Shown in pieces: positions 1 to 64,000 of a stretch of 64,000 nt of DNA (the stretch's first letter is position 1; every line of letters starts with the position of its first letter). The notes beneath the pieces are model-generated. The model did not search any database. It had not been told where the DNA came from and saw only the letters and a list, made by a program, of their open reading frames with translations. The DNA lies in assembly GCA_027482185.1 (NCBI GenBank), contig JAIXWF010000015.1, forward strand, positions 124,001-188,000, read 5' to 3'. The DNA comes from Opitutaceae bacterium (GTDB taxonomy: Bacteria; Verrucomicrobiota; Verrucomicrobiia; Opitutales; Opitutaceae). The position numbers were made by a program, and so were the translations under genes.

Positions 1-383
1 ACCTCGGGCAGCGGCCGGTCCGGCCACGTGAACAGCCGGCTGCCGGCGGGCAATTCGAACGTCAGCAGGTTCTCCATCATGCCGTTCTGCGGCCGCACTT
101 CCTGGAGCGCGATCGGCGTGGAGTTGGCCCGGGCCGCCGGCGGCAGCGCCGCCGCGCGCAATTCGCCCTCGAGGAACCGCGTCACCGCCCGCACGTGCTG
201 GTCGAAAAGCCGGTGCTCGGTGCGCAGCCCCCAGAGCTCGCTCATCGAGAAAACGAACGTGTTGAGTGCCACGAGCAGGAGCGAGACGAGCGCCAGCGAC
301 AGCAGGATTTCCAGCAGCGTGAACGCCCGGCGCGGACCGGACCGGCCGCGGGCGAAACGGAAACTCGGGACGCGCGGGTTCAT
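1..383 (-). CDS. GspJ-like type II secretion pseudopilin (partial, 3' end outside window)
   Basis: Only the N-terminal 127 residues are inside the window. The protein begins MNPRVPSFRFARGRSGPRR and then shows the prepilin signal AFTLLEILLSLALVSLLLVA: a basic leader, Glu at +5, and a long hydrophobic helix. After export and cleavage by a prepilin peptidase it would join the type II secretion pseudopilus in the periplasm. The ATG at 383-381 overlaps the TGA of the upstream GspI-like gene (ATGA), so the two are translationally coupled. Naming it GspJ rests on its position as fourth pseudopilin after G, H and I and on its longer leader; the family is otherwise too divergent to name from this fragment. 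The residue before the cleavage site is Ala rather than the classical Gly. Confidence 0.75.
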   Translation of the reverse strand, partial: MNPRVPSFRFARGRSGPRRAFTLLEILLSLALVSLLLVALNTFVFSMSELWGLRTEHRLFDQHVRAVTRFLEGELRAAALPPAARANSTPIALQEVRPQNGMMENLLTFELPAGSRLFTWPDRPLPE

Positions 384-886
384 CGCTTCTGCTGCTTGCC
401 CTGCAGCTCGAGGATGCGGGTCTTGATCTCTTCCTTCAGCTTGCCGCGCTCGCCCGCGTCCGTGACCCAGGTCGGCCGCAGGACGGTGAACGTTTGGACC
501 AGCCGTTCCGGCTCCATCCGTGCCGGATCCGCGATCTCGCAGGTGAAGGCGACCTTGAACACGTCGGGCAGGTTCGTGGATTCGATCTCCACGCTCCACT
601 TCGCCCGCCGCCCGCCGGATGTCTCGAAGTCCCCGCCCTCCTCCAGTTTCTTCCGGTCCGTCTCGGTCAGCACGAGTTGCCGCGCAAAGGCAAAGTCCTC
701 GCCGATCTGCACGCCGCGCGAAACGACTTCGTAGCCGTTCAGCACATTGACGTAGGAGGATCCCAGCACGACGGCCGCGAGCGCGAAGATCGTCAGCGCC
801 ACCAGCACTTCCATCAGCGTGAACGCCCGGGCCCGCCGCCCGAACCGCTGCCATCCCGCCGCCTTGCGTTGCCCCAAGATCGTCAC
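380..886 (-). CDS. GspI-like type II secretion pseudopilin
   Basis: A 168-residue protein starting at a GTG (886-884) that overlaps the TGA of the preceding GspH-like gene (GTGA). It has a basic leader of about 22 residues and the prepilin motif RAFTLMEVLVALTIFALA, followed by a single N-terminal transmembrane helix and a soluble domain. Family knowledge: GspI is a minor pseudopilin at the tip of the type II secretion pseudopilus with GspJ and GspK. The GspI assignment comes from the MEVLVAL signature typical of GspI and from gene order. No upstream ATG in frame gives a better start without running deep into the GspH gene, which is why the GTG was chosen. It ends in a charged tail rich in Lys and Gln. 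Confidence 0.75.
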   Translation of the reverse strand: MTILGQRKAAGWQRFGRRARAFTLMEVLVALTIFALAAVVLGSSYVNVLNGYEVVSRGVQIGEDFAFARQLVLTETDRKKLEEGGDFETSGGRRAKWSVEIESTNLPDVFKVAFTCEIADPARMEPERLVQTFTVLRPTWVTDAGERGKLKEEIKTRILELQGKQQKR

Positions 887-1470
887 GGCGTCGCGGGAGC
901 GTTCGGATCCGCCGCCGGCAGCATCGGCGCGCAGGTCCAGGGATCGACGGTCAGGGTACTCGTGCCGTTGCTTCGCACGAACTGCACGCGGAACGCCGAG
1001 CACGTGCCGTCGCCGTAGAACGTCACATAGGGAATCGGCTGCCCTTCCATCATCAGGCCGCCGACCAAGATCATGTTGCCGCCTTTCGCGGCGGAGAGGA
1101 AATCGATCGCCAATTCCGAGCCTTCGGGCACCGGCACCGGAAATTCTTTCAACGCCGCTTCCTCGCGGGTGACGCCGTCGGCCGCCAGTCGCGAGGGCGC
1201 CCGGCCGTCGAGCAGGACAAACCGCTTCTTCTGGGCGTCGAACCGCAAGCGAACCTCCTGTTCCGACTTCAGCGCCGTCTTGCGGGCTTCCTGCACCGCC
1301 TTCCAAAAGACATCGTGCGGCGTCACCGCCTGCTCGCCGAGCAGATGCGACGAGCCGCCGATCAGCACTCCGGCGAGCAACGCGATGATCGCCAGCGCCA
1401 GCAGCACCTCGAGCAACGTGAAACCGCCGCGGCGGCCCCGGGGAATGGAATTGGCGGAAAGCGAAGGCAC
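883..1470 (-). CDS. GspH-like type II secretion pseudopilin
   Basis: A 195-residue prepilin-like protein. The leader MPSLSANSIPRGRRGG is followed by FTLLEVLLALAIIALLAGVL, a canonical prepilin signal with Gly at -1, Phe at +1 and Glu at +5. The soluble part (about residues 40-190) begins with a helix that could be the GspH region and ends in a beta-rich segment around YVTFYGDGTCSAFRVQFV, which matches the usual strand pattern near the GspH C-terminus. GspH is a minor pseudopilin of the type II secretion system. It sits 55 bp downstream of gspG and overlaps gspI by four bases, consistent with one transcript. Assignment to GspH rather than another minor pseudopilin is by order and C-terminal pattern. 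Confidence 0.75.
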   Translation of the reverse strand: MPSLSANSIPRGRRGGFTLLEVLLALAIIALLAGVLIGGSSHLLGEQAVTPHDVFWKAVQEARKTALKSEQEVRLRFDAQKKRFVLLDGRAPSRLAADGVTREEAALKEFPVPVPEGSELAIDFLSAAKGGNMILVGGLMMEGQPIPYVTFYGDGTCSAFRVQFVRSNGTSTLTVDPWTCAPMLPAADPNAPATP

Positions 1471-1525
1471 AGGGCGCGCGGACCCGAGACCGCCGCGGGC
1501 GCGTGCGGGTCCGTCCGGAGCGGGA

Positions 1526-2023
1526 TTATTTGTCCGCCGGCGCCGCGGAATCCCAATTGCCGATATCGTCCTCGGAACCGCTCTGCTTGTCGGGGCCCTT
1601 CGACCAGAGATCGTAGCTGCCCTTGTTGCGCGTGCCGGGATAGGCGTACTGGTAGGGTTCGCCCCACGGGTCGAGCGGCACCTTGCCGCCTTCGATGTAG
1701 GGACCGTTCCAGCGGTCGCCCTTGGCAGAGGGCCGCGTGATCAGGGCCTGCAAACCGTCGCCGGTCGACGGATAGTCGCCCATGTGGATGCGGTACGTGG
1801 TGAGCGAAGTCTTCATGCTCTCGCGTACGAAGAGCTGGACCGTCGACTGCTGCGCGCCGCCGAAAATCTTGTCGACGTTCGTGATCGCGAGACCGGCCAG
1901 CAGGCCGATGATCGCCAGCACGACGAGGATTTCGAGCAGCGTGAAGGCCCGGCGGGACTGCCGCCGGACTCCGGCAGCGAAAGAAGCGGTGCCGGCCGAA
2001 CCGGCGGGAAGGCGAAGGGACAT
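1526..2023 (-). CDS. gspG: GspG major pseudopilin of type II secretion
   Basis: A 165-residue protein with a 24-residue leader and the signal RRAFTLLEILVVLAIIGLLA. The C-terminal half carries the clear GspG pattern: LQALITRPS, WNGPYIEGGKVPLDPWGEPY, then YDLWSKGPDKQSGSEDDIGNW, the acidic loop that binds calcium in studied GspG proteins. GspG forms the shaft of the type II secretion pseudopilus, which pushes folded exoproteins through the outer-membrane secretin. The ATG at 2023 gives the usual family length; an open frame continues upstream but lacks homology and is a shadow of the neighbouring gene. It is followed at short spacing by GspH, I and J-like genes. The -1 residue is Ala instead of Gly, as in most prepilins of this window. 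Confidence 0.92.
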   Translation of the reverse strand: MSLRLPAGSAGTASFAAGVRRQSRRAFTLLEILVVLAIIGLLAGLAITNVDKIFGGAQQSTVQLFVRESMKTSLTTYRIHMGDYPSTGDGLQALITRPSAKGDRWNGPYIEGGKVPLDPWGEPYQYAYPGTRNKGSYDLWSKGPDKQSGSEDDIGNWDSAAPADK

Positions 2024-2109
2024 GGCGAGGGGAACGTTGGGAAACGCGATTCGGTTGTCGAGACGCGCCCGCGCGCCGCGAAGTTGCAGCGACTTTCCGG
2101 CCGACCGGT

Positions 2110-2721
2110 CTACGGTGCGCCCGGCAACGGCTGCCAGCGGCCGTCGTCCTCCGTCGCAAACTTCCGGTCCGGGCCGGCGCTGCGGATCTCCATGTGCTCG
2201 CCGCTCAGTTGATGGAATCGGAAAGGCGTACCCCAGCGGTCGCAGAGCTCGCCCTGCGCGTTGATCGCCGGGTGCTGTTTCGGAATCAGCACGAGACCGA
2301 GCGGATTTGCACCGCCCAAAGCCGCCGTGATGTCGGCGTTTTCCCCGACCGGATTGCCTTCCCGGGGAAAATTGGTGCGCCACGCATCGAGCACGGCCGC
2401 CACCGTCGCGAGGTCCCGGGCCAGCGTCGATCCCGCTTGGTTCAATGGCGCCACAATCGGAAAATCCTCCGCCGCGAATACCCCGGAAACAACCCGCGCG
2501 GCCGCTGTCCCCGTTGCCGCCGTCGCCGTTTTCCCAAGATCGCCCGCTTCGCTCCGCGGGGCCGCGGCCGACGCGGGGACCGGCCGCGTTTCCCCGGTTG
2601 GAACGGGAGACGACGGCGGCGCTGTTTCGCCGCGCGGCCCGGGCGGCCAGAGCTTGAAGACCGCCAGCCCGACGACGGCGAACACCGCCACCGTCAACGC
2701 ACGCCGGGTCGACATGGACAA
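2110..2721 (-). CDS. membrane-anchored pseudopilin-like protein without prepilin signal
   Basis: A 203-residue protein not recognised as a named family. It has one N-terminal transmembrane segment (about residues 7-25, TVAVFAVVGLAVF), a Pro/Ala-rich linker (about 27-75), and a C-terminal domain. The end of that domain, LCDRWGTPFRFHQL followed by SAGPDRKFATEDDG, closely parallels the LDPWGEPYQYAYP / SKGPDKQSGSEDD tail of the GspG protein encoded directly downstream. No FTLxE prepilin motif is present. I infer a permanently membrane-tethered protein carrying a GspG-like calcium-loop domain, perhaps an assembly or adaptor factor for the pseudopilus. It lies between the DUF1501 gene and gspG on the same strand, so probably in the same operon. 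Confidence 0.75.
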   Translation of the reverse strand: MSMSTRRALTVAVFAVVGLAVFKLWPPGPRGETAPPSSPVPTGETRPVPASAAAPRSEAGDLGKTATAATGTAAARVVSGVFAAEDFPIVAPLNQAGSTLARDLATVAAVLDAWRTNFPREGNPVGENADITAALGGANPLGLVLIPKQHPAINAQGELCDRWGTPFRFHQLSGEHMEIRSAGPDRKFATEDDGRWQPLPGAP

Positions 2722-2760
2722 CAGGAAGAGCTCTCGTCGCGGGACCCGGTCCCCGTTTCC

Positions 2761-4209
2761 TCAGAGGAAACCGAGATTGGGCGAGGCGAAGCGGCCGATG
2801 TTCGGCAGCACCACGGGCAGATTGGTCGGGCTGACGCCGAACCAGGTCGCCAAGGTGCCGGAATATTCATCGACGCTGGTCGTCGGGATCCACGAACCGC
2901 GCGTGCCGCTGTCGTCCGGACCGCGGATCGTGAGATCGGCCATCTTGCCGTAGATGTCGCCGCCCTTGACCGCACCGCCGACGATGAGGTGGTTGGAACC
3001 CCAGCCATGGTCGGAACCGTCGCCGTTCGTGTTGTAGGTGCGGCCGAAATCGGAAGCCGTGAAGGTCGTGACCTGGTCGGCGCAGCCGAGTTCGACAGTC
3101 GCGCGGTAGAACGCGGCGACGTTGCGGCTGACATCGGCGAAGAGATTCGCATGGGCGCCAAGCTGCGCGTCGTGCAGATCCCAGCCGCCGATCCGGGCGA
3201 AGAAGATCTGGCGCTTCAGGCCGAGCTGCGGCGCCGCGGCGATGAGTCGCGCGATGGTGCGCAGCTGCTGGCCCAGCCCCGAGGTCGAGAACGCCGTGCT
3301 GAACGGCGGATTGCCGTTGAGGATGCCGGAGATCATCGCGCTGTCCGAAATCGCGTTGGAAGTGAGGCCCGCGAACGCCGTTTCGAAAAGATTGGCGTTG
3401 GGACTCGCCAACAGCTCGTTCTGCGCCCGCGTGCGGATCCCGGCGGGGGCCGTGAGGCTGGTGGACGATCCGGAAATCGCGATCGCGGAGCCGGGGTTGA
3501 CGGCAAACTGCACGACGTTTTTGCCCACTTGAAACGAGTTCTGTCCGTTCAGGCTGATCGACATCGAGACGCTGCTGTTCGTGTTGAACGCATTTGTCAG
3601 GTCGGCGAGGCGCCCGCCCCAGCCCGTGGAAAACGGTTTGTCCGGCACGCTGCTCTGCCACTCGACCTGCTGGTCGTTGTGGGAAAAGAGCTGCGGCGGC
3701 AGCGGGACCGAACGCGACGTGTACTGCTGCTTCGACGTGGGCACGACCAGCGTGCCGACGTTGCCGAGGATCGCCATTTTGCCCTCATCGAAGAGCGCCT
3801 TGAGGCCGGAGTTGTTGGTGCCGGCGACATCGGCGTTGAGGCTGGAATGCAGCGCCCAAGCCCGGCCGTCGCTGCGCCGCGGGTTGATGGGCAGAATCTG
3901 GCTCTGCGGCAGCGCAATCGCGCCGCGTCCCGCGGCCGAAGCGTACGCCGTGTAGCCGGCCGTATCGCCCGGCACGATCATGTTGTTGGCATCGTTGCCA
4001 CCGGCGAGAAACAGGCAAACCAGCGCCTTGTAGTCCGGCGGCAAGGCGCCTGCGCGCGCAGGCACGGGGCTGTTGTCGGGGCTCGCCGCCGCACCCATGA
4101 GGCGCAGCTGCGCGAGCGTAGAAAGCATGCCGGTCGCGCTGACGGCGGCGCAGCACTGGCCGAGGAACTTGCGGCGGTTCGGATCGAAGGTCGGGTTCTT
4201 GGGATTCAT
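2761..4209 (-). CDS. DUF1501 family Tat-exported protein
   Basis: A 482-residue protein. The N-terminus NRRKFLGQCCAAVSATGM is a twin-arginine signal peptide (about residues 10-45), so it should be exported folded. The rest matches the DUF1501 family: LVCLFLAGGNDANNMIVP near residue 70, FFARIGGWDLHD, then TTFTASDFGRTYNTNGDGSDHGWG and the ending around TLATWFG. DUF1501 proteins resemble the sulfatase/alkaline phosphatase fold, but their activity is not established. The gene starts 15 bp after the stop of the DUF1800 gene; this DUF1800-DUF1501 tandem is very common in Verrucomicrobia and Planctomycetes. Here it leads into a pseudopilin operon, which suggests that the pair is a cargo or partner of that secretion system. 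The start at 4209 fits the Tat signal. Confidence 0.9.
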   Translation of the reverse strand: MNPKNPTFDPNRRKFLGQCCAAVSATGMLSTLAQLRLMGAAASPDNSPVPARAGALPPDYKALVCLFLAGGNDANNMIVPGDTAGYTAYASAAGRGAIALPQSQILPINPRRSDGRAWALHSSLNADVAGTNNSGLKALFDEGKMAILGNVGTLVVPTSKQQYTSRSVPLPPQLFSHNDQQVEWQSSVPDKPFSTGWGGRLADLTNAFNTNSSVSMSISLNGQNSFQVGKNVVQFAVNPGSAIAISGSSTSLTAPAGIRTRAQNELLASPNANLFETAFAGLTSNAISDSAMISGILNGNPPFSTAFSTSGLGQQLRTIARLIAAAPQLGLKRQIFFARIGGWDLHDAQLGAHANLFADVSRNVAAFYRATVELGCADQVTTFTASDFGRTYNTNGDGSDHGWGSNHLIVGGAVKGGDIYGKMADLTIRGPDDSGTRGSWIPTTSVDEYSGTLATWFGVSPTNLPVVLPNIGRFASPNLGFL

Positions 4210-4223
4210 GGCGCGGCGGGGAC

Positions 4224-7200
4224 TTACTTCTGGATCGCGGCGTGGGGCGCGGTGAGCACGAGGTAGATGGCCGAGCGCACGCGCTCCGTGTCGTTGGCGA
4301 CGGAGTTGGTCGGCATGGCGGTCACTGCCGCGGCAATGCGGTCGGTCACAGCCTTGGGCATCGAGCCCGCAGCCAGCAGCAGGTTGAGATTGTCGACCAG
4401 CGCCGCCGGCGTCCGGGCCTGCGCCATCCAGTTCGTAAGGTCGAGGCCGACGGTTTGCTGCGCGAGATCGGTGGTCGACCGCGTGGTGTAGATGTAGCTG
4501 TAGTAGAAGTTCGGCTGCGTGATCGCCGTGGTGTCCGTCAGAATCTGGTACTCCGGAGCATAGAGGCCGGCTGCGGCCACCGCGCCCGGCAGCACGAAGT
4601 TGGGCTCGTAGAAATTGAACACCGTCGGCGCGCGCAGGGCGGCCTGCGCCAGGGAACCCTCGGGATTCGGGATATTGAAGCGGCCGGAATTGGAACCGCC
4701 GGCGACCGCGCGGAACAGCGCCGTGGCGCGCAGCAGAGGCTCCTTCATCTTGCCGAACGTCGCCGTGCCGGCGACCGCCGGCGACCGCGCCTCGTAATCG
4801 AGCAAAATCGCCCGCACCACCGCGCCCAGATCGCCCCGCACGCCGGCGCCGTTGTTCACAAAGGTCTGGGCGACGCGGTAAACGTAGCCGGGGCTGGGGT
4901 TGCTGGTCACGAGCCGCTGGATCAACTGGCGCGAAATGAACGGCGCGGTATTCGGATGCTCGACCAGCGCGTCGAGCATGTCTTTCAGGTCCTTCACCCC
5001 GCCCTGCGCGGCCGGGAGCACTTTGCCGCCGAAGATGGTCTTGGCCGTGTCGTCGTGGAATGCCGGCCACAGCATCATCGGATCGATGTAGTTGGCGGGA
5101 CTGCCGCGGAAGAGGTTCGCGTTCGCGGCCGCGCCGGTGGCGGCGTTGGCGTAGCCCCAGCCGGTGAAAACCTTCGCGACCTGGACGATGGTTTCCTGCG
5201 TGTAAGTCGGGATTGGCTGGCCGTTCGGGTCGAGCCGCAGCGTGCCGTCCGGATTCAGCTCGTGCAGGCCGATGGTGAAGAGCTGCATGATCTCGCGCGC
5301 GTAATTCTCGTCCGGCAGCGTCACCGGCTGCCCCCGCGCATCAAAGGTCGCCTTCGCGTTGCGGAGCGAGCTGAGGTAAATCCCCATCATCGGGCTCAGC
5401 GTCACCTGCTCGAGCAGCGTGCGGAAGTTGCCGAACGCGCCGCTGACCAGCAAATCGTAGTAGTTGGCGGCGCCCTCCTGCCACTGGCCTATGGTGCCGT
5501 TGGCGTCGGAGACCACCAGAATCTGGCTCAGGGCGAACGCGACCCGCTGGCGCAGTTGGTCTTCGCCGGTCACCGCGATCTTCCACCAAGCGGCCTGCCG
5601 GTGCGGTCCGCCCGGGCGCTCGTAGGCCTGGGTGATGGCGTCGCGGTTGCCGGTGCCGCCGTTGGTCTGGTTGCGGTTGAAATCGTGCATCGTCTCCGCC
5701 CGGTGCGAGGTGGGCGCCACCCGCATCTGTTCGGTGATCCACGTTTGGTACCCTTTGGCCGTCACCGCCGCGATGTCCGCCGGCGTCGGCCCGAACGTCG
5801 CCTGCGTCAGGAACCGCGCCGCATCCGCCGAAGTGATACGGGAAAGGTCGACCGCGGGCGCCGGCGCCGGCGGATTGAAGGCCGCGCTGCCGCTGCTGCG
5901 CACAAAACTGCCGCCGAGCTCGCCGGTCGGATACAGCGCGGTGTCGATGCTGACGGTCACGCGCCCGGCCTTGATCGCCGCGACGAGATCGGCGGTCGAG
6001 TAGGTGCCCACGGGAGCCAGCGTCCAGAGCGCGTTGCCGACCTGGCCCTGCGGCAGGTTGAAGACGTAGTTGCCGTCGATCGCGAGATGGGCGACCACCT
6101 GCGGCGAGCTCAGATTGGAAAACGACACCCCGACGAGCGCGGATTTCTCGTCCCCCGCCAGCTGCACGGTCGCGGTGCCGTAGGCCGTGGAACTCGCGGC
6201 CCCAGGCAGGGCCCGCAGCGTGGAAACATAGAGCGAGCCGCTGTTGGCAAAAATCGTGACCGTCGCCTGGTCGTTTTCCCCGACGCCGTAGAAACTCTGC
6301 GGCGTCAGCGTGAGCGTGGCCGTCCGGTTGTTGAGGTTCGCCGGATTGGCCCGCGGCATGAAAGAGACGGTGGCGGACGTCGCGCCGGCCGGAATCGTCA
6401 CCGTCCCGGGCAGAGGCGCGAAATCCGTCCCGGCCACCGCCGTTCCGCTCAGCGTGTAGCTCACCGTAATCGGTGCCGTCGTCGCGCCGACACGCGAGAT
6501 CGTGAAGATCGCCGGTGTGAGCGTGGTGTTGTCGGTGGCGGGCACCGTCGCGCGCACACTGACGGTCGAAAGTGTCTCCGGCGTAAGGTCGTAGACTTCG
6601 ACCAACGCGGTGCCGGCGGCCCCGCCGACGCCGTTGGCCTGGATCACATAGTTGCCGGGCGCGAGATCGAGGAGCAGCGCGGCATCGTTGCTGCCGCGGG
6701 CGAAGGGAAACGCCCCGGCTTGGGCGAAGGCCGCGGTGAGGGCCGCCGTCCCACCCGTTTCCCAATTGTCGTTCGCGCCGCCGGCGATCTGCCGTCCCGC
6801 GGCATCGACCACCGCAATCGCGGGATCGGCCAAGGCACCCGAAACGCCGAGCGCCGCGAGAGCCGGACCCGCGGCGCGTACCAGCACGCGGCGCGCACCG
6901 CCGCCCGGCGCCACGGCCAGGCCGGAGAAGAACGTGTTCGCCCCCGGTCCCACCAGCGCGCGGGTCGACAGATTGAGCAGGCGCGCCGAACCGGTCACAT
7001 CGTAGATCTCGAGGATCGCGACGCCGCTCGTGTTGTTCACACCGCTGACCTGCGCCGTGTAGGCACCGGGCGAAAGGGTGGCCACCAGGCTGGCATCGCG
7101 GCTGTTCGCCGTCAGCGGAAACGCCCCCACCGAGGCCATCGTGGCCGCGTCGTCGGCGAGCCAGTTGTCATTCGCCAGCACGAGCACGCCGTTGCTGTTG

Positions 7201-7469
7201 AACAGCTGCACCTGAGGGTCGGCCAAGGTACCCGGAATGCTGAAGGGGGGCGTGGCGAGCCGCGGGCCGACCGCGCGGATCAACACGCGCTTGGGTGCGC
7301 CCGCCTGCACGACGAAGCCTGTGATCATCACGTTGCCGCCGGTGCCGACCTGGGCGCGGGTCGAGAGGTTGCCGAGCCGCTGGTCGTATTGGGCGGAATA
7401 TCCGGCGGAAGGGATCAAACTCGCGGCGCCAACAAGCAGCGCCAACGCAAAGCGAAGGTTGGTTTTCAT
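4224..7469 (-). CDS. large secreted DUF1800 protein with repeat, Calx-beta and CHRD domains
   Basis: About 1,081 residues. A signal peptide (1-26, ending near GYSA) is followed by two copies of a roughly 130-residue repeat beginning LSTRA (about residues 35-166 and 167-300), each with a VLIRAVGP / VLVRAAGP core. Next come a Calx-beta-like domain (about 305-410, GTAVAGTDFAPLPGTVTIPAG), a CHRD-like domain (about 412-530) and the DUF1800 domain (about 540 to the end, starting RFLTQATFGPT). DUF1800 function is unknown; it nearly always pairs with DUF1501, encoded 15 bp downstream. The domain set indicates a large surface or secreted protein. The start could also be the ATG nine bases upstream (7478); neither has a strong ribosome binding site. 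The leading repeats are frequent in verrucomicrobial secreted proteins. Confidence 0.88.
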   Translation of the reverse strand: MKTNLRFALALLVGAASLIPSAGYSAQYDQRLGNLSTRAQVGTGGNVMITGFVVQAGAPKRVLIRAVGPRLATPPFSIPGTLADPQVQLFNSNGVLVLANDNWLADDAATMASVGAFPLTANSRDASLVATLSPGAYTAQVSGVNNTSGVAILEIYDVTGSARLLNLSTRALVGPGANTFFSGLAVAPGGGARRVLVRAAGPALAALGVSGALADPAIAVVDAAGRQIAGGANDNWETGGTAALTAAFAQAGAFPFARGSNDAALLLDLAPGNYVIQANGVGGAAGTALVEVYDLTPETLSTVSVRATVPATDNTTLTPAIFTISRVGATTAPITVSYTLSGTAVAGTDFAPLPGTVTIPAGATSATVSFMPRANPANLNNRTATLTLTPQSFYGVGENDQATVTIFANSGSLYVSTLRALPGAASSTAYGTATVQLAGDEKSALVGVSFSNLSSPQVVAHLAIDGNYVFNLPQGQVGNALWTLAPVGTYSTADLVAAIKAGRVTVSIDTALYPTGELGGSFVRSSGSAAFNPPAPAPAVDLSRITSADAARFLTQATFGPTPADIAAVTAKGYQTWITEQMRVAPTSHRAETMHDFNRNQTNGGTGNRDAITQAYERPGGPHRQAAWWKIAVTGEDQLRQRVAFALSQILVVSDANGTIGQWQEGAANYYDLLVSGAFGNFRTLLEQVTLSPMMGIYLSSLRNAKATFDARGQPVTLPDENYAREIMQLFTIGLHELNPDGTLRLDPNGQPIPTYTQETIVQVAKVFTGWGYANAATGAAANANLFRGSPANYIDPMMLWPAFHDDTAKTIFGGKVLPAAQGGVKDLKDMLDALVEHPNTAPFISRQLIQRLVTSNPSPGYVYRVAQTFVNNGAGVRGDLGAVVRAILLDYEARSPAVAGTATFGKMKEPLLRATALFRAVAGGSNSGRFNIPNPEGSLAQAALRAPTVFNFYEPNFVLPGAVAAAGLYAPEYQILTDTTAITQPNFYYSYIYTTRSTTDLAQQTVGLDLTNWMAQARTPAALVDNLNLLLAAGSMPKAVTDRIAAAVTAMPTNSVANDTERVRSAIYLVLTAPHAAIQK

Positions 7470-7599
7470 CGGGCACATCGGACAGAGGGAAACTCCCGGC
7501 AGCTCGGGAGGGGGCGGCCGAAACTGTCCCGAGGATCGTCCGCAAGTCGAGCGCCGGCTTGCGAAACACGGGTAAATGCCGGGCCCGCCGCCGCGCGGG

Positions 7600-7620
7600 T
7601 GCAGGCGCCAATCGCCTGCA
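7600..7620 (-). terminator. possible hairpin after the phosphofructokinase gene
   Basis: TGCAGGCG at 7600-7607 pairs perfectly with CGCCTGCA at 7613-7620 across a five-base loop, ten bases beyond the stop of the minus-strand phosphofructokinase gene. No U-tract follows, so it may only be a processing or Rho-associated structure. Confidence 0.35.
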
Positions 7621-7629
7621 GGCGGCCGC

Positions 7630-8862
7630 TCAGTGATGCCCGCCCGGCGTCTTGGCGGCCACGAACGGCTGCCCGATCGCCTGCAGCAGCGCGCCGTACC
7701 ACGGCGCCGAGACATCGAAGGGTTTGCCGCCCTTGATGCGGACGAACTCGATCGCCCGCAGCTCGTCGCTGCGCTCCTCGTCCTGGCCCACCACGCCGCT
7801 TTCCCGCCGCAGGGCGCACGCGACGGAATGGTCGACGCAGCTCTGGATCAGCTCGAGGTCGGCCGCGTTGGCCGGTGCCGCCCGGGCGAAATAGCCGCTC
7901 TTCTGCACGAGCACCTTTTCCGCCCCGAGCATCTTCGCAAACTGGTCGCCGAACCATTTTCCGGGATTCACGGCATCCAGCTTGATGTGTCCGAACGCGT
8001 CGCGCGGAACTTCCAGACCGCGCGCCGTCATTTCGGCCACGATGGTGTCGACCCCGGCACCTTCGCTGACAAAGACGTTCACGTTGCCGACCCGGTCCAT
8101 GACGGCCTTGAGCCGCTTGGCTTCCGCGGCCACATCGAACGGCTGCTCGGGCAGATAGACGCCGTGCACGTCGAGCCGCTCGCGGGTCAATCCCAGGCCC
8201 GGGGCAAAGGTCCCCTTGTCCAAGCGCTGCCGATACGCGGCGGCCGTGGCGGCCGTCAGCCAGCCGCAATTGCGGCCCATGACCTCGTGAATAATCAGCA
8301 TCCGCGGATTCGCACCGGACTCGGCCACGACCCGGGCGAAAAAGGCGGCGCCTTCCTCCGCGGCGGTCCAGGCGCCGAGGCTTTGGCGGATCGGGATCAC
8401 ATCGTTGTCGATGGTCTTGGGCAGACCGATGACCGTGAGCTGGTAGTTGTTCTTGGCGAGATAAGCCGCGAGGTCGGCCGCGGTGGTATTGGTATCGTCG
8501 CCTCCGACCGTGTGCAGGACATCGACGCCGTCGCGGACGAGCTGCTCGGCGGCCACCTGCAGGGGATTCTGCCCCTCCTTCACCAGCCCGCGTTTCACGC
8601 AGTCCTTCACGTTGGTGAGCTTGACGCGGCTGTTCCCGATCGGGCTGCCGCCATGCGCCTTGAGCACCGGCGATTGGGCGCGTTCCGCGGGCCCGACCTT
8701 GATGGAGTCGCCCAGCAGCAGGCCCTTGTAGCCCCCGCGGTAGCAGATGATCTCGACCGCCGGCGCGACCTCGGAATAGCGGCCGATCAAGCCGGCGACG
8801 GCGGCACTGAGACACGGGGCGAGACCGCCGGCGGTCAGGATTGCGACTTTCTTGGGAGCCAT
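7630..8862 (-). CDS. pfp: PPi-dependent 6-phosphofructokinase
   Basis: A 410-residue phosphofructokinase that interconverts fructose 6-phosphate and fructose 1,6-bisphosphate in glycolysis/gluconeogenesis. The N-terminus VAILTAGGLAPCLSAAVAG is the phosphoryl-donor loop. The donor-specificity residues are those of PPi enzymes: GGDDTN near residue 118 (Asp where ATP enzymes have Gly) and PKTIDND (Lys where ATP enzymes have Gly). MGRNCGWLTA matches the sugar-binding MGR motif. Family knowledge: these two residues exclude ATP by crowding its alpha-phosphate site and give a reversible PPi reaction. The ATG at 8862 puts the first strand at the correct distance. It stands alone between tRNA-Arg and the DUF1800 operon. 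Confidence 0.92.
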   Translation of the reverse strand: MAPKKVAILTAGGLAPCLSAAVAGLIGRYSEVAPAVEIICYRGGYKGLLLGDSIKVGPAERAQSPVLKAHGGSPIGNSRVKLTNVKDCVKRGLVKEGQNPLQVAAEQLVRDGVDVLHTVGGDDTNTTAADLAAYLAKNNYQLTVIGLPKTIDNDVIPIRQSLGAWTAAEEGAAFFARVVAESGANPRMLIIHEVMGRNCGWLTAATAAAYRQRLDKGTFAPGLGLTRERLDVHGVYLPEQPFDVAAEAKRLKAVMDRVGNVNVFVSEGAGVDTIVAEMTARGLEVPRDAFGHIKLDAVNPGKWFGDQFAKMLGAEKVLVQKSGYFARAAPANAADLELIQSCVDHSVACALRRESGVVGQDEERSDELRAIEFVRIKGGKPFDVSAPWYGALLQAIGQPFVAAKTPGGHH

Positions 8863-8942
8863 GGTGGGACCAGCCAAGCGGGGGCAGGCAACGGGCCGCA
8901 AGCCTGCATCGCATCGGCCTCGGACCGGAGCACACCATAGTC

Positions 8943-9018
8943 TGGTGCCCCCGCCCGGACTTGAACCGGGATACGCGGTTTAGGAAACCGCTGCTCTATC
9001 CAGTTGAGCTACGGGGAC
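8943..9018 (-). tRNA. tRNA-Arg (anticodon CCT)
   Basis: A complete 76-nt cloverleaf on the minus strand with encoded CCA. The acceptor GTCCCCG (9018-9012) pairs with CGGGGGC followed by discriminator A and CCA. The anticodon stem GCGGT/ACCGC frames the loop TTCCTAA, giving anticodon CCT, which reads AGG. The T arm GGTTCAAGTCC is standard. It decodes a codon that should be rare in this GC-rich genome. Confidence 0.96.
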
Positions 9019-9118
9019 GCGCCGGGCCCATACCTCCGGACTACACCGGGAATGCCAACCCAAAATGCGCGTTGACATGGCTCGGGGCGACTTCACCGTC
9101 TTCCTTCCTTTTCGAGCC

Positions 9119-9313
9119 ATGAGCACCACCGAACAAAAGCAGCAGACTCCCACGCCGGCGGAAATTCCGTTCACGAACCCGCAGGCCATGGTCCGCTACG
9201 TGACCGACACGGGCAAGATTCTGCCGCGCAAGTACACCGGCCTCACGGCCAAGCACCAGCGCGCCGTCACCCGTACGATCAAGCACTCGCGCAACCTGCT
9301 GCTCGCGCAGTAA
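9119..9313 (+). CDS. rpsR: 30S ribosomal protein S18
   Basis: A 64-residue protein matching bS18: FTNPQAMVRYVTDTGKILPR corresponds to the family's (I)DYKD...L..(F)(I)(T)..GKI(L/V)PRR region, followed by TGLTAKHQRAVTRTIKHSR, the conserved RNA-binding segment that contacts 16S rRNA next to S6 and S11 in the platform. It is slightly shorter than the E. coli protein (75 residues), mainly through a shorter N-terminus. In many bacteria rpsR lies in an rpsF-ssb-rpsR-rplI operon, but here it stands alone between a tRNA gene on the other strand and a strong terminator. A TTGACA sequence at 9072-9077 could be a -35 element, but I cannot see a convincing -10 at the right spacing. Confidence 0.95.
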   Translation: MSTTEQKQQTPTPAEIPFTNPQAMVRYVTDTGKILPRKYTGLTAKHQRAVTRTIKHSRNLLLAQ

Positions 9314-9340
9314 GAGGCCGACGACGATCGCCAGTTTCAG

Positions 9341-9367
9341 AGGCCGGAGCCCGCTCCGGCCTTTTTT
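9341..9367 (+). terminator. intrinsic terminator of rpsR
   Basis: AGGCCGGA (9341-9348) pairs with TCCGGCCT (9355-9362) around a six-base loop that can itself pair further, followed by a run of six T (9362-9367). It lies 27 bp after the rpsR stop and just before the next gene, so rpsR is probably monocistronic. Confidence 0.9.
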
Positions 9368-9375
9368 GCGCCATC

Positions 9376-10368
9376 ATGCCGAGCGACATCGCCAGGATCT
9401 TCCGCCCGACGGCGCGAAATCTCGGTTTCCTCGCCTCACGACTGCAGGCAGGGGACTTGGTCGCCGTACCGACCGAGACGGTTTACGGCCTGGCAGCGAA
9501 TGCCCTTTCGTCCACCGCCTGCGCCCGCATCTTCGAGGCCAAAGGCCGACCGGTCAGCGATCCATTGATCGTGCACATCGATCGCCTCGATCAACTCGGG
9601 GAGTTGGCCGTGCCCAACCCGGCCGCGCTCAAGCTCGCGCATGCGTTCTGGCCTGGTCCGCTGACTCTGGTGCTGCCAAAGCAATCCCTGGTGCCGGATA
9701 TTGTCACGGCCGGGGGCCGCAGCGTCGCCATCAGGATGCCCGCCCACCCCGTTTTCAGGCGTCTGCTGAAAAGGACGAATCTGCCCCTCGCCGCCCCGAG
9801 TGCCAATCCCTTCGGCTATGTCAGCCCAACGTCGGCCGAGCACGTGAAAGACAATCTGGGATCCAAGATTGGATTCATTTTGGACGGCGGCCCTTCGCGC
9901 ATCGGGGTGGAATCCACCATTGTCGACCTCCGTGTGCCATCCCGGCCGGTGCTGCTGCGCCCGGGGGCGATTTCGGCCGCCGAGCTCGCGCGGGTGCTGG
10001 GTTGCCGGGTCGCGCTCCGAGCTTCGGCCAAGCGCACCACGACCGGACCGCAGATCGCCCCGGGTATGCTTGCGCGGCACTACAGTCCGGCCACGCCGAT
10101 AAGTCTGCATAAGTCCGCGGCCGAAATGGCCGCGCGCGTGAGCGACGAGGCGTATGTTTTTCTTCGCAAGCCGGCCGGCAAGCGATCCGCCAACTGCCAC
10201 TGGTTCGATCTCCGGGGAAATCTGGTCGGAGTGGCACGCGCGCTGTTCGCTACCCTGCGCCGCTTGGACCACGCCGGATACAAGCGCCTGCATATCGAGC
10301 AAGCTCCGGGCGGAGACGGTCTCGCTGCCGCCATCAACGACCGGCTGCGCCGGGCCGCAGCGCGCTGA
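9376..10368 (+). CDS. L-threonylcarbamoyladenylate synthase, Sua5 type
   Basis: A 330-residue two-domain enzyme that makes threonylcarbamoyl-AMP from threonine, bicarbonate and ATP, the first step of tRNA t6A37 synthesis. The YrdC domain spans about residues 14-200: VAVPTETVYGLAANAL, then the KGRPVSDPLIVHI signature, FWPGPLTLVLPK, SVAIRMPAHP, APSANPFGYVSPT and STIVDL. A C-terminal Sua5 domain (about 225-325) starts at TGPQIAPGMLARHYSPATP, the linker motif that closes over the active site in Sua5 proteins. The length and linker place it with Sua5 rather than the shorter TsaC. It follows the rpsR terminator by nine bases and may have its own promoter within or upstream of rpsR. Confidence 0.93.
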   Translation: MPSDIARIFRPTARNLGFLASRLQAGDLVAVPTETVYGLAANALSSTACARIFEAKGRPVSDPLIVHIDRLDQLGELAVPNPAALKLAHAFWPGPLTLVLPKQSLVPDIVTAGGRSVAIRMPAHPVFRRLLKRTNLPLAAPSANPFGYVSPTSAEHVKDNLGSKIGFILDGGPSRIGVESTIVDLRVPSRPVLLRPGAISAAELARVLGCRVALRASAKRTTTGPQIAPGMLARHYSPATPISLHKSAAEMAARVSDEAYVFLRKPAGKRSANCHWFDLRGNLVGVARALFATLRRLDHAGYKRLHIEQAPGGDGLAAAINDRLRRAAAR

Positions 10369-10386
10369 CGCCGGCCGAGCCCGGAA

Positions 10387-12618
10387 TCACTTCTCCTGCT
10401 CGGTGTCGTTCTTCGACATCACGACATAATAATCCTTGTAGGACTTGTCGTAATACTGGGCGTAGTAATAACCCGAAACGGCGAGATTGAGGCCGTTGAG
10501 CACGGCGCCGAAGTTCGGCACGTTCGCCTCCAGAAGCTTCTTCGCGCTGAACTGCGCGGCTTTGCGGCGCACCTTGTTGAAGAAGATCGTGAAGATGGAA
10601 CCGTCCACCAGCGGCAAAATGATCAGGGCATCGCTGACCGCGGCAAGCGGAGGGGTGTCGACGAAGACGCGGTCGTACTGCTTGCGCAGATCCGAAATCA
10701 TCAATTCGAAGCCCTTGCTGTTCAGGATCTGCGTCGGATTCTTGGCCCGCCCGCCCGCCGGAATAACGTCGAGGTTCGGGTGAACGTTCCGGATGGCGAC
10801 ATCGGCGATCGTGGCTTTGCCCGCGCAGATATCGATCACGCCCTTGAGATTCTCAAGGCGGAAAGATTTGTGGATATTGGGTTTACGCAGATCGCAATCG
10901 ATCACGACGACACGTTCCCCGTGGGCGGCAAAGGTGAGCGCGAGGTTGGTCGTCGTGAACGACTTGCCCTCGCCCGGGATAGTGCTCGTGACTAGAATGC
11001 ACTTCGCGTTCTTGCTTTCGTCTTTCAGGCGCAGGCTGGAGTGCAGCGTGAGAAAGGCTTCGGATACCTGCCGATCGGCGTTGTTGACGACGATCTGCGC
11101 CTTGTCCGGCTGATCCATGCGCTTGATCTGCGGGATGATCCCGATGAGCGGCAAACCCACGACACCTTCGATATCGTAGGAGCTCTTCACGCGGTCGTCG
11201 ATGAACGCGACGAAGAAAGCAAACGCGAGACCGAGACCCAAGCCGCCGGCGATGCCAAGACCGAGATTGAGCGGAACGTTCGGCGAGATCGGCTTATTCT
11301 CGGGACTGGGGGCGGCCTTGTCCACGATCCGCGCATTCTGGGTCGTAATGCCGCTGGTCATCGAAGTTTCGCGGCTCCGGGCGACGATGGCGTCGAGAAT
11401 CTTCTCGTTGGTGCGATACTCCCGCTCGCGATCGTTGTACTCGAGGGCCGCACGGTCGAGTTGGAGCGAATCTTCCGTCCGTTTGGCGAGATCTTCCTCG
11501 AGGTTCTTGTAGGTCCGCGAGGCGGCCTGGTAATCGGACTCGACCTGGGCGCTGACATTCTCGACGGCACGTTTGAGCTCGCGCTCCGTTTGCTGATACG
11601 AGTTGAGGGCCTCGATCATCTTCGGATGCTTGTCGCGATAGCGCTCCCGAACCGTGGCGATGGCAATCTTGCGCTCGGCAAGCAACTGGGCGAGCTGGAT
11701 GACCTGCGGCTGGGAGGAAATAAACGGCAGCTCCGTCAGGTCGCCTTTGCGCTGGCGCACTTCGCGGATCTGGTTGATCCGGCCTTCCGCCGCATTCAAT
11801 GCAATTTGGGCCCTCGTCTTCTCGGCGTTGATCGCTTTCAGAGACTCGCTGACGATGTCCTTGCGCTGGTCGAGCGAGACGAGGTTGTTCTTCTCCTTGT
11901 ACTCCTGAAGCTCACGCGCCATGCGCTCCACGCGTTTCTGCTGCTCCTCGACGGTTCCCTTCAAGCCTTCGACGGCGTTGTTGGATTCCTGGGTTCGCAA
12001 CGAGATGTTGTGATCGAGATAGGCTTCCGCGAACAGGTTGGCGACCTTGGCCGCGATAAAGCGATCGGGATGCTGGTACGCAACCGTCACGACCAGCGTC
12101 AGGCGCTGGGGAATGACTTTGCGGTTCTTGGCGAGGATTTCGGCGACGTAGGTGACATCGGTGCCGGCACGTTCGTAGGGGGCAAGAAACGCACGCAGAT
12201 CGTCACCCGTGATGCGCTCGGCGACGCGTTGGATCATCGTCACGCTTTCGATCACCTTGATCTGGGTATTCAGATCTTCCGCCGACCGGATGTCGGTATC
12301 CACCACCTGCTGCACCTGCATCACCGTCGGATCGCGCCGGAAAATCTGCACCGTGGCGCTGGACTGGTAAATCTTGGTATCGCTTAGCGTGTAAACCAAG
12401 GAACTCGAGAAGACGACCAGGAACACCACCACGATGTACCAGATGCGTTCGCGCAGGATGAGCAGGTAGTCCTGAAAGGTGCGTTGGGAGTGGCTGCCGC
12501 CGCCGGAACCGTCGCCGTAGCCGTAGCCGACGGCAGAGTACCCGGCATAATTGCCCCCGTAATTGTAACCGTAGCCGCTGCTGTTCTGCGGCTGTTTTTC
12601 CCCGGAATCCGACGACAT
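10387..12618 (-). CDS. Wzc/ExoP-like polysaccharide biosynthesis tyrosine autokinase
   Basis: A 743-residue inner-membrane protein combining a Wzz-type chain-length domain and a BY-kinase. A Gly/Tyr-rich N-terminus (residues 1-45) precedes TM1 (about 60-78), a long periplasmic region with coiled coils (about 190-420), TM2 near 450-470 (LGLGIAGGLGLGLAFAFFVA) and a cytoplasmic kinase. The kinase shows Walker A TSTIPGEGKSFTTTN, Walker A' VVVIDCDLRKP and Walker B VFVDTPP. The C-terminal tail holds eight tyrosines in about 20 residues (SGYYYAQYYDKSYKDYY), the autophosphorylation cluster. By family knowledge, cycling of that cluster controls polymer length and export through Wza, encoded 20 bp upstream. 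The N-terminal Gly/Tyr-rich stretch is an unusual addition. Confidence 0.93.
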   Translation of the reverse strand: MSSDSGEKQPQNSSGYGYNYGGNYAGYSAVGYGYGDGSGGGSHSQRTFQDYLLILRERIWYIVVVFLVVFSSSLVYTLSDTKIYQSSATVQIFRRDPTVMQVQQVVDTDIRSAEDLNTQIKVIESVTMIQRVAERITGDDLRAFLAPYERAGTDVTYVAEILAKNRKVIPQRLTLVVTVAYQHPDRFIAAKVANLFAEAYLDHNISLRTQESNNAVEGLKGTVEEQQKRVERMARELQEYKEKNNLVSLDQRKDIVSESLKAINAEKTRAQIALNAAEGRINQIREVRQRKGDLTELPFISSQPQVIQLAQLLAERKIAIATVRERYRDKHPKMIEALNSYQQTERELKRAVENVSAQVESDYQAASRTYKNLEEDLAKRTEDSLQLDRAALEYNDREREYRTNEKILDAIVARSRETSMTSGITTQNARIVDKAAPSPENKPISPNVPLNLGLGIAGGLGLGLAFAFFVAFIDDRVKSSYDIEGVVGLPLIGIIPQIKRMDQPDKAQIVVNNADRQVSEAFLTLHSSLRLKDESKNAKCILVTSTIPGEGKSFTTTNLALTFAAHGERVVVIDCDLRKPNIHKSFRLENLKGVIDICAGKATIADVAIRNVHPNLDVIPAGGRAKNPTQILNSKGFELMISDLRKQYDRVFVDTPPLAAVSDALIILPLVDGSIFTIFFNKVRRKAAQFSAKKLLEANVPNFGAVLNGLNLAVSGYYYAQYYDKSYKDYYVVMSKNDTEQEK

Positions 12619-12638
12619 AATATTGGGCGACTGTTGGC

Positions 12639-13280
12639 TTAGAGAATACGCTCCGGCACGAACACAACATCGCCGACTTCGAGCGCCACATCCTTGGCGC
12701 CTCCCTTCACGATATCGTCGACGTTGACCACGATCGTTTCGTTTTTGCGGGTGAGTTTCACCCGCTTCAAGTCGGCCAAGCGGTCATGACCGCCGGCGAG
12801 TGAAATCGCCTCAAGTATGGTAAGCCCCTTCTCCGGCGGGAACTGCACCCGGCCGGCATTCTTGATCGAACCGACAACATTCACGCTGCGATCCGAATAC
12901 TTGAGCACGTTCACCGAAACGCCGGGATTCACTATGTAGTCGCGGTCGTAAAGTTCGCGGATTTTTTGCTCGGCTTGCCGAACGGTCAAACCGGCGACCG
13001 AAATCGTTCCGATCAGCGGCAACGTGATCGTGGACTCCGAAGAGATATTCACTTCACCCTGCTTGTTGATCTCCTCCTCCTGGAAGACCTGCACGCGGAT
13101 GATGTCCTGCGGTTGAAGAACATAGTCGACCGCGGCACTCGCGACGGCGGGCGACCCGGAGCGACCCGATCCAGAGTCTGTTTTGGATCTCTCCGAATCC
13201 CGCGATTGAGCCAAGGCGCTAGCCATCAAGAGGCTACACGCGGCAAAAGCAAAAATATGACGAAAGATGAGGCTTTTCAT
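12639..13280 (-). CDS. Wza-like polysaccharide export outer-membrane protein
   Basis: A 213-residue exporter. Signal peptide 1-24 (ends SALA). The polysaccharide export domain starts near residue 51 (YVLQPQDIIRVQVFQEEEI) and is followed by SLBB-type folds: ITLPLIGTISVAGLTVRQAE, then VNVVGSIKNAGRVQFPPEKG with LTILEAISLAGG. It should form the periplasmic ring of an outer-membrane channel for exopolysaccharide and work with the Wzc-like kinase encoded directly downstream. It is shorter than Wza of E. coli (379 residues), resembling the small one- or two-SLBB exporters of many environmental bacteria, and has no lipobox Cys at the cleavage site. The start codon lies only eight bases after the U-tract of a terminator and has no clear Shine-Dalgarno. 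Confidence 0.92.
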   Translation of the reverse strand: MKSLIFRHIFAFAACSLLMASALAQSRDSERSKTDSGSGRSGSPAVASAAVDYVLQPQDIIRVQVFQEEEINKQGEVNISSESTITLPLIGTISVAGLTVRQAEQKIRELYDRDYIVNPGVSVNVLKYSDRSVNVVGSIKNAGRVQFPPEKGLTILEAISLAGGHDRLADLKRVKLTRKNETIVVNVDDIVKGGAKDVALEVGDVVFVPERIL

Positions 13281-13288
13281 CTGGAGAC

Positions 13289-13325
13289 AAAAAAACGGAA
13301 GAAGACCGAAACGATCTTCTTCCGT
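13289..13325 (-). terminator. intrinsic terminator between the barrel gene and wza
   Basis: On the minus strand ACGGAAGAAGA (13325-13315) pairs with TCTTCTTCCGT (13305-13295) across a nine-base loop, then seven T (13295-13289). It is 30 bp after the stop of the outer-membrane barrel gene and abuts the wza start codon, so it may attenuate rather than separate the two transcripts. Confidence 0.88.
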
Positions 13326-13354
13326 CCAAATTTGGTCAAGTCGGCTTGCCGAAC

Positions 13355-14506
13355 TCAGTAGCGGAAGTTCGCCGAAACGCTGAAGACGTTGTTCTTGAAT
13401 TCGGAACCGGCAAGATCGGAGCTGTTATTGCGGAAGGTGTAGCCGCCCACGATCGAGACGTTGGCATTGACCGTGTAGGCACCGCCGAGCTGCCATTCGA
13501 AGTAGTCATCCGTGCGGGTACCATAGTCGATCGCGCGCCAGTTGACGCCCGTATTGAGGGAGAACTCCGCAGTCAGCTTGGAAACGATACCGGCATTGAA
13601 CGAGAGGTTCTTTTGCTGGGCACCTTGCGGGCTGGTGCCGAAGTCATTGCTGGCACCGAAAGTCAGGGAAGTCTTCGGGCTGACTTCGTAGGCGAAGTTG
13701 GCATCAAGACCGAGTTGATCGTCGCTGCCGCCGCGATCAAGATCGCGGTTGTTCAAGCCGATCGCGAAGGAACCGGTAAACTTCGGGGAAAACTCACCGC
13801 GTGCACCGACGCTGAAGAAGTGGTCGGTCGAGTCGCTGCCGATGCTGACCTGCGTGTCGCGATAACGGTAACCGACGCTGAGGTCGACCTTCTCGGACAG
13901 CTCGTAGTAGAAATTGAGCGGGATCGAGAGAGTGTCGGTATCGGAGTAAGTGGCCCGCTTGTAGTTCTCGGTCTTGAACTCAATGGCGCCGCCAACAGAG
14001 GTGATCTTCGATATCTCGACTTCAGCGTTGGAACCGGCGTTGAACACGTCGCGGCGGGTAAGACCACGGATGTCGACGGAGTTCTGATTGAGCTCGTTGT
14101 AACCGAGATTGAAACCGAGCTTGAGTTTGCCGTCGTCGTACTTGGAGGCGAAGTTGCCCGCGAACAGCGTGGTGTTGAGGTTGCTGTTGTCGGAGTAATT
14201 GGCGAACGCGACAACCAAGGACAGGTTGCCCCGCAACTGCGAGTTCTTGCCGAAGGTGATGTCGACGCCCGGATTGATGTCGAAAATGACGTCGTCGACT
14301 TCCTCCTGCACCGGATTGGTCGCGCTGGCCGCGCGGGCGGGGTTCAGCGGGAGACCGCTCGCGAGGAAGATGTTGTCATCCGAACGGAGGCCCAACGTGC
14401 CGGTGACGAACAACTCGGCGCCGTCGCCGATTGCCATGAAGGGTGCGGCGAAAGCCGGGGCGCCCATGGCGGCTGAGATGAGTGCGAGACGGATGGATTT
14501 CTTCAT
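13355..14506 (-). CDS. outer-membrane beta-barrel protein of the exopolysaccharide locus
   Basis: A 383-residue protein with a signal peptide (1-20, ends AFA). The mature part alternates polar and hydrophobic residues in many short amphipathic strands separated by Gly/Asp/Asn turns, and ends in FSVSANFRY, the terminal aromatic that the BAM complex recognises. This is the pattern of the outer-membrane beta-barrel proteins often found beside wza/wzc in exopolysaccharide loci. Role inferred from context: export pore or surface anchoring of the polymer. Base use is less GC-extreme than the flanking genes (many Asn, Lys, Ser residues), which is normal for abundant outer-membrane proteins. It is followed by a terminator, so its transcript may be much more abundant than that of wza-wzc. 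Confidence 0.8.
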   Translation of the reverse strand: MKKSIRLALISAAMGAPAFAAPFMAIGDGAELFVTGTLGLRSDDNIFLASGLPLNPARAASATNPVQEEVDDVIFDINPGVDITFGKNSQLRGNLSLVVAFANYSDNSNLNTTLFAGNFASKYDDGKLKLGFNLGYNELNQNSVDIRGLTRRDVFNAGSNAEVEISKITSVGGAIEFKTENYKRATYSDTDTLSIPLNFYYELSEKVDLSVGYRYRDTQVSIGSDSTDHFFSVGARGEFSPKFTGSFAIGLNNRDLDRGGSDDQLGLDANFAYEVSPKTSLTFGASNDFGTSPQGAQQKNLSFNAGIVSKLTAEFSLNTGVNWRAIDYGTRTDDYFEWQLGGAYTVNANVSIVGGYTFRNNSSDLAGSEFKNNVFSVSANFRY

Positions 14507-14841
14507 TGGCGTGCGGATATGGTGCGACGGTTAAGGCAAAAAGGGATGCGTGTGGGAAGCGGAATCTTCCGGGAAAAAATCCGGCTTCCTGAGCCGGGAG
14601 GATTCGAGAGGCGTTCCTCGCATGCGACAAAACATGCAAGGGAAAGACCCTAGTTTCGGCCCAACTCGACCAAGGTTGAACGAGAAGCGTACGATTGGCG
14701 CAAGTGTTTTTTATGTGTCCCTGCTGCCAACCCTGAACCCAATTCCGAGGGCGACCGTTCGATCGACACAGGGAAATCCCTCAGCTCAGTGTCGTGGCGA
14801 CAAACTTCCCGGTCCGGTTTCAAATCCGCCGCCGGAAATTT
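14507..14841. other. intergenic region upstream of the barrel gene
   Basis: 335 bp between the stop of hisC and the start of the barrel gene, both on the minus strand. It holds the terminator described separately and AT-rich patches around 14706-14715 (AAAAAACAC on the minus strand) that could belong to a promoter of the export operon. I see no ORF and no convincing -35/-10 pair. Confidence 0.5.
14574..14597 (-). terminator. probable intrinsic terminator downstream of hisC
   Basis: Minus strand CCGGCT (14597-14592) pairs with AGCCGG (14586-14581) over a five-base loop, then ATTTTTT (14580-14574). It lies about 245 bp beyond the hisC stop and 68 bp before the barrel gene start. It could end hisC read-through or act as a leader hairpin of the barrel transcript. 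Confidence 0.6.
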
Positions 14842-15930
14842 CTAGAGCGCCCGGTTCAGACTTTCCAACAGTCGCCGGTTCTGCGTCTCAGAGCCAACGG
14901 AAACCCGAATCCACTCCTTAAGGCCGTAGGAGTTCATCGGCCGAACAATCATCCCCTGCTTCTGAAGTTTGCCGAAGACCGACATCCCGTCCCCGACCCT
15001 TACCAATTGGAAGTTCGCGACACTGGGAACCGTCTCCAGGCCCATGGAACCGAATCCGGCTCCCAACTGCGCCAGTCCGGCGGCATTGGCAGCGGCGCAC
15101 CGGCGGGTGAAGGCCTCATCTCCGATCGCGGCGACGGCTGCCGCCTGCGCGATCGCGTTCACATTGAACGGTTGGCGGAGTCGGTTCAGGAGCCGGCAAA
15201 GCTCGGGGCTGGCGTAGCCGTACCCGACCCGAAGCGAAGCGAGCCCGTAAATCTTCGAAAAGGTTCTCAAGCCGACGACCGGCCTGCCTTCGCGAATCAA
15301 GGGGCGGATGTCCGGCGCTTGCGGCAGGTACTCAGCGTAAGCCTCGTCGATCACGCACACCACGTGCGGTGGCAACGCGCGGACAAAAGCCAACAGTTCC
15401 GCCTCCTCGTTGGCGGTGCCGGTGGGGTTGTTCGGGGTGCAGACGCAGACCAACTTCGTCCTGGGACCGATTGCCGCGGCCATTGCCCCAAGGTCGTGCC
15501 GCCAGTCGCGGAGCGGAACTTCCACGGCCCGGCCGCCGAACAGCAGCGTCACCAACTTATAGACTACGAAGGCGGGCGACGCCATGACGACTTCGTCCCC
15601 GGGTCCCACAAAGGCATGGCCGAGCAACTCGATGATTTCATTGGATCCGTTGCCGATCACGAATTGGTCGGCCTCGAGGCCGCGGAGCCCGGCCAATGCC
15701 TGCCTCAGCTCAAAGCACCCGCCATCCGGATAAAGCGCGCCGTCGAGCAACGCCCGCTGGGCCGCAGCCAAGCCGAGCGGCGATGGGCCGAAGGGATTCT
15801 CGTTCGACGCCAGCTTGACGATACCCGCGGGATCCAGACCCAGCTCCCGTGCGACGTACTCGATCGGCTTGCCCGGTTCGTACACGGGCTGCGTCAAGAC
15901 GGAGGGTTTAGCGAGCGCCTCGATGTTCAT
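14842..15930 (-). CDS. hisC: histidinol-phosphate aminotransferase (or related aromatic aminotransferase)
   Basis: A 362-residue fold-type I PLP enzyme. It converts imidazole-acetol phosphate and glutamate to histidinol phosphate in histidine synthesis. Family marks in order: PGKPIEYVARELGLDPAGIV, KLASNENPFGPSP, YPDGGCFELRQALA, VIGNGSNEIIELLGHAF, CTPNNPTGT, VIDEAYAEY, the PLP lysine in TFSKIYGLASLRVGYGYA, and a closing VSVGSETQNRRLLESLNRAL. Some members act on aromatic amino acids instead (AroAT), and the sequence alone does not exclude this. An in-frame TTG lies 18 bases upstream, but the ATG at 15930 fits the family start. No other his genes are nearby; the gene stands alone. Confidence 0.88.
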   Translation of the reverse strand: MNIEALAKPSVLTQPVYEPGKPIEYVARELGLDPAGIVKLASNENPFGPSPLGLAAAQRALLDGALYPDGGCFELRQALAGLRGLEADQFVIGNGSNEIIELLGHAFVGPGDEVVMASPAFVVYKLVTLLFGGRAVEVPLRDWRHDLGAMAAAIGPRTKLVCVCTPNNPTGTANEEAELLAFVRALPPHVVCVIDEAYAEYLPQAPDIRPLIREGRPVVGLRTFSKIYGLASLRVGYGYASPELCRLLNRLRQPFNVNAIAQAAAVAAIGDEAFTRRCAAANAAGLAQLGAGFGSMGLETVPSVANFQLVRVGDGMSVFGKLQKQGMIVRPMNSYGLKEWIRVSVGSETQNRRLLESLNRAL

Positions 15931-15983
15931 CCGGTGACAGGAACACAATTGGACAGCGGCGAGAAAGCACGAAATGCTCCCGC

Positions 15984-17135
15984 ATGCGTCGCACGTTGGC
16001 CTTCCTTTTTGCGGTCACTGTCCTGGTGCGGATCGCCGCCTTCGGCGCGCCGCAGCTGCTCGAAGGCGAAATCGGCGGGGCGAAATTCAAGATCGCCGTC
16101 CCGCTGCAATGGAATCGCGGCGTCCTGCTGCTCGCCCACGGCCTGCGCTCCGAGGATCGCCCGCTGGTCGCCGACCTCGCCCCCGACCATCTCGCCTACA
16201 AGACCCTGATCGAAGAAGGCTGGATCGTCGCCAAGACCAGTTATCGCCGCAACGGCCTGATTGTCGGCGACGCCATCGCCGACCTCGACGCCCTCCGCGA
16301 GCATATCGTCGAACGCTTCGGTCCGCCGGATCGCGTCTTGCTCGAAGGCGAGTCGATGGGCGGACTCATCGTCACGCTGATCGCCGAACGCGAACCCGGC
16401 GACCGGCCGCGCTACCACGGCGCGGTGGCGATCGGCGCCGCCCTGCAAATCCGTGAACCCAACACCTCGGCCGGCCTCAGCCTCCAACCGCGCCTGCCGC
16501 TCATCTTCCTCACGAACCAAACCGAGCTCGAAGGTCCCCGCAACTACGTCTCAGCCGACCTGCCCCGCGAACTTCGCGTCCGACCCCAACTGTTCCGGGT
16601 TTCCCGCGACGGCCACGTGAACGTCAACCAAGCCGAACGCCTCGTCGCCCTCCGCGCGTTGAACGCATGGCTCGATCGCGGTCCTTCCACGCTGCCGAAT
16701 CCCAAGTCCGGAGCCCCGTTTCCGGATGTGACCCAGCCGGCGGCGCCCGTACCGTCGAAAGTTGCCATGGATCCGGACGCCCGCGGTTTCACGGCCCGGG
16801 TGATCGAAGTCTCCGCGATCTACGGCAATCTGTTCATCGACGCGCAGCCGGCCGACTTTGCGACGGCGGGTATCGAGCGCATGACATGGTTCGAACTCAT
16901 CGCGGGCGAACGCACCTTCCGCGTGTTGCACGGCCGCGACTTCGGCAGCGTCAAGCGCGGCGAATGGGTCGTTTTCCCGAACGCCGACGGTTTCTACTGG
17001 CTGGCCCGGAATTTCGCGGACGCCGCTGCCGGCGCCCAACTCAAGGTCGGCGATCGGGTCAGAATCCGGCGCTTTGCAGCCCCGGCAGGCCAAGGGCCGG
17101 GAGAGCGGACCGACGGACCACCGCAGCCGCCCTAA
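15984..17135 (+). CDS. secreted alpha/beta hydrolase with C-terminal beta-barrel-like domain
   Basis: A 383-residue protein. Signal peptide 1-22 (AAFGA). An alpha/beta-hydrolase domain occupies about residues 25-250: VLLLAHGLRS (oxyanion region), nucleophile elbow GESMGG near residue 130, and a late DGHVNVNQAERL that could supply the catalytic His. The natural substrate is not evident. The remaining region (about 265-365) runs FTARVIEVSAIYGNLFIDAQ ... WVVFPNADGFYWLARNF ... VGDRVRIRR. This recalls the C-terminal domain of SAM hydroxide adenosyltransferases (DUF62), where a G-x-V-x-x-x-D-x-(F/Y)-G-N-L start is typical; here it is a distant match and only an inference. Neighbouring genes do not suggest a pathway. 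Confidence 0.75.
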   Translation: MRRTLAFLFAVTVLVRIAAFGAPQLLEGEIGGAKFKIAVPLQWNRGVLLLAHGLRSEDRPLVADLAPDHLAYKTLIEEGWIVAKTSYRRNGLIVGDAIADLDALREHIVERFGPPDRVLLEGESMGGLIVTLIAEREPGDRPRYHGAVAIGAALQIREPNTSAGLSLQPRLPLIFLTNQTELEGPRNYVSADLPRELRVRPQLFRVSRDGHVNVNQAERLVALRALNAWLDRGPSTLPNPKSGAPFPDVTQPAAPVPSKVAMDPDARGFTARVIEVSAIYGNLFIDAQPADFATAGIERMTWFELIAGERTFRVLHGRDFGSVKRGEWVVFPNADGFYWLARNFADAAAGAQLKVGDRVRIRRFAAPAGQGPGERTDGPPQPP

Positions 17136-17148
17136 AGGCCGCGCCGCT

Positions 17149-17781
17149 TCAAATCTTCGTAGCCGCCTTCGCCTTCGGCAAACGACTCGGCACCCGGACC
17201 CATTGCATGCCCGCGGCCTCGGCGGCGCGCATTCCGGGCTCGGCATCCTCGAACACGAGGCAGCGCCCGGGCGGCAAACCCATGCGTTCGGCCGCCAAAA
17301 GAAACATATCGGGCGCCGGTTTGCCGTGTTTCACGTCCTCGGGCGTGATCACAAGGCGGTAGTCGTCCCGATTGAAGAGCGGCGCGAGACCGCTGAGCTC
17401 GAGCATGCCGCGCACGATCACGCGGGGGCCGCCCGAAGCGACGGAGACCGGGTGCGTCCGCGCGGCTTTGCGCGCGAACTCCACCACCGGCTCGATCAAG
17501 CGCGCATCCTTCTGCAATTCCACGAACAGGGCCTCCTTGCGATGGAACACCTCGTGCGGATCGAGCTTCAGCTTGTAGTGCTCCCCGATCAACTCCGCCA
17601 CGCGCAATGTGGGCACGCCGCCGAGTGCGTAGAACAGCTCTTCGTCAAGCGGACACTGCAGCCCGACCTTGCGCATCGCCGCATCCCACGCGCGGTAGTG
17701 CAGCGGCATCGTGTCGACGAGCGTGCCGTCGAGGTCGAAAATGTACCCGGCGAAATCGCCGGCCGGAATCTCCAGTTTCAT
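17149..17781 (-). CDS. HAD-superfamily phosphatase/phosphomutase, beta-phosphoglucomutase-like
   Basis: A 210-residue HAD hydrolase with a C1 cap. Motif I is FDLDGTLVDTMPLHYRAWDAA: nucleophile Asp, acid/base Asp two later, then the His/Trp pair common in beta-phosphoglucomutases. Motif II is SVASGGPR, motif III contains KHGKPAPDMFLLAAERMG, and motif IV is CLVFEDAEPGMRAAEAAGM. Such enzymes isomerise beta-glucose 1-phosphate or dephosphorylate sugar phosphates; the exact substrate cannot be fixed. The DTMPLHY sequence resembles the beta-PGM/YqaB group, including fructose-1-phosphatase, more than phosphoglycolate phosphatase. The ATG at 17781 places motif I at residue 15; a longer frame upstream has no homology. 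It is divergent from oxyR. Confidence 0.85.
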   Translation of the reverse strand: MKLEIPAGDFAGYIFDLDGTLVDTMPLHYRAWDAAMRKVGLQCPLDEELFYALGGVPTLRVAELIGEHYKLKLDPHEVFHRKEALFVELQKDARLIEPVVEFARKAARTHPVSVASGGPRVIVRGMLELSGLAPLFNRDDYRLVITPEDVKHGKPAPDMFLLAAERMGLPPGRCLVFEDAEPGMRAAEAAGMQWVRVPSRLPKAKAATKI

Positions 17782-17893
17782 GAGGACCCGACACCGTGCG
17801 GCCGGCGGCGGACGAAGCAACGAAAACCCTCGGCAACGGCATGCGCCCCACCCGCGGGTCCGGCGGATTGAAATCCCACCGTGGGCTCGCACG

Positions 17894-17908
17894 ATAGGCA
17901 TTGCCTAT
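17894..17908 (+). promoter_or_regulatory. LysR-type palindrome ATAGGCATTGCCTAT over the oxyR start
   Basis: A perfect 15-bp inverted repeat, ATAGGCA-T-TGCCTAT, with the ATAG-N7-CTAT layout (T-N11-A) known for OxyR half sites. Its right arm runs into the oxyR ATG (17907-17909). This suggests autorepression by OxyR, and perhaps control of the divergent phosphatase gene. Binding is an inference. Confidence 0.65.
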
Positions 17909-18791
17909 GGAACTCCACCAACTGCGCTACCTCGTCGCTGTCGGACGCACCGGCAACTTTTCCCGCGCCGCCGAGCAATGCCATGTGGCGCAGCCGTCCC
18001 TGAGCCAGCAAATCGCCAAACTCGAGGCCGAGCTCGGCGAACCGCTCTTCGACCGGCTGAAGACCTGCGCGCGCCCCACGGCCGCCGGACTGGCCCTGAT
18101 CCGCCGGGCGGGACGGATCCTCGCCGAGGTCGACGCGGCGCAACGCGACGCCGCCGACGCGCGCGGGCTCGCCCGCGGGCAGGTCGCCGTCGGGGTGCTG
18201 CCCACGATCGCCCCCTACTTTCTGCCGCGAGTCCTGCCGGATTTCCGCCGCCGGTTTCCGGGCATCGAACTCGTGATCCAGGAAGACACCACGGCACGGC
18301 TGCTGCAGTTGCTCGCCACCTGTGAAATCGACCTCGCGATCGCCAGCCTGCCGATCGCGGACGATCGCATGGCCACCGCCACCCTGTTCAGCGAGGAACT
18401 GCGCGTCGCCCTTCCGCCCGGGCATCGCCTGGCCGGCCGCCGCCGGCTCGAGGTCGCGGACCTGGAATCCGAACGCTTCATCTTGCTGCAGGAGGGCCAC
18501 TGCCTCGGCGACCAAGTCCTCAACTTCTGCACGCGGCGCGATTTTCGGCCGAACGTGCTCTGCCGCGGCACCCAGATCGAAACCCTGCGCGCGCTGGTCC
18601 GGGCCGGCATGGGCATTTCGCTCCTGCCGGAAATGGCCTGCCCGGATACACCGGCGGCACGACGCACCTACCGGCGCCTCGGTCCGCCGTCGCCGCAACG
18701 CACCATCGCCGCCGTCTGGCTGGCCGCGAGACCGCCGGGGCGGGCCGCGAGCGCATTCCTGGACCATCTGCGCGCCGTGGCCGCAGGTTGA
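17907..18791 (+). CDS. oxyR: OxyR-type LysR-family hydrogen peroxide regulator
   Basis: A 294-residue LysR-type regulator. The N-terminal helix-turn-helix (about residues 1-60) reads MELHQLRYLVAVGRTGNFSR ... CHVAQPSLSQQIAKLEAELG. The effector domain contains LLQEGHCLGDQVLNFC, in which the two cysteines are nine residues apart exactly as in E. coli OxyR Cys199 and Cys208, followed by QIETLRALVRAGMGISLLPEM, also an OxyR-like segment. By family knowledge, peroxide oxidises the first Cys to a disulfide and turns on antioxidant genes; none of those (katG, ahpC) is in this window. The ATG at 17907 gives the standard LysR start; a TTG six bases upstream is less likely. A palindrome overlaps the start codon. 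The downstream neighbour on the other strand is a DEAD-box helicase. Confidence 0.9.
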   Translation: MELHQLRYLVAVGRTGNFSRAAEQCHVAQPSLSQQIAKLEAELGEPLFDRLKTCARPTAAGLALIRRAGRILAEVDAAQRDAADARGLARGQVAVGVLPTIAPYFLPRVLPDFRRRFPGIELVIQEDTTARLLQLLATCEIDLAIASLPIADDRMATATLFSEELRVALPPGHRLAGRRRLEVADLESERFILLQEGHCLGDQVLNFCTRRDFRPNVLCRGTQIETLRALVRAGMGISLLPEMACPDTPAARRTYRRLGPPSPQRTIAAVWLAARPPGRAASAFLDHLRAVAAG

Positions 18792-18839
18792 GGCCGGCCG
18801 CGCCAGCGTCCGGCCTCGGGCGAACGGACTGCGCGCCGT

Positions 18840-20489
18840 TCAGCGCCGGACGCCGCGGTGGAGCCGGCTGACGGGTTTGGCCGCCGCCGCGGCGGTCTCG
18901 GCCAGCGCCTTCTCGTCGAAGAGCGCGGAGTAGATATAGGGGAAGCCCTCGATCTTTTTGCGTTCCACGGCCATGCCCATGTAACGCTCGATGGAACGCG
19001 CGTCGCGCACGTCCTCTTCGGTCACCAGCGTGAAAGCGTCGCCCGTCTTCGAAGCGCGGCCCGTGCGACCGATGCGGTGGACGTAGTCCTCGGCGTTTTC
19101 CGGGACGTCGTAGTTGATGACGTGGGACACGCCGGCGATGTCGAGGCCGCGGGCGGCGATATCGGTCGCCACCAGCACCTCGAACCGACCCGACTTGAAG
19201 CCGTCGAGCGCCTCGATGCGCTCGCGCTGCGAACGGTCGGAATGCATCACGCCGACCGTGTGGCCCTTGCTCTCGAGCCGGTGCGCGATGCGGTCCGCGC
19301 CCATGCGCGTGCGCGTGAAGATGATCACGCTCTTGAAGTCGGTGCGCTCGAGCAACAGCTGCAACAATTCGAACTTCTGCGTCGCAACGACGGGGTAGAA
19401 CGCGTGGGAAACCGTCTCCGCGGGCGAGCGCTGGCGGCCGATCTCGACCTTGACCGGATTGTTGAGCGCCCAGCCGGCCAACTGCTCAAGCTCGGGCGGG
19501 AGCGTGGCCGTGAAAAACAGCGTCTGCCGCGCCTTCGGACACTTCTGCACGATGCGCTTCACGTCGGGCAGAAAGCCCATGTCGAGCATGCGGTCGACTT
19601 CGTCGAGCACGAGGATCTCGACCTGGTCGAGCGAGCAATTGCCCTGCTCGAGATGGTCCAGCAGGCGGCCGGGCGTGGCGGCCAGGATGTCCATGCCGCG
19701 GCGCAAGTCCTCGGTCTGTTTGCCGTAGCCGACGCCGCCGTAGACGATCGTCACGCGCAGATCGGTGAACTTGGCGTATTTCTGGAAGGCGTCCTCGACC
19801 TGCAACGCGAGCTCGCGGGTCGGCTCAAGAATCAGGCAGCGAAGTTTGCCGTGGCCGCCGAGACGCTGGATGATCGGCAGCGCAAAGGCGGCGGTCTTGC
19901 CGGTGCCGGTCTGCGCGGAACCGATCACATCGCCGCCCTGGAGGACGACGGGGATCGCCTGCTTCTGGATCGGCGTCGGTTCGACATAACCCATTTCCTG
20001 CACGCCGAACGCAAGGGCGTCGCTCAGCCCGAGGGCGGTGAACGCCGTATCCATCTTCGGGATATCGACGGGCGCGACCGGCTTGACCGGTTCGCGGCGG
20101 GGATGGTCGAACGAGTCGTCCTTGCGCGGGCGCTCCGCCGGACCGGCGGACCGGCCGTGGCCGCCGAACCCGCGGTCGGAACCGCGTCCGCGGCCGCCGC
20201 GACCGCCCCGGCCGCCGCCTTCACCGCGGCCGCCGCCGTAGCCGCGGCCCTCTTCGCCGCCGCGGCGTTCGCCCTGGCCGGAAGCGTGTTCGCGCCGCGG
20301 CCGCGGTTCGCCGCGGGACGAATCGCGTCCGGCGCCGGCGGGCCGCTCGGGGCGGGGCTCGGACTTGCGGACGGACGGATGGGGCGTCGACTTCGCCTGA
20401 GATTCGGGTTTGCCGCCCGACGGGGCCGGCTTCGCTGCACGCGGGCCGGCGAGCTTGTCGCGCAGCTTCGCAAAGATTTTCTTCAACAT
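18840..20489 (-). CDS. DEAD-box ATP-dependent RNA helicase (RhlE/RhlB-like)
   Basis: A 549-residue helicase. The first 150 residues are basic and disordered, with an RGG-like patch GGRGGRGGRGRGSDRG near residue 100, then the core. Motifs in order: Q motif EPTPIQKQAIP, I AQTGTGKT, Ia PTRELA, II as DEVD (variant of DEAD), III as TAT, IV IIFTRTRMGADRIAHRL, V VATDIAARGLDI, VI HRIGRTGRA. It would unwind short RNA duplexes during ribosome assembly or mRNA decay. The DEVD variant at motif II keeps the catalytic Asp-Glu pair. In related enzymes RGG tails lie C-terminal, so the N-terminal placement is less usual. The ATG at 20489 (MLKKIFAKLRDKL) is preferred; the open frame upstream is arginine-rich and not homologous. 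Confidence 0.92.
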   Translation of the reverse strand: MLKKIFAKLRDKLAGPRAAKPAPSGGKPESQAKSTPHPSVRKSEPRPERPAGAGRDSSRGEPRPRREHASGQGERRGGEEGRGYGGGRGEGGGRGGRGGRGRGSDRGFGGHGRSAGPAERPRKDDSFDHPRREPVKPVAPVDIPKMDTAFTALGLSDALAFGVQEMGYVEPTPIQKQAIPVVLQGGDVIGSAQTGTGKTAAFALPIIQRLGGHGKLRCLILEPTRELALQVEDAFQKYAKFTDLRVTIVYGGVGYGKQTEDLRRGMDILAATPGRLLDHLEQGNCSLDQVEILVLDEVDRMLDMGFLPDVKRIVQKCPKARQTLFFTATLPPELEQLAGWALNNPVKVEIGRQRSPAETVSHAFYPVVATQKFELLQLLLERTDFKSVIIFTRTRMGADRIAHRLESKGHTVGVMHSDRSQRERIEALDGFKSGRFEVLVATDIAARGLDIAGVSHVINYDVPENAEDYVHRIGRTGRASKTGDAFTLVTEEDVRDARSIERYMGMAVERKKIEGFPYIYSALFDEKALAETAAAAAKPVSRLHRGVRR

Positions 20490-20590
20490 GACAATGGAGA
20501 CCCGACACCCTTCGCGAATCGGCCTCCATTGCAACCACCGATATCGCCGCGCCGCCCCGACGGGCCCCGGGTACGGCCGGGAAGGCGGCG

Positions 20591-20992
20591 TCAGAGCGCG
20601 GCCTTGACCTTGTCGAGTATCGCCAGGGAAAGCGCCTCGTCGCCGAACACCCCGACCCGGATCTTGATTTTGGTGAGGCTGTCGCCGGCCGTCTCCAACC
20701 GGATCTCGATCTTTTTGTCGGCCGCGTTGCGCGCCACGAAAATGGCCTGCAGCGCGTCCTTGTTCTCGCTGACCTTGGCAAACTGCAGGGCTTCGACCGC
20801 GCGGTTCACGGCCTTGGACGAACGCTCCAAGTTGGCCGACAGGTTCGCATCCAGGTCACCGCGCACGTAGGCCACGGCGGCACCGGCGCCGGCCCCCGCC
20901 ACCACCATCATGCAGCCTTGGGAAACGGCGGCGCCGGCCAAAATTGCCGCGAGGCAAAACGTCTTCGTCAATCGGTTGGTTTTTGTCGGCAT
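20591..20992 (-). CDS. DUF3568-like small exported protein
   Basis: A 133-residue protein. An N-terminal hydrophobic segment ends in VSQGCMMVVAGAGAGAAVAY, with a Cys at residue 27 that could be lipidated although the position -3 residue is Ser, not the usual Leu. The sequence then has YVRGDLDANL, a motif of the DUF3568 family, and two alternating strand-helix units rich in charged residues (IEIRLETAGDSLTKIKIRVG). DUF3568 proteins are small periplasmic or lipoproteins of unknown role. It is divergent from the pilT-like gene (137 bp between starts) and 101 bp upstream of the helicase gene in the same orientation. Confidence 0.7.
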   Translation of the reverse strand: MPTKTNRLTKTFCLAAILAGAAVSQGCMMVVAGAGAGAAVAYVRGDLDANLSANLERSSKAVNRAVEALQFAKVSENKDALQAIFVARNAADKKIEIRLETAGDSLTKIKIRVGVFGDEALSLAILDKVKAAL

Positions 20993-21129
20993 AGGAAGGA
21001 AGGATGCCTGCGACCGCCGGATTCGCGACAGGTTTCGGCGGGTTTCCGCCGCGGAGCCCGCCGCAGGCTTCGCGCTTGGCTTGGTCCGGGCCGCCGCGCA
21101 ACGTGCACGCGCCCATCCTCCCCGCCCGC

Positions 21130-22551
21130 ATGAACCACGACACCCGCTGGCTTGTCCGTCTCGGCATCGACCAAGGTCTGCTTACGCGGCCGCAGGCGCT
21201 GCAGATCCGCGCCACGGTCGGACCCGACGCCGACGTCGTCACCTATGCGCAGGAGATGATCGACAGCGGGATCGTGAAGGACGTGGAACTGCTCGAGCGC
21301 CTGGCCGAACTCGCGATCGCCAAGGCGGAAAAAGGCTCGCCGGCGAGCGACCCGTTCGAGACCGACGAATCCAGCGTGCCGTTTGTGCAGACCGGACCGG
21401 CCGGCAGCCGGGCCGCGCCCGGCGGCGGCGCCCCCGGCAAGCTGCCCGACTTCGATTTCGGTTCCGTCGCCGCGCTCGACGACGCGGCGCTCGCCGCCGG
21501 CGTGCGTTCCCTGCTGCGGGCCACCGCCGCCTCCGGCGCGAGCGACCTGCACCTCTCGACCGGGGCGCGGCCGTTCATCCGCCGGAACCGCGCCCTGTCC
21601 TACCTTTCGGACTACACGCTGACCGCCGCGGATGCGCTCCGGCTCAACACGGTGCTGCTGACGGATTCGCAACGCGCGGTCTTTCTCGAGCGCAAAGATT
21701 TCGACTACGCCTTGGCGCTGAGCGGCGAGGACCGCTACCGCGTCAACCTGATGTTCCACAAGAACGGCGCCGCCGGCGCCTACCGCATGGTGCCCGCGGA
21801 AACGCGCACGCTCGAGGCCCTCGGCTACACCAAGCACCTTGAGACGCTGAAGAAGATGCTGTCCTACCACAACGGGCTCATCCTCATCACCGGCCCGGTC
21901 GGCTCCGGCAAGACCACCACCCTCGCCTCGATGGTCGCCTACCTCAACGAGACCCGCAGCGACCACATCATCACGGTCGAGGATCCGATCGAGGTCGTGC
22001 AGCCGGCCAAGGGCTGCAACGTCACGCAACGCGAGGTCGGCCCGCATACCAAGTCGTTCTTCACCGCGCTGAAGGGCGCGCTGCGCGAGGACCCGGACGT
22101 GATCGTGATCGGCGAACTCCGCGATCTCGAGACGATCGAGATGGCGATCAGCGCTTCGGAAACCGGCCATCTGGTGATCGGCACGATGCACACGAGCGAT
22201 GCCGCCACGACGCTCAACCGCCTGCTCGACGTGTTTCCCCCGGCCCAGCAGACGCAGATCCGTTCCAGCGTCGCCGAATCGCTCCGCGGCATCGTGTGCC
22301 AGCGCCTGCTGCCCGGCATCGACGGCGGGCTCGTGCTCGCCTGCGAGATTCTCGTGAGCAACACCGCGATCCAAAACCTGATCCGCGAAGGCAAGACGGC
22401 CGGCCTGCGCAACACGATGGAGACCGGCGTGAAGGAAGGCATGTGCCTGATGGACAATGTCGTCTTCGGCCTCGGCCAGGAACGGAAGATCTCCGTCGCG
22501 ACCGCGCAGGCCAACATCACGAACCGCGTGCTCAAGGGCAAACTCGGCTGA
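21130..22551 (+). CDS. pilT: PilT-family type IV pilus retraction ATPase with N-terminal extension
   Basis: A 473-residue ATPase. The first 130 residues are an added domain (helical, WLVRLGIDQGLLTRPQALQI, recalling MshEN-type N-domains) plus a Gly/Pro-rich linker. The PilT core follows: ASDLHLSTGARPFIRRN near residue 140, Walker A GPVGSGKTTTLAS, Asp box HIITVEDPIEVVQP, Walker B DPDVIVIGELRDLETIEMAI, His box GHLVIGTMHTSDAATTLNR, and the C-terminal NTAIQNLIREGKT, close to the AIRNLIRE element of PilT. Family role: powers pilus depolymerisation and twitching. The extension makes it about 110 residues longer than normal. It is the first of three overlapping or adjacent co-directional genes. Confidence 0.9.
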   Translation: MNHDTRWLVRLGIDQGLLTRPQALQIRATVGPDADVVTYAQEMIDSGIVKDVELLERLAELAIAKAEKGSPASDPFETDESSVPFVQTGPAGSRAAPGGGAPGKLPDFDFGSVAALDDAALAAGVRSLLRATAASGASDLHLSTGARPFIRRNRALSYLSDYTLTAADALRLNTVLLTDSQRAVFLERKDFDYALALSGEDRYRVNLMFHKNGAAGAYRMVPAETRTLEALGYTKHLETLKKMLSYHNGLILITGPVGSGKTTTLASMVAYLNETRSDHIITVEDPIEVVQPAKGCNVTQREVGPHTKSFFTALKGALREDPDVIVIGELRDLETIEMAISASETGHLVIGTMHTSDAATTLNRLLDVFPPAQQTQIRSSVAESLRGIVCQRLLPGIDGGLVLACEILVSNTAIQNLIREGKTAGLRNTMETGVKEGMCLMDNVVFGLGQERKISVATAQANITNRVLKGKLG

Positions 22552-22556
22552 ACGCC

Positions 22557-22817
22557 ATGGCCGATCCCGACGACGATCTTCCGACCGCGGAGACCGAATA
22601 CCGCAAATCGCGGTTCACCGTGCTCTGCCACGTCGGCTTTCTCGTGGTCGCGCTCGTGATCGCGGTCGGCGTGCGCCGCGCCATCGGTCTGCCGCAGCAG
22701 ATGCTCGGCGTGGTGATCATCGTCGCGCTGCTCGTCTTCGGCCGCGACATCATGCGTTTCATGCATCTCCGTTCGAAAGTCGCCCGGCTCCGCGCCGCGG
22801 CGGAAAAAGCCTCCTGA
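22557..22817 (+). CDS. small two-helix membrane protein between the pilT genes
   Basis: An 86-residue protein with two hydrophobic segments: FTVLCHVGFLVVALVIAVGV (about residues 20-39) and MLGVVIIVALLVFGRDIMRF (about 49-68). The N-terminus is acidic (MADPDDDLPTAETEY) and the C-terminus basic and helical (RSKVARLRAAAEKAS), so both ends are probably cytoplasmic. I do not recognise a family. It starts five bases after the stop of the upstream pilT and ends two bases before the ATG of the downstream pilT, so the three are surely co-transcribed. Inference: a membrane partner or regulator of the retraction motors. Confidence 0.7.
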   Translation: MADPDDDLPTAETEYRKSRFTVLCHVGFLVVALVIAVGVRRAIGLPQQMLGVVIIVALLVFGRDIMRFMHLRSKVARLRAAAEKAS

Positions 22818-22819
22818 CC

Positions 22820-23896
22820 ATGGCCGCCATCGACGCCCTCCTCAAAACGATGCTCGAACGCGGGGGTTCCGACCTCCACCTGACGGTCGGCCTGCCGCCG
22901 AAGTCCCGCATCTCGGGATCGCTCCAGCCCATCGCCGATACGCCGCTCGACGCGCGCACGATGGAGAGCCTGCTGAAAGAAATCTGCCCCGAAAAGCGCT
23001 GGCTCGATTTCCTCGAGCGCAAGGACCTCGACCTCGCGCACGAGATTCCCGGCGTCGCCCGCTTCCGCGGCAACTACCTTTGCAACCACTGGGGCCAGGC
23101 CGCGGTGTTCCGCCAGATTCCCGCGAAGATCATGTCGTTCGAGGACCTCAAGCTGCCCGAGGCCCTCAAGAAACTCTGCCACCTCGACCAGGGCCTCGTC
23201 GTGGTTACCGGTCCCACCGGCTCCGGCAAGTCGACCACGCTCGCGGCGATGATCGACTACATCAACTCGAACCTCGCCCGCCACATCATCACCATCGAGG
23301 ACCCGATCGAGTTCGTCCACCCGGTGAAGAAATCGGTGATCGTCCACCGCGAGGTCGGCGAGCACACCTCGTCGTTTGCCGCCGCGCTCAAGGGCGCGAT
23401 GCGCCACGACCCCGACATCCTCCTGCTCGGCGAAATGCGCGAAATGGAAACCATCAAGCTCGCCCTCGGCTGCGCCTCCATGGGCATGCTCGTCTTCGGC
23501 ACGCTGCACACCAACAACGCCCCCAAGACCGTCGACCGCATCATCAACACCTTTCCCGCCGACGAACAGAACCAGGTCCGCGTCATGCTTTCGAGCTGCC
23601 TCGCCGGCGTCGTCGCCCAGCTCCTGTGCAAACGCGTCCCCAAGGGCCGCTGCGCCGTGCACGAAATCCTCCTTACCCACGAGGCGCTGCCCAACACAAT
23701 CCGCAGCGGCCAGATCGCCAACATCAAGTCGATCATCGAGAGCGGCGGCGCCGACGGCATGATCACGATGGACAACAGTCTCATGAACCGCGTGAAGGAC
23801 GGCACCATCGAGCCGAAGGAGGCCTACATGAAAGCCGCCAACAAGGCCACGTTCGCGCCGCTGCTGAAACCGGGCGATCTCGACGGCGGCCATTGA
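22820..23896 (+). CDS. second PilT/PilU-like retraction ATPase
   Basis: A 358-residue ATPase of usual PilT length. Features: GGSDLHLTVGLPPKSRISG near residue 16, Walker A GPTGSGKSTTLAA, Asp box HIITIEDPIEFVHP, a Walker B with LLLGEMREMETIKLAL, His box MLVFGTLHTNNAPKTVDRI, and LPNTIRSGQIANIKSIIESG near the end. The last element and the GEMREMET Walker B are more PilU/PilT2-like than classical PilT. By family knowledge, PilU works with PilT to raise retraction force. The ATG was chosen because it immediately follows the preceding TGA (two bases apart) and begins the conserved N-terminal helix; the longer open frame is a shadow. The tail extends about 15 residues past the conserved core. Confidence 0.9.
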   Translation: MAAIDALLKTMLERGGSDLHLTVGLPPKSRISGSLQPIADTPLDARTMESLLKEICPEKRWLDFLERKDLDLAHEIPGVARFRGNYLCNHWGQAAVFRQIPAKIMSFEDLKLPEALKKLCHLDQGLVVVTGPTGSGKSTTLAAMIDYINSNLARHIITIEDPIEFVHPVKKSVIVHREVGEHTSSFAAALKGAMRHDPDILLLGEMREMETIKLALGCASMGMLVFGTLHTNNAPKTVDRIINTFPADEQNQVRVMLSSCLAGVVAQLLCKRVPKGRCAVHEILLTHEALPNTIRSGQIANIKSIIESGGADGMITMDNSLMNRVKDGTIEPKEAYMKAANKATFAPLLKPGDLDGGH

Positions 23897-23903
23897 GCCG
23901 GCG

Positions 23904-25319
23904 TCATTCGTCTTTGCGCGGCCGGAAAATCGCGGGGTCGAGCTCGACGTTCTGCTTCACCTCAAGGACGCGCGTGACGGTGTTGAAGGCCGGATGCCGC
24001 AGATCGGTGCGGAACGGCAGCGTGACGCCGTCGACTTGGCGGAAATCCGAAAAATCGATCGTCACCGGCACCCGCCCGTCGCCGCCGGCTCCGAGCTCCG
24101 CCTCGATCCTGAGCAACTGCCCCGTTTCGAGATCGAAATAGTGCAGGCCGGTCCGCTGGCGCAGGTTCGCCAGTTCCAACGCCGCGGTCTTGCGCCCGTT
24201 CACCTCCTTGATGCCGGCCGACCGGCGGATCGGGAATCGCTTCGGGAAATTCTCGAGATCGAGCATGCCGTTGCGCCGGAACAGTTCGAGTTCCTCGCCG
24301 CGAATCGGCCGGAAGCCCTGCAATTCGCCGTAGGACCAACCGGCCTGGCCGTCGAATCCCTGCCAGGTCCGGCCCACGCCGGGTACATCGGCTTCGCTCA
24401 GAAAAAAGTCCGGCGCCTTCTGGCTCAGCGTCAATTGGTAGGTCAGGCCCGAGCCTTCGTTCGTTACTTCGATCCGCGTCACCCGCGAGACGATCTGCGC
24501 CAGCGCCGCGTAACCGCCGGAGGCCGCGACGTATTTCTTCAGGATGTCCTCGGTTCGCTGCCACAGGCTTACCTGCGCCGCCGAAGGTTCGAAAAATCTC
24601 GGCGGCGGCGCAAAACGGTTGGCCAATTTCACGGCGCGGAGCGTCACCCGCTGCGGGCCCTCGCCGAAGACCGTCTCGAACGGCTCGAGCACGCCGTCCA
24701 CTTCGCGGAAATCGCCGTAACGGATCCGTTCCGTAACCTGGCGTCGATCGTCGATCGTGTCGACTTGGACCAGCGTGCCGCGCTCGGGATCGAACAGCCG
24801 GAATTGCACCGGCTGGGCGGGCGCCTTGGTCCCCACAACGTGAAAGGTCCGGCCGTCCCGCGCGACGTCGGGCAGACTTGCCTGCTCCATCAATTTGTCG
24901 GGCAGCAGCGTGACACGCGCCTGTCGGATGAGATTCACCAGGTCGCTCGTGCCGACAAACTGGCCGAGCCCGAGCGTATCGCTCACGAACCAATACAGGC
25001 CCGCATGCGCCGAGAATTCCCCGTAGCGCCAACCGTCGGGCCGCTGCACCAGCAAGGCGTAGGCGCCGGCGCCGGAATCGATGAAACGGACCTTCATCGC
25101 CGGACCGTTGTCGCCGGTCGAAATCTCGAACGCCGCATCGCGCGGGAACACCTCGGCGCGGGCGCGGCGCAGCCCCTGCACCTGCTCCCAGCGTTGCACC
25201 ACGGCCCGCGCGCGCTCGGCCGGGGTCCCGCCGGAAGCCGGCGCGGGCGGCGGCTCGGCCGCGGCCAAACCTGCCACCAAAGCAGCCAACGCTGCCGTCG
25301 TTGCCATCAGCCGGTTCAT
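23904..25319 (-). CDS. secreted protein with two LolA-like halves
   Basis: A 471-residue protein with a signal peptide (1-21, AGLAAA). The mature part seems to contain two related halves. The first (about 40-245) ends with an RYGDFREVDGVLEPFETVFG segment; the second (about 265-465) ends with DFSDFRQVDGVTLPFRTDLR. In both the D-F-R-x-V-D-G-V-x-x-P-F pattern is typical of outer-membrane lipoprotein-sorting (LolA/LppX-like) folds, which bind acyl chains. No lipobox is present. The gene overlaps the stop of the S41 protease gene by four bases (ATGA), so the two are coupled and may act together in the envelope. The function is not known; the fold is inferred from the repeated motif. Confidence 0.7.
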   Translation of the reverse strand: MNRLMATTAALAALVAGLAAAEPPPAPASGGTPAERARAVVQRWEQVQGLRRARAEVFPRDAAFEISTGDNGPAMKVRFIDSGAGAYALLVQRPDGWRYGEFSAHAGLYWFVSDTLGLGQFVGTSDLVNLIRQARVTLLPDKLMEQASLPDVARDGRTFHVVGTKAPAQPVQFRLFDPERGTLVQVDTIDDRRQVTERIRYGDFREVDGVLEPFETVFGEGPQRVTLRAVKLANRFAPPPRFFEPSAAQVSLWQRTEDILKKYVAASGGYAALAQIVSRVTRIEVTNEGSGLTYQLTLSQKAPDFFLSEADVPGVGRTWQGFDGQAGWSYGELQGFRPIRGEELELFRRNGMLDLENFPKRFPIRRSAGIKEVNGRKTAALELANLRQRTGLHYFDLETGQLLRIEAELGAGGDGRVPVTIDFSDFRQVDGVTLPFRTDLRHPAFNTVTRVLEVKQNVELDPAIFRPRKDE

Positions 25320-26653
25320 GATCCGTTTCCGCCCTCTCGTTTGGTTTCCCGGTTTTCGTTCCGCAACCGGCCCCGCAGCCACGCCGTCGCCGCCTCGAGC
25401 GGAGCGTCCACCCCGCCGGCCAGATCGGCGGCCGTCCGCCCCACGGGCTCGTCCGGGGCCACGCCGGCTCCCTCGATGGACTGCCCGCGCGGCGAACGGA
25501 TGTCGCCGATCGCGTACTGGAAGAGGTCGCCGTTCGGCAGCGTCTTGAAGAGCGAAGGCAACGCCGCGCCGGCGCTGCGTTCGCCGAAGAGCCGCGCCCG
25601 GCCGAGGTCCTTGAGACCGGCCGCCAAAATCTCGCTGGTCGACGCGGACCCGCCGTCGATCAGCAACGCCACCGGACCAAGAAAAGCCCCTTCCTGCGGA
25701 TAGACCGGATAACCCATGCCGCCGCGCCGCAGGCGCACCGAGCCCAACGAGGTCTCCCGGTCGACCAGCCAGCCCGCGAGTCCCGGAGCCATCGCGGTGA
25801 CGCCGCCGGGATTGCCCCGCAGGTCGATGATCAGGCCGTCCCCCGCCTTGAGACCGCGCAGGAAAGTGCGCAGCGGCCGCATCGCGGCCGGCGCAAACAC
25901 GCTCAGCCGGAGGTACGCGATGCCGTCGGCGGAACGCGTTTCCCATTCGAGCGGCAGCGACGGATAGTTGCCGATCGGCTCCGCCCATTCGCCGCGGTGC
26001 GGCGCGCACGCCAACTCCGCCTGCCACGGTTCGCCCGCCGGCGTCACGCCGGCAATCCGGACCTTCGTCCCGACCGGCGCCTGCAGCCGCGCCCCCGCAA
26101 GGGCCAGCAACTGGCGCATCGCGCGGGCCGGATCGAATCCCGACGCCGCCAACTTGGCGCGCACGTCGGCCAGCCGCACGCCGTCGATTTCCTGCACTTC
26201 CGTTCCCGGCGGCAGTCCCGCCGCGGCCGAGGGCGAATCGGCCGCAACCGCGGCCACCCGGACCTTTTCCCCGTCGGCCGCCAACGCGGCCCCGAGCACA
26301 CCGACACGATCCCTTTCCGCCGGGGAAAACACCGCCGCCTCCCGCGGCACAATCTGGAAATGCGTGCGCCCAAGTTCGCCGAGCATCGCCTGCAGCAACG
26401 CACGCAGCGCGGCCGGATCCGCCGCGTCGTCGAGGCGCGCCCGGTAGCGCTCGCCGACCGACGTCCAATCCACGCCGCCGAATGTGGGGTCGAAGTAGGC
26501 CTCGTTCACCGTCGACCACACGATCCGCCAGCTCTCTTCCCGGCGGGCCGGCCAGTCGGCCTCGGCGGCCGCGACGGCCGCCGCGCCGAAAGCCCAGATT
26601 GCTCCGGCCAAAACCAGACGGAGCGCGGCGCGACGCGGATTACCTGCGGCCAT
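25316..26653 (-). CDS. S41-family C-terminal processing protease-like protein
   Basis: A 445-residue exported protein. A signal-like segment (1-30) is followed by an N-terminal helical domain (about 35-105), a PDZ-like domain (about 105-210, VRVAAVAADSPSAAAGLPPG then EVQEIDGVRL), and the S41 catalytic domain: DGIAYLRLSVF, DGLIIDLRGNPGGV, the nucleophile Ser in LIDGGSASTSEILAAGLKD with the partner Lys four turns later, and LFGERSAGAALPS. Family knowledge: CTP/Tsp proteases use a Ser-Lys dyad to cut envelope proteins from their C-terminus. It shares an ATGA overlap with the following LolA-like gene, which could encode a partner or substrate carrier. Confidence 0.85.
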   Translation of the reverse strand: MAAGNPRRAALRLVLAGAIWAFGAAAVAAAEADWPARREESWRIVWSTVNEAYFDPTFGGVDWTSVGERYRARLDDAADPAALRALLQAMLGELGRTHFQIVPREAAVFSPAERDRVGVLGAALAADGEKVRVAAVAADSPSAAAGLPPGTEVQEIDGVRLADVRAKLAASGFDPARAMRQLLALAGARLQAPVGTKVRIAGVTPAGEPWQAELACAPHRGEWAEPIGNYPSLPLEWETRSADGIAYLRLSVFAPAAMRPLRTFLRGLKAGDGLIIDLRGNPGGVTAMAPGLAGWLVDRETSLGSVRLRRGGMGYPVYPQEGAFLGPVALLIDGGSASTSEILAAGLKDLGRARLFGERSAGAALPSLFKTLPNGDLFQYAIGDIRSPRGQSIEGAGVAPDEPVGRTAADLAGGVDAPLEAATAWLRGRLRNENRETKREGGNGS

Positions 26654-26705
26654 GGCGCGGCACGGAAATCGCCTGTTCCGGCGACGTCAACGCCGCACAC
26701 CGTGC

Positions 26706-27128
26706 TCAGGCTTTTTCCCGCCGGGCCGTGCGCCGCAGCACGCCGCGAATCCGCCACCCGGACCGCTCGCGGACCAGCTCGTAGTCGTACGCCGCGTCAC
26801 CGGTTTGGGAATACACCTGCACCGTGAGGGCCGCGCGCGCGCCGTCGTCGCGCACAATGCCGTATTCCGCCCGCGTGTTCGCCCAGATCTCGGGATAGTT
26901 GCGCCGCACGATCTCGGTGAACGCCGCCGGCGATTTCTGCGTCCGCAGATCGGCGGACGCGAGCGCGTAGGCCCCGCCCGGGTCGCCGTTGCGGAAGGCG
27001 GCAAGCTGCGCGGCGACCACCGCCACGATCTCCTGCCGGATCGCCGCCGTCGAGGCCCGCGGCTCGGCCGCGACCGTGGCCCGCACGGAGCCCAGCAGAA
27101 CCAACAGAAGGAAAAGGCGCCGCAGCAT
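26706..27128 (-). CDS. DUF4864 exported protein
   Basis: A 140-residue protein with a signal peptide (1-20, LRRLFLLLVLLGSVRATVAA). The mature part fits DUF4864: IRQEIVAVVAAQLAAFRNGD, GGAYALASADLRTQKSPAAF, then a beta-rich end with YDYELVRERSGWRIRGV. The overall layout (helices followed by a curved sheet) recalls NTF2-like folds. Biochemical role unknown. Start at 27128 is set by the signal peptide; the open frame upstream is a shadow of the divergent acetyltransferase gene. It lies 52 bp upstream of the S41 protease gene in the same direction and may share its transcript. Confidence 0.75.
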   Translation of the reverse strand: MLRRLFLLLVLLGSVRATVAAEPRASTAAIRQEIVAVVAAQLAAFRNGDPGGAYALASADLRTQKSPAAFTEIVRRNYPEIWANTRAEYGIVRDDGARAALTVQVYSQTGDAAYDYELVRERSGWRIRGVLRRTARREKA

Positions 27129-27278
27129 CGCCGTCAGCTTGGCGGCAATTCCCGCGCCCGCAACTCGCCGGACCGAAGGCCCCGGCGGCACACCTGCCGG
27201 CCGACGCCGGCCGCCGCTGTGCGCCGACCGTCCGTTTCCGGCGTGCGTCCGCCCGCACCCGCCGGCAAGTTCCCGCGG

Positions 27279-27758
27279 ATGAACCTGACGATCCGCGCGG
27301 CGACGTCCGCCGATGTTCCGCTCGTGCTCGAATTCATCCGCGCCTTGGCGGAATACGAGAAGCTGGCCGCGGAGGTCACCGCCGACGAAGCCGGCCTTGC
27401 CGCCACGCTGTTCCCGGCCGCGGGTCGGCCGGCGGCGGAATGCCGGCTGGCGTTCGTCGACGGCGTCGCCGCCGGTTTCGCCATCTACTTCACGAACTAC
27501 TCGACGTTTCTCGCGAAGCCCGGGCTGCACCTCGAGGATCTCTTCGTGAAGCCGGAGTTCCGCGGCCGCGGCGTGGGCAAGGCGCTGCTGCTCGGGCTGG
27601 CGCGGCTGGCGAACGAACGCGGCTACGGCCGCATGGAGTGGACGGTCCTCGACTGGAACAAGCCGGCGATCGCGTTCTACGAATCCCTCGGGGCCAATCG
27701 TCTGCTCGATTGGCAGATTTGCCGGCTCACCGGCGAAAGCCTGGCCCGGTATGCCTGA
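27279..27758 (+). CDS. GNAT-family N-acetyltransferase, diamine acetyltransferase-like
   Basis: A 159-residue acetyltransferase. The opening MNLTIRAATSADVPLVLEFI is a typical GNAT strand-helix. FAIYFTNYSTFLAKPGLHLE is followed by DLFVKPEFRGRGVGKALL, the acetyl-CoA pyrophosphate loop (R-G-x-G-x-G), then MEWTVLDWNKPAIAFYESLG with the conserved Tyr. The whole resembles the spermidine/diamine acetyltransferase (SSAT) or thialysine acetyltransferase group, where the xYFTNYSTFLG segment is characteristic. The substrate is probably a small amine, by homology only. The ATG at 27279 follows a long upstream open frame without homology. It precedes the M14 peptidase gene by 49 bp in the same direction. 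Confidence 0.85.
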   Translation: MNLTIRAATSADVPLVLEFIRALAEYEKLAAEVTADEAGLAATLFPAAGRPAAECRLAFVDGVAAGFAIYFTNYSTFLAKPGLHLEDLFVKPEFRGRGVGKALLLGLARLANERGYGRMEWTVLDWNKPAIAFYESLGANRLLDWQICRLTGESLARYA

Positions 27759-27807
27759 GGCCGGATTCGGCTCGTGGCACGGTTGCAACCGCGCACACTG
27801 CCGGACC

Positions 27808-30726
27808 ATGTCCGTTTCGCTTCGTCTCCGCCGTCTCGGCGCCGCCGCACTCGTTTCATTTTCGGTTTCGATTTTCGCGCAAGAGCCGGCCACTCCGGCC
27901 CCGGTCGCCGGCCTCGACTACCGGGAACCGTTTTTCCCCGGCGCAACCTACGATCCCGCGGTGCCGACGCCGTCCGCCGTCCTCGGCTTCGAGGTCGGTT
28001 CCAAACCCTCCGATCCGGCGCAAATCGAGGCCGTCTTCCGCGCCCTCGCCGCCAAAAGCGCGCGCTGCAAACTGGTCGAGTACGGGCGCACCCACGAAGG
28101 CCGGCCCCTGCACTACCTTGTCATCGGTTCCGAGCCGAACCTCCGCCGGCTCGATGCGCTGCAGGCCGGCTACGCCAAACTCGCCGACCCCCGCCGCACC
28201 ACCAAGGCCGAAGCCGACGAGCTCGCCGCCACGCTGCCGGCGCTGGCGTGGATGGCGTATGTGATTCATGGCGACGAACTCTCCAGTTCGGATGCCGCGC
28301 TCGCCGTCGCGCACCATCTCGCCGCCGGCACTTCCCCCGCCGTGGCGGAGTTGCTCGAGAAAATCGTCGTTGTGATCGATCCGCTGATGAACCCGGACGG
28401 CCGCGAGCGTTTCATCCAAATGATGCGGCAGAACCGCACCCTGCAGCCCGGCCTCGACGAACAGTCCCTGCTGCACACCGGCTACTGGCCCGCCGGCCGC
28501 ACCAACCACTATCTCTTCGATCTCAACCGCGACTGGGCGTTTGTCACCCAGCCCGAATCGCGCGCCCGCGTCCGCGCCATCGCGGCGTGGAATCCGCACT
28601 ACCTGATCGAGGGCCATGAAATGGGGTCCCAGAGCACGTTCTTCTTCAATCCGCCGCGCGAGGCTCTCAATCCCCACTTCCCGGACAACCATCTCAAGTG
28701 GGAGGCACGTTTCGGCATCGACCAAGCCGCCGCCTTCGACGCCCGCGGCTGGCGCTACTTCAACGGCGAATCCTACGACAACTGGTACCCCGGCTACTCG
28801 TCGTCGTGGGCCCCCCTGCGCGGGACGATCGGCAACCTCTACGAACAGGCGCGCATCGCCACCGACGCCGTCCGCCACGCCGACGGCGCCCTCGAGACCT
28901 ACCGGGAATCGGTGCACCACCAACTGGTGAGCACGATGGCGAACCTTGAAACGCTGGCGCGCCACCGCCGGGAGATCCTCGCCGACTTCGTCGCGGAAAA
29001 GCGCCGCTGCGTCGGGCCCGACGCCACCGTGCCCGCCCGCACGTGGGCGATCCTGCCCACCGCGAATTCCACCCGCCTGCGCGGCTTCCTCGAGGTCCTC
29101 GGTATCCAAGGCATCGAAACCCTCGCCGCCGGCCGACCCTTCCGCGCCCAAGGCAAGGACCGTCTCGGCCGGCCCGTGCCGGAACGCGAATTTCCCGCCG
29201 ACACCCTGCTCGTCCCGATCCGCCAGCCGCTCGCGAGCCTCGTTGCCACGCTGTTCGAATTCGATCCGCGCATGACCCCGGCATTTCTAACTGAGGAACG
29301 GCGCGAACTGCTGCGCGGCAAACCCAGCCGCGTTTACGACACCACCGGCTGGAGCCTGCCGATGCTGCACGATTTGGAGACATTCGAACTCGACGGCGAC
29401 GTGCCCGCCGCCGCCGCGGCCCGGCCCCACGCGGCCCCGCCCGCCCCCGCGCCGCTCGCGAACCCGGAAGGCGCGCTCGCCTTCGTGCTCGACGGCGCCG
29501 ACGACCACGCCGCCACCGCCGCCGGCCGGCTGATGGAGCGCGGCGTCAAAGTCCGCGCCGCCGAACGCGCCTTCCAATTCGACGGCCGCGACTTCGCCCG
29601 CGGCAGCATCGTGATTTCGCGCAAGGACAACGCCGGCTTCGCCGGCGATCTCGCCGCCGTCGTCGCCGACGTCGCCCGCCCCCTCGCGCTCGCCGCCGTC
29701 GGCATCCGGAGCACCCGCGGGCCCGGCGACGCCCCCGAACTCGGCGGACGCCACTTCGTGCTGCTGCATCCGCCGAGCATCGCCGTGCTCGGCCGCGAGC
29801 CGATCAACCCGAATGCGTACGGCGAAATCTGGCACCTCGTCGACCGCACCCTCGGCCTGCGCGCCGCGTACTTGAATTTCCAGAATCTCCGCAGCGCCGA
29901 TTTGCGCCGCTACAACGTCATCGTGATCCCCGACGGCGCCGCCGCCGTCCTTGCCGACCGCCTCGAGACCCTGCGCGCCTGGACCTCCGCCGGCGGCACC
30001 TTGATCGCGCTCGGCGGCTCCGCCGCTGCGTTTGCCAAAGAGAAGGACGGTCTTGGCGGCACGCGCCAACTGGGCGACGTCCTCGCGAAATTCGACGACT
30101 ACCGTCAGGCGATCGTGCGCGAATGGGAAGCCCGCCAAGCCGCGCCGGATCCGGAGAAAATCTGGGCCCATGCGCCGCCGACGGAGTCGACGTTCCCCTG
30201 GCAGCTCGGCGAAACCGACCGGACCGGCGAAGAGGAACTGAAACGCCGCGACGCGTGGCGTGCGATGTTCATGCCGTTGGGCGCCCTGCTCGCCGCCCGG
30301 CTCGACGCCGAAGACTGGCTCACCGCCGGCTGCGGCGAGTACCTGCCCGTCATCTACTCCGGTCGCACCGTGCTGCATGCGCCGGCCTCGGTGCAAGTGC
30401 CTGCGCGCTTCGGTCATTTTTCCCCGCTCCCGGACGCCGCCAAGAAACCGGACGGGCCGGAAACGAAGAAACGCGCCGCCGGCTGGTCGATTGCCCCACC
30501 CGCCCACGAGATGCGCCTGCGCATGAGCGGGCTGGTCTGGCCGGAAGCGGCGGAACGGCTCGCCAACTCCGCCTACGTCACGCGCGAAAGCATCGGCCGG
30601 GGCCAACTCATTCTGTTCGCCGCCAACCCGACTTATCGGGCCGCCGCCGCGGGCTCGACGCGGCTGCTCGTCAATGCCCTCGTGCTCGGCCCGGGCATGG
30701 GGACCTCCCAACCGATCATGCCGTGA
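27808..30726 (+). CDS. large M14-family zinc carboxypeptidase-like protein
   Basis: A 972-residue secreted protein with a signal peptide (1-24, SVSIFA). The M14 domain occupies about residues 30-370. The first zinc motif is VIHGDELSSSDAAL (HxxE), then NPDGRERFIQMMRQNRT, FDLNRDWAFVTQPESRA, and LIEGHEMGSQSTFFF, which supplies the third zinc His. The remaining 600 residues include a glutamine-amidotransferase-like segment around VIPDGAAAVLADRLETLR ... GGTLIALGGSAAAFA, as in other very large M14 peptidases of Verrucomicrobia and Bacteroidetes. It probably cleaves peptides in the periplasm or medium. An in-frame upstream ATG exists at 27751 but overlaps the previous gene; the ATG at 27808 fits the signal peptide. 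Confidence 0.87.
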   Translation: MSVSLRLRRLGAAALVSFSVSIFAQEPATPAPVAGLDYREPFFPGATYDPAVPTPSAVLGFEVGSKPSDPAQIEAVFRALAAKSARCKLVEYGRTHEGRPLHYLVIGSEPNLRRLDALQAGYAKLADPRRTTKAEADELAATLPALAWMAYVIHGDELSSSDAALAVAHHLAAGTSPAVAELLEKIVVVIDPLMNPDGRERFIQMMRQNRTLQPGLDEQSLLHTGYWPAGRTNHYLFDLNRDWAFVTQPESRARVRAIAAWNPHYLIEGHEMGSQSTFFFNPPREALNPHFPDNHLKWEARFGIDQAAAFDARGWRYFNGESYDNWYPGYSSSWAPLRGTIGNLYEQARIATDAVRHADGALETYRESVHHQLVSTMANLETLARHRREILADFVAEKRRCVGPDATVPARTWAILPTANSTRLRGFLEVLGIQGIETLAAGRPFRAQGKDRLGRPVPEREFPADTLLVPIRQPLASLVATLFEFDPRMTPAFLTEERRELLRGKPSRVYDTTGWSLPMLHDLETFELDGDVPAAAAARPHAAPPAPAPLANPEGALAFVLDGADDHAATAAGRLMERGVKVRAAERAFQFDGRDFARGSIVISRKDNAGFAGDLAAVVADVARPLALAAVGIRSTRGPGDAPELGGRHFVLLHPPSIAVLGREPINPNAYGEIWHLVDRTLGLRAAYLNFQNLRSADLRRYNVIVIPDGAAAVLADRLETLRAWTSAGGTLIALGGSAAAFAKEKDGLGGTRQLGDVLAKFDDYRQAIVREWEARQAAPDPEKIWAHAPPTESTFPWQLGETDRTGEEELKRRDAWRAMFMPLGALLAARLDAEDWLTAGCGEYLPVIYSGRTVLHAPASVQVPARFGHFSPLPDAAKKPDGPETKKRAAGWSIAPPAHEMRLRMSGLVWPEAAERLANSAYVTRESIGRGQLILFAANPTYRAAAAGSTRLLVNALVLGPGMGTSQPIMP

Positions 30727-30841
30727 TCCGTCGCCGCGCGCGGTCCGGTCCCTGCGATCGATCGCGCGCAGTCGGGCGCGTCAGCGTTTCCACCCAGTTT
30801 TTTGTTTTGCGCCGTGCCGGGGAATCGGTGCGCTCACGGGA

Positions 30842-31180
30842 ATGTCGCAATGCCCCCCGCCCACCCCGGAACTTACGGAGCTGGCGGCCGTTCTGGGCGA
30901 GGAAAACGTGCAGACCTTGGTACGCACCTTCCTGCGCGATTTCCCGATCTCCTTCCAGGAACTGGGCGGCGGCGAGCGCAAGAATCGGCATCGGCTGGCC
31001 CACAGCATGAAGAGCAATGCCCGCCTGATGGGCGCACACGCCCTCTCTCAGCGCATGGCCGAGCTCGAGAACCGGCTTTCCGTCGAAAACGGGCAGGACG
31101 TCACGCCCCAAGACCTAACCGCCATCGGCCAAGAGTTCGAGGCCGTGGCCGGCCCGCTGCGGATCTTCGTCGGCCAGTAG
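30842..31180 (+). CDS. HPt phosphotransfer domain protein
   Basis: A 112-residue single-domain histidine phosphotransfer protein. It forms the HPt four-helix pattern, with the phospho-accepting His in HRLAHSMKSNARLMGAHAL (H-x-x-K-S-N-A-x-x-x-G) near residue 55, followed by LSQRMAELENRL. HPt proteins shuttle phosphate between receiver domains and hybrid kinases. It has no kinase beside it; possible partners are the receivers encoded at 31193, 32027 and 56013 or the hybrid kinase near 57415. It follows the M14 gene after 115 bp and is convergent with the NarL-type regulator gene, with 12 bp between the stop codons. Confidence 0.88.
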   Translation: MSQCPPPTPELTELAAVLGEENVQTLVRTFLRDFPISFQELGGGERKNRHRLAHSMKSNARLMGAHALSQRMAELENRLSVENGQDVTPQDLTAIGQEFEAVAGPLRIFVGQ

Positions 31181-31192
31181 GCCGCCGTGCCG

Positions 31193-31837
31193 TCAGGTAT
31201 CGACCAATCCCGCCTGGATGCACCAGCGGGTGAGGCTCGCGACTTCGCGGACGCCGATCTTCTCCATGATGTTCGCCCGGTGCTTTTCGACCGTGCGGAC
31301 GCTGAGATTGAGCTTCGCCGCGATCTCCTTCGACATCTGGCCCGCCGCCACCAACCGCGCGATTTCCTGCTCCCGCTCCGTGAGCGGAACTTCGAGCTTG
31401 GGCCGCGGCGCAGCCAACGCCGCTCCGGCGCCGCCTTTCGCCCGCACCCGGCTCGCGAAAAACATCCCGCCGCCGCGCACCGTCTCGACGGCGCTCAAGA
31501 CGTACTCGATCGGTTCCGTCTTGTCGACGTAGCCGTTGACGCCGAGCACCATCAGGTCGGCGGGCAGGCGCTCGCTGGGATGGGCCGTGATGACTAGAAT
31601 CTTGAGGTCGGGCAGCGCGCGGCGCACTTCCCGGGCGATTTCCATGCCGTTGATGTCCGGCAGCATCAGATCAACCACCAGTAAATCGGGCTTCTCGCGC
31701 AAACAAAACTCAAGGCCGGGCTTGCCCATGCCGAATTCGCCGATGATCTGAAGGTCCTTCACCTTGCCGAGCGTCAACAAAATCAACTGACGAAACATGG
31801 TCTCGTCTTCGATGAGAACGGCGCGGAGTTTTCGCAT
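31193..31837 (-). CDS. NarL/LuxR-family response regulator
   Basis: A 214-residue two-domain regulator. Receiver at about 1-125: acidic pair in AVLIEDE, phospho-acceptor Asp in LLVVDLMLPDINGME, Thr in ILVITAH and Lys in YVDKTEP. A linker (about 126-150) precedes the LuxR-type helix-turn-helix LTEREQEIARLVAAGQMSKE, IAAKLNLSVRTVEKHRANIM. Phosphorylation should allow dimerisation and DNA binding. The ATG at 31837 starts the first receiver strand at residue 4; the much longer open frame upstream is a shadow of the divergent gene. It is separated from that gene (32027) by a 189-bp divergent promoter region. Confidence 0.92.
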   Translation of the reverse strand: MRKLRAVLIEDETMFRQLILLTLGKVKDLQIIGEFGMGKPGLEFCLREKPDLLVVDLMLPDINGMEIAREVRRALPDLKILVITAHPSERLPADLMVLGVNGYVDKTEPIEYVLSAVETVRGGGMFFASRVRAKGGAGAALAAPRPKLEVPLTEREQEIARLVAAGQMSKEIAAKLNLSVRTVEKHRANIMEKIGVREVASLTRWCIQAGLVDT

Positions 31838-32026
31838 GCGGGAGCGGGTGAGGACTGAGGTAAGCGTTAATTCAAGCGCGGGGTCCGCACAACTACGGAT
31901 GCACGTCCTGGCCGCGGCTGCTAACCTCTTCCGTCTGACAATCCCGATGCCGGAACTCAAGCACACATTGCTGGCTACCCTTTCACTCGCCGCCGCCACG
32001 CCCGGCCCGGGTTCGTTCCACCGTCC

Positions 32027-33508
32027 ATGAGCAACGCCCCTTCCGGTTCCGGCAAAGCCCACGTGCTCGTGGTCGAAGACTCCTCGGTCTTCCGCGAGAT
32101 GCAGGGCCTGCTCCTCCGTCAGGCGGGCTACGAAGTCTCGCTGCACGAGACTCCGCAGGGTGCGCTGACCGCCGCGACCAAGCAGGTCTTCGACCTCGTG
32201 GTGATCGACTACGAACTGCCGGAAATGAACGGCCAGCAATTCATGCACGGCCTGCGCAAGCTGCAGCCGGACATCGCCGTCGTCTTCGTTTCCGGCGCCC
32301 TCACGCTCGAACTCGCCATCCAGCTCAGCAGCCAGGGTGTCGCCGGCATCTTCAACAAGCCCGCCAATCCGAAGGTCCTCCTCGAGAAGATCAACGAGAC
32401 CCTGGCCCGCAACGCCGTCCGCGACACCGCCGCGCGCATGGGTTCCAACTCCCCGATCGCGCCGCGGCGCAATGCCGCCGGCGGCGACGCGGCCGCCGGG
32501 GCCGAGCCCACGGCCGACCGGCTCGCGTACACGCCGCGCTTTCTGCTCGGGCAATCCGACGTGTTCCGCGAGTTCTCGCACCGCCTCTGGAAAGTGCGGG
32601 ATTTCCGCGCCGCCCTGCTGCTCCACGGCGAAGCCGGCAGTCCCTTCGAGGCGATCGCGCGCGATCTCGCCGAGATTTCCATTTTCCGCGACGGGCCCGT
32701 CATGCTCTGCCGCGGCGCCGATTTCGAAACCCGCGCGCTCATCGAGGTCCTCGCCCCGTCTCTCCTCTCCCATGATGCCGGCACGCTCGTCGTGACCGGA
32801 GTCGAAAAATTCACCGCGGCCCAGCAAAAGACCTTGGAAAACCTGATGACGGGCCGGGATGTCTTCCTGCCCTTCGCCCGGCGTTTCCGCATCGTGCTCG
32901 CCGCCACGAACGAACTCTCGGACCGCGTCGACGACGGCTCCTTCAACGAAACCCTGTACTACAAGATCAGCGCGCTTTCGCTCCTCGTGCCGACTCTGCG
33001 AGAAATGCGCGCGGACATCGTCACCAACGGACTCCGCATCCTCGCCGGCCACGTCGAGTCCGGAAATTCCGGCGGACCGCTGGCCTTCACGGCCGATGCC
33101 GCTGCCTGGCTCGAAGCCCGGGACTGGCCGGGCAATTTCGACCAACTCACGCGGACGTTGCTCGCCGCCGCAAAGCACCAGGCCTCCGGCGATGCGCTCA
33201 CCGTGGCGGCCCTCGAACAGGCCGCCCGCGAGATCGCGAAAGCGACCGTCTCGCGCGGCACTCCCCCGCCTGCACCCGCGCCGCTTCGGCCTGCCGCCGA
33301 GCCAGCGCCCACCGCGGAAGCCCGGCCGCCCTTCCCGATCACCAGCGCCCTCGCCGCGGAAGCCAAGCCGTCTGCCGCTCCGGCTGCGCCCCCCGCCCCG
33401 AAGGTTCTGACGGCGCAAAGCATCTTCCGTCCGGCTTCGGCCGCCTTCAATTTCACGGCCCGCCTCTCGGACGCGTTGGCCGCCGCGACCCCGAAATCTC
33501 CGGCCTGA
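32027..33508 (+). CDS. response regulator fused to a degenerate NtrC-like AAA+ domain
   Basis: A 493-residue protein. The receiver (about 10-130) has VLVVEDSS, phospho-acceptor Asp in LVVIDYELPEMNGQQ and FNKPANP at the Lys position. The central domain (about 168-405) follows the order of a sigma-54 activator but has lost its active sites: where GETGTGKE is expected there is HGEAGSPFEAIARD, where Walker B LDEI is expected there is GTLVVTGVEKFTAAQQ, and no GAFTGA loop is present. The sensor region FRIVLAATNELSDRVDDGSF and the late WLEARDWPGNFDQLTRTLLA (normal: W-P-G-N-V-R-E-L) are still recognisable. The C-terminus is Pro/Ala-rich with no helix-turn-helix. It heads the co-directional cluster to 35751. 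Probably a phosphorylation-controlled scaffold; function unknown. Confidence 0.85.
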   Translation: MSNAPSGSGKAHVLVVEDSSVFREMQGLLLRQAGYEVSLHETPQGALTAATKQVFDLVVIDYELPEMNGQQFMHGLRKLQPDIAVVFVSGALTLELAIQLSSQGVAGIFNKPANPKVLLEKINETLARNAVRDTAARMGSNSPIAPRRNAAGGDAAAGAEPTADRLAYTPRFLLGQSDVFREFSHRLWKVRDFRAALLLHGEAGSPFEAIARDLAEISIFRDGPVMLCRGADFETRALIEVLAPSLLSHDAGTLVVTGVEKFTAAQQKTLENLMTGRDVFLPFARRFRIVLAATNELSDRVDDGSFNETLYYKISALSLLVPTLREMRADIVTNGLRILAGHVESGNSGGPLAFTADAAAWLEARDWPGNFDQLTRTLLAAAKHQASGDALTVAALEQAAREIAKATVSRGTPPPAPAPLRPAAEPAPTAEARPPFPITSALAAEAKPSAAPAAPPAPKVLTAQSIFRPASAAFNFTARLSDALAAATPKSPA

Positions 33509-33599
33509 CCGGCCCCCATCTGGGGCCCGGTTGTGCAATCCCCTTGTCTCAAGGCAGGTTCCGGCCTCAGTATCGCGATCGTTCGCCTCCTCCTGTCGC

Positions 33600-34244
33600 A
33601 TGTCGCTCCGCTCGGCCAAACCCTCCGACCTGTTTTCGCGTCATCCCTTGTTTCAAGGAGATGCGTCAACCGGCGGAATTCGGCGGACCGACGGCACCCG
33701 GGTTGCGCCGTTCTCCGGCGAGCTGCTCCACGCCCTCCATGTCGCGCTCATCGAGCACGCGGCGGACTTCGCCCAGGACGCTCTCTACCGCAGCGGCTAC
33801 GAGTGGGCCCTGCAGGAAATGATCCAGGTAAACACCCGGCTGCAATCGAAGCCCAATGGCACTAAGCAGCCGATCTGGCAGACCGACGTACCGGCCGCCT
33901 TGGAGCTTTGGTGGACGGGATTTGCCGATGCCGGCTGGGGATCGTGCACCTTCGATTTCGCCGGATTCGAGAAAGGCATCGTGCTCGCCGAGGTGAAAAA
34001 CAGCGCCTTGGCGGCCGCCTTGGCCGGGGCGGAACAGCCCATGTGCCACCTGTACGCCGGGCTGTTCGCCGGCGCGATGAGCTTTCGCCAACGCGCCGAA
34101 CGCCATGCGGTCGAACTGCAATGCGCGGCCCTCGGCGAGCCGTCCTGCCTTTTCCTGATCGGTCCCGGCGAAACGATCGATCGGGCGGAAGCTTGGCGCC
34201 AACAGGGTATCGCTGCCGCCGAAATCGTCCGGCAGCTCCGCTGA
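33600..34244 (+). CDS. V4R-like (4-vinyl reductase fold) domain protein A
   Basis: A 214-residue protein. The C-terminal two-thirds resembles the V4R/XylR-N sensory fold: an aromatic strand pair AALELWWTGFADAGWGSCTF, then PMCHLYAGLFAGAMSFRQRA with the G-x-x-x-G-x-x-x helix, and AVELQCAALGEPSCLFLIGP with the E-x-x-C-x-x-x-G-x-x-x-C-x-F pattern typical of V4R ends. In DmpR/XylR that fold binds aromatics and controls a linked AAA+ domain; in other proteins it binds small molecules or zinc. The match is by pattern only. The gene is 91 bp downstream of the degenerate AAA+ gene and seven bases upstream of the next ORF. The ATG at 33600 is preferred over an upstream frame that lacks homology. Confidence 0.65.
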   Translation: MSLRSAKPSDLFSRHPLFQGDASTGGIRRTDGTRVAPFSGELLHALHVALIEHAADFAQDALYRSGYEWALQEMIQVNTRLQSKPNGTKQPIWQTDVPAALELWWTGFADAGWGSCTFDFAGFEKGIVLAEVKNSALAAALAGAEQPMCHLYAGLFAGAMSFRQRAERHAVELQCAALGEPSCLFLIGPGETIDRAEAWRQQGIAAAEIVRQLR

Positions 34245-34251
34245 TTTTCCG

Positions 34252-34467
34252 ATGACCCCGTGGAAATCGCACCACTACGCGCGCGCCGAGGAATTTGTCC
34301 GGCTCGTTGCCTCGGCCCTCGCCCAGAGCGGCGGTTCCTCCACTCCGTTCGCGCCGCCGCCCCCTTCCGCTTCGGTCCCGCCGTTTCCCGTGCCCGCTCC
34401 GGTCGCCGCTCCGGCCAAGCCGGTCACCGCCGCCGCGATGTTCAAGAGCATCCCGTGGAAGAAATGA
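34252..34467 (+). CDS. 71-residue proline-rich protein with terminal short motif
   Basis: A small protein not matching any family I know. Residues 1-26 (MTPWKSHHYARAEEFVRLVA) form a plausible amphipathic helix, 28-57 are almost purely Pro/Ala/Val, and the last residues are VTAAAMFKSIPWKK. A similar terminal pattern, KVLTAQSIFRPAS, follows a Pro/Ala linker in the degenerate AAA+ protein of the same cluster. It starts seven bases after the previous stop and ends 11 bases before the next ATG, so it is almost certainly translated within the cluster. Its layout suggests a linker or docking protein. Confidence 0.6.
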   Translation: MTPWKSHHYARAEEFVRLVASALAQSGGSSTPFAPPPPSASVPPFPVPAPVAAPAKPVTAAAMFKSIPWKK

Positions 34468-34478
34468 ACTGAACGGCC

Positions 34479-35126
34479 ATGTCCGACCCGACCCAAACCC
34501 TTTCCGCCCTCGGTCTCGGCCACATCGTGGCCGAGAAGGGCTTCAAGCGCGAAGGCCAGGGCGCTTTCGCAGATCCAGCGGGCAACCGCATCGCGTTCGC
34601 CAGTCCCCAGACCCTCCGCAGCTTCCGGCTCGTCCTCGACGGCGAGCGGCCCGGACTTTGGCGCACGCTCCAGAAAGCCGCCGGCCATGCCTGCGGCGGC
34701 AAGATCGCCCGCGACCTCGACGCCCGCCTCGCGGCGGAACAGCAGCCCGCCCTCGCCTCGCTCCCGCTCGAAGCCTGCCTCGGCTTCCTCGAGCACCACT
34801 TCTCGTCCCATGGCTGGGGCCTGTTGTCCGTCGATCTGACCCATGCCGCGGAACACGGCCTCGTGGTTGCGCGCCTGAGCTACAGCTGCTTCGCCGAGGC
34901 GGATCCGGAAGGGTCCGACTTCGCCGATCCGCTCGTGGCCGGAATGCTGCAGGGGTTCTTCGAGCACATCAGCGGCCAGTCCCTCGGCTGCGAGGAAATC
35001 GCCTGCGTGCGCCGCGGCAGCGCGCAATGCGAGTTCGTCATCACCGCCCCGGAGCGGCTCGCAACCGTCATGCCGTACCTGGGCCGCGAGCCCGCGGTGA
35101 AGGTGATCACGCGGCTTTGCGTCTGA
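34479..35126 (+). CDS. V4R-like domain protein B
   Basis: A 215-residue protein that looks like a divergent paralogue of the protein encoded at 33600. The N-terminal part (about 1-90) is mixed alpha/beta (FRLVLDGERPGLWRTLQKAA). The second part reads GWGLLSVDLTHAAEHGLVVA, then DPLVAGMLQGFFEHISGQSL, GCEEIACVRRGSAQCEFVIT, which is the V4R-type ending: strand, helix with small residues, then E-x-x-C-x-x-x-G-x-x-x-C-x-F. The two cysteines at that site are conserved in both cluster proteins and suggest a metal or ligand site. It lies between the 71-residue protein gene and the last gene of the cluster, with gaps of 11 and seven bases. Confidence 0.65.
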   Translation: MSDPTQTLSALGLGHIVAEKGFKREGQGAFADPAGNRIAFASPQTLRSFRLVLDGERPGLWRTLQKAAGHACGGKIARDLDARLAAEQQPALASLPLEACLGFLEHHFSSHGWGLLSVDLTHAAEHGLVVARLSYSCFAEADPEGSDFADPLVAGMLQGFFEHISGQSLGCEEIACVRRGSAQCEFVITAPERLATVMPYLGREPAVKVITRLCV

Positions 35127-35133
35127 CCGGCCC

Positions 35134-35751
35134 ATGGCCAAGCCCCAGCTCACCTGCCTTTTTTGCACGAGCGTCACCGCTCCGCGGCTGCTCTGCAGCC
35201 CGGCCGGACGCGACCTCGGCGGCGATCTGCTGGTCGATTGCGGACTCGCTCCGGCCTTCGCCCCCGTGCTCGAACTCGACCTGCCCGCCGGGTTCCCCGG
35301 GATCGCCGGCCTGTTCGGCGGCCGCACCCTCGGCGAACTGGTCCGGACGAGTCCGCGCCTGCCCGTGCCGATTCTGCCCGCCGCCGCGCTGCCATCGGCC
35401 GCCGCCCCGGTGCGCTCCGCGCTGCAGCTGCTGCCGCAATGCGAAGCCGGCTTCGCCCGCATAACCTTGCTCGTCCCGCTGGCGGACGCCCGCGCGCTTG
35501 GCGCGGCCCTCGCCGTCGCGCACCGCTATGCGATCGCGTGGGACATCTCCGAACCGCCGCACGCGGAGCTCGCCGACTTCGCCCGCTGGCTCGCCGAGGA
35601 AAACCTCGCCGACCGTTCCTCCTTCGCCGGTCTCTTTCCCTATGCCGGCCGCGCCATCGAAGACGCCCACCGCCACCGGCTCGAGCCGACCCTGGCGCCC
35701 CTCGCGCAAGTCGGACGCTCCCCGCTGAACGTGATCACGATCGGCGGCTAG
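35134..35751 (+). CDS. unknown protein, possibly a degenerate MinD/ParA-like fold
   Basis: A 205-residue protein not confidently recognised. The layout DLGGDLLVDCGLAPAFAPVL, GIAGLFGGRTLGELVRTSPR, LPVPILPA resembles the part of MinD/FlhG-type ATPases where an Asp-rich strand precedes a target-binding loop and the L-P-A-G turn. The start, however, lacks the deviant Walker A lysine (it reads CSPAGRDLGGD), so it would not bind ATP in the usual way. Later segments ITLLVPLADARALGAALAVA and SPLNVITIGG look like parallel strands. It is the last of five co-directional genes and its 3' end overlaps the convergent gene by 17 bases. It could instead be an unrelated alpha/beta protein. Confidence 0.55.
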   Translation: MAKPQLTCLFCTSVTAPRLLCSPAGRDLGGDLLVDCGLAPAFAPVLELDLPAGFPGIAGLFGGRTLGELVRTSPRLPVPILPAAALPSAAAPVRSALQLLPQCEAGFARITLLVPLADARALGAALAVAHRYAIAWDISEPPHAELADFARWLAEENLADRSSFAGLFPYAGRAIEDAHRHRLEPTLAPLAQVGRSPLNVITIGG

Positions 35752-36316
35752 CGCGGGCCGCGGCGTGCAGCCAGACGCGCAGCGCCCGGAAATTCTCCGG
35801 CAGGAAAAGTTCGCGGTCGGCCGCAAATGCCGCCGGACCGGCCAGCCACTGCGCCCCGAGCCAAGCGGCATGCGCGGCGGGCTCGAGCCGCACCCAATGC
35901 GGGCAATCGACGCAATGCGTGCCGCTGATCCGGCCGCGCACCCGCGCCGGTTCCTGCCGCCGGCACGCGCCGTCCCTCGCCCGCTCGCAGTACGAATCCC
36001 GGCACACCGTGAACTCGGGATAGAAACACGCCTTCACCAGTTGCCGCGCCACCTCCTCCGGCAACGGGCCCGGGGTCTCCGCCGCGACCCGCGCGACCAG
36101 CGGCGCGATTTCGGCCTCCGCCAGCCCGCCCGGAGCGCCGGTTGCGCCCGGCGCCAGCGGCGGGGGCAGACCCCGCTCGGCGACCAGTTCGGCGAGCCGG
36201 CGCGCCAAAGCCGCCGCGGCCGCCCCGGCCGCTTCCGCGGGCTGCCCGTGGCGCGCGAGGAATCCCGCCGCCACCGCCCGCACCCGCCGTTCGAATTCCG
36301 CCAGACTCGTGTCCAT
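35735..36316 (-). CDS. uncharacterised Cys-rich protein, possible metal site
   Basis: A 193-residue protein not recognised. The first 100 residues are Ala-rich helices. The second half has seven cysteines in about 50 residues: KACFYPEFTVC, RDSYCERARDGAC, and THCVDCPHWVRLEP. The spacing C-x7-C-x4-C-x7-C ... C-x2-C with nearby His could hold zinc or an iron-sulfur cluster; no named motif fits. It ends in FLPENFRALRVWLHAAARAS. The ATG at 36316 gives the most compact protein; a longer version beginning at an upstream in-frame ATG at 36378 is possible. It is divergent from the MocR-type gene (168 bp between starts) and overlaps the end of the signalling cluster by 17 bases. Confidence 0.7.
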   Translation of the reverse strand: MDTSLAEFERRVRAVAAGFLARHGQPAEAAGAAAAALARRLAELVAERGLPPPLAPGATGAPGGLAEAEIAPLVARVAAETPGPLPEEVARQLVKACFYPEFTVCRDSYCERARDGACRRQEPARVRGRISGTHCVDCPHWVRLEPAAHAAWLGAQWLAGPAAFAADRELFLPENFRALRVWLHAAARASRRS

Positions 36317-36484
36317 CCCCGCAGCCCGCCGCAGCAACGCACCCGTGTCAACGGCCCGGCCGGCCCCGCAAATTGTCATGGGCACAGATCGTCGATTGCC
36401 ACAACTGTACCGGTGGCAAACTCCCGGCGCTACGCCTGCCGCCGGCGCCGGTTCTGCCGTAGGCTCCGCGCCGTTCCCGCCGCC

Positions 36485-37927
36485 ATGATCAAAACCGTCG
36501 CCGCTCCCGCCGCCGCCCCGCTCTACGTCGAGCTGGCGCGCTCCCTCGAACAGCTCGTCGAGCAGGGCACCCTGCGCCCCGGCCACCGCCTGCCGTCCGT
36601 CCGCCGGATGGCGCTGCAGCGCGATGTCAGCATCTCCACCGTCCTCCAGGCCTACACGCTGCTGGAGAACCGCGGCTGGATCGAGGCCCGGCCGCAGTCG
36701 GGCTACTACGTCCGGCCGCGGCTGCCGTTCGATGTGCCCGAGCCCCGCATGGCCCGGCCGATGGCCAAACCGAGCTACGTCGGGGTAAAGGACCTCACGG
36801 CCGAGGTGCTCGCGCTCGCCTTCGATCCCGCCTATGTGCCGTTCGGCGCGGCCTGTCCCGACCCCAGCCTCTTCCCGACGAAGAAGCTCGCGCGCATCCT
36901 CGCGTCCGTGGGCCGCAACGACCCGTCGTTGCTCGGCCGCTACGCGATGAACTGGGCCTACGACCCGCTCGCCCGCGAAATCGCCCGGCGCTACCTGCAG
37001 GCCGGCTGCCCGCTCTCGCACGAGGAACTGGTCGTCACCTGCGGCTGCACCGAGGCGATCAACCTCGCGCTCCGCGCCATCACCAAGCCCGGCGACACCG
37101 TGGCCGTCGAGACGCCGTCGTATTTCGGTTTTCTCGAGACGATCGAGAGCCTCGGCCTCAAGGCCCTCGAGGTGCCCACCGACCCGCGCACCGGCATCTG
37201 CCTGGTCGCGACCCGCGAGGCCCTCGCCAAGAACGACGTCAAAGCCGTGATCGTGATGCCGAGTTTCTCCAATCCGCTCGGTTCCTGCATGCCCGACGAG
37301 AAGAAGGCCGGGCTGTACCGGCTGCTCGCCGAGTTCGACGTGCCCGCGATCGAGGACGACGTGTACGGCGACCTGCACTTCGGCGAACGCCGGCCCAAGC
37401 CGCTCAAGGCCTGGGACACCGACGGCCGCGTCATCCTCTGCAGCTCCTTCGGCAAGACCCTCGCCCCGTCGCTGCGCGTGGGTTGGTGCGCCCCGGGGCG
37501 CTACCTTGAGCGCGTGCGGCGTCTCAAGTTCACCAATACGCTCGGCACGCCGGTCGTGCTGCAGAAGACGGTGTCCGATTTCCTGCGCAACGGCGGCTAC
37601 GACCACCACCTGCGCTCGATCCGGCGCGCCTATCACCACCAGCTGCACCTGTTCACGCAGGCCGTGCTCCGGCATTTTCCGGAAGGCTCGCGGCTCAGCC
37701 GGCCGGAGGGCGGCTTCGTGCTCTGGGTCGAGATGCCCGCCGGCGTCGACACCCTGCGCCTCCACCGCGAGGCCCTGCGGTACCGGATCAACACCGCGCC
37801 CGGCGCGCTGTTCTCGGTCAAGGACCGCTACCGCAATTGCCTCCGGATGAATTGCGGGCTGCCGTGGACGGAGGCCGTCGCGGCCGCCGTGCGCACGATC
37901 GGCGAACTCGCCCGGAAGCAACTCTGA
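36485..37927 (+). CDS. MocR-type regulator: GntR DNA-binding domain fused to PLP aminotransferase domain
   Basis: A 480-residue fusion. The GntR winged helix (about 10-80) reads YVELARSLEQLVEQGTLRPG, RLPSVRRMALQRDVSISTVL, WIEARPQSGYYV. The fold-type I aminotransferase domain (about 105-475) has VTCGCTEAINLALRAI, VETPSYFGFLETIESLG, MPSFSNPLGSCMP, AIEDDVYGDLHFG and the PLP lysine SSFGKTLAPSLRVGWCAPG. Proteins of this architecture regulate amino-acid, GABA or vitamin B6 genes using PLP; some also keep aminotransferase activity. The next gene, a DMT exporter 20 bp downstream, may be its target. The 168-bp divergent space from the Cys-rich gene should contain its operator. The ATG at 36485 gives a standard GntR start. 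Confidence 0.92.
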   Translation: MIKTVAAPAAAPLYVELARSLEQLVEQGTLRPGHRLPSVRRMALQRDVSISTVLQAYTLLENRGWIEARPQSGYYVRPRLPFDVPEPRMARPMAKPSYVGVKDLTAEVLALAFDPAYVPFGAACPDPSLFPTKKLARILASVGRNDPSLLGRYAMNWAYDPLAREIARRYLQAGCPLSHEELVVTCGCTEAINLALRAITKPGDTVAVETPSYFGFLETIESLGLKALEVPTDPRTGICLVATREALAKNDVKAVIVMPSFSNPLGSCMPDEKKAGLYRLLAEFDVPAIEDDVYGDLHFGERRPKPLKAWDTDGRVILCSSFGKTLAPSLRVGWCAPGRYLERVRRLKFTNTLGTPVVLQKTVSDFLRNGGYDHHLRSIRRAYHHQLHLFTQAVLRHFPEGSRLSRPEGGFVLWVEMPAGVDTLRLHREALRYRINTAPGALFSVKDRYRNCLRMNCGLPWTEAVAAAVRTIGELARKQL

Positions 37928-37947
37928 CGCCGCGTATCCCGATCCGC

Positions 37948-38880
37948 ATGACCTCCGCCCAAGCCGCCGCCCCTTCCCGGGCGGCGATCCTCCTCGCCTT
38001 CGCGGCGATCTACCTGATCTGGGGCAGCACCTACCTCGGCATCCGTGTCGCCGTGGAATCGCTGCCGCCCTTCCTGATGGGCAGCGCCCGCTTCCTCATC
38101 GCCGGCTCGCTCCTGCTCGCGTTTCTCAAACTCCGCGGCGCCGCCTGGCCCACCGGCCGGCAATGGGCGGCGAACGCGCTGACCGGGACGCTGCTGTTGC
38201 TCGGCGGCAACGGCCTCGTGGCCTGGGCGGAACAGTACGTGCCCTCGGGCATCACCGCGCTGCTGATCGGCATCGGCCCACTCTTCATCGTGCTCACCGA
38301 ATGGGCCTGGCCGGGCGGCATCCGGCCCACCGCCGTCACCGGCGTCGCGCTCGCGCTCGGTTTCGCGGGCGTCACTTGGCTGGCCGCGCCCTGGGAATCG
38401 GCCGCGGCCGGACGCCTTCACCTCGGCGGCGTCGGCGCCATCCTCGCCGCCTGCGTGTTCTGGGCGCTCGGCTCGATCCAGTCGCGCCACAGCAAGCACG
38501 GAGCACCGCCGTTTGTCGCCGCCGCCCTGCAGATGCTTGGCGGCGGGGCGGCGTTGGCCGTCGTGGCCCTGCTCCACGGCGACTTCGCCCGTTTCGATTT
38601 CGCCGCGGTCACAGCCCGTTCCTGGACGGCCTTCGCCTACCTCATCGCCGCAGGTTCGCTGGTCGGCTATTCCACCTTTGTGTGGCTGATGAAGCACAGC
38701 ACGCCGGCCCGCGTGGCCACGTACGCCTACGTCAATCCCGTGGTCGCCGTGATCCTCGGCTGGCTGATTCTCGACGAACCGATCACGCCGCGCACCCTCG
38801 TCGCCTCCGCGATCATCGTCGCCGCCGTCGCGCTCATCACCACCGAGAAAGCCAAATCCGCCGCCGCCAAGACCGCCTGA
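37948..38880 (+). CDS. EamA/DMT-superfamily exporter
   Basis: A 310-residue membrane protein with ten predicted transmembrane segments in two EamA repeats. The opening ILLAFAAIYLIWGSTYLGIR is the first repeat start, and LRLGGVGAILAACVFWALGS-like text around residue 155 opens the second (here HLGGVGAILAACVFWALGSI). LMKHSTPARVATYAYVNPVV and GWLILDEPITPRTLVASAII are classic DMT features of the YedA/RhaT group. Probably exports amino acids or related metabolites. It lies 20 bp after the MocR-type regulator, which suggests a regulator-exporter unit. The ATG at 37948 was chosen because it lies just before the first helix and after the preceding stop. Confidence 0.87.
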   Translation: MTSAQAAAPSRAAILLAFAAIYLIWGSTYLGIRVAVESLPPFLMGSARFLIAGSLLLAFLKLRGAAWPTGRQWAANALTGTLLLLGGNGLVAWAEQYVPSGITALLIGIGPLFIVLTEWAWPGGIRPTAVTGVALALGFAGVTWLAAPWESAAAGRLHLGGVGAILAACVFWALGSIQSRHSKHGAPPFVAAALQMLGGGAALAVVALLHGDFARFDFAAVTARSWTAFAYLIAAGSLVGYSTFVWLMKHSTPARVATYAYVNPVVAVILGWLILDEPITPRTLVASAIIVAAVALITTEKAKSAAAKTA

Positions 38881-38889
38881 ATTCCCGCC

Positions 38890-39333
38890 ATGCCCACCGC
38901 CCCGGCCATCGCCCTCGCCACCGAACCCGCCGCCATCGCCGCGTGCTTTCCCGTCGTGCAGCAACTCCGGCCGCACCTCGTCGCCGCCGACTTCGTCGCG
39001 CGCATCCAGCGCATGCAGCGCGAGGAAGGTTTTCGGCTCGCCACACTGACGGATGCGTCGGGCACGGTCCGCGCCGTCGCCGGCTATCGGTTTTACGACA
39101 AACTTTTCTCCGGGAAAAATCTCTACGTCGACGACCTCGTCACCGACACCGCCGAGCGCTCGCAGGGCCACGGGCGCGCCCTGCTCGCCTGGTTGAAACG
39201 CGAGGCGGTCGCGCACGGCTGCGCCCAGCTCGAGCTCGACTCCGGCGTGCAGCGCTTCGCGGCGCACCGCTTCTACTTCCGCGAGCGGATGCACATCTCG
39301 GCCTACCACTTCGTGACCGATCCCCGCGGCTGA
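38890..39333 (+). CDS. GNAT-family N-acetyltransferase
   Basis: A 147-residue acetyltransferase. LVAADFVARIQRMQREEGFR is followed by the central sheet (VRAVAGYRFYDKLFSGKNLY), then VDDLVTDTAERSQGHGRALL, in which Q-G-H-G-R-A is the acetyl-CoA pyrophosphate loop, and ELDSGVQRFAAHRFYFRERM, the strand-helix near the active site. The end AYHFVTD is typical of the family. The substrate is not known. It begins nine bases after the stop of the DMT exporter gene, so it probably belongs to the same operon; acetylation of the exported compound is a possible role. Confidence 0.85.
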   Translation: MPTAPAIALATEPAAIAACFPVVQQLRPHLVAADFVARIQRMQREEGFRLATLTDASGTVRAVAGYRFYDKLFSGKNLYVDDLVTDTAERSQGHGRALLAWLKREAVAHGCAQLELDSGVQRFAAHRFYFRERMHISAYHFVTDPRG

Positions 39334-39339
39334 ACGGAT

Positions 39340-41538
39340 TCAGCGCGGCAGCGCGAACGCCACATAGGCGTCGCCCGCCCCGGTGGGCCCGCCCACGCGC
39401 CCGCCGCCCGTCGCCGTGATCACGACGAACTGCCGCCCGCCCACCTCGTAAACCGCCGGCGCCGCCGTACCGGCGAAAGGCAATTTGGCGGACCAGAGTT
39501 CCGCACCCGTATCCGCATCGAACGCACGCAACTTTTCGTCCTCGGTCCCGGCGACGAAGACCAGGCCGCCGGCCGTCACCGTGGCCCCGCCGAGATTCTG
39601 GGAGCCCGTCGGCGGCACGCCATTGGCCTTCAGTTTCGGCAATTCCCCGAGCGGCACCCGCCACAGAAAACGTCCGGTGGACAGGTCGTAGCAATTCAAC
39701 AGACCCCACGGCGGCTTGATGCCCGGATAGCCCTCGTGGTCGGTGAGAAAACCGAAACCGTCGAACACGTACTGCGGGCGCTCCCCGGAGCCCGGCTGGC
39801 CCCCGGAACGCGGCGGCGGTTGGTTGCGGCGGAACAGATAGTCCAGCAGATCGCGCTTCTGCACCGCATCGAGCACGACGTTCGGCGGCATCGCGCCGCG
39901 GCCCTTCGCCAGCAAATCGAGGACCTCCGCATCCGTCATCCGCGCCTTCAGGCCGACGAGCGGCGGCACCATGCCGAGACCGGTCCGCGTCGGTCCGTGG
40001 CAAGCGACACAGTGCGCCTGATAATGGAGTTCGCCGGCGGACGGCGGATGCCGCGGATCGCGTTCCCGGTCCTCGTTCGACAGCACCGTGATGCGGGAAA
40101 CCCAGCGGTTCGACGTCACATAGAGCCGGCCCGTCGGCACATCGACCGCCGCGCCCGACCACTCTGCCCCGCCGCGCGAACCGATATAGAGCGTCGGCTT
40201 GCCTTCGGCGAACGGCGCAAAAAACCCGTAGTTCGAACGCGCCACCACCGCCTCGACAAACGCCCGCGCCTCCGGCGTGCGCTCCGTGATCATGTCCGGC
40301 GAAAACTCCATCCGCGACAACGGCTCCGGCAACTCCGGGTCCGGCTGGTACGGCGCCGTCCGCTCTCCCGGCAGGGTCGAGGCGGGCGCGCGCCGCAGGC
40401 GCACCGGAAACAGCGGTCGGCCGGTCAGGCGATCGAGCACGTAGAGATGGCCGGATTTGGCCATGCAGGTGACGGCGTCGACGCGCCGGCCGTCACGCAC
40501 GACGGTGACAAGATTCGGCGGGGCGCACACATCGAGATCCCAGATGTCGTGGCGCACATCCTGGAAATGCCAACGGCGCTCGCCGGTGAGCACGTCGAGC
40601 GCGACGACACAGTTGCTGAACAGATTGTCGCCGAGGCGGCCGACGCCGACCATATCGGGCCGCGGCGCGCCGAGCGCGACGAACGCGAGTCCGCGCTGGT
40701 CGTCCACCGACAGACCGCTCCAGCCGTTGGCCCCGGCCTGGGGACCGTCCCACGTATCGGCGCCGAAATCTTCGCCCCGCGCCACGGAGCGAAATCGCCA
40801 GAGCGGCGCGCCGGTGCGCACGTCGAAACCGAACACGTCGCCGTTCAACCCCGTCGTCACGAACACATGGCGGTAAACCGCCCCCGCGGCCGTAGCGCCG
40901 GTCGCGATCGGCGTCCGGCCTTCGGTGCCGAACCCCGCCACCGGTCCGCCGGTCGCCGGATCGAGCGCATAGATCCAATCCCCGTAACCGAACAGGAGCC
41001 GGGGCGCATGCCCGTCTCCGCCGGGCCAATACGTCAGACCGCGCCGCGCGGGCACGTCCTGCAGGCGCACCGGCCGCATTGCCGGGAGTTGCCGGCGCCA
41101 ACGCTCCTGCCCGGTCGCCGCATCGATCGCCACCAGCGCCCGGCCGGGCGTCGGGGCATACATGACGCCGTCGACGACGATCGGCGTACACTGGATATTG
41201 GCCGCGCCGTCGCCGGCACGAAACGTCCACGCCACCGCGAGGTCGCGCACGTTGGTTTTCGTGATCTGCGCCAGCGCGGAATAGCGGCGGGCGCCGTTGT
41301 CGCCCTGCGAGCGCGTCCAGCGGGCGAATTGCCCGGAGGGAATGTCCGCCGCCGGCGTCAGCATCGCGCTCGGGGCGGCGGGAATGGTCCGGAATTCGGG
41401 CAGCGCGGCGCGCGCCGCGGCATCCTCGGGGCCGAGGACCGCGGCCGCCGCCACCGCCGTCGCACCGGCCCACGCGGGCAAGGCGAGGCAACGCAGGACA
41501 TCGGCAAGCCGCAGACGGGGGCGAATCAGGGACGGCAC
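39340..41538 (-). CDS. PQQ-dependent dehydrogenase with an inserted cytochrome c domain
   Basis: A 732-residue periplasmic quinoprotein. A signal-like segment (1-40) precedes an eight-bladed propeller with PQQ-type repeats: WTFRAGDGAANIQCTPIVVD, LVAIDAATGQERWRRQLPA, GLNGDVFGFDVRTGAPLWRF, WHFQDVRHDIWDLDV (the catalytic region), SGHLYVLDRLTGRPLFPV, and a late LVFVAGTEDEKLRAFDADTG. Between two blades, about residues 505-585, is a cytochrome c insert: HYQAHCVACHGPTRTGLGMV with haem-binding CxxCH and a distal Met in RGAMPPNVV. This matches membrane-linked glucose/polyol-type enzymes that oxidise a sugar or alcohol and pass electrons to haem. Substrate unknown. It is followed by no PQQ synthesis genes here. 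Confidence 0.9.
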   Translation of the reverse strand: MPSLIRPRLRLADVLRCLALPAWAGATAVAAAAVLGPEDAAARAALPEFRTIPAAPSAMLTPAADIPSGQFARWTRSQGDNGARRYSALAQITKTNVRDLAVAWTFRAGDGAANIQCTPIVVDGVMYAPTPGRALVAIDAATGQERWRRQLPAMRPVRLQDVPARRGLTYWPGGDGHAPRLLFGYGDWIYALDPATGGPVAGFGTEGRTPIATGATAAGAVYRHVFVTTGLNGDVFGFDVRTGAPLWRFRSVARGEDFGADTWDGPQAGANGWSGLSVDDQRGLAFVALGAPRPDMVGVGRLGDNLFSNCVVALDVLTGERRWHFQDVRHDIWDLDVCAPPNLVTVVRDGRRVDAVTCMAKSGHLYVLDRLTGRPLFPVRLRRAPASTLPGERTAPYQPDPELPEPLSRMEFSPDMITERTPEARAFVEAVVARSNYGFFAPFAEGKPTLYIGSRGGAEWSGAAVDVPTGRLYVTSNRWVSRITVLSNEDRERDPRHPPSAGELHYQAHCVACHGPTRTGLGMVPPLVGLKARMTDAEVLDLLAKGRGAMPPNVVLDAVQKRDLLDYLFRRNQPPPRSGGQPGSGERPQYVFDGFGFLTDHEGYPGIKPPWGLLNCYDLSTGRFLWRVPLGELPKLKANGVPPTGSQNLGGATVTAGGLVFVAGTEDEKLRAFDADTGAELWSAKLPFAGTAAPAVYEVGGRQFVVITATGGGRVGGPTGAGDAYVAFALPR

Positions 41539-41602
41539 GGAGGCCGACTAAACCGCCCCGGTCCGAAAATGAAAGACGGCGTTTCGCGGCCCCGGGCCGC
41601 GT

Positions 41603-42070
41603 TCAGGCGGCCGGCCGCCGGCGCACGAGCGCGTTGGACACCAGCACCTGCACGGTCTCGCCGCGTTGGTTCTCGGTGGTGGTGCGAAGTTTGATCACGC
41701 CGAATTCCGGCCGCGACTCCGACGCCCGCGCCGCGAGGATCTCCATGCGCGCGGCCAACGTGTCCCCGGGCCGTACCGGCGCGGGCCACTTGATCGTGTC
41801 GATCCCGAGCCCGATCACGCCGCTGCCGAAACCGAGTTCGCCGAGCACCATCAGCCGCATCGTCAGCGCGGCCGTGAGCCAGCCGCTGGCGATGATGCCG
41901 CCGAAAACGCTCTGCGCCGCCGCGGCCGGATCGACGTGGAAGGGCTGCGGATCGTACCGCAGCGCGAACTCCCGCGCCTCCTCCGGCGTCACCGCGACCG
42001 TGCCGGTCCGGTACTCCTGCCCGACCGCCAGATCCTCGAAATACCGCTGCGCCGATGGTGCGTCCGCCAT
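41603..42070 (-). CDS. MaoC-like hotdog dehydratase
   Basis: A 155-residue R-specific enoyl hydratase-like protein. YFEDLAVGQEYRTGTVAVTP is the usual opening, and FALRYDPQPFHVDPAAAAQS with VFGGIIASGWLTAALTMRL contains the catalytic Asp and His of the hydratase-2 motif. The end WPAPVRPGDTLAARMEI and ENQRGETVQVLVSNALVRRR is conserved. Such enzymes hydrate trans-2-enoyl-CoA or a related thioester. The ATG at 42070 begins at MADAPSAQ; an in-frame ATG 21 bases upstream is possible. It lies 64 bp downstream of the endonuclease/phosphatase gene in the same orientation and has no obvious pathway partner. Confidence 0.85.
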   Translation of the reverse strand: MADAPSAQRYFEDLAVGQEYRTGTVAVTPEEAREFALRYDPQPFHVDPAAAAQSVFGGIIASGWLTAALTMRLMVLGELGFGSGVIGLGIDTIKWPAPVRPGDTLAARMEILAARASESRPEFGVIKLRTTTENQRGETVQVLVSNALVRRRPAA

Positions 42071-42134
42071 GGCCGCAGCATCGGCGCGCACCGGTCCGAG
42101 GCAACGCGAATGCCGGGCCGCGGCCCGGCGCCGG

Positions 42135-43031
42135 TCACTTCAGCTCCAGCACCGCCGTCACCGGGTAATGATCGGACGGATACCGCCCGGCGTACGCCGT
42201 GCGCACAATCTCGCCGGCCGTCGCCTTGAATTCGGCGGTGTGGAAAACGAAATCGATGCGCGAGCCCTTCACCGTGCCCTTGAAGCCGTTGAAGCTGGCT
42301 TCCTCGGGCGAGCGCTGCGGGTGCAGCGTGCGGTACGAGTCGATCCAGCGGATCGCGCCGGCCTCGGGCGGCCGCACCAGCTGGGCGTAGCCGGGGTCGT
42401 CTTCGTTGAGATTGAAGTCGCCGGTCAGAATCGCCGGCAAACCCTGCGCCAACTCGGTCGCGCGCCGGGAAATGAGTTTCGCGGACTCGCGGCGGGCCTG
42501 CACGCCGCGGTGGTCGAAGTGCGTGTTGGCGAAGAAGACTTCGCGCCCGGTGGCGGTTTCTTTCAGCCGCACCCACGTGCAGATACGCGTGAGCGAGGTG
42601 TCCCACGATTTGCTCGCGATCACTTCCGGCGTTTCCGATAGCCAGAAGGTGCCTTCCGCCACGACGGAAAAGCGGTCCTTGCGGTAGGCGATGCTCGAGA
42701 ATTCGCCCTTACGTTTGCCGTCGTCGCGGGCCACGCCGCAGAAACCGTAGCCGGGGAAACGCGCGACCAACGCGTCCTGTTGCAGCGCGACGACTTCCTG
42801 GAAACCGACTAGGTCAGGGCCGAAGGTCTCGATCGTCCGGAAAAGATTCTCCGCCCGCTTCGGCCAGGCGTCCTCGCCGTCGGGCGCCGTGGCATATCGC
42901 ACATTGAACGACATCACGCGCCACGGCGGCGAGGCCTTGGCCGATTTCGCCGGCGCGGCGGATATCGCGGCCGGAACGGCGGCGGCGAAAAGCAAGGCGA
43001 GCAGGCAGGGCAGGAAACGGGGAGCGCGCAT
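42135..43031 (-). CDS. secreted endonuclease/exonuclease/phosphatase-family protein
   Basis: A 298-residue exported member of the EEP superfamily. Signal peptide 1-25 (RFLPCLLALLFAAAVPAAIS). Catalytic motifs in order: VMSFNVRYAT, DLVGFQEVVALQQD, VFFANTHFDHRGVQA, LTGDFNLNEDDPG, GSRIDFVFHTA and YPSDHYPVTAVLEL. These give the metal-binding Asn/Glu, the Asp-x-Asn, and the final Asp-His pair. Enzymes with this set include periplasmic phosphodiesterases and sugar/phosphate hydrolases; the substrate cannot be told. The start at 43031 gives the best signal peptide; an ATG 18 bases upstream (43049) is also possible. It is in the same direction as the MaoC-like gene. Confidence 0.87.
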   Translation of the reverse strand: MRAPRFLPCLLALLFAAAVPAAISAAPAKSAKASPPWRVMSFNVRYATAPDGEDAWPKRAENLFRTIETFGPDLVGFQEVVALQQDALVARFPGYGFCGVARDDGKRKGEFSSIAYRKDRFSVVAEGTFWLSETPEVIASKSWDTSLTRICTWVRLKETATGREVFFANTHFDHRGVQARRESAKLISRRATELAQGLPAILTGDFNLNEDDPGYAQLVRPPEAGAIRWIDSYRTLHPQRSPEEASFNGFKGTVKGSRIDFVFHTAEFKATAGEIVRTAYAGRYPSDHYPVTAVLELK

Positions 43032-43105
43032 AGGGGTCGCCGATTCCATGGGCCGCGTCCCGCCGTTGGCAATGCGGCGGGTGCGGAATATTCATCACGC
43101 CGCCG

Positions 43106-44167
43106 TCAGGCCGGCGGCGTCGCCAAGGTCCGCCGGCGCAATTGTCCGCAGGCGGCGTCGATGTCGGGCCCGCGCGAGCGGCGGAAGTGCGCCACCACGC
43201 CGCGCGCCTGCAGCTCCGCCGCAAAGGCCTCCGCGGTCGCGTCGGGTGTCGGCTCGTACGCGACACCCTTCAGGCTGAGCCCGGTCGGATTGTAACGCAG
43301 CAGGTTCACGTGCATGCGCCGCGCGCCGACGACGTCGGCGAGCTGCCGCGCCTGCCCCGGCGCATCGTTCACGCCCTTGAGCAAACAATACTGGATCGTC
43401 ACCGGCCGGCCGCGCGCCGCCTGGAAGCGGTCCGCCGCGGCCATGATCTCGGCGATCGGAAACCGGCGGCCCGCCGGCAACAGGTGCGCGCGCGTGGCGT
43501 CGTCCGGCGCATGCAGCGAAACCGCGAGATGCACGCCGAGGCCCGACGCGATCAGCGCGTCGATGCCGGGCACGATGCCGACGGTCGAGACGGTGACCTG
43601 CCGCCAGCCGAGTCCGCCGATGCGGTTGTCCGCCATCCGTTCCACCGCCGCGAGCACGGCATCGAGATTCAGCATCGGCTCGCCCATGCCCATGAAAACG
43701 ACGGTCTGCAGTTTGCGGCCCGCGGCCCGGGCCTCGCGCCGCAGCGCGAGAAACTGCTCCGTGATCTCGCCCGCGGTCAGGTTGCGCTCGAAGCCGGTCT
43801 TCGTCGTGGCGCAGAAGTCGCAGGCCATGGCGCAGCCGACCTGGGAGGAAACGCAGCCGGCCGCGCGGTCCGCCCGGTAGTCGGGCATCAGCACCGTCTC
43901 CACCGTGCGCCCGTCGCCGAGCCGCAGCAGCAGTTTCGCGGTGCCGTCGGCCGCGACCTGCCGCACCGCCAACGTCGCCGCCGCCGCGGGGAGATCCGCG
44001 CGCAGGCGCTCGAGCAGGCCGGCGGGAAGCGGCCGACCGACCGCTGCCAATTCGCCGCCGCGGGCGTAGAATTCGCGCAGCACGCGCGCGGCGTGCACCG
44101 GCTTGAAGCCCCAGCCGGCGAGCTGGTTTTCCAAGTCCGCGAGCGTGAATTCGACGAGCGGGCGCAT
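43106..44167 (-). CDS. rlmN: 23S rRNA A2503 / tRNA A37 C2-methyltransferase RlmN
   Basis: A 353-residue radical SAM methyltransferase. The iron-sulfur motif is CAMACDFCATTKTGFERNLT (C-x3-C-x2-C). CVSSQVGC before it, VFMGMGEPMLNLDAVLAAVE, and STVGIVPGIDALIASGLGVH are family-typical, and the C-terminal RRSRGPDIDAACGQL holds the second catalytic Cys that carries the methyl transfer. The enzyme methylates C2 of A2503 in 23S rRNA and A37 of some tRNAs. The ATG at 44167 is used; an upstream in-frame GTG at 44179 would add four residues. It is between the unknown coiled-coil gene and the endonuclease/phosphatase gene, same direction. Confidence 0.95.
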   Translation of the reverse strand: MRPLVEFTLADLENQLAGWGFKPVHAARVLREFYARGGELAAVGRPLPAGLLERLRADLPAAAATLAVRQVAADGTAKLLLRLGDGRTVETVLMPDYRADRAAGCVSSQVGCAMACDFCATTKTGFERNLTAGEITEQFLALRREARAAGRKLQTVVFMGMGEPMLNLDAVLAAVERMADNRIGGLGWRQVTVSTVGIVPGIDALIASGLGVHLAVSLHAPDDATRAHLLPAGRRFPIAEIMAAADRFQAARGRPVTIQYCLLKGVNDAPGQARQLADVVGARRMHVNLLRYNPTGLSLKGVAYEPTPDATAEAFAAELQARGVVAHFRRSRGPDIDAACGQLRRRTLATPPA

Positions 44168-44231
44168 CGCCGCACCCACGCACGGAACCCCGCCGATGCC
44201 AAGCCTCCGGCGCGCGGCCGGCGGCGCTTCC

Positions 44232-45845
44232 TCAGGAACGGAACTCCGGTTGCTGCCCGCGCGGCGCCTGCTCGCTCGGCGGCAGGGGCTGCGCGAGGCC
44301 GACCATGACGGCGTTGAACAGCAGCCGCCGTTGCTCGCGCGACAGGCCCGGCAGCAGCATCGCCAGCCGGTAACCGCGGTAGATCACTTCCTCGCGCCCG
44401 AAGGCGTCGTACTTTTCCATCGCCGACGTATAGGCCCGCAGCAGGGAATCGGCGTCGAAGGGCTTGCCGGTCTCGCGATCGAACTGCGACGAAGCCACCA
44501 GTGCGAGATCTTCGCGGATCGCCACGTAGCGTTGCCGCATTTCCTCCAGACGATCCTTCGCGCTTTCCTGGAACTGGGCCGAAACTTTTTCGCGCGCCGC
44601 CGCCCGCTCCGCGGCGTACTGGCGCACGCGGTTTTCGCGTTCGTCCGTCGGCATCGACCGGTCGAGCTGCGGCCGTTCGACCCTCTGCTCCGCGGCCTGC
44701 ACGGCGCTCTCGAATTCCCGCATGATGACGCGGCGGTCGCGGTTGTAGCCTTCGATGCGCTGGATCAACGACGGCGGGATCTGCGGCGGCGCCGCCAGCG
44801 GCGCGGCCCGGACCGCGGACAACCCCGCGCGGATCTCCTCCGCCAGCCGGTCGAGGGCGGCGAGGCGCGGCTCCTGGCGCTCCGCCAAATCGACGAGGGC
44901 TTGGTTGCGCCGGATGGTCCAGGAGCTGTCGTGCGCGAGCACCGCGTCGCGCAATTCGTTTTTCAGTTCCGCCTTCTCGCGGTTGTAGTGCCCGATCTTC
45001 TCGGTGAGCGCCGGCGACAGGTTGGCGGGAAGCCGCAGGCGCGCGGTGGCCGGGGAAAAGAACATCGCGCGCGGATCTTCCTTCCGCGTCGGCGGCGGCG
45101 GCCGGATCGCGCGCGCCCGCGTGCGCAGCTCCATCGCGGCCTCGAGCAGCAGCGCGCGTTGTTCCGGCAAAAGGCCGTCGTAGTAGAACGCCGCGGCCCG
45201 CACGACCTGGAAGCGCGCCTCCTGCTCGAAGACATCGGCGGCAAAGCGCGTGTTGCCCACGCGCCAACCGCGGTCGCGGCTCCAGTGCACGTTCCAATCC
45301 ATCAATCCGCCCGAGATCAGTTCCCGGCGCAGATCTTCCGCCTCCTTTTCCAACGCCAGAATCCGGGGCCGCTGCGCCGCCGCGAGTTCCCGCAGCGCGG
45401 CTGCGCGCGCGGCTTCGTCGGCTTGGTTCAACGTCACCAGCTTCTCCGTAAGTTCGTTGAGCAGGGCGCCGCGCGCGTTGCGGTAGGCATCGAGGCGGCT
45501 CGCCAGCCGGCGGCCCAGGTCGTCCTCCATCAGGCGGGAACTGAGCGCCGGGTAGAACCATTCGCCCACGTAATCCGCCAGCTCCGCGGGCGCGTTGCGG
45601 CTGAAACGCCGGATGCCGGGCGCGACTTCGTTGAGAATTTCGTCGCCGAGGATCGGCGCGGAGGGAGGGAAACACACCGGCAGGGGTGTGACCTGGATCG
45701 GCGGCAGGTCGCCGCCGGTCTGCGCGCCGAGCGGCCCGGCCGCAACCAGCGCGGCCGCGAGCAGTCCCACCCACCGGCGCCCGCGCCGCGCCGCCCCGGC
45801 AAAGCGGGCGGCAGGCCACGGGAACGGGGAAACGGCGGGGAACAT
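44232..45845 (-). CDS. uncharacterised secreted coiled-coil protein
   Basis: A 537-residue protein that I do not recognise. An N-terminal signal (about 22-42, WVGLLAAALVAAGPLGA) is followed by a long mostly helical chain rich in Arg, Glu, Leu and Ala, with strong coiled-coil character at about 120-190 (LTEKLVTLNQADEAARAAAL) and 330-470. Two similar segments (RNQALVDLAERQEPRLAALD and VREDL-type repeats) suggest internal duplication. The Pro-rich ending SEQAPRGQQPEFR is flexible. It is probably periplasmic; the coiled coils suggest a structural or scaffold role. It is divergent from the Suv3-type helicase gene (92 bp between starts) and 64 bp upstream of rlmN in the same direction. The start at 45845 fits the signal; a further upstream in-frame ATG exists at 45911. 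Confidence 0.65.
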   Translation of the reverse strand: MFPAVSPFPWPAARFAGAARRGRRWVGLLAAALVAAGPLGAQTGGDLPPIQVTPLPVCFPPSAPILGDEILNEVAPGIRRFSRNAPAELADYVGEWFYPALSSRLMEDDLGRRLASRLDAYRNARGALLNELTEKLVTLNQADEAARAAALRELAAAQRPRILALEKEAEDLRRELISGGLMDWNVHWSRDRGWRVGNTRFAADVFEQEARFQVVRAAAFYYDGLLPEQRALLLEAAMELRTRARAIRPPPPTRKEDPRAMFFSPATARLRLPANLSPALTEKIGHYNREKAELKNELRDAVLAHDSSWTIRRNQALVDLAERQEPRLAALDRLAEEIRAGLSAVRAAPLAAPPQIPPSLIQRIEGYNRDRRVIMREFESAVQAAEQRVERPQLDRSMPTDERENRVRQYAAERAAAREKVSAQFQESAKDRLEEMRQRYVAIREDLALVASSQFDRETGKPFDADSLLRAYTSAMEKYDAFGREEVIYRGYRLAMLLPGLSREQRRLLFNAVMVGLAQPLPPSEQAPRGQQPEFRS

Positions 45846-45937
45846 CGGGACCGGACTTGCTCCGGCGGTATTGGCGATTTTGGACCACCGCGTCGAGCCG
45901 GCCTTTGACATCCGCGCGCCGGCTCCGACTCTGCGGC

Positions 45938-48055
45938 ATGGAACGCAGCGATCCGCGCGCCCACGACCGCCACGACGACGCCGTCACCGCCGCCCGACAC
46001 GACCTGCTGGCCGAGCTGGTGCTCGACGACACTCCGCTCGGCACGGCGTTTCTCGCCGCGCCCATCGGCCCGCGGATCCGCGCCGGCGGCGTGCGCGCCG
46101 CCTTCGGCCGTTTTCTCGCCGACCAACTTGCCGCCGCTCCGGCCGGCGCGGGCCTCGCCTTCGGCGGTTTCACCGAGGCGAGCGACGAACTGGTGCTGCA
46201 CGTGCCGGCCAAGGTATCGGTCCGCCCCGACCTCGATTTTCCGGTGCTCGCGGCCGTCACGCTCAAGCTCGCGCCGCTCGCCTACGACCTCGCCGCGCGG
46301 TCCTCCGACGCGATCGCGGCCGAACTCGCGGCCCGGCACCATCCGCCGGTGCGCGAACTCGAACGCCGGCTGCGCACCGCGCCGCCGACCTATCCGGGCT
46401 GGACGCAACTTTCGCCCGCGGACATCGCGCGGATCTTTCCGGTGCGGACGCCGCTCGTTTCCGACCGCCAGGAAATCTACCGGCGGCTCCAGCTCGCGTG
46501 CACGATCGCCGCGGAGCGCGAGGTCATCGACGGCCTGGCGCGGATCAACCCCGGCATCCTCGACTACCTGCGCTGTTTCCCTGTCGCCCGCGCGCTCAAG
46601 CGCAAGGTCGTCGCCTGGCTCGGGCCCACCAATTCCGGCAAGACGCACCGCGCGATGCTCGCCCTCGCCGCCTCGCCCGGCGGCATGTACCTCGGGCCGC
46701 TGCGGCTGCTCGCGCTGGAACAACGCGACCGCCTCGTCGAGCTCGGCACGCCCTGCTCGCTCATCACCGGCGAGGAACGCATCGAGACCTCGCCCACCCA
46801 CTCCGCCCGCACCGTCGAGATGGCCGACTTCTCGCGGCAGTTCTCCGTCTGCGTGCTCGACGAGATGCAGCTGGCCTTCGACCGCGACCGCGGCTGGGCC
46901 TGGGTCGCGGCCTTCTGCGGCGTCGCCGCCGAAACGTTGATCATCACGGGGCCGGTCTCGGCGGAGGCCGTGATCCGCAAACTCGGCGGGCTGTGCGGCG
47001 ACGACATCGAGATCAACCGGCTTGAACGCCAGGGCCGGCTCGCGTTCGAAGGCGTGATCGACTGGCGCCATGTGCCGCCGCGCTCTGCCGTGATCGGTTT
47101 CTCGCGGGCGATGGTGCTCGAGCTGAAGGCGATGTTCGAGGGCCTCGGGCTCAGCGTCGCGGTGATCTACGGCGGCCTGTCGCCGGAGGTGCGGCGCCAG
47201 GAAGCGCGGCGCTTCCGCGAGGCCGACGCCGACATCGTCTGCGCCACCGACGCCATCGGCCTCGGACTCAATCTGCCGCTCGAGCGCGTGATCTTCTACG
47301 AGACGGACAAATTCGACGGCGAAAACGACCGCCCCTTGAACGACGGCGAATTGCTGCAGATCGCGGGCCGCGCCGGCCGCGGGCCGGGCGCCATCGGCTG
47401 GGTGGCCGCGTTTTCCGAACGCGACGCGCGGCGCCTCGAGGCCGCGCTCGCGCAGCCGCAGACGGTGCCGCCGCCGGACCGCTTGCCCGCCGCGCCGACG
47501 CCGATGCACATCCGCGCCATCGCGGAGCACCTCGGGCTCGACCGCCTCGTGCCGATTCTCGAATTCTTCCGCGCGCGGCTCACGTTTTCCGACGGCACGT
47601 TTTATCCGGAAGTGCGCAACGACGTCCTCGCCGCCGCCGCGCTGGCCGACGCGCACGCGCCGTCCTTGCCCGTGGAGACGCGCTACGCGCTCGCCTGCAC
47701 GCCGGTCGATTTGGAAAACGAAACCGCGCGCGGCCTGTTTCTCGATTGGCTCGACCGCCTCGAAGCGGGCGTCGACGTTAAGTTCCCCGCGCGCACCGAC
47801 CGCGGCGGCCTCGAGGCGCTCGAGGAAACGCTGCAACTCGTGACCGTGTACCGTTGGCTCGCGTTGAAGTTTCCGGAAACGTTCACCGATCTGCCGCACG
47901 TCGATCTCGTGCGCCGCGAAGTCACCGAACAGACGCAGGCGATCCTGCGCCGCAACTGGGGCGAGCACGGCTTGGCGCGGCGGGAATGCCAACGCTGCGG
48001 CCGCGCGATGCTGCCGGGCACGTCGTACCGCTTCTGCCGCGCCTGCTACCGCTGA
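45938..48055 (+). CDS. Suv3-type RNA helicase (mitochondrial SUV3 homologue)
   Basis: A 705-residue helicase. The core starts near residue 220: AWLGPTNSGKTHRAMLALAA (the G-P-T-N-S-G-K-T Walker A diagnostic of SUV3), GPLRLLALEQRDRL, SLITGEERI, CVLDEMQLAFDRDRG (DEMQ in place of DExH; SUV3 has DEIQM), VIYGGLSPEVRRQEARRF, VCATDAIGLGLNLPLERVIF, and QIAGRAGR. In eukaryotes SUV3 unwinds dsRNA and RNA/DNA hybrids with polynucleotide phosphorylase in the mitochondrial degradosome. The C-terminal end has CQRCGRAMLPGTSYRFCRAC, a four-Cys zinc ribbon that is not part of the human enzyme as I know it. The N-terminal ~200 residues are an uncharacterised helical region. Bacterial SUV3-like proteins exist but are rarely studied. 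Confidence 0.9.
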   Translation: MERSDPRAHDRHDDAVTAARHDLLAELVLDDTPLGTAFLAAPIGPRIRAGGVRAAFGRFLADQLAAAPAGAGLAFGGFTEASDELVLHVPAKVSVRPDLDFPVLAAVTLKLAPLAYDLAARSSDAIAAELAARHHPPVRELERRLRTAPPTYPGWTQLSPADIARIFPVRTPLVSDRQEIYRRLQLACTIAAEREVIDGLARINPGILDYLRCFPVARALKRKVVAWLGPTNSGKTHRAMLALAASPGGMYLGPLRLLALEQRDRLVELGTPCSLITGEERIETSPTHSARTVEMADFSRQFSVCVLDEMQLAFDRDRGWAWVAAFCGVAAETLIITGPVSAEAVIRKLGGLCGDDIEINRLERQGRLAFEGVIDWRHVPPRSAVIGFSRAMVLELKAMFEGLGLSVAVIYGGLSPEVRRQEARRFREADADIVCATDAIGLGLNLPLERVIFYETDKFDGENDRPLNDGELLQIAGRAGRGPGAIGWVAAFSERDARRLEAALAQPQTVPPPDRLPAAPTPMHIRAIAEHLGLDRLVPILEFFRARLTFSDGTFYPEVRNDVLAAAALADAHAPSLPVETRYALACTPVDLENETARGLFLDWLDRLEAGVDVKFPARTDRGGLEALEETLQLVTVYRWLALKFPETFTDLPHVDLVRREVTEQTQAILRRNWGEHGLARRECQRCGRAMLPGTSYRFCRACYR

Positions 48056-48105
48056 ACCGCGGCCGCGTTGGAAGTACGGCACTGCTTCTCCGCCGGACCG
48101 AATTC

Positions 48106-48132
48106 CCGTTTTTCCAATTTCCGTTTTTCCAA
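48106..48132 (+). repeat. 12-bp direct repeat CCGTTTTTCCAA, 15 bp apart
   Basis: Two identical copies of CCGTTTTTCCAA (48106-48117 and 48121-48132) within a region of further TTCC-rich variation (48103-48190). This is a short pyrimidine-rich tandem of unknown role. Confidence 0.7.
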
Positions 48133-48225
48133 GTTCCTTCCCGCGAATCCCGTCCAACCGTTTCCGGTATCCGGTTTCCGAACTCCGGTCTTGAGAAACC
48201 GCGATCTTCGAACCCCGAAAATATC

Positions 48226-48253
48226 AAGGGCCGCCTACCCCTAGGCGGCCCTT
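48226..48253 (-). terminator. 12-bp hairpin with CCCC loop, likely terminator of the sulfatase gene
   Basis: AAGGGCCGCCTA (48226-48237) pairs perfectly with TAGGCGGCCCTT (48242-48253) over a CCCC loop. On the minus strand it is followed by GATATTTT, a weak U-tract, and it lies about 125 bp past the sulfatase stop. The core CCGCC-TACCCCTA-GGCGG recurs in the hairpin at 54641. Confidence 0.7.
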
Positions 48254-48379
48254 GCACCTAACACCAAGCAAACCGTTGAACTACACCAAGAGAGACGCGG
48301 TCGTCTTCGTTTCGTTCAACTTTCGGGACGAAATGTGCGGCCGTAACCGTTTTGTCACCCGCCGCCCCCGCCCGGCCGC

Positions 48380-49906
48380 CTACTTTGCGGCCTTCTTCGC
48401 CCCCGCCTTGGCCCCGGGCAACTGGGTCTGGCGCGGGTCCTGGGCCGCGTAATCGGCGTCGGTCGGACCGCCGCCAAACTGTTGCCAATAAAGCTCTTTG
48501 AACGGATTCAGCTTCGGACCGACCGCCTGCTCGTTGACCATGCCGGGGCGGACCGAAGCCCACCAGGCATCGTAGGCCGCGGCGAGTTTCGCGACCGTTT
48601 CGGAATTCTGCCCCGCCACGTCGATTTTTTCTCCAGGATCGGCCTGCAGATCGAACAATTGCCAGGCCGGCTTCGCGCCGCCGGCGTCCGAAACCAAGTG
48701 CCAGCGCGGCGAACGCACCGCGCCCTTCGCAAACTTGGCCAGATCGGGATCCGAGAAACGCGGCCAGCGCCCGACGTGCGTGAAGAGCAGGCGTTCGGGC
48801 CACGCAACATTTTCGCCTTTCAGCAACGGCCACAGGCTGCGGCCCTCGACCTGCGCGGCGGTGCGGGCGTCGAGCTTGGCGCCGACGATCTCGGCCAGCG
48901 TCGGGAAAAAATCGAGGTGCGCCGCGAGCTCGGGCACGTCGCGCGGCGCGATCTTGCCGGGCCAGCGCCAAAACGAATTCGCCCGCGTGCCGCCGAGGTA
49001 CGGCGTGCCCTTCTGCGCGCGCATGCCGGCGTTGAACACGCGCGTGCCCGCCGTGCCGCCGTTGTCGTTCATGAAAATCACGAGGGTGTTCTCCCGCAGG
49101 CCCAGCGCGTCGAGGCGCGCGAGCAGGCGGCCGACGTTCTCGTCGATGTTGTGCACCATGCCGAAGAAGTGGGCGACGTCGCGGCTGGGCGTCTTGTCCG
49201 CGTAGAGCGCGGCGTCCTCGGGCCGCGCGGTGTAGGGCGAGTGCGGCGCGTTGAGGGCGATGTAGGCGAAGAACGGCCGCGTGCCCCGCGCCGTCTCGAT
49301 CCACCGCGTCGCCTGCGCGAAGAACACGTCGGTGCAAAAGCCCTGCGTGCGCACGAAGCGGCCGTTGTGCAGAATCGCGGGATCGAAGTAGGTGTTGCCG
49401 GGGGCGTCGCCGCAGGAACCCGGGTACGTCTGCCCGATGCCGCCGCCGCCGTGGATGAACACTTCGTCGAAGCCGCGCCGCTCCGGCCGGTACTCCGCCT
49501 CGTCGCCGAGATGCCATTTCCCGAAGATGCCCGTCGTGTAGCCGGCGCGCTGCAGCACCTGCGCGAGCGTCGTGGCGTCGAGGGTCAGGCGCTCGCGTTC
49601 GAAGATCGTGTGCGTGATCCCGTTCCTGAATTCGTGCCGCCCGGTGAAGAGCGCGGACCGCGTCGGCGCGCAAGTCGGGCTGACGTGGAAATCCGTGAAC
49701 CGCGCGCTTTCGCCCCGCAGCCGGTCGAGGTGCGGCGTGCGCAGCACGGGATTCCCGTGCGCCGAGATATCGCCGTAGCCTTGGTCGTCGGTCAGGACGA
49801 AGAGGATGTTCGGCGGCGCCGCGCGCAACGCCGGCGACGGCAACGCGGACATTCCGCCCACGGCAAGGGCGGCCCACACAACGATCGTGGCGAAACGGGA
49901 TTTCAT
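48380..49906 (-). CDS. secreted type I sulfatase (arylsulfatase family)
   Basis: A 508-residue sulfatase. Signal peptide 1-29 (SPALRA). The N-terminal metal-binding core is NILFVLTDDQGYGDISAHGN. The formylglycine site is SPTCAPTRSALFTGR (C-x-P-T-R), whose Cys must be oxidised by a formylglycine-generating enzyme. GIFGKWHLGDEAEY, YIALNAPHSPY and VIFMNDNGGTAGTRVFNAGM (metal-binding Asp-Asn) complete the set. The ending AGAKAGAKKAAK is Lys/Ala-rich. It should remove sulfate from an ester, probably in a sulfated polysaccharide. It is divergent from a second sulfatase gene (144 bp between starts). Confidence 0.93.
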   Translation of the reverse strand: MKSRFATIVVWAALAVGGMSALPSPALRAAPPNILFVLTDDQGYGDISAHGNPVLRTPHLDRLRGESARFTDFHVSPTCAPTRSALFTGRHEFRNGITHTIFERERLTLDATTLAQVLQRAGYTTGIFGKWHLGDEAEYRPERRGFDEVFIHGGGGIGQTYPGSCGDAPGNTYFDPAILHNGRFVRTQGFCTDVFFAQATRWIETARGTRPFFAYIALNAPHSPYTARPEDAALYADKTPSRDVAHFFGMVHNIDENVGRLLARLDALGLRENTLVIFMNDNGGTAGTRVFNAGMRAQKGTPYLGGTRANSFWRWPGKIAPRDVPELAAHLDFFPTLAEIVGAKLDARTAAQVEGRSLWPLLKGENVAWPERLLFTHVGRWPRFSDPDLAKFAKGAVRSPRWHLVSDAGGAKPAWQLFDLQADPGEKIDVAGQNSETVAKLAAAYDAWWASVRPGMVNEQAVGPKLNPFKELYWQQFGGGPTDADYAAQDPRQTQLPGAKAGAKKAAK

Positions 49907-50050
49907 GGCGGGGCGGGGTTGGCGCGGAAGGAATTTTCCGCCGCCGGCATCGAAACTCAGCCCGCCCCCGCCGCGGGCGCGAGCCCGGAGTCCGGATTTT
50001 GAACGTTGTCTGCCGGCGTGGGGCGGCGCACAAACCCGCACCCCCACCCC

Positions 50051-51511
50051 ATGAAATTCCCTTCCGGCAATTTTCGTTTTCCGGCGCTGCTGTCCGTTCT
50101 CGCCCTCTTGGTCCTGCGCGTCGCGGCCGCCGACCTGCCTTCGCGGCCGCATATCGTCTTCGTCATGGCCGACGACATGGGCTGGGGCGAAACAAGCTAC
50201 AACGGCCACCCGCTGCTGAAGACGCCGCACCTCGACGCGATGGCCGCGGCGGGACTGCGTTTCGATCGCTTCTACGCCGGGGCGCCCAATTGCTCGCCCA
50301 CGCGCGCGACGGTCATGACCGGCCGCAGCAACGACCGCACCGGCGTCGAGAACCACGGCTTCGCGCTCCGCCGCCAGGAGAAGACGCTGCCCGCCGCCCT
50401 CCGCGCCGCCGGCTACGTCACGGGTCACTTCGGCAAATGGCATCTCAACGGCTACCGCGGTCCCGGCGCGCCGATTCTCGGCACCGACACGCACCACCCC
50501 GGCGCTTTCGGTTTCGACGAATGGCTGTCGGTCACGAATTTCTTCGACCGCGACCCGCTGCTCAGCCGCCAGGGCAAGATCGAGGAATTCAAGGGCGACT
50601 CGTGCGAGGTCGTCGTGGCCGAGGCGCTGACGTTCCTCCGCCGCCATCGCGACGGCGGCAAACCCACGTTCAGCGTGATCTGGTTCGGCTCGCCGCACGC
50701 GCCGTTCAACGCCGTCGCCGAAGACAAGGCCGCGTTCGCCGACCTAGCGCCGCTCTCGCAGAACCACTACGGCGAACTCGTCGCCCTCGACCGCAGCATT
50801 GGCAACCTGCGCCGCGGCCTGCGCGAACTCGGCCTCGCCGAGCAAACGCTGCTCGTGTTCTGCAGCGACAACGGCGGCCTCCCGGAAATCCAACCTTCCA
50901 CCGTCGGCGGGCTCCGTGGTTTCAAGAGTTCCGTTTACGAAGGCGGACTGCGGGTGCCAGCGATCTTCGAATGGCCGGGCGTCATCGCCGCCGGCCGCCG
51001 CACGGGCTACCCCGCCGGCACCGTCGATCTTTTTCCCACCGTCGCCGCGCTCGTGAAACTTCCGGCCGCCGCGATGCTCGCTCCCGTCGACGGCAGCAGC
51101 CTCCTGCCGCTCTTCGCCGCCGAACCGGCCCGCCGCGAAAAGGCGTTGCCGTTCCGCCATCAACGCCGCGGCGCCTGGATCGAGTCGCAGTACAAACTCG
51201 TCACGCTGAACGTGAACGCCGACACCTACGAACTCTACGACCTCCTCGCCGATCCCGGCGAAAAGACGAACCTCGCCGCGGAGAAACCGGAAGTGCTCGC
51301 CCGCTTAAAAGCGGACTTCCGGAAATGGAACGACTCCGTCAACGCCAGCGTCGCCGGCGCCGATTATCCGGAAGGCAAATTGCTCCCCGGCGATCCGGCC
51401 TCGCGCGACTGGCAGACGGCGCCGGAGTACGCGACCTACCTCGCCGCCTGGGCCAACCGCCCCGAGTTGCAGCCCGCGCCCGCGAAGCAGGCGAAAAAGA
51501 AAAAGCAGTAA
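50051..51511 (+). CDS. secreted type I sulfatase, second copy
   Basis: A 486-residue sulfatase. Signal peptide 1-27 (RVAAA). Metal site in IVFVMADDMGWGETSYNGHP, formylglycine site in GAPNCSPTRATVMTGRSND (C-x-P-T-R), then GHFGKWHLNGYRG and LLVFCSDNGGLPEIQPS. The C-terminal GADYPEGKLLPGDP to the end carries a KQAKKKKQ tail. It differs from the neighbouring sulfatase in the middle domain, so the two are probably paralogues with different substrates. Divergent from it with 144 bp between the ATGs, so one regulator could control both. A 24-bp perfect palindrome begins five bases after its stop codon. Confidence 0.93.
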   Translation: MKFPSGNFRFPALLSVLALLVLRVAAADLPSRPHIVFVMADDMGWGETSYNGHPLLKTPHLDAMAAAGLRFDRFYAGAPNCSPTRATVMTGRSNDRTGVENHGFALRRQEKTLPAALRAAGYVTGHFGKWHLNGYRGPGAPILGTDTHHPGAFGFDEWLSVTNFFDRDPLLSRQGKIEEFKGDSCEVVVAEALTFLRRHRDGGKPTFSVIWFGSPHAPFNAVAEDKAAFADLAPLSQNHYGELVALDRSIGNLRRGLRELGLAEQTLLVFCSDNGGLPEIQPSTVGGLRGFKSSVYEGGLRVPAIFEWPGVIAAGRRTGYPAGTVDLFPTVAALVKLPAAAMLAPVDGSSLLPLFAAEPARREKALPFRHQRRGAWIESQYKLVTLNVNADTYELYDLLADPGEKTNLAAEKPEVLARLKADFRKWNDSVNASVAGADYPEGKLLPGDPASRDWQTAPEYATYLAAWANRPELQPAPAKQAKKKKQ

Positions 51512-51515
51512 GGCG

Positions 51516-51539
51516 GCCGGCGCCCGGCCGGGCGCCGGC
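51516..51539 (+). terminator. 24-bp perfect palindrome after the sulfatase gene
   Basis: GCCGGCGCCCGG (51516-51527) is followed directly by its reverse complement CCGGGCGCCGGC (51528-51539). The RNA would form a very stable hairpin, but without a T-run. It sits four bases after the stop codon, so it may act as a 3'-end stabiliser or terminator for both directions. Confidence 0.55.
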
Positions 51540-51540
51540 A

Positions 51541-51568
51541 GTTGAAGGTTGAAAGTTGAGGGTTGAGA
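51541..51568 (+). repeat. four tandem heptamers GTTGA(A/G)(A/G)
   Basis: GTTGAAG, GTTGAAA, GTTGAGG and GTTGAGA run head to tail from 51541 to 51568. Reverse complements of the unit (CTCTCAACTCTCA, 51634-51646; CTCAACT, 51658) lie 70-90 bp further on, so the tract could fold back on itself. It sits between convergent genes. Confidence 0.75.
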
Positions 51569-51677
51569 GATCGATCGGCCGAGCCACGGACATCGCAACC
51601 GAAAGCAGAGAGCCGACGAACCCAACGGTTTTGCTCTCAACTCTCAGCCAAGCCCCCCTCAACTGCATGATCCCGGC

Positions 51678-54533
51678 TCACTCCTCGCCGGGTTCGCCGC
51701 AGACGATCAGCCGCAGCGCCTCGAGCCGCAGCCGGGCCTGCGCGATCGCGGTGCGCGTCTGGGACGCCTGTTCGCGCGCGAGCGCCACTTCCTCGGGGCG
51801 CACGTGGTCGTTGAGTTTCCGCAAGTCCGCGAGCCGCTGCACCTCGGCCCCGAGCAACGTGTCGGCCCGCAGCGTCGCCTCGCGGCGCAGCTTCGCCGTG
51901 GCCGCCTCGGCCAGTTCCGTCGCCCCTTCGATCAGGGTCTTCAGCACGGCACCGTTGAAACCCGGCCGTTCGAGAAAACGGTGCAGATCGGCATCCTCGA
52001 CGTCGGCCGCCAGCCGCGCCGCCTCGAACTCCGGCGTCCGGTCGTCGCCGCGCAGGTCGGTCACGACCCGGATCGGCGTCGGGGCGAGGAAACGGTCCAC
52101 GTGCCAGCGCGTGTCCGCCACCGGCTCGAGCACATAGATCGCCTCGAGCAACAGGTCGGGCTCGTCCGCCTCGAGCCGCGCAAACGCCGTCGTGCCCGCT
52201 TTGGCCTCGAGCAGCAGGTCGATCGCATCCTCGACCAGCGCATGGTCGGCCGAGAGGAAACGGATATCCTCGCGCGCGATCGCGCGCTTGCGGTCGAAGG
52301 TCGCCAGCATCCCGTCGGCGGGGATCGAGGGGAAGCCTTCGATGTAGGCATGGCTCGGGTCGAGGTGCAAGTCGCCTTCCTCGTGCTCGCGGATCCGCAC
52401 GCCGAAGTGGTCGAGCAGATCGATCAGGAACGCGCGCAGCCCGGGATCGGCTTCCGCCGCGCGGATGCGCGCGATCGTCCGCTCGGCCTGGGCGCGGTTG
52501 CACGACGCCAGCTCGAGCAGGCGGTCGCGGCCGCGCTCGAGTTTCTCCCGCAGCTCGGCGCGGAACGCCGCCGTCTCCGCGACCAGCGCCGCGAGCCCGG
52601 CCCGGGCCGGCGCGCCGTCGCCGTACCGCGCGGCCAACGCGAGCAGCGCCTCGAGGAAGCGCTCGCGGTAGACGTTGCCGCCGTGCAGCGGCTGCTCGAA
52701 CGCGTCCAAGCCGCGGTGATACCACTCGGCCACCGCTTCCTCGGCGCTGCCCGCCAGGTACGGCACGTGGATCCGGATCGGCTGCGTCTGCCCGATGCGG
52801 TCGAGCCGGCCGATGCGCTGCTCGAGCAGGCCCGGATTCAGCGGCAGATCGAACAGCACAAGGTGGTGCGCGAACTGGAAATTGCGGCCCTCACTGCCGA
52901 TCTCGGAGCAGATCAGCAGCTGCGCGCCGTCCGGCTCCGCGAACCACGCCGCGTTCCGGTCCCGTTGCACCAACGGCAGGCCTTCGTGAAACAGCCCCGT
53001 CTTCAACGCCGCCTTCTCCTGCAGCGCGGCTTCGATCGCCGCCACCTTGCGCTGCGATTTGCAGATCAGGAGGACCTTCGCCGGTTTCTGCGCGAGCAAA
53101 AAGCCGACGAGCCATTCGATCCGCGGATCGTCCCGGAATGAATACCGCAGCGCGTCGTCGCCGCCCGTTTCCTCCGCCTTCAGCTCGCGCGCGACCCGCG
53201 CCAGCAGCGTCAGGTTGCCGCCCGCGTCGAGCGGCACGGGACAATAGTGGCGTTGCGGAAATCCCGTCATCGCCGCGCGGGTGTTGCGGAACACCACGCG
53301 CCCCGGCCCATGCTGGTCGAGCAGCGAGCGCAGCAGCGCCTCGCGCGCCCCGGCCTTGCCCGCGGCCACCGCCGCGAGGTGTTCCTCCAGCCGCGCGGGA
53401 TCCTTTCCGAAAATCCGCCGCAGGGCCGCCGCATCCGCCGCGTCCAGCGGGCGTTCGCCCACGATCTTCTCGGCCACGCCGGCCACGGCGCCGTAACCGG
53501 CCGCCTCCGCCGTGAACGCCTCGAGGTCCCGGTAGCGGTCCGGATCCAGCAGCCGCAGCCGCGCGAAATGTCCCGCCAGCCCGAGCTGCGTCGGCGTCGC
53601 CGTCAGCAGGAGCAGGCCCGGCGTGCGCTGCGCCAGCAGTTCGACCAACCGGTAGCCCGGGCTCGCCGCCTCGGGACTCCACTCGAGGTGATGCGCTTCG
53701 TCGACCACGACGACGTCCCAGCCCGCCGCCACCGCCTGCGCCGCGCGCTCGGCGTTGCCCGCAAGGTAGTCCGTGCTCGCGAGCGCGAGTTGGCTGGCAA
53801 GAAACGGATTCTGGCCCGGATCGCTCTGCTCGCAGGCGAGGCAACGGGGTTCGTCGTAGATGCTGAACCAAAGGTTGAAGCGCCGCAGCAGTTCGACGAA
53901 CCACTGGTGCGTCAGCGATTCCGGCACGAGGATGAGCACGCGTTTCGCCTGCCCGACCGCCAGCAGGCGCTGCAAGATCAGGCAGGCCTCGATGGTTTTG
54001 CCCAAGCCGACTTCGTCGGCGAGCAGCACGCGCGGCACCTGCCGCGACGACACTTCCTGCAAAATGTAGAGTTGGTGCGGGATCAGTTCGAGCCGCCCGC
54101 CGAGGAACCCCCGAACTTCCGACTGCCGGATGCGCGCGAGCATCTGCCGCGCCCGGTACCGCAGGTCGAACACCTCGCCGGGCTCGGTTTGCCCGGCCAG
54201 GAGACGTTCGTCCGGTAGATCGAAACTCGTGACATCCGAGATCTCGTCCTCGCGCACGCGCCGGCCCGCGCCGGCATAGACGAGCAGGCCGCCCTGTTCC
54301 TCGACCGCCTCGATCACCAGCGGGGCGCCTTGCCGCGGTGTCACCGTTTCGCTGACCCGGAATTGCACGCGTTTGAGCACCGCGGTGCCGAGGGCGTAGA
54401 GGCGTTTCTCGCCGGTGGCGGGAAACTCGACGGCGATGCGGCGCGCCGCCGGATCGACGGCCGTCACCCGGCCCAAGCCCAATTCGGGTTCGCGTTCGCT
54501 GAGGCAACGTTGGCCGACGGTTCCCAATGACAT
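51678..54533 (-). CDS. rapA: RapA/HepA RNA polymerase-associated SNF2 ATPase
   Basis: A 951-residue Swi2/Snf2 protein. The N-terminal Tudor-like domains (about 1-125) start with VGQRCLSEREPELGLGRVT. The ATPase core follows: LIPHQLYILQEV, LLADEVGLGKTIEACLILQR (Walker A), LILVPESLTHQWFVELLRRF, VVVVDEAHHLEW (DEAH), LLLLTATPTQLG, LLICSEIGSEGRNFQFAHHL and QRIGRLDRIGQTQPI (motif VI). Length, N-terminal layout and the RLDRIGQ pattern fit E. coli RapA (968 residues), which recycles RNA polymerase stalled after transcription. The C-terminal 300 residues align in outline with the RapA-specific region. It ends in a short intergenic repeat tract, convergent with the sulfatase gene. Confidence 0.93.
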   Translation of the reverse strand: MSLGTVGQRCLSEREPELGLGRVTAVDPAARRIAVEFPATGEKRLYALGTAVLKRVQFRVSETVTPRQGAPLVIEAVEEQGGLLVYAGAGRRVREDEISDVTSFDLPDERLLAGQTEPGEVFDLRYRARQMLARIRQSEVRGFLGGRLELIPHQLYILQEVSSRQVPRVLLADEVGLGKTIEACLILQRLLAVGQAKRVLILVPESLTHQWFVELLRRFNLWFSIYDEPRCLACEQSDPGQNPFLASQLALASTDYLAGNAERAAQAVAAGWDVVVVDEAHHLEWSPEAASPGYRLVELLAQRTPGLLLLTATPTQLGLAGHFARLRLLDPDRYRDLEAFTAEAAGYGAVAGVAEKIVGERPLDAADAAALRRIFGKDPARLEEHLAAVAAGKAGAREALLRSLLDQHGPGRVVFRNTRAAMTGFPQRHYCPVPLDAGGNLTLLARVARELKAEETGGDDALRYSFRDDPRIEWLVGFLLAQKPAKVLLICKSQRKVAAIEAALQEKAALKTGLFHEGLPLVQRDRNAAWFAEPDGAQLLICSEIGSEGRNFQFAHHLVLFDLPLNPGLLEQRIGRLDRIGQTQPIRIHVPYLAGSAEEAVAEWYHRGLDAFEQPLHGGNVYRERFLEALLALAARYGDGAPARAGLAALVAETAAFRAELREKLERGRDRLLELASCNRAQAERTIARIRAAEADPGLRAFLIDLLDHFGVRIREHEEGDLHLDPSHAYIEGFPSIPADGMLATFDRKRAIAREDIRFLSADHALVEDAIDLLLEAKAGTTAFARLEADEPDLLLEAIYVLEPVADTRWHVDRFLAPTPIRVVTDLRGDDRTPEFEAARLAADVEDADLHRFLERPGFNGAVLKTLIEGATELAEAATAKLRREATLRADTLLGAEVQRLADLRKLNDHVRPEEVALAREQASQTRTAIAQARLRLEALRLIVCGEPGEE

Positions 54534-54631
54534 GGCGCGATGACGGCGGACGCGCCGCGGGTTTCAACCGTGAACACCGGGGCTGGAAGTCCTCCGCGAC
54601 CGGAGACCCGGCCGAACCGCCGGATTTGGGC

Positions 54632-54668
54632 AAAAAAAGAGCCCGCCGTGTACCCCTACACGGCGGGC
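54632..54668 (-). terminator. strong intrinsic terminator with no upstream protein gene
   Basis: GCCCGCCGTGTA (54641-54652) pairs perfectly with TACACGGCGGGC (54657-54668) over CCCC. On the minus strand it is followed by TCTTTTTTT (54640-54632). It therefore ends a minus-strand transcript arising between here and 55110, where no long ORF exists, so an RNA gene or a leader transcript is implied. It shares its core with the hairpin at 48226. Confidence 0.85.
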
Positions 54669-54714
54669 ATTGCTTTCTTAGTTACCCCAATCCTCCGCTA
54701 AGCGGAGGAACGAG

Positions 54715-54777
54715 ATGAACCATGCGAACCCTGTCCGTTCGCACAAATCTAATCGGCCTCTCTGGATCACCCAGTAG
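54715..54777 (+). CDS. possible 20-codon leader ORF with sequestered Shine-Dalgarno
   Basis: ATG at 54715 is preceded at the correct distance by GGAGG (54704-54708) and encodes a 20-residue peptide, MNHANPVRSHKSNRPLWITQ. The GGAGG lies in the right arm of a perfect hairpin CCTCCGC-TAA-GCGGAGG (54692-54708), so translation would depend on opening it. It could instead be chance. No conservation data were available. Confidence 0.3.
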   Translation: MNHANPVRSHKSNRPLWITQ

Positions 54778-55110
54778 CAAAATCGGCATAGGGTATTAGC
54801 CCCAAGCTCGGCCGCGGCCGAATCGAAGCCCAAAACCCGGCCCCAAGCACGCTGCCGTCCACCCCAAGGAACGACTCATTATCCTATCCCCCAATATCTT
54901 ATAGGATCATAACTCCTTCCCTTCGATCCAAGCCGAACAGGCAACCCCCTCCCCGCACACCGCTCTGCCAACCCATAAGCGGAGCTGAATCGGGATCCTT
55001 CTTTCGCATTTTGCCGGCAAGGCAGGTGCTTTCCGGCCCCGTTCGGGCCGCGATTTCACAATCTCGCTGACAAAAGTCCGGCATCCGCAACGCTGCGCGG
55101 CCGTTGCCCC

Positions 55111-55614
55111 ATGGAAAACGCCGCCGCCCCCACGACCGCGCCCCGGCTTCCTTTGTCAGCGCGGCGGGCGACGCGGGCATTCACGCTGGTGGAGATCATG
55201 ATCGTGGTGGTGATCATCGGCCTGCTGGCCGCCTTGGCCATCCCCGCAATGACCCGCGTGCAACGCAACGCGAAGGTCACGCGCTTCGTCAGCGATCTCC
55301 GAACTTTCTCCCAGGCCTTCGAAGCCCACGCCTCCACCAACGGCGGCTGGCCGCCCGACGGCGTCCCGGGTTCGTTTCCGACCGGCATGACGGGCGACCT
55401 CAAGACCGCGGCGTGGAGCGGCGAGACCTCGCTCGGCGGACGCTGGGATTGGGATTTCCAGCAATTCGGAGTGACGGCCGGCATCTCGGTTCACCGACCG
55501 ACGGCCACCATCGAGCTGCTCAGAGAGGTCGACCGCAAAATCGACGACGGCGATTTGAGCACGGGTAATTTCCGCGAGCGCTCCGACGGCTACATCTACA
55601 TCCTGGAACCGTGA
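55111..55614 (+). CDS. orphan prepilin-like (type IV pilin/pseudopilin) protein
   Basis: A 167-residue protein. A 22-residue leader ends in ATR, then AFTLVEIMIVVVIIGLLAAL, a full prepilin signal with Glu at +5. The soluble part has RFVSDLRTFSQAFEAHASTN, GGWPPDGVPGSFPTGM and a C-terminal GDLSTGNFRERSDGYIYILE, a GspG- or pilin-like layout of moderate length. It lies far from the pseudopilin operon and from the pilT genes, with no secretion or pilus genes beside it. It may be a minor pilin/pseudopilin expressed under separate control. Preceded by a 577-bp non-coding region. Confidence 0.82.
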   Translation: MENAAAPTTAPRLPLSARRATRAFTLVEIMIVVVIIGLLAALAIPAMTRVQRNAKVTRFVSDLRTFSQAFEAHASTNGGWPPDGVPGSFPTGMTGDLKTAAWSGETSLGGRWDWDFQQFGVTAGISVHRPTATIELLREVDRKIDDGDLSTGNFRERSDGYIYILEP

Positions 55615-55627
55615 TTGGTCCGTGCCG

Positions 55628-56005
55628 ATGATCGACCTGCCCGAAGACCCGGCCGGCGTCGTCCAACGCCAACTGGACGCGTACAACGCGAGAGATCTCG
55701 AGCGCCTGCTCGCGGTGTACGCACCCGACGCCGCTCTTTTCGAGCATCCCGACACCTTGCTCGCCCGCGGTACCGCGGAGCTGCGCGCCCGGTTTGCAGT
55801 GCGGCTGGCCGAGCCGAATCTGCACGCCGCGTTGCTGCATCGCACCGTCTGCGGCGCCGTCGTCGTCGACCATGAGTCGGTCACGCGGACCTTCCCCGAG
55901 GGTCCGGGTACGCTCGAGCTCGTGATGATCTACGAGGTGCGGGCCGGTCGCATCGCGCGGGCCTGGAGCATCGTCGGCGCCAAGCGGCTCGCCGCCCCGG
56001 CGTAA
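55628..56005 (+). CDS. NTF2/SnoaL-like protein
   Basis: A 125-residue protein with the SnoaL/NTF2-like cone fold pattern: VVQRQLDAYNARDLERLLAV, YAPDAALFEHPDTLLARG, TAELRARFAVRLAEP, then a strand-rich end with VMIYEVRAGRIARAWSIVG. Proteins of this fold include ketosteroid isomerases, polyketide cyclases and many non-catalytic binding proteins; the small DUF-type members like this one have no known substrate. An in-frame GTG six bases upstream (55622) could be the start instead. It is 13 bp after the prepilin gene and may be co-transcribed with it. Confidence 0.75.
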   Translation: MIDLPEDPAGVVQRQLDAYNARDLERLLAVYAPDAALFEHPDTLLARGTAELRARFAVRLAEPNLHAALLHRTVCGAVVVDHESVTRTFPEGPGTLELVMIYEVRAGRIARAWSIVGAKRLAAPA

Positions 56006-56012
56006 AGGCCGG

Positions 56013-56618
56013 TCACGGGTTCGCGCGCGGCCCCGGCGGATCGCCCGGCGGCATGCCGCTCAGGAAGCGCTCGAGTTCGGGCACGGTGATCTTCTCGTAG
56101 CATTCCGGGCAGATGCCGTGGCTGAAACGCGTGCCGGTGCGGGCATTCAGGTAGCTCTCGATCTGCTGCCAGTAATTCCGGTCGTCGCGGATTTTTTTGC
56201 AGTGCGCGCAGATCGGCAAAAAGCCCTCGAGCTGCCGCACCTGGGAATTGAGCCCAAGCACCCGTTCGGCGGCGTGCAAGCGCAGCTTCAGGTCGCGGAT
56301 ATTGACGGGCTTCGTCAGGAAATCGTCGACCCCGGCCTCGATCGCCGCGTCGATGTTGACCTCGCTCGCCGACAGCTGGGTGAGCAAAATGAAGCTAACG
56401 TAATCGCCGCCCCGGCCCCGGATGAGTCGGCAGAGATCGAGTCCGTCGAGCTCGGGCAGCCGCCAGTCGCTCACGACCACGCGGATCGCCCGGTCGGCCA
56501 GCAGATCCCACGCGCGCCGGCCGTCGACCGCCAGCAGCACCTCGTGGCCGAGCGATTTCAGCGCCGACTCGATCACGAGTTGCGCCACCGGATCGTCCTC
56601 GACCGCCAGGATCTTCAT
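56013..56618 (-). CDS. response regulator with C-terminal zinc-ribbon-like domain
   Basis: A 201-residue protein. Receiver at 1-120: ILAVEDD, phospho-acceptor Asp in VVVSDWRLPELDGLD, FILLTQLSA, and DFLTKPVN at the Lys. After a helical linker (LNSQVRQLEGFLPI) comes CAHCKKIRDDRNYWQQIESY and SHGICPECYEKITVPELERF, two CxxC pairs in a well-known but functionally obscure appendage of receiver and PAS proteins. It lacks a DNA-binding or output enzyme domain, so the zinc module is the likely output or contact surface. It is divergent from the LuxR-type regulator gene with 139 bp between starts, and near the hybrid kinase gene. Confidence 0.88.
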   Translation of the reverse strand: MKILAVEDDPVAQLVIESALKSLGHEVLLAVDGRRAWDLLADRAIRVVVSDWRLPELDGLDLCRLIRGRGGDYVSFILLTQLSASEVNIDAAIEAGVDDFLTKPVNIRDLKLRLHAAERVLGLNSQVRQLEGFLPICAHCKKIRDDRNYWQQIESYLNARTGTRFSHGICPECYEKITVPELERFLSGMPPGDPPGPRANP

Positions 56619-56757
56619 GCCCGCAACTGCACCCCGCCGGCCCGGGAAGGCAACCGGGGAATGCGGGCCGCGCCGGATCGCCGTATCCGGCCGCAGCGTA
56701 CAACTCCGGCCGGGAGGCGCGGCTTGCGTTTCCCGCAGCGCCGTCGCACAACGGGCA

Positions 56758-57387
56758 ATGCCCCTCAAGCTGGTCATCGTCGACGATCACAAGATTATCC
56801 GCGACGGCCTGCGGGTGCTGATCCAGCGGGAGCCCGACCTCGAAGTGGTCGGCGAGGCTTCGGACGGGCGGACCGGCGTCGCCGAAATCATGCGGCTCGC
56901 GCCCGGCGTCGTCCTCCTCGACATGGCCATGCCCGAGCTCAACGGCATCGAAGCGGCCCGCCAACTGCGGGCCAAGGGCTACACCGGCGGCATCGTGATG
57001 CTCTCCATGCACAGCGAACGCCGCACCGTGAACCAGGCCCGCTCCGCCGGCGTCGACGCGTACGTGCTCAAGGAATACGCCTTCGAGCAGGTGCGCGCGG
57101 CGATCGCGGCCGCGGCCCGGCGCGAGACGTGGTTCAGCCCGCAGCTTTCCGATCCGCTTTCGGGCGAGGAACAGCTTTCCCCGATCGACCAACTGCTGAC
57201 GCCGCGCGAACGCGAGGTCCTGCAGATGCTCGCCGAAGGCCGCGGCGCGAAGGAAATCGCTTTCCGGCTCGGCATCAGCCCGCGCACCGTCGAGGTGCAC
57301 CGCGCGAACATGATGGGCAAGCTCAAGGTCGACAACGTCGTCGATCTCACGCGCATCGCGGTCCGCGAGGGCCTGGCGACGCTCTGA
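56758..57387 (+). CDS. NarL/LuxR-family response regulator, second copy
   Basis: A 209-residue regulator. Receiver at about 1-120: LVIVDDH, phospho-acceptor Asp in VVLLDMAMPELNGIE, IVMLSMHSE and YVLKEYAFE. LuxR-type helix-turn-helix at about 142-205: LTPREREVLQMLAEGRGAKE, IAFRLGISPRTVEVHRANMM. It probably takes phosphate from the hybrid kinase whose gene ends 28 bp away on the opposite strand, although the hybrid has its own receiver and may pass phosphate through an HPt protein such as the one encoded at 30842. The ATG at 56758 matches the receiver start. Confidence 0.92.
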   Translation: MPLKLVIVDDHKIIRDGLRVLIQREPDLEVVGEASDGRTGVAEIMRLAPGVVLLDMAMPELNGIEAARQLRAKGYTGGIVMLSMHSERRTVNQARSAGVDAYVLKEYAFEQVRAAIAAAARRETWFSPQLSDPLSGEEQLSPIDQLLTPREREVLQMLAEGRGAKEIAFRLGISPRTVEVHRANMMGKLKVDNVVDLTRIAVREGLATL

Positions 57388-57414
57388 GCCGCCGGCACGC
57401 CGCCCGGTCCCGGG

Positions 57415-60400
57415 CTAACCGGCCACCCGGTCGGCCGCCGCCAGCACACGGCCGACCGCGGCCAGCAATTGGTCGGCCTCGAAGGGTTTCTCGATCAGCG
57501 CGACGGTCGCATCGGCGGCGAACGCGGTCAGGTTGAAGCGTCCCGGATCCCCCGTCGCAAGCACCACGGGCAGTCCCGGGCGCAACTCGCGCAGGCGGCC
57601 GAGGAGTTCGATGCCGGAGATCTCCGGCATCGCCAGATCGAGCACCGCTGCGCCGTAGTGTTGCGGCCGGGCGACGAAGGCGGCGAGGGCGTCGGCCGGG
57701 CGCTGGAAATAGTCGGCGTCCTGGCGCGCGCCGCGCAGCACGAGGCGGATGACCTCGCCCACGACTTTCTCGTCGTCGACCACCAGCACGGCCCGGCCGG
57801 ACCGCGGGGCCGCCGCCGCTTCCGGCGGCCGGGCCGACGGGGCCAGCGGCAGCCGGATTTCGAACGTGGAGCCGAGTTGCGGGGCGCTCCGGACGGTGAC
57901 GGTGCCGCCGTGCTCCTTCACGATGCCCTGCACGATCGAGAGCCCGAGTCCGGTGCCTTCGCTCCGCGACTTGGTCGTGAAAAACGGCTCGAACACGCGC
58001 GCCGCCGTGGCGGCGTCCATGCCGCAGCCGTCGTCCTGCACCGCGAGCACCGCGCGGCCGCCTCCGGTGTCGTCGCGCGCGAGCGCGACGAAAATCTCGC
58101 CCGGCCGGCGCCCGATCGCGTGCGCGGCGTTGACGCAGAGATTGGTCAGCACCTGCTGCAACTGGCCGAAATCGCCGACAACCGGCACCGCTTCGGGCGG
58201 CAGCCCGAGGCGCAACGCGATGTTGCTCCCGATGGCCGCGGTGACGAGCGACGCGGTATCCTTCACGACCTCGCGCAGGTCGAGCACGGCGGGGGCGGTC
58301 TGCAGTTCGCGCCGCGAATACTGCATCAGGCGTTTGACGAGCTCCCGGGCCCGGTCGCTGCCCCGGCGCGCGGCGTCCACGGATTCGAGCGCGGGATGCC
58401 CCGGCGGCAGCGTGTGCGCAACCATCGAGATGTGCCCGGCGATTCCGGTCAGGATGTTGCCGAAATCGTGCGCGATGCCGCCGGCGAGCGTGCCGAGCGT
58501 TTCCAGTTTCTGGCTCTGCAGCAGTTGCCGGACGAGGTGCAGGCGTTCTTCCTCCGCCGTTTTTTCGGCCGCGATTTCCTGCGTCGTGCCCATCATCTGG
58601 AGCGGCTGGCCACCGGGGCCGCGGGCCGTGACGTGCCCCACTTGGCGCACCCATCGCCACGTGCCGTCGGCCGCCAGCAGCCGATGGTCGCACCGCCACT
58701 CCGCCTCGCGTCCTTCCAGGACGGAATGGAGCGAGGAACTGGTCCGCTCGCGGTCATCCGGATGGGTTTTCTCCAGCCAGGTCCCATCGGTCGCCCCGAC
58801 CAAGTCTTCCGCCCGAAAGCCCAGAATGCACGGTGCCCCGCAGGCCGTCACCCGGAACACACCCCGGTCCAGATTCCATTCCCACCAAACGAGGCGGGCG
58901 GTTTCGAGGGCCATGCGCAGCCGGGTCGTGGTCCGGTGCACTTCCGTCTCGGCGGCGACGCGCTCGGTCAGGTCGGTGAAACTCGCGACCACTTCGCGGC
59001 CGCCGTCGGCATTCGCCAGCGGGTTCGTGTACACCTTCAGCCAAATGCGTTTCCCGTCCGCCCGCTCCATCCCCAGACGCTCCGCGCGGCGCGGCTGCCC
59101 GGTCCGGAGCGTGACGGCGACCGGATACTCCGTCGGCGGCATTTCCGTTCCGTCCTCGCGCCACACCCGGAGGCGGGCGCTGAAAATCGAACGCCCGATC
59201 ATCGCCCCGCGTTCCAACGCCAGCATTTCCTCGGCCGCCCGGTTGTTGACCCGCACCCGGCCGTCGGACCCGAAGACCGCGATGCCCTCCGCCACGGTCT
59301 CGAACACGGACAAAAGATAATTCCGGTCCCGCTCGGCGTTGCGCTCCGCCTCGACGTATCGGGTGACGTCGATGTTCACCCCGGTCACCCACTCGGGCCG
59401 GCCCGCGGCGTCGGGCGTGACAAACCCCTGGGACTCGATGTGGCGGATCGATCCGTCCGGCCGGACAATCCGAAAGCCGATCTGGAAATCGCGCGCCCCA
59501 CCCCGCACCCGGACGGAAAGGTCGGCCAGCCGCGAGCAATCGTCCGGATGCAGGACGGCGCGGTTGAAGACCTCGGATGTCGGGATCTCGGATATGCCGT
59601 AGATTTCGAACATCCGGGCGTCCCATTCCGTCTCGGCGGTGATCAGGTTGCGCCGCCAGTAGCCCAAACGCGACGCCCGCAGGGCCAAGGCGAGTTTCTC
59701 GGCCGCAGACCGTTGCTCGGTCTCGCGGCGCCGTTCCTCGGTGATGTCGCGGTTCAGGCCCACGGCCCGGTCCGGCCGGCCGTCGGGGTGGCGCTCCACG
59801 ATCCCGCTGCCCGAAATCAGGCGCACTTCGTCGCCGCGCCGAATCCGGAATTCGACCCCGAAGACGGGTTCGTCCGCCGACAGGACGTTTTCGAACGCCG
59901 CCTGCACCATCGCCCGATCCTCAGGCAGAATCGAACGCTGCCAATCCGGCACGGTCCCGAGGAACTCCTCCGGTTTCCGGCCGTAGATGTCGTGCATGCG
60001 CGCGTCCCAAGTCAGCCGCTGGGTCGCAAAGTCGAACTCCCACACGCCGTCCCCGCGGCTCTCGACCGCCAGCCGGACCCGGTCGTTCATCCGGACCAGT
60101 TTCTGTTCGGCTTCGCGCCGCCGGGTGACATCCATCATCACGCCGCGCAGCCAACGCCCGCCGGCCGCTTCCCGCACGACCTTGACGGAGTCCCGGATCC
60201 ACACGACGCGGCCGTCCGCCGCGAGCATCCGGTATTCCATTTCGTGGTCCTCGCCCCGCGCCGTGGCGGCGACACAGGATTCCACGGCCAGGGCGCGGTC
60301 CTCGGGATGGATGTGCTCCGCCCAGAAGTCGGGTTCGTGGCACCAGCGTTCGACGGGATAGCCCAGCACCGCCTCCGCCGCCCGGCTCACATACGTGAAA

Positions 60401-61083
60401 CGGAAGGTTACCGGATCCGCTTCCCACACGATGCCCGGCATCGTCGCGATCAAATCGACGAGCCGCCGGTGCGTCACTGCCAGTTCCTGTTCGGTCCGGC
60501 GACGCGCCGTGACATCGAGTTCCACCGCGACGAACCGCTGGACCTCGCCCTTGGCATCCCGGACCGGCCGGCAGTCGATCGCGACCCAATAGGGGCTGCG
60601 GTCTTTGCGGTAATTCAGCACCTCGACGTTGAAGCCTTCGCCGCGACGCACCGCGTTCCGCATCTCCGCGGCCACCGCCGGGTCCGTGGCGGGACCGTGC
60701 AGAAAGTCCGCGGGCCGGCGGCCGATAACCTCCGTGGCCGGGTAGCCCGACAGCCGCGTGAAAGCGTCGTTGACCCAAGTGATCGCTCCCTGCGCATCGG
60801 AAACGACCACGACGTTCGCCGCAAATTGCGCCGCCGTGGCCAATTGGCCGTCATCCGCCAACGCCACCGGCGTTGCATCCGCTTTTTGGGGTTCGGGCTG
60901 GGACACAGGGATGAGGGAAGCGCCGATCGAACTTCGCCGGGAATCGAACCGTCGAGGAGCCGCGCTTTCGCGGGGGAAAACAATCCCGCCGGCAACCCGA
61001 CTGCGAGCCAATCCCGCCGCGTTCGCAAATTCTGCGCAGGCAATCCGAGCCCGCGAAGACCCGACAGATCCGATCCGGCCCAT
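57415..61083 (-). CDS. hybrid sensor histidine kinase with six PAS domains
   Basis: Up to 1,222 residues. Six PAS domains at about 85-195, 205-325, 330-450, 455-575, 580-700 and 705-830 (e.g. FAANVVVVSDAQGAITWVND; LVWWEWNLDRGVFRV), with PAC-like ends. Then HisKA with the phospho-His in TLAGGIAHDFGNILTGIAGH, HATPase with LTNLCVNAAHAIGRRPG, VQDDGCGMDA, VFEPFFTTKSR and GTGLGLSIVQGI, and a C-terminal receiver with VLVVDDEK and AVLDLAMPEISGIELL. No transmembrane segment is evident, so it is probably a cytosolic sensor of redox, light or small ligands. The first ~60 residues look non-coding-like (Arg/Ser-rich); a GTG at 60906 may be the true start, giving 1,163 residues. Confidence 0.9.
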   Translation of the reverse strand: MGRIGSVGSSRARIACAEFANAAGLARSRVAGGIVFPRESAAPRRFDSRRSSIGASLIPVSQPEPQKADATPVALADDGQLATAAQFAANVVVVSDAQGAITWVNDAFTRLSGYPATEVIGRRPADFLHGPATDPAVAAEMRNAVRRGEGFNVEVLNYRKDRSPYWVAIDCRPVRDAKGEVQRFVAVELDVTARRRTEQELAVTHRRLVDLIATMPGIVWEADPVTFRFTYVSRAAEAVLGYPVERWCHEPDFWAEHIHPEDRALAVESCVAATARGEDHEMEYRMLAADGRVVWIRDSVKVVREAAGGRWLRGVMMDVTRRREAEQKLVRMNDRVRLAVESRGDGVWEFDFATQRLTWDARMHDIYGRKPEEFLGTVPDWQRSILPEDRAMVQAAFENVLSADEPVFGVEFRIRRGDEVRLISGSGIVERHPDGRPDRAVGLNRDITEERRRETEQRSAAEKLALALRASRLGYWRRNLITAETEWDARMFEIYGISEIPTSEVFNRAVLHPDDCSRLADLSVRVRGGARDFQIGFRIVRPDGSIRHIESQGFVTPDAAGRPEWVTGVNIDVTRYVEAERNAERDRNYLLSVFETVAEGIAVFGSDGRVRVNNRAAEEMLALERGAMIGRSIFSARLRVWREDGTEMPPTEYPVAVTLRTGQPRRAERLGMERADGKRIWLKVYTNPLANADGGREVVASFTDLTERVAAETEVHRTTTRLRMALETARLVWWEWNLDRGVFRVTACGAPCILGFRAEDLVGATDGTWLEKTHPDDRERTSSSLHSVLEGREAEWRCDHRLLAADGTWRWVRQVGHVTARGPGGQPLQMMGTTQEIAAEKTAEEERLHLVRQLLQSQKLETLGTLAGGIAHDFGNILTGIAGHISMVAHTLPPGHPALESVDAARRGSDRARELVKRLMQYSRRELQTAPAVLDLREVVKDTASLVTAAIGSNIALRLGLPPEAVPVVGDFGQLQQVLTNLCVNAAHAIGRRPGEIFVALARDDTGGGRAVLAVQDDGCGMDAATAARVFEPFFTTKSRSEGTGLGLSIVQGIVKEHGGTVTVRSAPQLGSTFEIRLPLAPSARPPEAAAAPRSGRAVLVVDDEKVVGEVIRLVLRGARQDADYFQRPADALAAFVARPQHYGAAVLDLAMPEISGIELLGRLRELRPGLPVVLATGDPGRFNLTAFAADATVALIEKPFEADQLLAAVGRVLAAADRVAG

Positions 61084-61243
61084 TCGCCTAAGTGAATGCC
61101 TTAGAGCCCTTCACTCGCGGGAGTGCGCACCGATATCGCTCCTGCAACGTCGCCATCCGGGACAAGTACAGGACAGCGACCAAGGGACAACCGCCCGCGC
61201 GCCGACGGCAAAACGGCGCGCGGGCACTCCCCCTCCCGCCCGA

Positions 61244-62257
61244 TCAGATCCGCCGGTGCCCGTATCTTCCGGCCAAGGCCAGACACTCGGCCGCGGAAAC
61301 AATCGCGTCGGAACACGTGCCGTCGCGCAACGAAGCCGCCGCCGCCGCCACACCCAGCCCGAGGCACTGCGCCATCGGCCAGCCTTCGTGCAAACCGTAC
61401 AGCACGCCGGCCGCCAAGGCATCGCCCGCGCCGGCGGTCCCGACCATCAGCTCCGCCGGCAATCGCACCGCGCCCTGCCACACGAGCTCGCCGCGCGCGG
61501 AGGCCGCGCACACGCCCTCCGGGAAATGCACGATCGCCCAGTCGCGCACCCCGCGCGCGATCAGGTCCCGCGCGGCCCGCTCGACCTCGGCGCGGTCGAC
61601 GCCCTCGCCGCGCCCGAGCGCGCGGCCCGTGAGTTGCTCGGCCTCGAAATCGTTGGCAAACAGCACATCGGTTTCCGGCAACACCGGCGCCACCGTGCCT
61701 GCATAGCGCTCGGGCCGCGCGCTCACGCAGTCGACCGACACCGCCAGCCCGGCCGCCCGCGCGCGGCGCAGCACCTCGACCGCCCGCGGCAACCCGTCGG
61801 CCCCCGGCGCATCGAGCGCATCGAGCAGCAGCATGTAAGCGAGGTGGAACCTTCGTGCCGAGGTCGCCCCGAAATCGAAATGCTCCGGCGCCAGCTGCGC
61901 ATTCGTACCGGGGTCGTGGAAAAACGTCCGCCGGCCCGTGCGGCGCTCCGTCATCACGTCCGTGTAACTCGTCGCTCCCGTCGGAGCGGTGCGCAGTTGC
62001 GCCACCGAAATTCCGTGCGCGGCCGCGTCCGCGCGGATCGCGCGGCCGTCGGCGTCGTCGCCGAGCAGTCCGATGCCTTCCAGCGGAAACGGCGCCTGCA
62101 GTTTCGCGAGGTCCTTGAGCACGTTGTAGGGACCGCCGCCGTTGCCGGCCGTGCGGCCGACGATGTGCGCGAGGCCGTCCTGCGGCGGCCAGGTGTCGAG
62201 CAGCTTGACGTGGTCGATGAGCCAGTTGCCGCCCGCGATGATGCCGTGACGCGCCAT
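61244..62257 (-). CDS. PfkB-family carbohydrate kinase
   Basis: A 337-residue ribokinase-fold sugar kinase. The glycine-rich start (GIIAGGNWLIDHVKLL), TAGNGGGPYNVLKDLAKLQA, and LEGIGLLGDDADGRAI correspond to the first PfkB signature region. The catalytic GTAGAGDALAAGVLYGLHEG is the second signature, with the base Asp in GAGD. The substrate is unclear. It is the last gene of an operon-like trio with an aldolase and a Gfo/Idh/MocA dehydrogenase (three bases after the preceding stop), so phosphorylation of a keto- or deoxy-sugar before aldol cleavage is a reasonable inference. Confidence 0.87.
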   Translation of the reverse strand: MARHGIIAGGNWLIDHVKLLDTWPPQDGLAHIVGRTAGNGGGPYNVLKDLAKLQAPFPLEGIGLLGDDADGRAIRADAAAHGISVAQLRTAPTGATSYTDVMTERRTGRRTFFHDPGTNAQLAPEHFDFGATSARRFHLAYMLLLDALDAPGADGLPRAVEVLRRARAAGLAVSVDCVSARPERYAGTVAPVLPETDVLFANDFEAEQLTGRALGRGEGVDRAEVERAARDLIARGVRDWAIVHFPEGVCAASARGELVWQGAVRLPAELMVGTAGAGDALAAGVLYGLHEGWPMAQCLGLGVAAAAASLRDGTCSDAIVSAAECLALAGRYGHRRI

Positions 62258-62260
62258 GGC

Positions 62261-63388
62261 TCAGCCGACGCGGCAGACGCGTTGTTCGCGGTGGCTCGCC
62301 AGCGCGGCCGCCCAGAGTTCATGGTGGGCGACGGCCTCGTCCGGCGTCGCGCAACCGAAGCGGTCGCCGAGCAACCCCGCGCGCTCGAGCAGAAACGCCG
62401 CCCACATTTGCTGGAGGATATCGGGAAACCCCGGCTCGAAAATCCCGCCCGTGATCGTCTTGAACGGCGTCGCGAATCCGAGGTCGGTCTTCTCCCACCA
62501 TTGCTCCTGATCGCGGCGGAAACGCCAGAGCGTCTTCGGTTCCTTCGTCGAGAAACGCACGCCGTGGTCCGTGCCCAGCGCCTCGAAGATCCACGTGTTG
62601 GTTTCCGTCGGCGCCAACCGTTTCATCTCCAGCTTCAGCGGCACCGGCTCGCCGCCGATCGTCGCCGTGCCGTGCAAGGTCGCGTTGTCCCAGGTGTCGC
62701 AGGCCGCCATACCGCCGCGGCCGTCCGGCCGCTGCGGATAGATTTTCTGCAGCTGCGCGAACAGCGATTCCGGTTTCCAGCCGAGGCGCAGCGGCAGGTG
62801 CGCCACGTGCAGGCCGAGGTCGTTCATCACGCCGGCCTCGCCGCAAAAACGGTTCTGCCGTTTCCAATTGATCGGCTTCTTCGGGTCGAGGTCGCTCGAA
62901 TGCAAAAACGCCGAGCGCACCTCGATCAGCCGGCCGAGCGCCCCGCTGCGCGCCAGCTGGAACGCGCGCTGCGCCCCGGGCAAAAACGGAAACTCCGACG
63001 ACACGCGCACGAAGCGCCCCGACTTCGCGCCGAGGTCGCGGATCCGCCGCGCCGCCGCCAAATCGATCCCGAAGGGCTTCTCCGCGAAGAGGTCTTTGCC
63101 CGCGGCGAGCACGTCGGCATAGATCGCCTCGTGCAGGTGGTGCGGCACGGCCACGTAGACGACGTCGATGTCCCCCCGCGCCAGCAGCGCGCGGTGGTCG
63201 GTGTCGAAATGCCGCACCGTCGGCACCTGCCGGAACCACTCCAGCACCGCCGGATTCACGTCGCACACGCCGACGAGCTCCGGCCGGACCGGCAGGTCCA
63301 GCAACGCAAACCAGCGCCCGAACGCGCTCGCCACTTCGCGGCCCATGAGGCCGCCGCCGATGATGCCGACGCGGACGACGGGGTTCAT
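62261..63388 (-). CDS. Gfo/Idh/MocA-family oxidoreductase
   Basis: A 375-residue NAD(P)-dependent sugar dehydrogenase-like protein. The Rossmann start is VRVGIIGGGLMGREVASAFG (G-x-G-x-x-G variant), then VGVCDVNPAVLEWF, DIDVVYVAVPHHLHEAIYAD and LAAGKDLFAEKPFGIDLAAA, the catalytic E-K-P. The C-terminal half has the mixed sheet with GVMNDLGLHVAHLPLRLG (H near the substrate site). Substrates of the family include inositols, glucose-derived sugars and amino sugars. It overlaps the aldolase stop by four bases (ATGA at 63388-63385) and is followed three bases later by the kinase gene, so all three are one transcript. Confidence 0.9.
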   Translation of the reverse strand: MNPVVRVGIIGGGLMGREVASAFGRWFALLDLPVRPELVGVCDVNPAVLEWFRQVPTVRHFDTDHRALLARGDIDVVYVAVPHHLHEAIYADVLAAGKDLFAEKPFGIDLAAARRIRDLGAKSGRFVRVSSEFPFLPGAQRAFQLARSGALGRLIEVRSAFLHSSDLDPKKPINWKRQNRFCGEAGVMNDLGLHVAHLPLRLGWKPESLFAQLQKIYPQRPDGRGGMAACDTWDNATLHGTATIGGEPVPLKLEMKRLAPTETNTWIFEALGTDHGVRFSTKEPKTLWRFRRDQEQWWEKTDLGFATPFKTITGGIFEPGFPDILQQMWAAFLLERAGLLGDRFGCATPDEAVAHHELWAAALASHREQRVCRVG

Positions 63389-64000
63389 GCGAGGAGTTTG
63401 AGGGCTGCGGCGACGTCCGCGCCGTCGTGCACGACGGCCATCAGCGCGCGGGTGATCTTCGCCGGCTGCGGGTGCTGGATGATGTTGCGGCCATAGACGA
63501 TGCCGGCGGCGCCCTGCGCGAGCAGCGCGACCGTGCGGCGGAGGATTTCTTCCTCGGAGGCCTTGCTGCCGCCGCGCACGAGCACCGGGATGCCGCCGGC
63601 CGTCTCGATCACGCGGCCATAGACGGCCGGGTCGTCCGTCGGGTCCGCCTTGATGATGTCGGCGCCGAGCTCGACCGCCTGCCGCACCAGCGGCACGATC
63701 TTGCGCAGGTCGCCGTCGACCATGTAGCCGCCGGCCTTGGCGTTGGGTTGAAAGACGAGCGGCTCGACCATGAGGGGCATGCCGTAGCGGTCGCAGGCCG
63801 GCTTCAAGCGGCAGATGTTCTGGATGCACTGGTCGGTCACCTCCGGTTCGCCCGGGATGCGGAAGAGGTTCACCACCACGCAGGCCGCATCGAGCCGCAC
63901 GGCTTGCTCGACGGCGTCGTCGATCACCCGCGAAAATAACGTCCGCGGGAGCTCCGTGCCGTAGACGTTGGCGACGTCCGTGCGCAGCACGAGCGCCGGC
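63385..64000 (-). CDS. class I aldolase of the DhnA/LsrF type (partial, 5' end outside window)
   Basis: Only the C-terminal 204 codons are visible. Marks: FSRVIDDAVEQAVRLDAACV, YGMPLMVEPLVF, VRQAVELGADIIKADPTDDP with the Schiff-base Lys in IIKAD, GGIPVLVRGGSKASEEEILR and GIVYGRNIIQHPQPAKITRA. This is the DhnA/FbaB/LsrF group: class I aldolases acting on phosphorylated keto-sugars, or thiolases such as LsrF. The visible part is an intact barrel half. It starts the trio with the dehydrogenase and PfkB kinase (ATGA overlap), probably a sugar or inositol degradation route. Confidence 0.87.
   Translation of the reverse strand, partial: PALVLRTDVANVYGTELPRTLFSRVIDDAVEQAVRLDAACVVVNLFRIPGEPEVTDQCIQNICRLKPACDRYGMPLMVEPLVFQPNAKAGGYMVDGDLRKIVPLVRQAVELGADIIKADPTDDPAVYGRVIETAGGIPVLVRGGSKASEEEILRRTVALLAQGAAGIVYGRNIIQHPQPAKITRALMAVVHDGADVAAALKLLA

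Follow-up and report, generated by a model that had tools for sequence, protein, structure and literature searches.

The window, a 64,000-nucleotide stretch of DNA from an Opitutaceae bacterium, contains a five-gene cassette in which a receiver-bearing ATPase devoid of its catalytic motifs is followed by two V4R proteins, a short Pro-rich protein and a MinD-like protein. It had been proposed as a candidate new signalling system in which the V4R and AAA+ domains that DmpR/XylR regulators carry in one protein are split.

Domain composition of the cassette

The five genes extend from window position 32027 to 35751 on the forward strand with intergenic gaps of 91, 7, 11 and 7 nucleotides (Table 1), coordinates in agreement with the original prediction. 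A scan for regulatory signals returned no promoter and two terminator-like sites, a number under the shuffled mean of 3.4.

Table 1. Genes of the cassette and two neighbouring context genes, with positions in the window.
Feature	Position	Strand	Evidence
Hpt protein, context gene outside the cassette	30842..31180	+	Pfam 1.2e-8
NarL/FixJ-type response regulator, context gene, divergent from RR-AAA	31193..31837	-	Pfam
RR-AAA: receiver and NtrC-type AAA+ domain without Walker A/B, no HTH, Pro-rich tail	32027..33508	+	Pfam, alignment of 30 related rows, PDB alignments
V4R-A, clade A of bilin-cluster V4R proteins	33600..34244	+	Pfam, tree, metal-site conservation, MopR match
Pro-rich motif protein, 71 aa	34252..34467	+	Conserved ends; gene position as FFxxLPW proteins
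V4R-B, clade B	34479..35126	+	Pfam, tree, model and Foldseek
MinD/ParA-fold protein without P-loop (pseudo-NTPase), 205 aa	35134..35751	+	Model, Foldseek, occurrence

RR-AAA matched the Pfam receiver (3e-20) and Sigma54_activ_2 (1.9e-15) models. The receiver domain is intact and its sites are kept across loci. PDB alignments revealed GEAGSPFE at the Walker A position, where NtrC-family structures have GESGTGKE, and the acid pair of Walker B is lost, the sequence reading TLVVTG. Neither Walker motif was found in any of 30 rows of RR-AAA relatives, which represent 20 named loci, 10 of these with two rows each, and include a frame-broken row (L049) that is blank at Walker A. GAFTGA is also not in the RR-AAA sequence, which leaves the protein with none of the three motifs (Walker A, Walker B and GAFTGA) of an NtrC-type sigma-54 activator. 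HTH models matched none of the five proteins. The results are those anticipated for a receiver fused to a dead NtrC-like ATPase in a cassette with no DNA-binding domain, and realignment exposed no active Walker motif that would speak otherwise. The Pro-rich tail ends in a conserved element with the sequence SIFRPASAAFNFTARL in the window and xFRxxxxx[YF]xFxxRL in relatives.

Both predicted V4R proteins withstood the profile search, matching the Pfam V4R model over the cut-off at 1.5e-12 and 4.4e-9. V4R-A has a DmpR-like metal site (Cys149/Glu172/Cys175/Cys183) that is kept in all 80 clade A rows, and V4R-B has a possible metal site at Asp150/Glu173/Cys176/Cys184. The model of V4R-B has the V4R fold, with Foldseek matches to MopR, PoxR, Bet3 and BcsD.

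Relation to the bilin gene cluster

A tree of 154 V4R rows divided into clades A and B with support of 100/99, and each clade contains one of the window proteins. The Opitutaceae sequences clustered with those from bilin clusters of proteobacteria and Opitutales, in a midpoint-rooted tree with long Opitutaceae stem branches and a program warning on long branches that meet. The clade names were transferred by comparing how the genes are arranged in the clusters; the sequences of Rockwell et al. are not among the 154 rows. That paper describes the BBAG / pre-PcyA bilin gene cluster, which includes Synechocystis slr0144-slr0149 (Rockwell, Martin, Lagarias 2023, PMC10151467). Relatives of the slr0144-slr0152 core make and bind bilins in non-photosynthetic bacteria and the role of the V4R proteins is little known (PMC13326532).

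The full cluster, found in proteobacteria and in two further genomes of Opitutaceae, has the order ferredoxin, V4R-A, FFxxLPW-motif protein, bilin globin, V4R-B, kinase and MinD-like protein. It is accompanied by bilin reductase in the same-family genomes G226 (L127) and G227 (L128), and it is present in the same-order genome G044 (L031) with bilin reductase elsewhere and ferredoxin not seen in the fetched stretch. Compared with this cluster, the cassette has the clade A and clade B V4R pair in unchanged order with the motif protein between them at the position of slr0145, and it shares the MinD-like protein with the proteobacterial and Opitutales versions. It differs in having no Fe-S protein, BBAG, FDBR or kinase, with no heme oxygenase (PF01126) found in the host genome (G000), and in the addition of the receiver-pseudo-AAA protein with its conserved tail. 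Ferredoxin, globin and kinase were found in none of the 20 named reduced loci, nor was any Fe-S protein found adjoining V4R-A in these loci. Searches of 27 congeneric genomes returned no bilin reductase (PF05996) and no member of the bilin-binding globin and phycobilisome family (PF00502), the positive control being matched in both cases; the PF00502 model does recover globins in L031, L063 and L128. Bilin reductase was present in all eight full-cluster genomes as opposed to none of three reduced-cassette genomes. Heme oxygenase was found in two of the 27 congeneric genomes, one without the cassette (G001) and one with it (G025).

Judged from the tree and gene content, the cassette is a bilin-free, reduced derivative of the V4R/BBAG bilin cluster, with an order of loss that we infer. 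Since its V4R proteins fall in clades A and B of the bilin cluster, it is not the wholly new signalling system that had been envisaged. The pigment genes are gone while the protein framework is retained and now linked with a two-component regulator, suggesting a function of the framework itself. A natural version without detected bilin genes, in which the V4R pair and often the motif and MinD-like proteins persist, points to those cluster components that can function in the absence of pigment.

On the same tree, a split DmpR was rejected as the origin of the cassette, contrary to the comparison originally drawn with DmpR/XylR regulators. The likeness to DmpR, MopR and PoxR consists of the V4R fold, membership of the AAA+ superfamily and, in V4R-A, a match to MopR at only E 1e-4 with the Cys spacing of 26 and 8 found in DmpR; however, V4R, AAA+ and HTH domains are not present in one protein of the cassette, the V4R domains being on separate proteins of another clade. 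It is nonetheless conceivable that the cassette works as a split regulator, with ligand-bound V4R controlling the AAA+ protein in trans, a control that V4R exerts in cis in DmpR, and the dead AAA+ protein acting on an active enhancer-binding protein via mixed oligomers. The adjacency of the V4R and AAA+ domains, the DmpR-type features of V4R-A and the retention of RR-AAA, the sole gene kept beside the V4R pair in 20 of 20 reduced loci, are consistent with such an arrangement. It is made unlikely by V4R sequences far closer to the bilin-cluster clades than to DmpR, by the failure to detect an AAA+ protein of the RR-AAA type in the stretches retrieved around the clusters of proteobacteria and cyanobacteria, and by an RR-AAA without GAFTGA, Walker motifs or HTH.

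V4R proteins of the slr0144/BchJ type have been proposed to act as a carrier or insertion chaperone. The V4R pair could likewise handle a tetrapyrrole or other cofactor, with the MinD-like protein and RR-AAA helping to assemble a client complex, and the ancestral cluster does handle bilins. The cyanobacterial slr0144-slr0152 region is reported to affect photosystem assembly, though perhaps via slr0150-slr0152 (PMC10151467, PMC13326532). Cofactor handling is rather improbable for the cassette, however, in a host with no detected bilin reductase, phycobilisome protein or PF01126 heme oxygenase.

The Pro-rich and MinD-like proteins and a proposed scaffold

No Pfam family was found for the 71-residue or the 205-residue protein. 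The former comprises an N-terminal WKSHHYARAEEFVRLVA element, a variable linker and a C-terminal FKSIPWKK, and all 12 Pro-rich proteins have HYxRA at the N-terminus and IPWKK at the C-terminus; the amphipathic moment of the N-terminus is not unusual, being reached by 10% of shuffles. The motif FFxx[ILVMF][PDNSE]W was found in 35 of 1349 ORFs across 66 loci (shuffled mean 0.4), and 34 of the 35 lie directly after V4R-A. The Pro-rich protein is the equivalent of these FFxxLPW proteins placed after V4R-A in bilin clusters. Motif proteins of proteobacteria have up to six motif copies. Among 47 cyanobacterial loci, a motif protein was not seen beside V4R-A in 17 and the MinD-like protein was found in none.

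The MinD-like protein matched nothing in the PDB by sequence and its fold is seen by the model alone. The AF2 model (pLDDT 87) matched ParA/Soj in Foldseek at E 5e-7 and gave 104 hits at E <= 1e-3, including ParA, MinD, BcsQ, FleN and the FleQ-FleN complex 8p53. The P-loop KGGxGKT is absent from the protein in a 20-row alignment, and the description of a MinD-like protein without its P-loop therefore stands. Conservation of the protein extends to the bilin clusters of proteobacteria and Opitutales. An ORF of L073 with a KGGAGLS P-loop was considered as its ancestor and found to be unsupported (hhalign probability 0.3).

RR-AAA and V4R-A are present in 20 of the 20 named loci and V4R-B in 19, the remaining locus (L059) stopping at a contig edge. 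All five genes are present in nine loci, the Pro-rich and MinD-like genes are both gone from another nine, and two loci are cut by contig ends. The predicted joint conservation of the genes thus held throughout for RR-AAA and the V4R pair, and for the other two genes in about half of the loci. The Pro-rich and MinD-like genes are both present or both absent in 19 of 19 judgeable reduced loci, the window included. Each gene changed six times on the tree, and the supported independent contrasts agreed in three of three cases, a number of contrasts so few that the sign test gives p 0.25. Neither this co-occurrence nor the conserved ends of the Pro-rich protein had been part of the original prediction. 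IPWKK is carried at the V4R-A end in L054 and L058, both without the Pro-rich gene, and the notion that absence of the gene means absence of the motif was dropped. The motif is wholly absent from six of the nine loci without the gene (L043, L045, L047, L050, L060 and L061) and degenerate in L049, indicating that it is not always needed.

A V4R-like fold protein, a Pro-rich partner and a MinD-family protein also make up the BcsD-BcsP(BcsH)-BcsQ cellulose scaffold, and in both systems the Pro-rich partner is linked with the MinD-like protein (PMC11470070). The likeness is at the fold level only, and the cassette MinD-like protein has no P-loop. V4R-B matched the fold of BcsD at E 6e-4, whereas no BcsD was identified at the sequence level and the Pfam Cellsynth_D (PF03500) value of 0.084 was under the cut-off. 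No cellulose synthase passed the curated cut-off in any of the 27 congeneric genomes, among which G010 gave one weaker match.

These results are consistent with a model, for and against which we consider the chances about even, in which the cassette is an intracellular switch and bilin-free scaffold of V4R proteins, Pro-rich tether and MinD-like protein run by a phosphorylatable pseudo-ATPase through putative interactions. V4R-A and V4R-B would form the core, probably as a heterodimer; judging from the DmpR-type site, it may hold a metal in a structural role and perhaps also bind a small, hydrophobic molecule as ligand. The Pro-rich protein would be a two-ended tether, docking by its N-terminal element to the MinD-like pseudo-NTPase and by IPWKK to the V4R core, as suggested by the joint loss and by the presence of IPWKK at the V4R-A end in two loci. 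RR-AAA would provide a phosphorylation-gated platform in which the receiver alters the oligomeric state of the dead AAA+ domain, and this domain, via its conserved tail or its contacts with V4R, brings the V4R scaffold together or lets it go. Output would then be through protein contacts and not ATP hydrolysis or DNA binding, in a scaffold paralleling BcsD (V4R-like fold), BcsP (Pro-rich) and BcsQ (MinD-like). Two members of the bilin cluster for which no discussion was found in the texts consulted, the MinD-like and motif proteins, become partners that can be tested through mutation of a short peptide motif.

A broader reading, which is possible but doubtful, holds that the V4R pair, a thread protein with FFxxLPW or IPWKK and the MinD-like pseudo-NTPase constitute a general bacterial scaffold. 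It would correspond to BcsD/BcsP/BcsQ outside cellulose synthesis, with V4R units strung together by multivalent motif proteins. In bilin clusters the globin would be sensor cargo carried by the scaffold and the cyanobacterial role in photosystem assembly a later use, with Opitutaceae keeping the bare scaffold driven by the phosphorylated dead AAA+ protein.

The Foldseek matches to FleN and to complex 8p53 also call to mind a FleQ-FleN-like pair, with the NtrC-like AAA+ protein under direct control of the MinD-like protein. Although both systems contain such proteins, the ATPases of the cassette are both dead and occurrence does not pair them: the proteobacterial MinD-like protein is present without a detected RR-AAA nearby, 9 of 20 Opitutae loci have RR-AAA but no MinD-like protein, and the MinD-like protein tracks the Pro-rich protein. 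Direct regulation of this kind is accordingly quite improbable.

Selection and genomic surroundings

The cassette occupies one chromosomal place in Opitutaceae and is present in 11 of 27 congeneric genomes, with clean empty sites elsewhere. The five genes have dN/dS values of 0.07-0.24 relative to the nearest relative (G006), which establishes that they are under purifying selection and are not chance ORFs. That the cassette is a decaying, functionless relic of the bilin cluster is very improbable given these values in all five genes and the conservation across loci of the IPWKK end and of the receiver and metal sites, despite the patchy distribution, the repeated loss of accessory genes and the frame-broken RR-AAA and V4R-A of L049.

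The Hpt gene is present in 23 and the NarL gene in 25 of the 27 congeneric genomes. The two are adjacent in the cassette-free loci L121, L122, L124 and L125, and L123 retains NarL alone. A phosphorelay of Hpt, NarL and RR-AAA as a single unit, which was also considered, is weakened by these pairs side by side where the cassette is lacking. Hpt is an older neighbour, there with or without the cassette.

Genes and proteins of the cassette

The genome carrying the cassette is 6.4 Mb in size, and its nearest named relatives are Opitutaceae/Opitutae (Verrucomicrobiota). The gene coordinates bore out the original prediction of five co-directional genes separated by 91, 7, 11 and 7 bases. Pfam assigned a receiver and Sigma54_activ_2 to the first (RR-AAA), V4R to the second and fourth (V4R-A and V4R-B), and no family to the third (the 71-residue Pro-rich protein) or the fifth (the 205-residue MinD-like protein). 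The dN/dS values against G006, the nearest relative, were 0.116, 0.106, 0.236, 0.073 and 0.172 in gene order.

Alignment of RR-AAA to NtrC-family structures revealed GEAGSPFE at Walker A, where the structures have GESGTGKE, and absence of the Walker B acids. Neither motif was found in any of 30 rows of relatives (20 named loci, 10 present twice). The acidic pocket, Asp, Ser and Lys of the receiver are conserved wherever rows have letters there, the frame-broken row of L049 having none for these sites. Beyond a variable Pro-rich linker, all 30 rows retain a tail, always xFRxxxxx[YF]xFxxRL and mostly containing FRPAS, which is probably a binding element.

The Pfam match to V4R-B covers only 37 residues; its model is a full V4R domain (pLDDT 85.5) matching MopR (E 7.5e-8), then PoxR, DmpR, MJ1460, TRAPP Bet3 and BcsD. 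The 205-residue protein had no relative in the PDB by sequence search, and its AlphaFold2 model (20-row alignment, pLDDT 87.1, pTM 0.86) matched ParA/Soj, MinD, FleN and BcsQ with a best E of 5e-7.

Relationship to the V4R/BBAG bilin cluster

GTDB species genomes were scanned with the V4R-A alignment, and 80 of 145 relatives recognized by two peptide patterns were kept. The 80 loci comprised 21 from Opitutae, 11 proteobacterial (Methylococcaceae, Thiomargarita, Lysobacterales and Comamonadaceae among them), one from Sericytochromatia and 47 cyanobacterial. Their neighbourhoods are the cluster described by Rockwell et al. 2023 (PMC10151467) as an Fe-S protein, clade A and clade B V4R proteins, a bilin-binding globin (BBAG), a bilin reductase (FDBR) and often a heme oxygenase, with FDBR and heme oxygenase lacking from cyanobacterial clusters such as slr0144-slr0149. 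Pfam identified ferredoxin (PF00111) in locus L063, globin (PF00502) in L031 and L063, FDBR (PF05996) in L064 and L073, heme oxygenase (PF01126) in L064 and kinase (PF00069) in L031. The full order of ferredoxin, V4R-A, motif protein, globin, V4R-B, kinase and MinD-like protein was found in 8/11 proteobacterial loci, the others (L062, L066 and L068) meeting contig ends.

Within the window's family, G226 (locus L127) and G227 (L128) contain complete clusters, in which the V4R pair and the FFxxLPW protein are accompanied by ferredoxin, globin, kinase, MinD-like protein and FDBR. These end in receiver proteins, the second half of which matches the RR-AAA profile weakly (E ~1e-14, whole protein). 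The cluster of G044, a genome of the same order, has no ferredoxin in the fetched stretch and its FDBR on a separate contig; it ends with its own receiver-AAA gene, likewise without Walker motifs on reading of the sequence. The main text of the 2023 paper on bilin origin leaves Verrucomicrobiota unnamed, and the strings Verrucomicrob, Opitut, slr0145 and slr0146 are all absent from it; its figures or supporting information may show the motif and MinD-like genes. The very large protein opening several clusters had no Pfam family above cut-off and one weak phycobilisome match (0.05). The dual-specificity phosphatase-like match in L064 (E 5e-7) was below cut-off.

A midpoint-rooted tree of 154 V4R rows, in which stems were long and for which the program flagged long branches, separated clade A (80) from clade B (74), with one window protein in each. 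On this rooting the 20 Opitutaceae A rows (100/100) formed the sister group of a set comprising G044 and 11 proteobacterial rows, and the 19 Opitutaceae B rows (100/100) sat among proteobacterial and G044 rows. The DmpR zinc ligands (PMC7264223) are Cys151, Glu172, Cys177 and Cys185. Cys149, Cys175 and Cys183 of V4R-A have identical spacing and align with the MopR cysteines; Glu172, three before Cys175, corresponds to a Glu of MopR but differs in position from the spacing given for DmpR Glu172. All four are conserved in 80/80 clade A rows. In clade B the Opitutaceae have Asp/Glu/Cys/Cys (19/19), Gln replaces Glu in 43/43 cyanobacterial rows, and the 10 proteobacterial rows are mixed.

Neither PF00502 nor PF05996 was found in the 27 congeneric genomes, several of them incomplete drafts, with cyanobacterial controls positive; PF01126 occurred in two, the window's genome not among them, one of which (G025) bears the cassette. 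Ferredoxin, globin and kinase were each absent from all 20 named reduced loci (the cassette type without bilin genes), and FDBR was present in 8/8 full-cluster genomes versus 0/3 reduced ones among the genomes compared. The cassette is a bilin-free derivative of the known V4R/BBAG cluster, which corrects the earlier interpretation as a new system derived by splitting DmpR. Among the top-listed matches of searches in open-licence PMC literature, none dealt with this cassette.

The Pro-rich protein and its possible partners

Proteins encoded directly after V4R-A in bilin clusters carry one to six copies of FFxx[ILVMF][PDNSE]W. The strict motif occurred in 35 of 1349 ORFs of 66 loci (shuffled mean 0.4), 34 of them directly after V4R-A; a looser form followed V4R-A in 10/11 proteobacterial, 1/1 Sericytochromatia, 30/47 cyanobacterial and 12/21 Opitutae loci. 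The window Pro-rich protein ends in FKSIPWKK, and an N-terminal HYxRA and extreme C-terminal IPWKK are conserved in 12/12 sequences (the window plus the 11 named reduced loci having the gene), the linker being variable. The motif proteins of L128 and L031 have M1, H8, R11, F15 and the PW end in common.

Nine reduced loci lack the Pro-rich gene, with 9-65 nt between the V4R genes versus 231-317 nt. The MinD-like gene is absent from all nine and present in 9/11 others, the remaining two (L044 and L059) stopping at a contig edge; their genomes, G003 and G004, have a MinD-like match elsewhere, that of G003 with one internal stop. On the tree both traits show six changes each, and three supported independent contrasts are concordant, too few for significance (p 0.25). 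IPWKK is found at the C-terminal end of V4R-A in two of the nine, L054 and L058; L049 has a degenerate LFKKTPAKK and six have no such motif. The joint absence with the MinD-like gene, together with IPWKK on V4R-A, suggests a role for the C-terminal motif with V4R-A and for the N-terminal element with the MinD-like protein.

Likeness to the Bcs cellulose scaffold (PMC11470070) is by fold (BcsD, E 6e-4) and composition alone; cellulose synthase, a feature of the Bcs system, was above cut-off in 0/27 congeneric genomes. Alongside the observed composition, ancestry, missing parts, conserved sites and joint occurrence, a mechanism may be proposed in which V4R-A and V4R-B would form a heterodimer, the two peptide ends of the Pro-rich protein would dock on partners, and RR-AAA would be a phosphorylation-gated pseudo-AAA platform.

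Distribution and chromosomal site

V4R-A was present in 12/57 relatives searched (11/27 congeneric genomes and G044), RR-AAA at E <= 1e-30 in 11/57, every one congeneric, and the MinD-like protein in 8/57; family-wide, V4R-A was found in 17/200 sampled genomes. All 20 named reduced loci have Hpt ahead of RR-AAA, followed by V4R-A, (Pro-rich), V4R-B and (MinD-like). The empty site of L124, a congeneric cassette-free locus, reads GNAT, Hpt, NarL, gene193, gntR; those of L121 and L122 match it as far as gene193, where the contigs stop, L123 is without Hpt, and at L125 gene193 and GNAT are missing, with Hpt, NarL and gntR present. Hpt is present in 23/27 and NarL in 25/27 congeneric genomes. None of the five cassette genes was found at the empty sites L121-L125; therefore the cassette is one located at a fixed place, with Hpt and NarL as older neighbours. 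Genes like the T2SSE-family pair upstream are close to the cassette in L021, L023, L026, L027 and L030.

Coordinates of the cassette and of features in or near it and its relatives
Feature	Coordinates	Remark
Five-gene cassette	window 32027-35751	
xFRxxxxx[YF]xFxxRL tail, C-terminus of RR-AAA	window 32027-33508	kept in Opitutaceae rows; none seen in G044 protein
Two T2SSE-family ATPases (PilB/PilT-like)	window 21130-23896	upstream of cassette; small protein in between
Multi-PAS hybrid histidine kinase, NarL-type regulator, lone receiver	window 56013-60906	20 kb off; another two-component group
Very large protein (1200-1750 aa)	L031:17-5272; L065:5596-9444; L127:11393-15001	start of several bilin clusters
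Helix-hairpin-helix (HHH_3) protein	L031:5993-6700; L128:11027-11704	after large protein, Opitutales bilin clusters
Dual-specificity phosphatase-like gene	L064:15560-16087	Methylomonas cluster, after MinD-like gene, adjoining Ser/Thr kinase
RR-AAA and V4R-A, each split over two frames	L049:8765-10741	MAG; assembly error or decay
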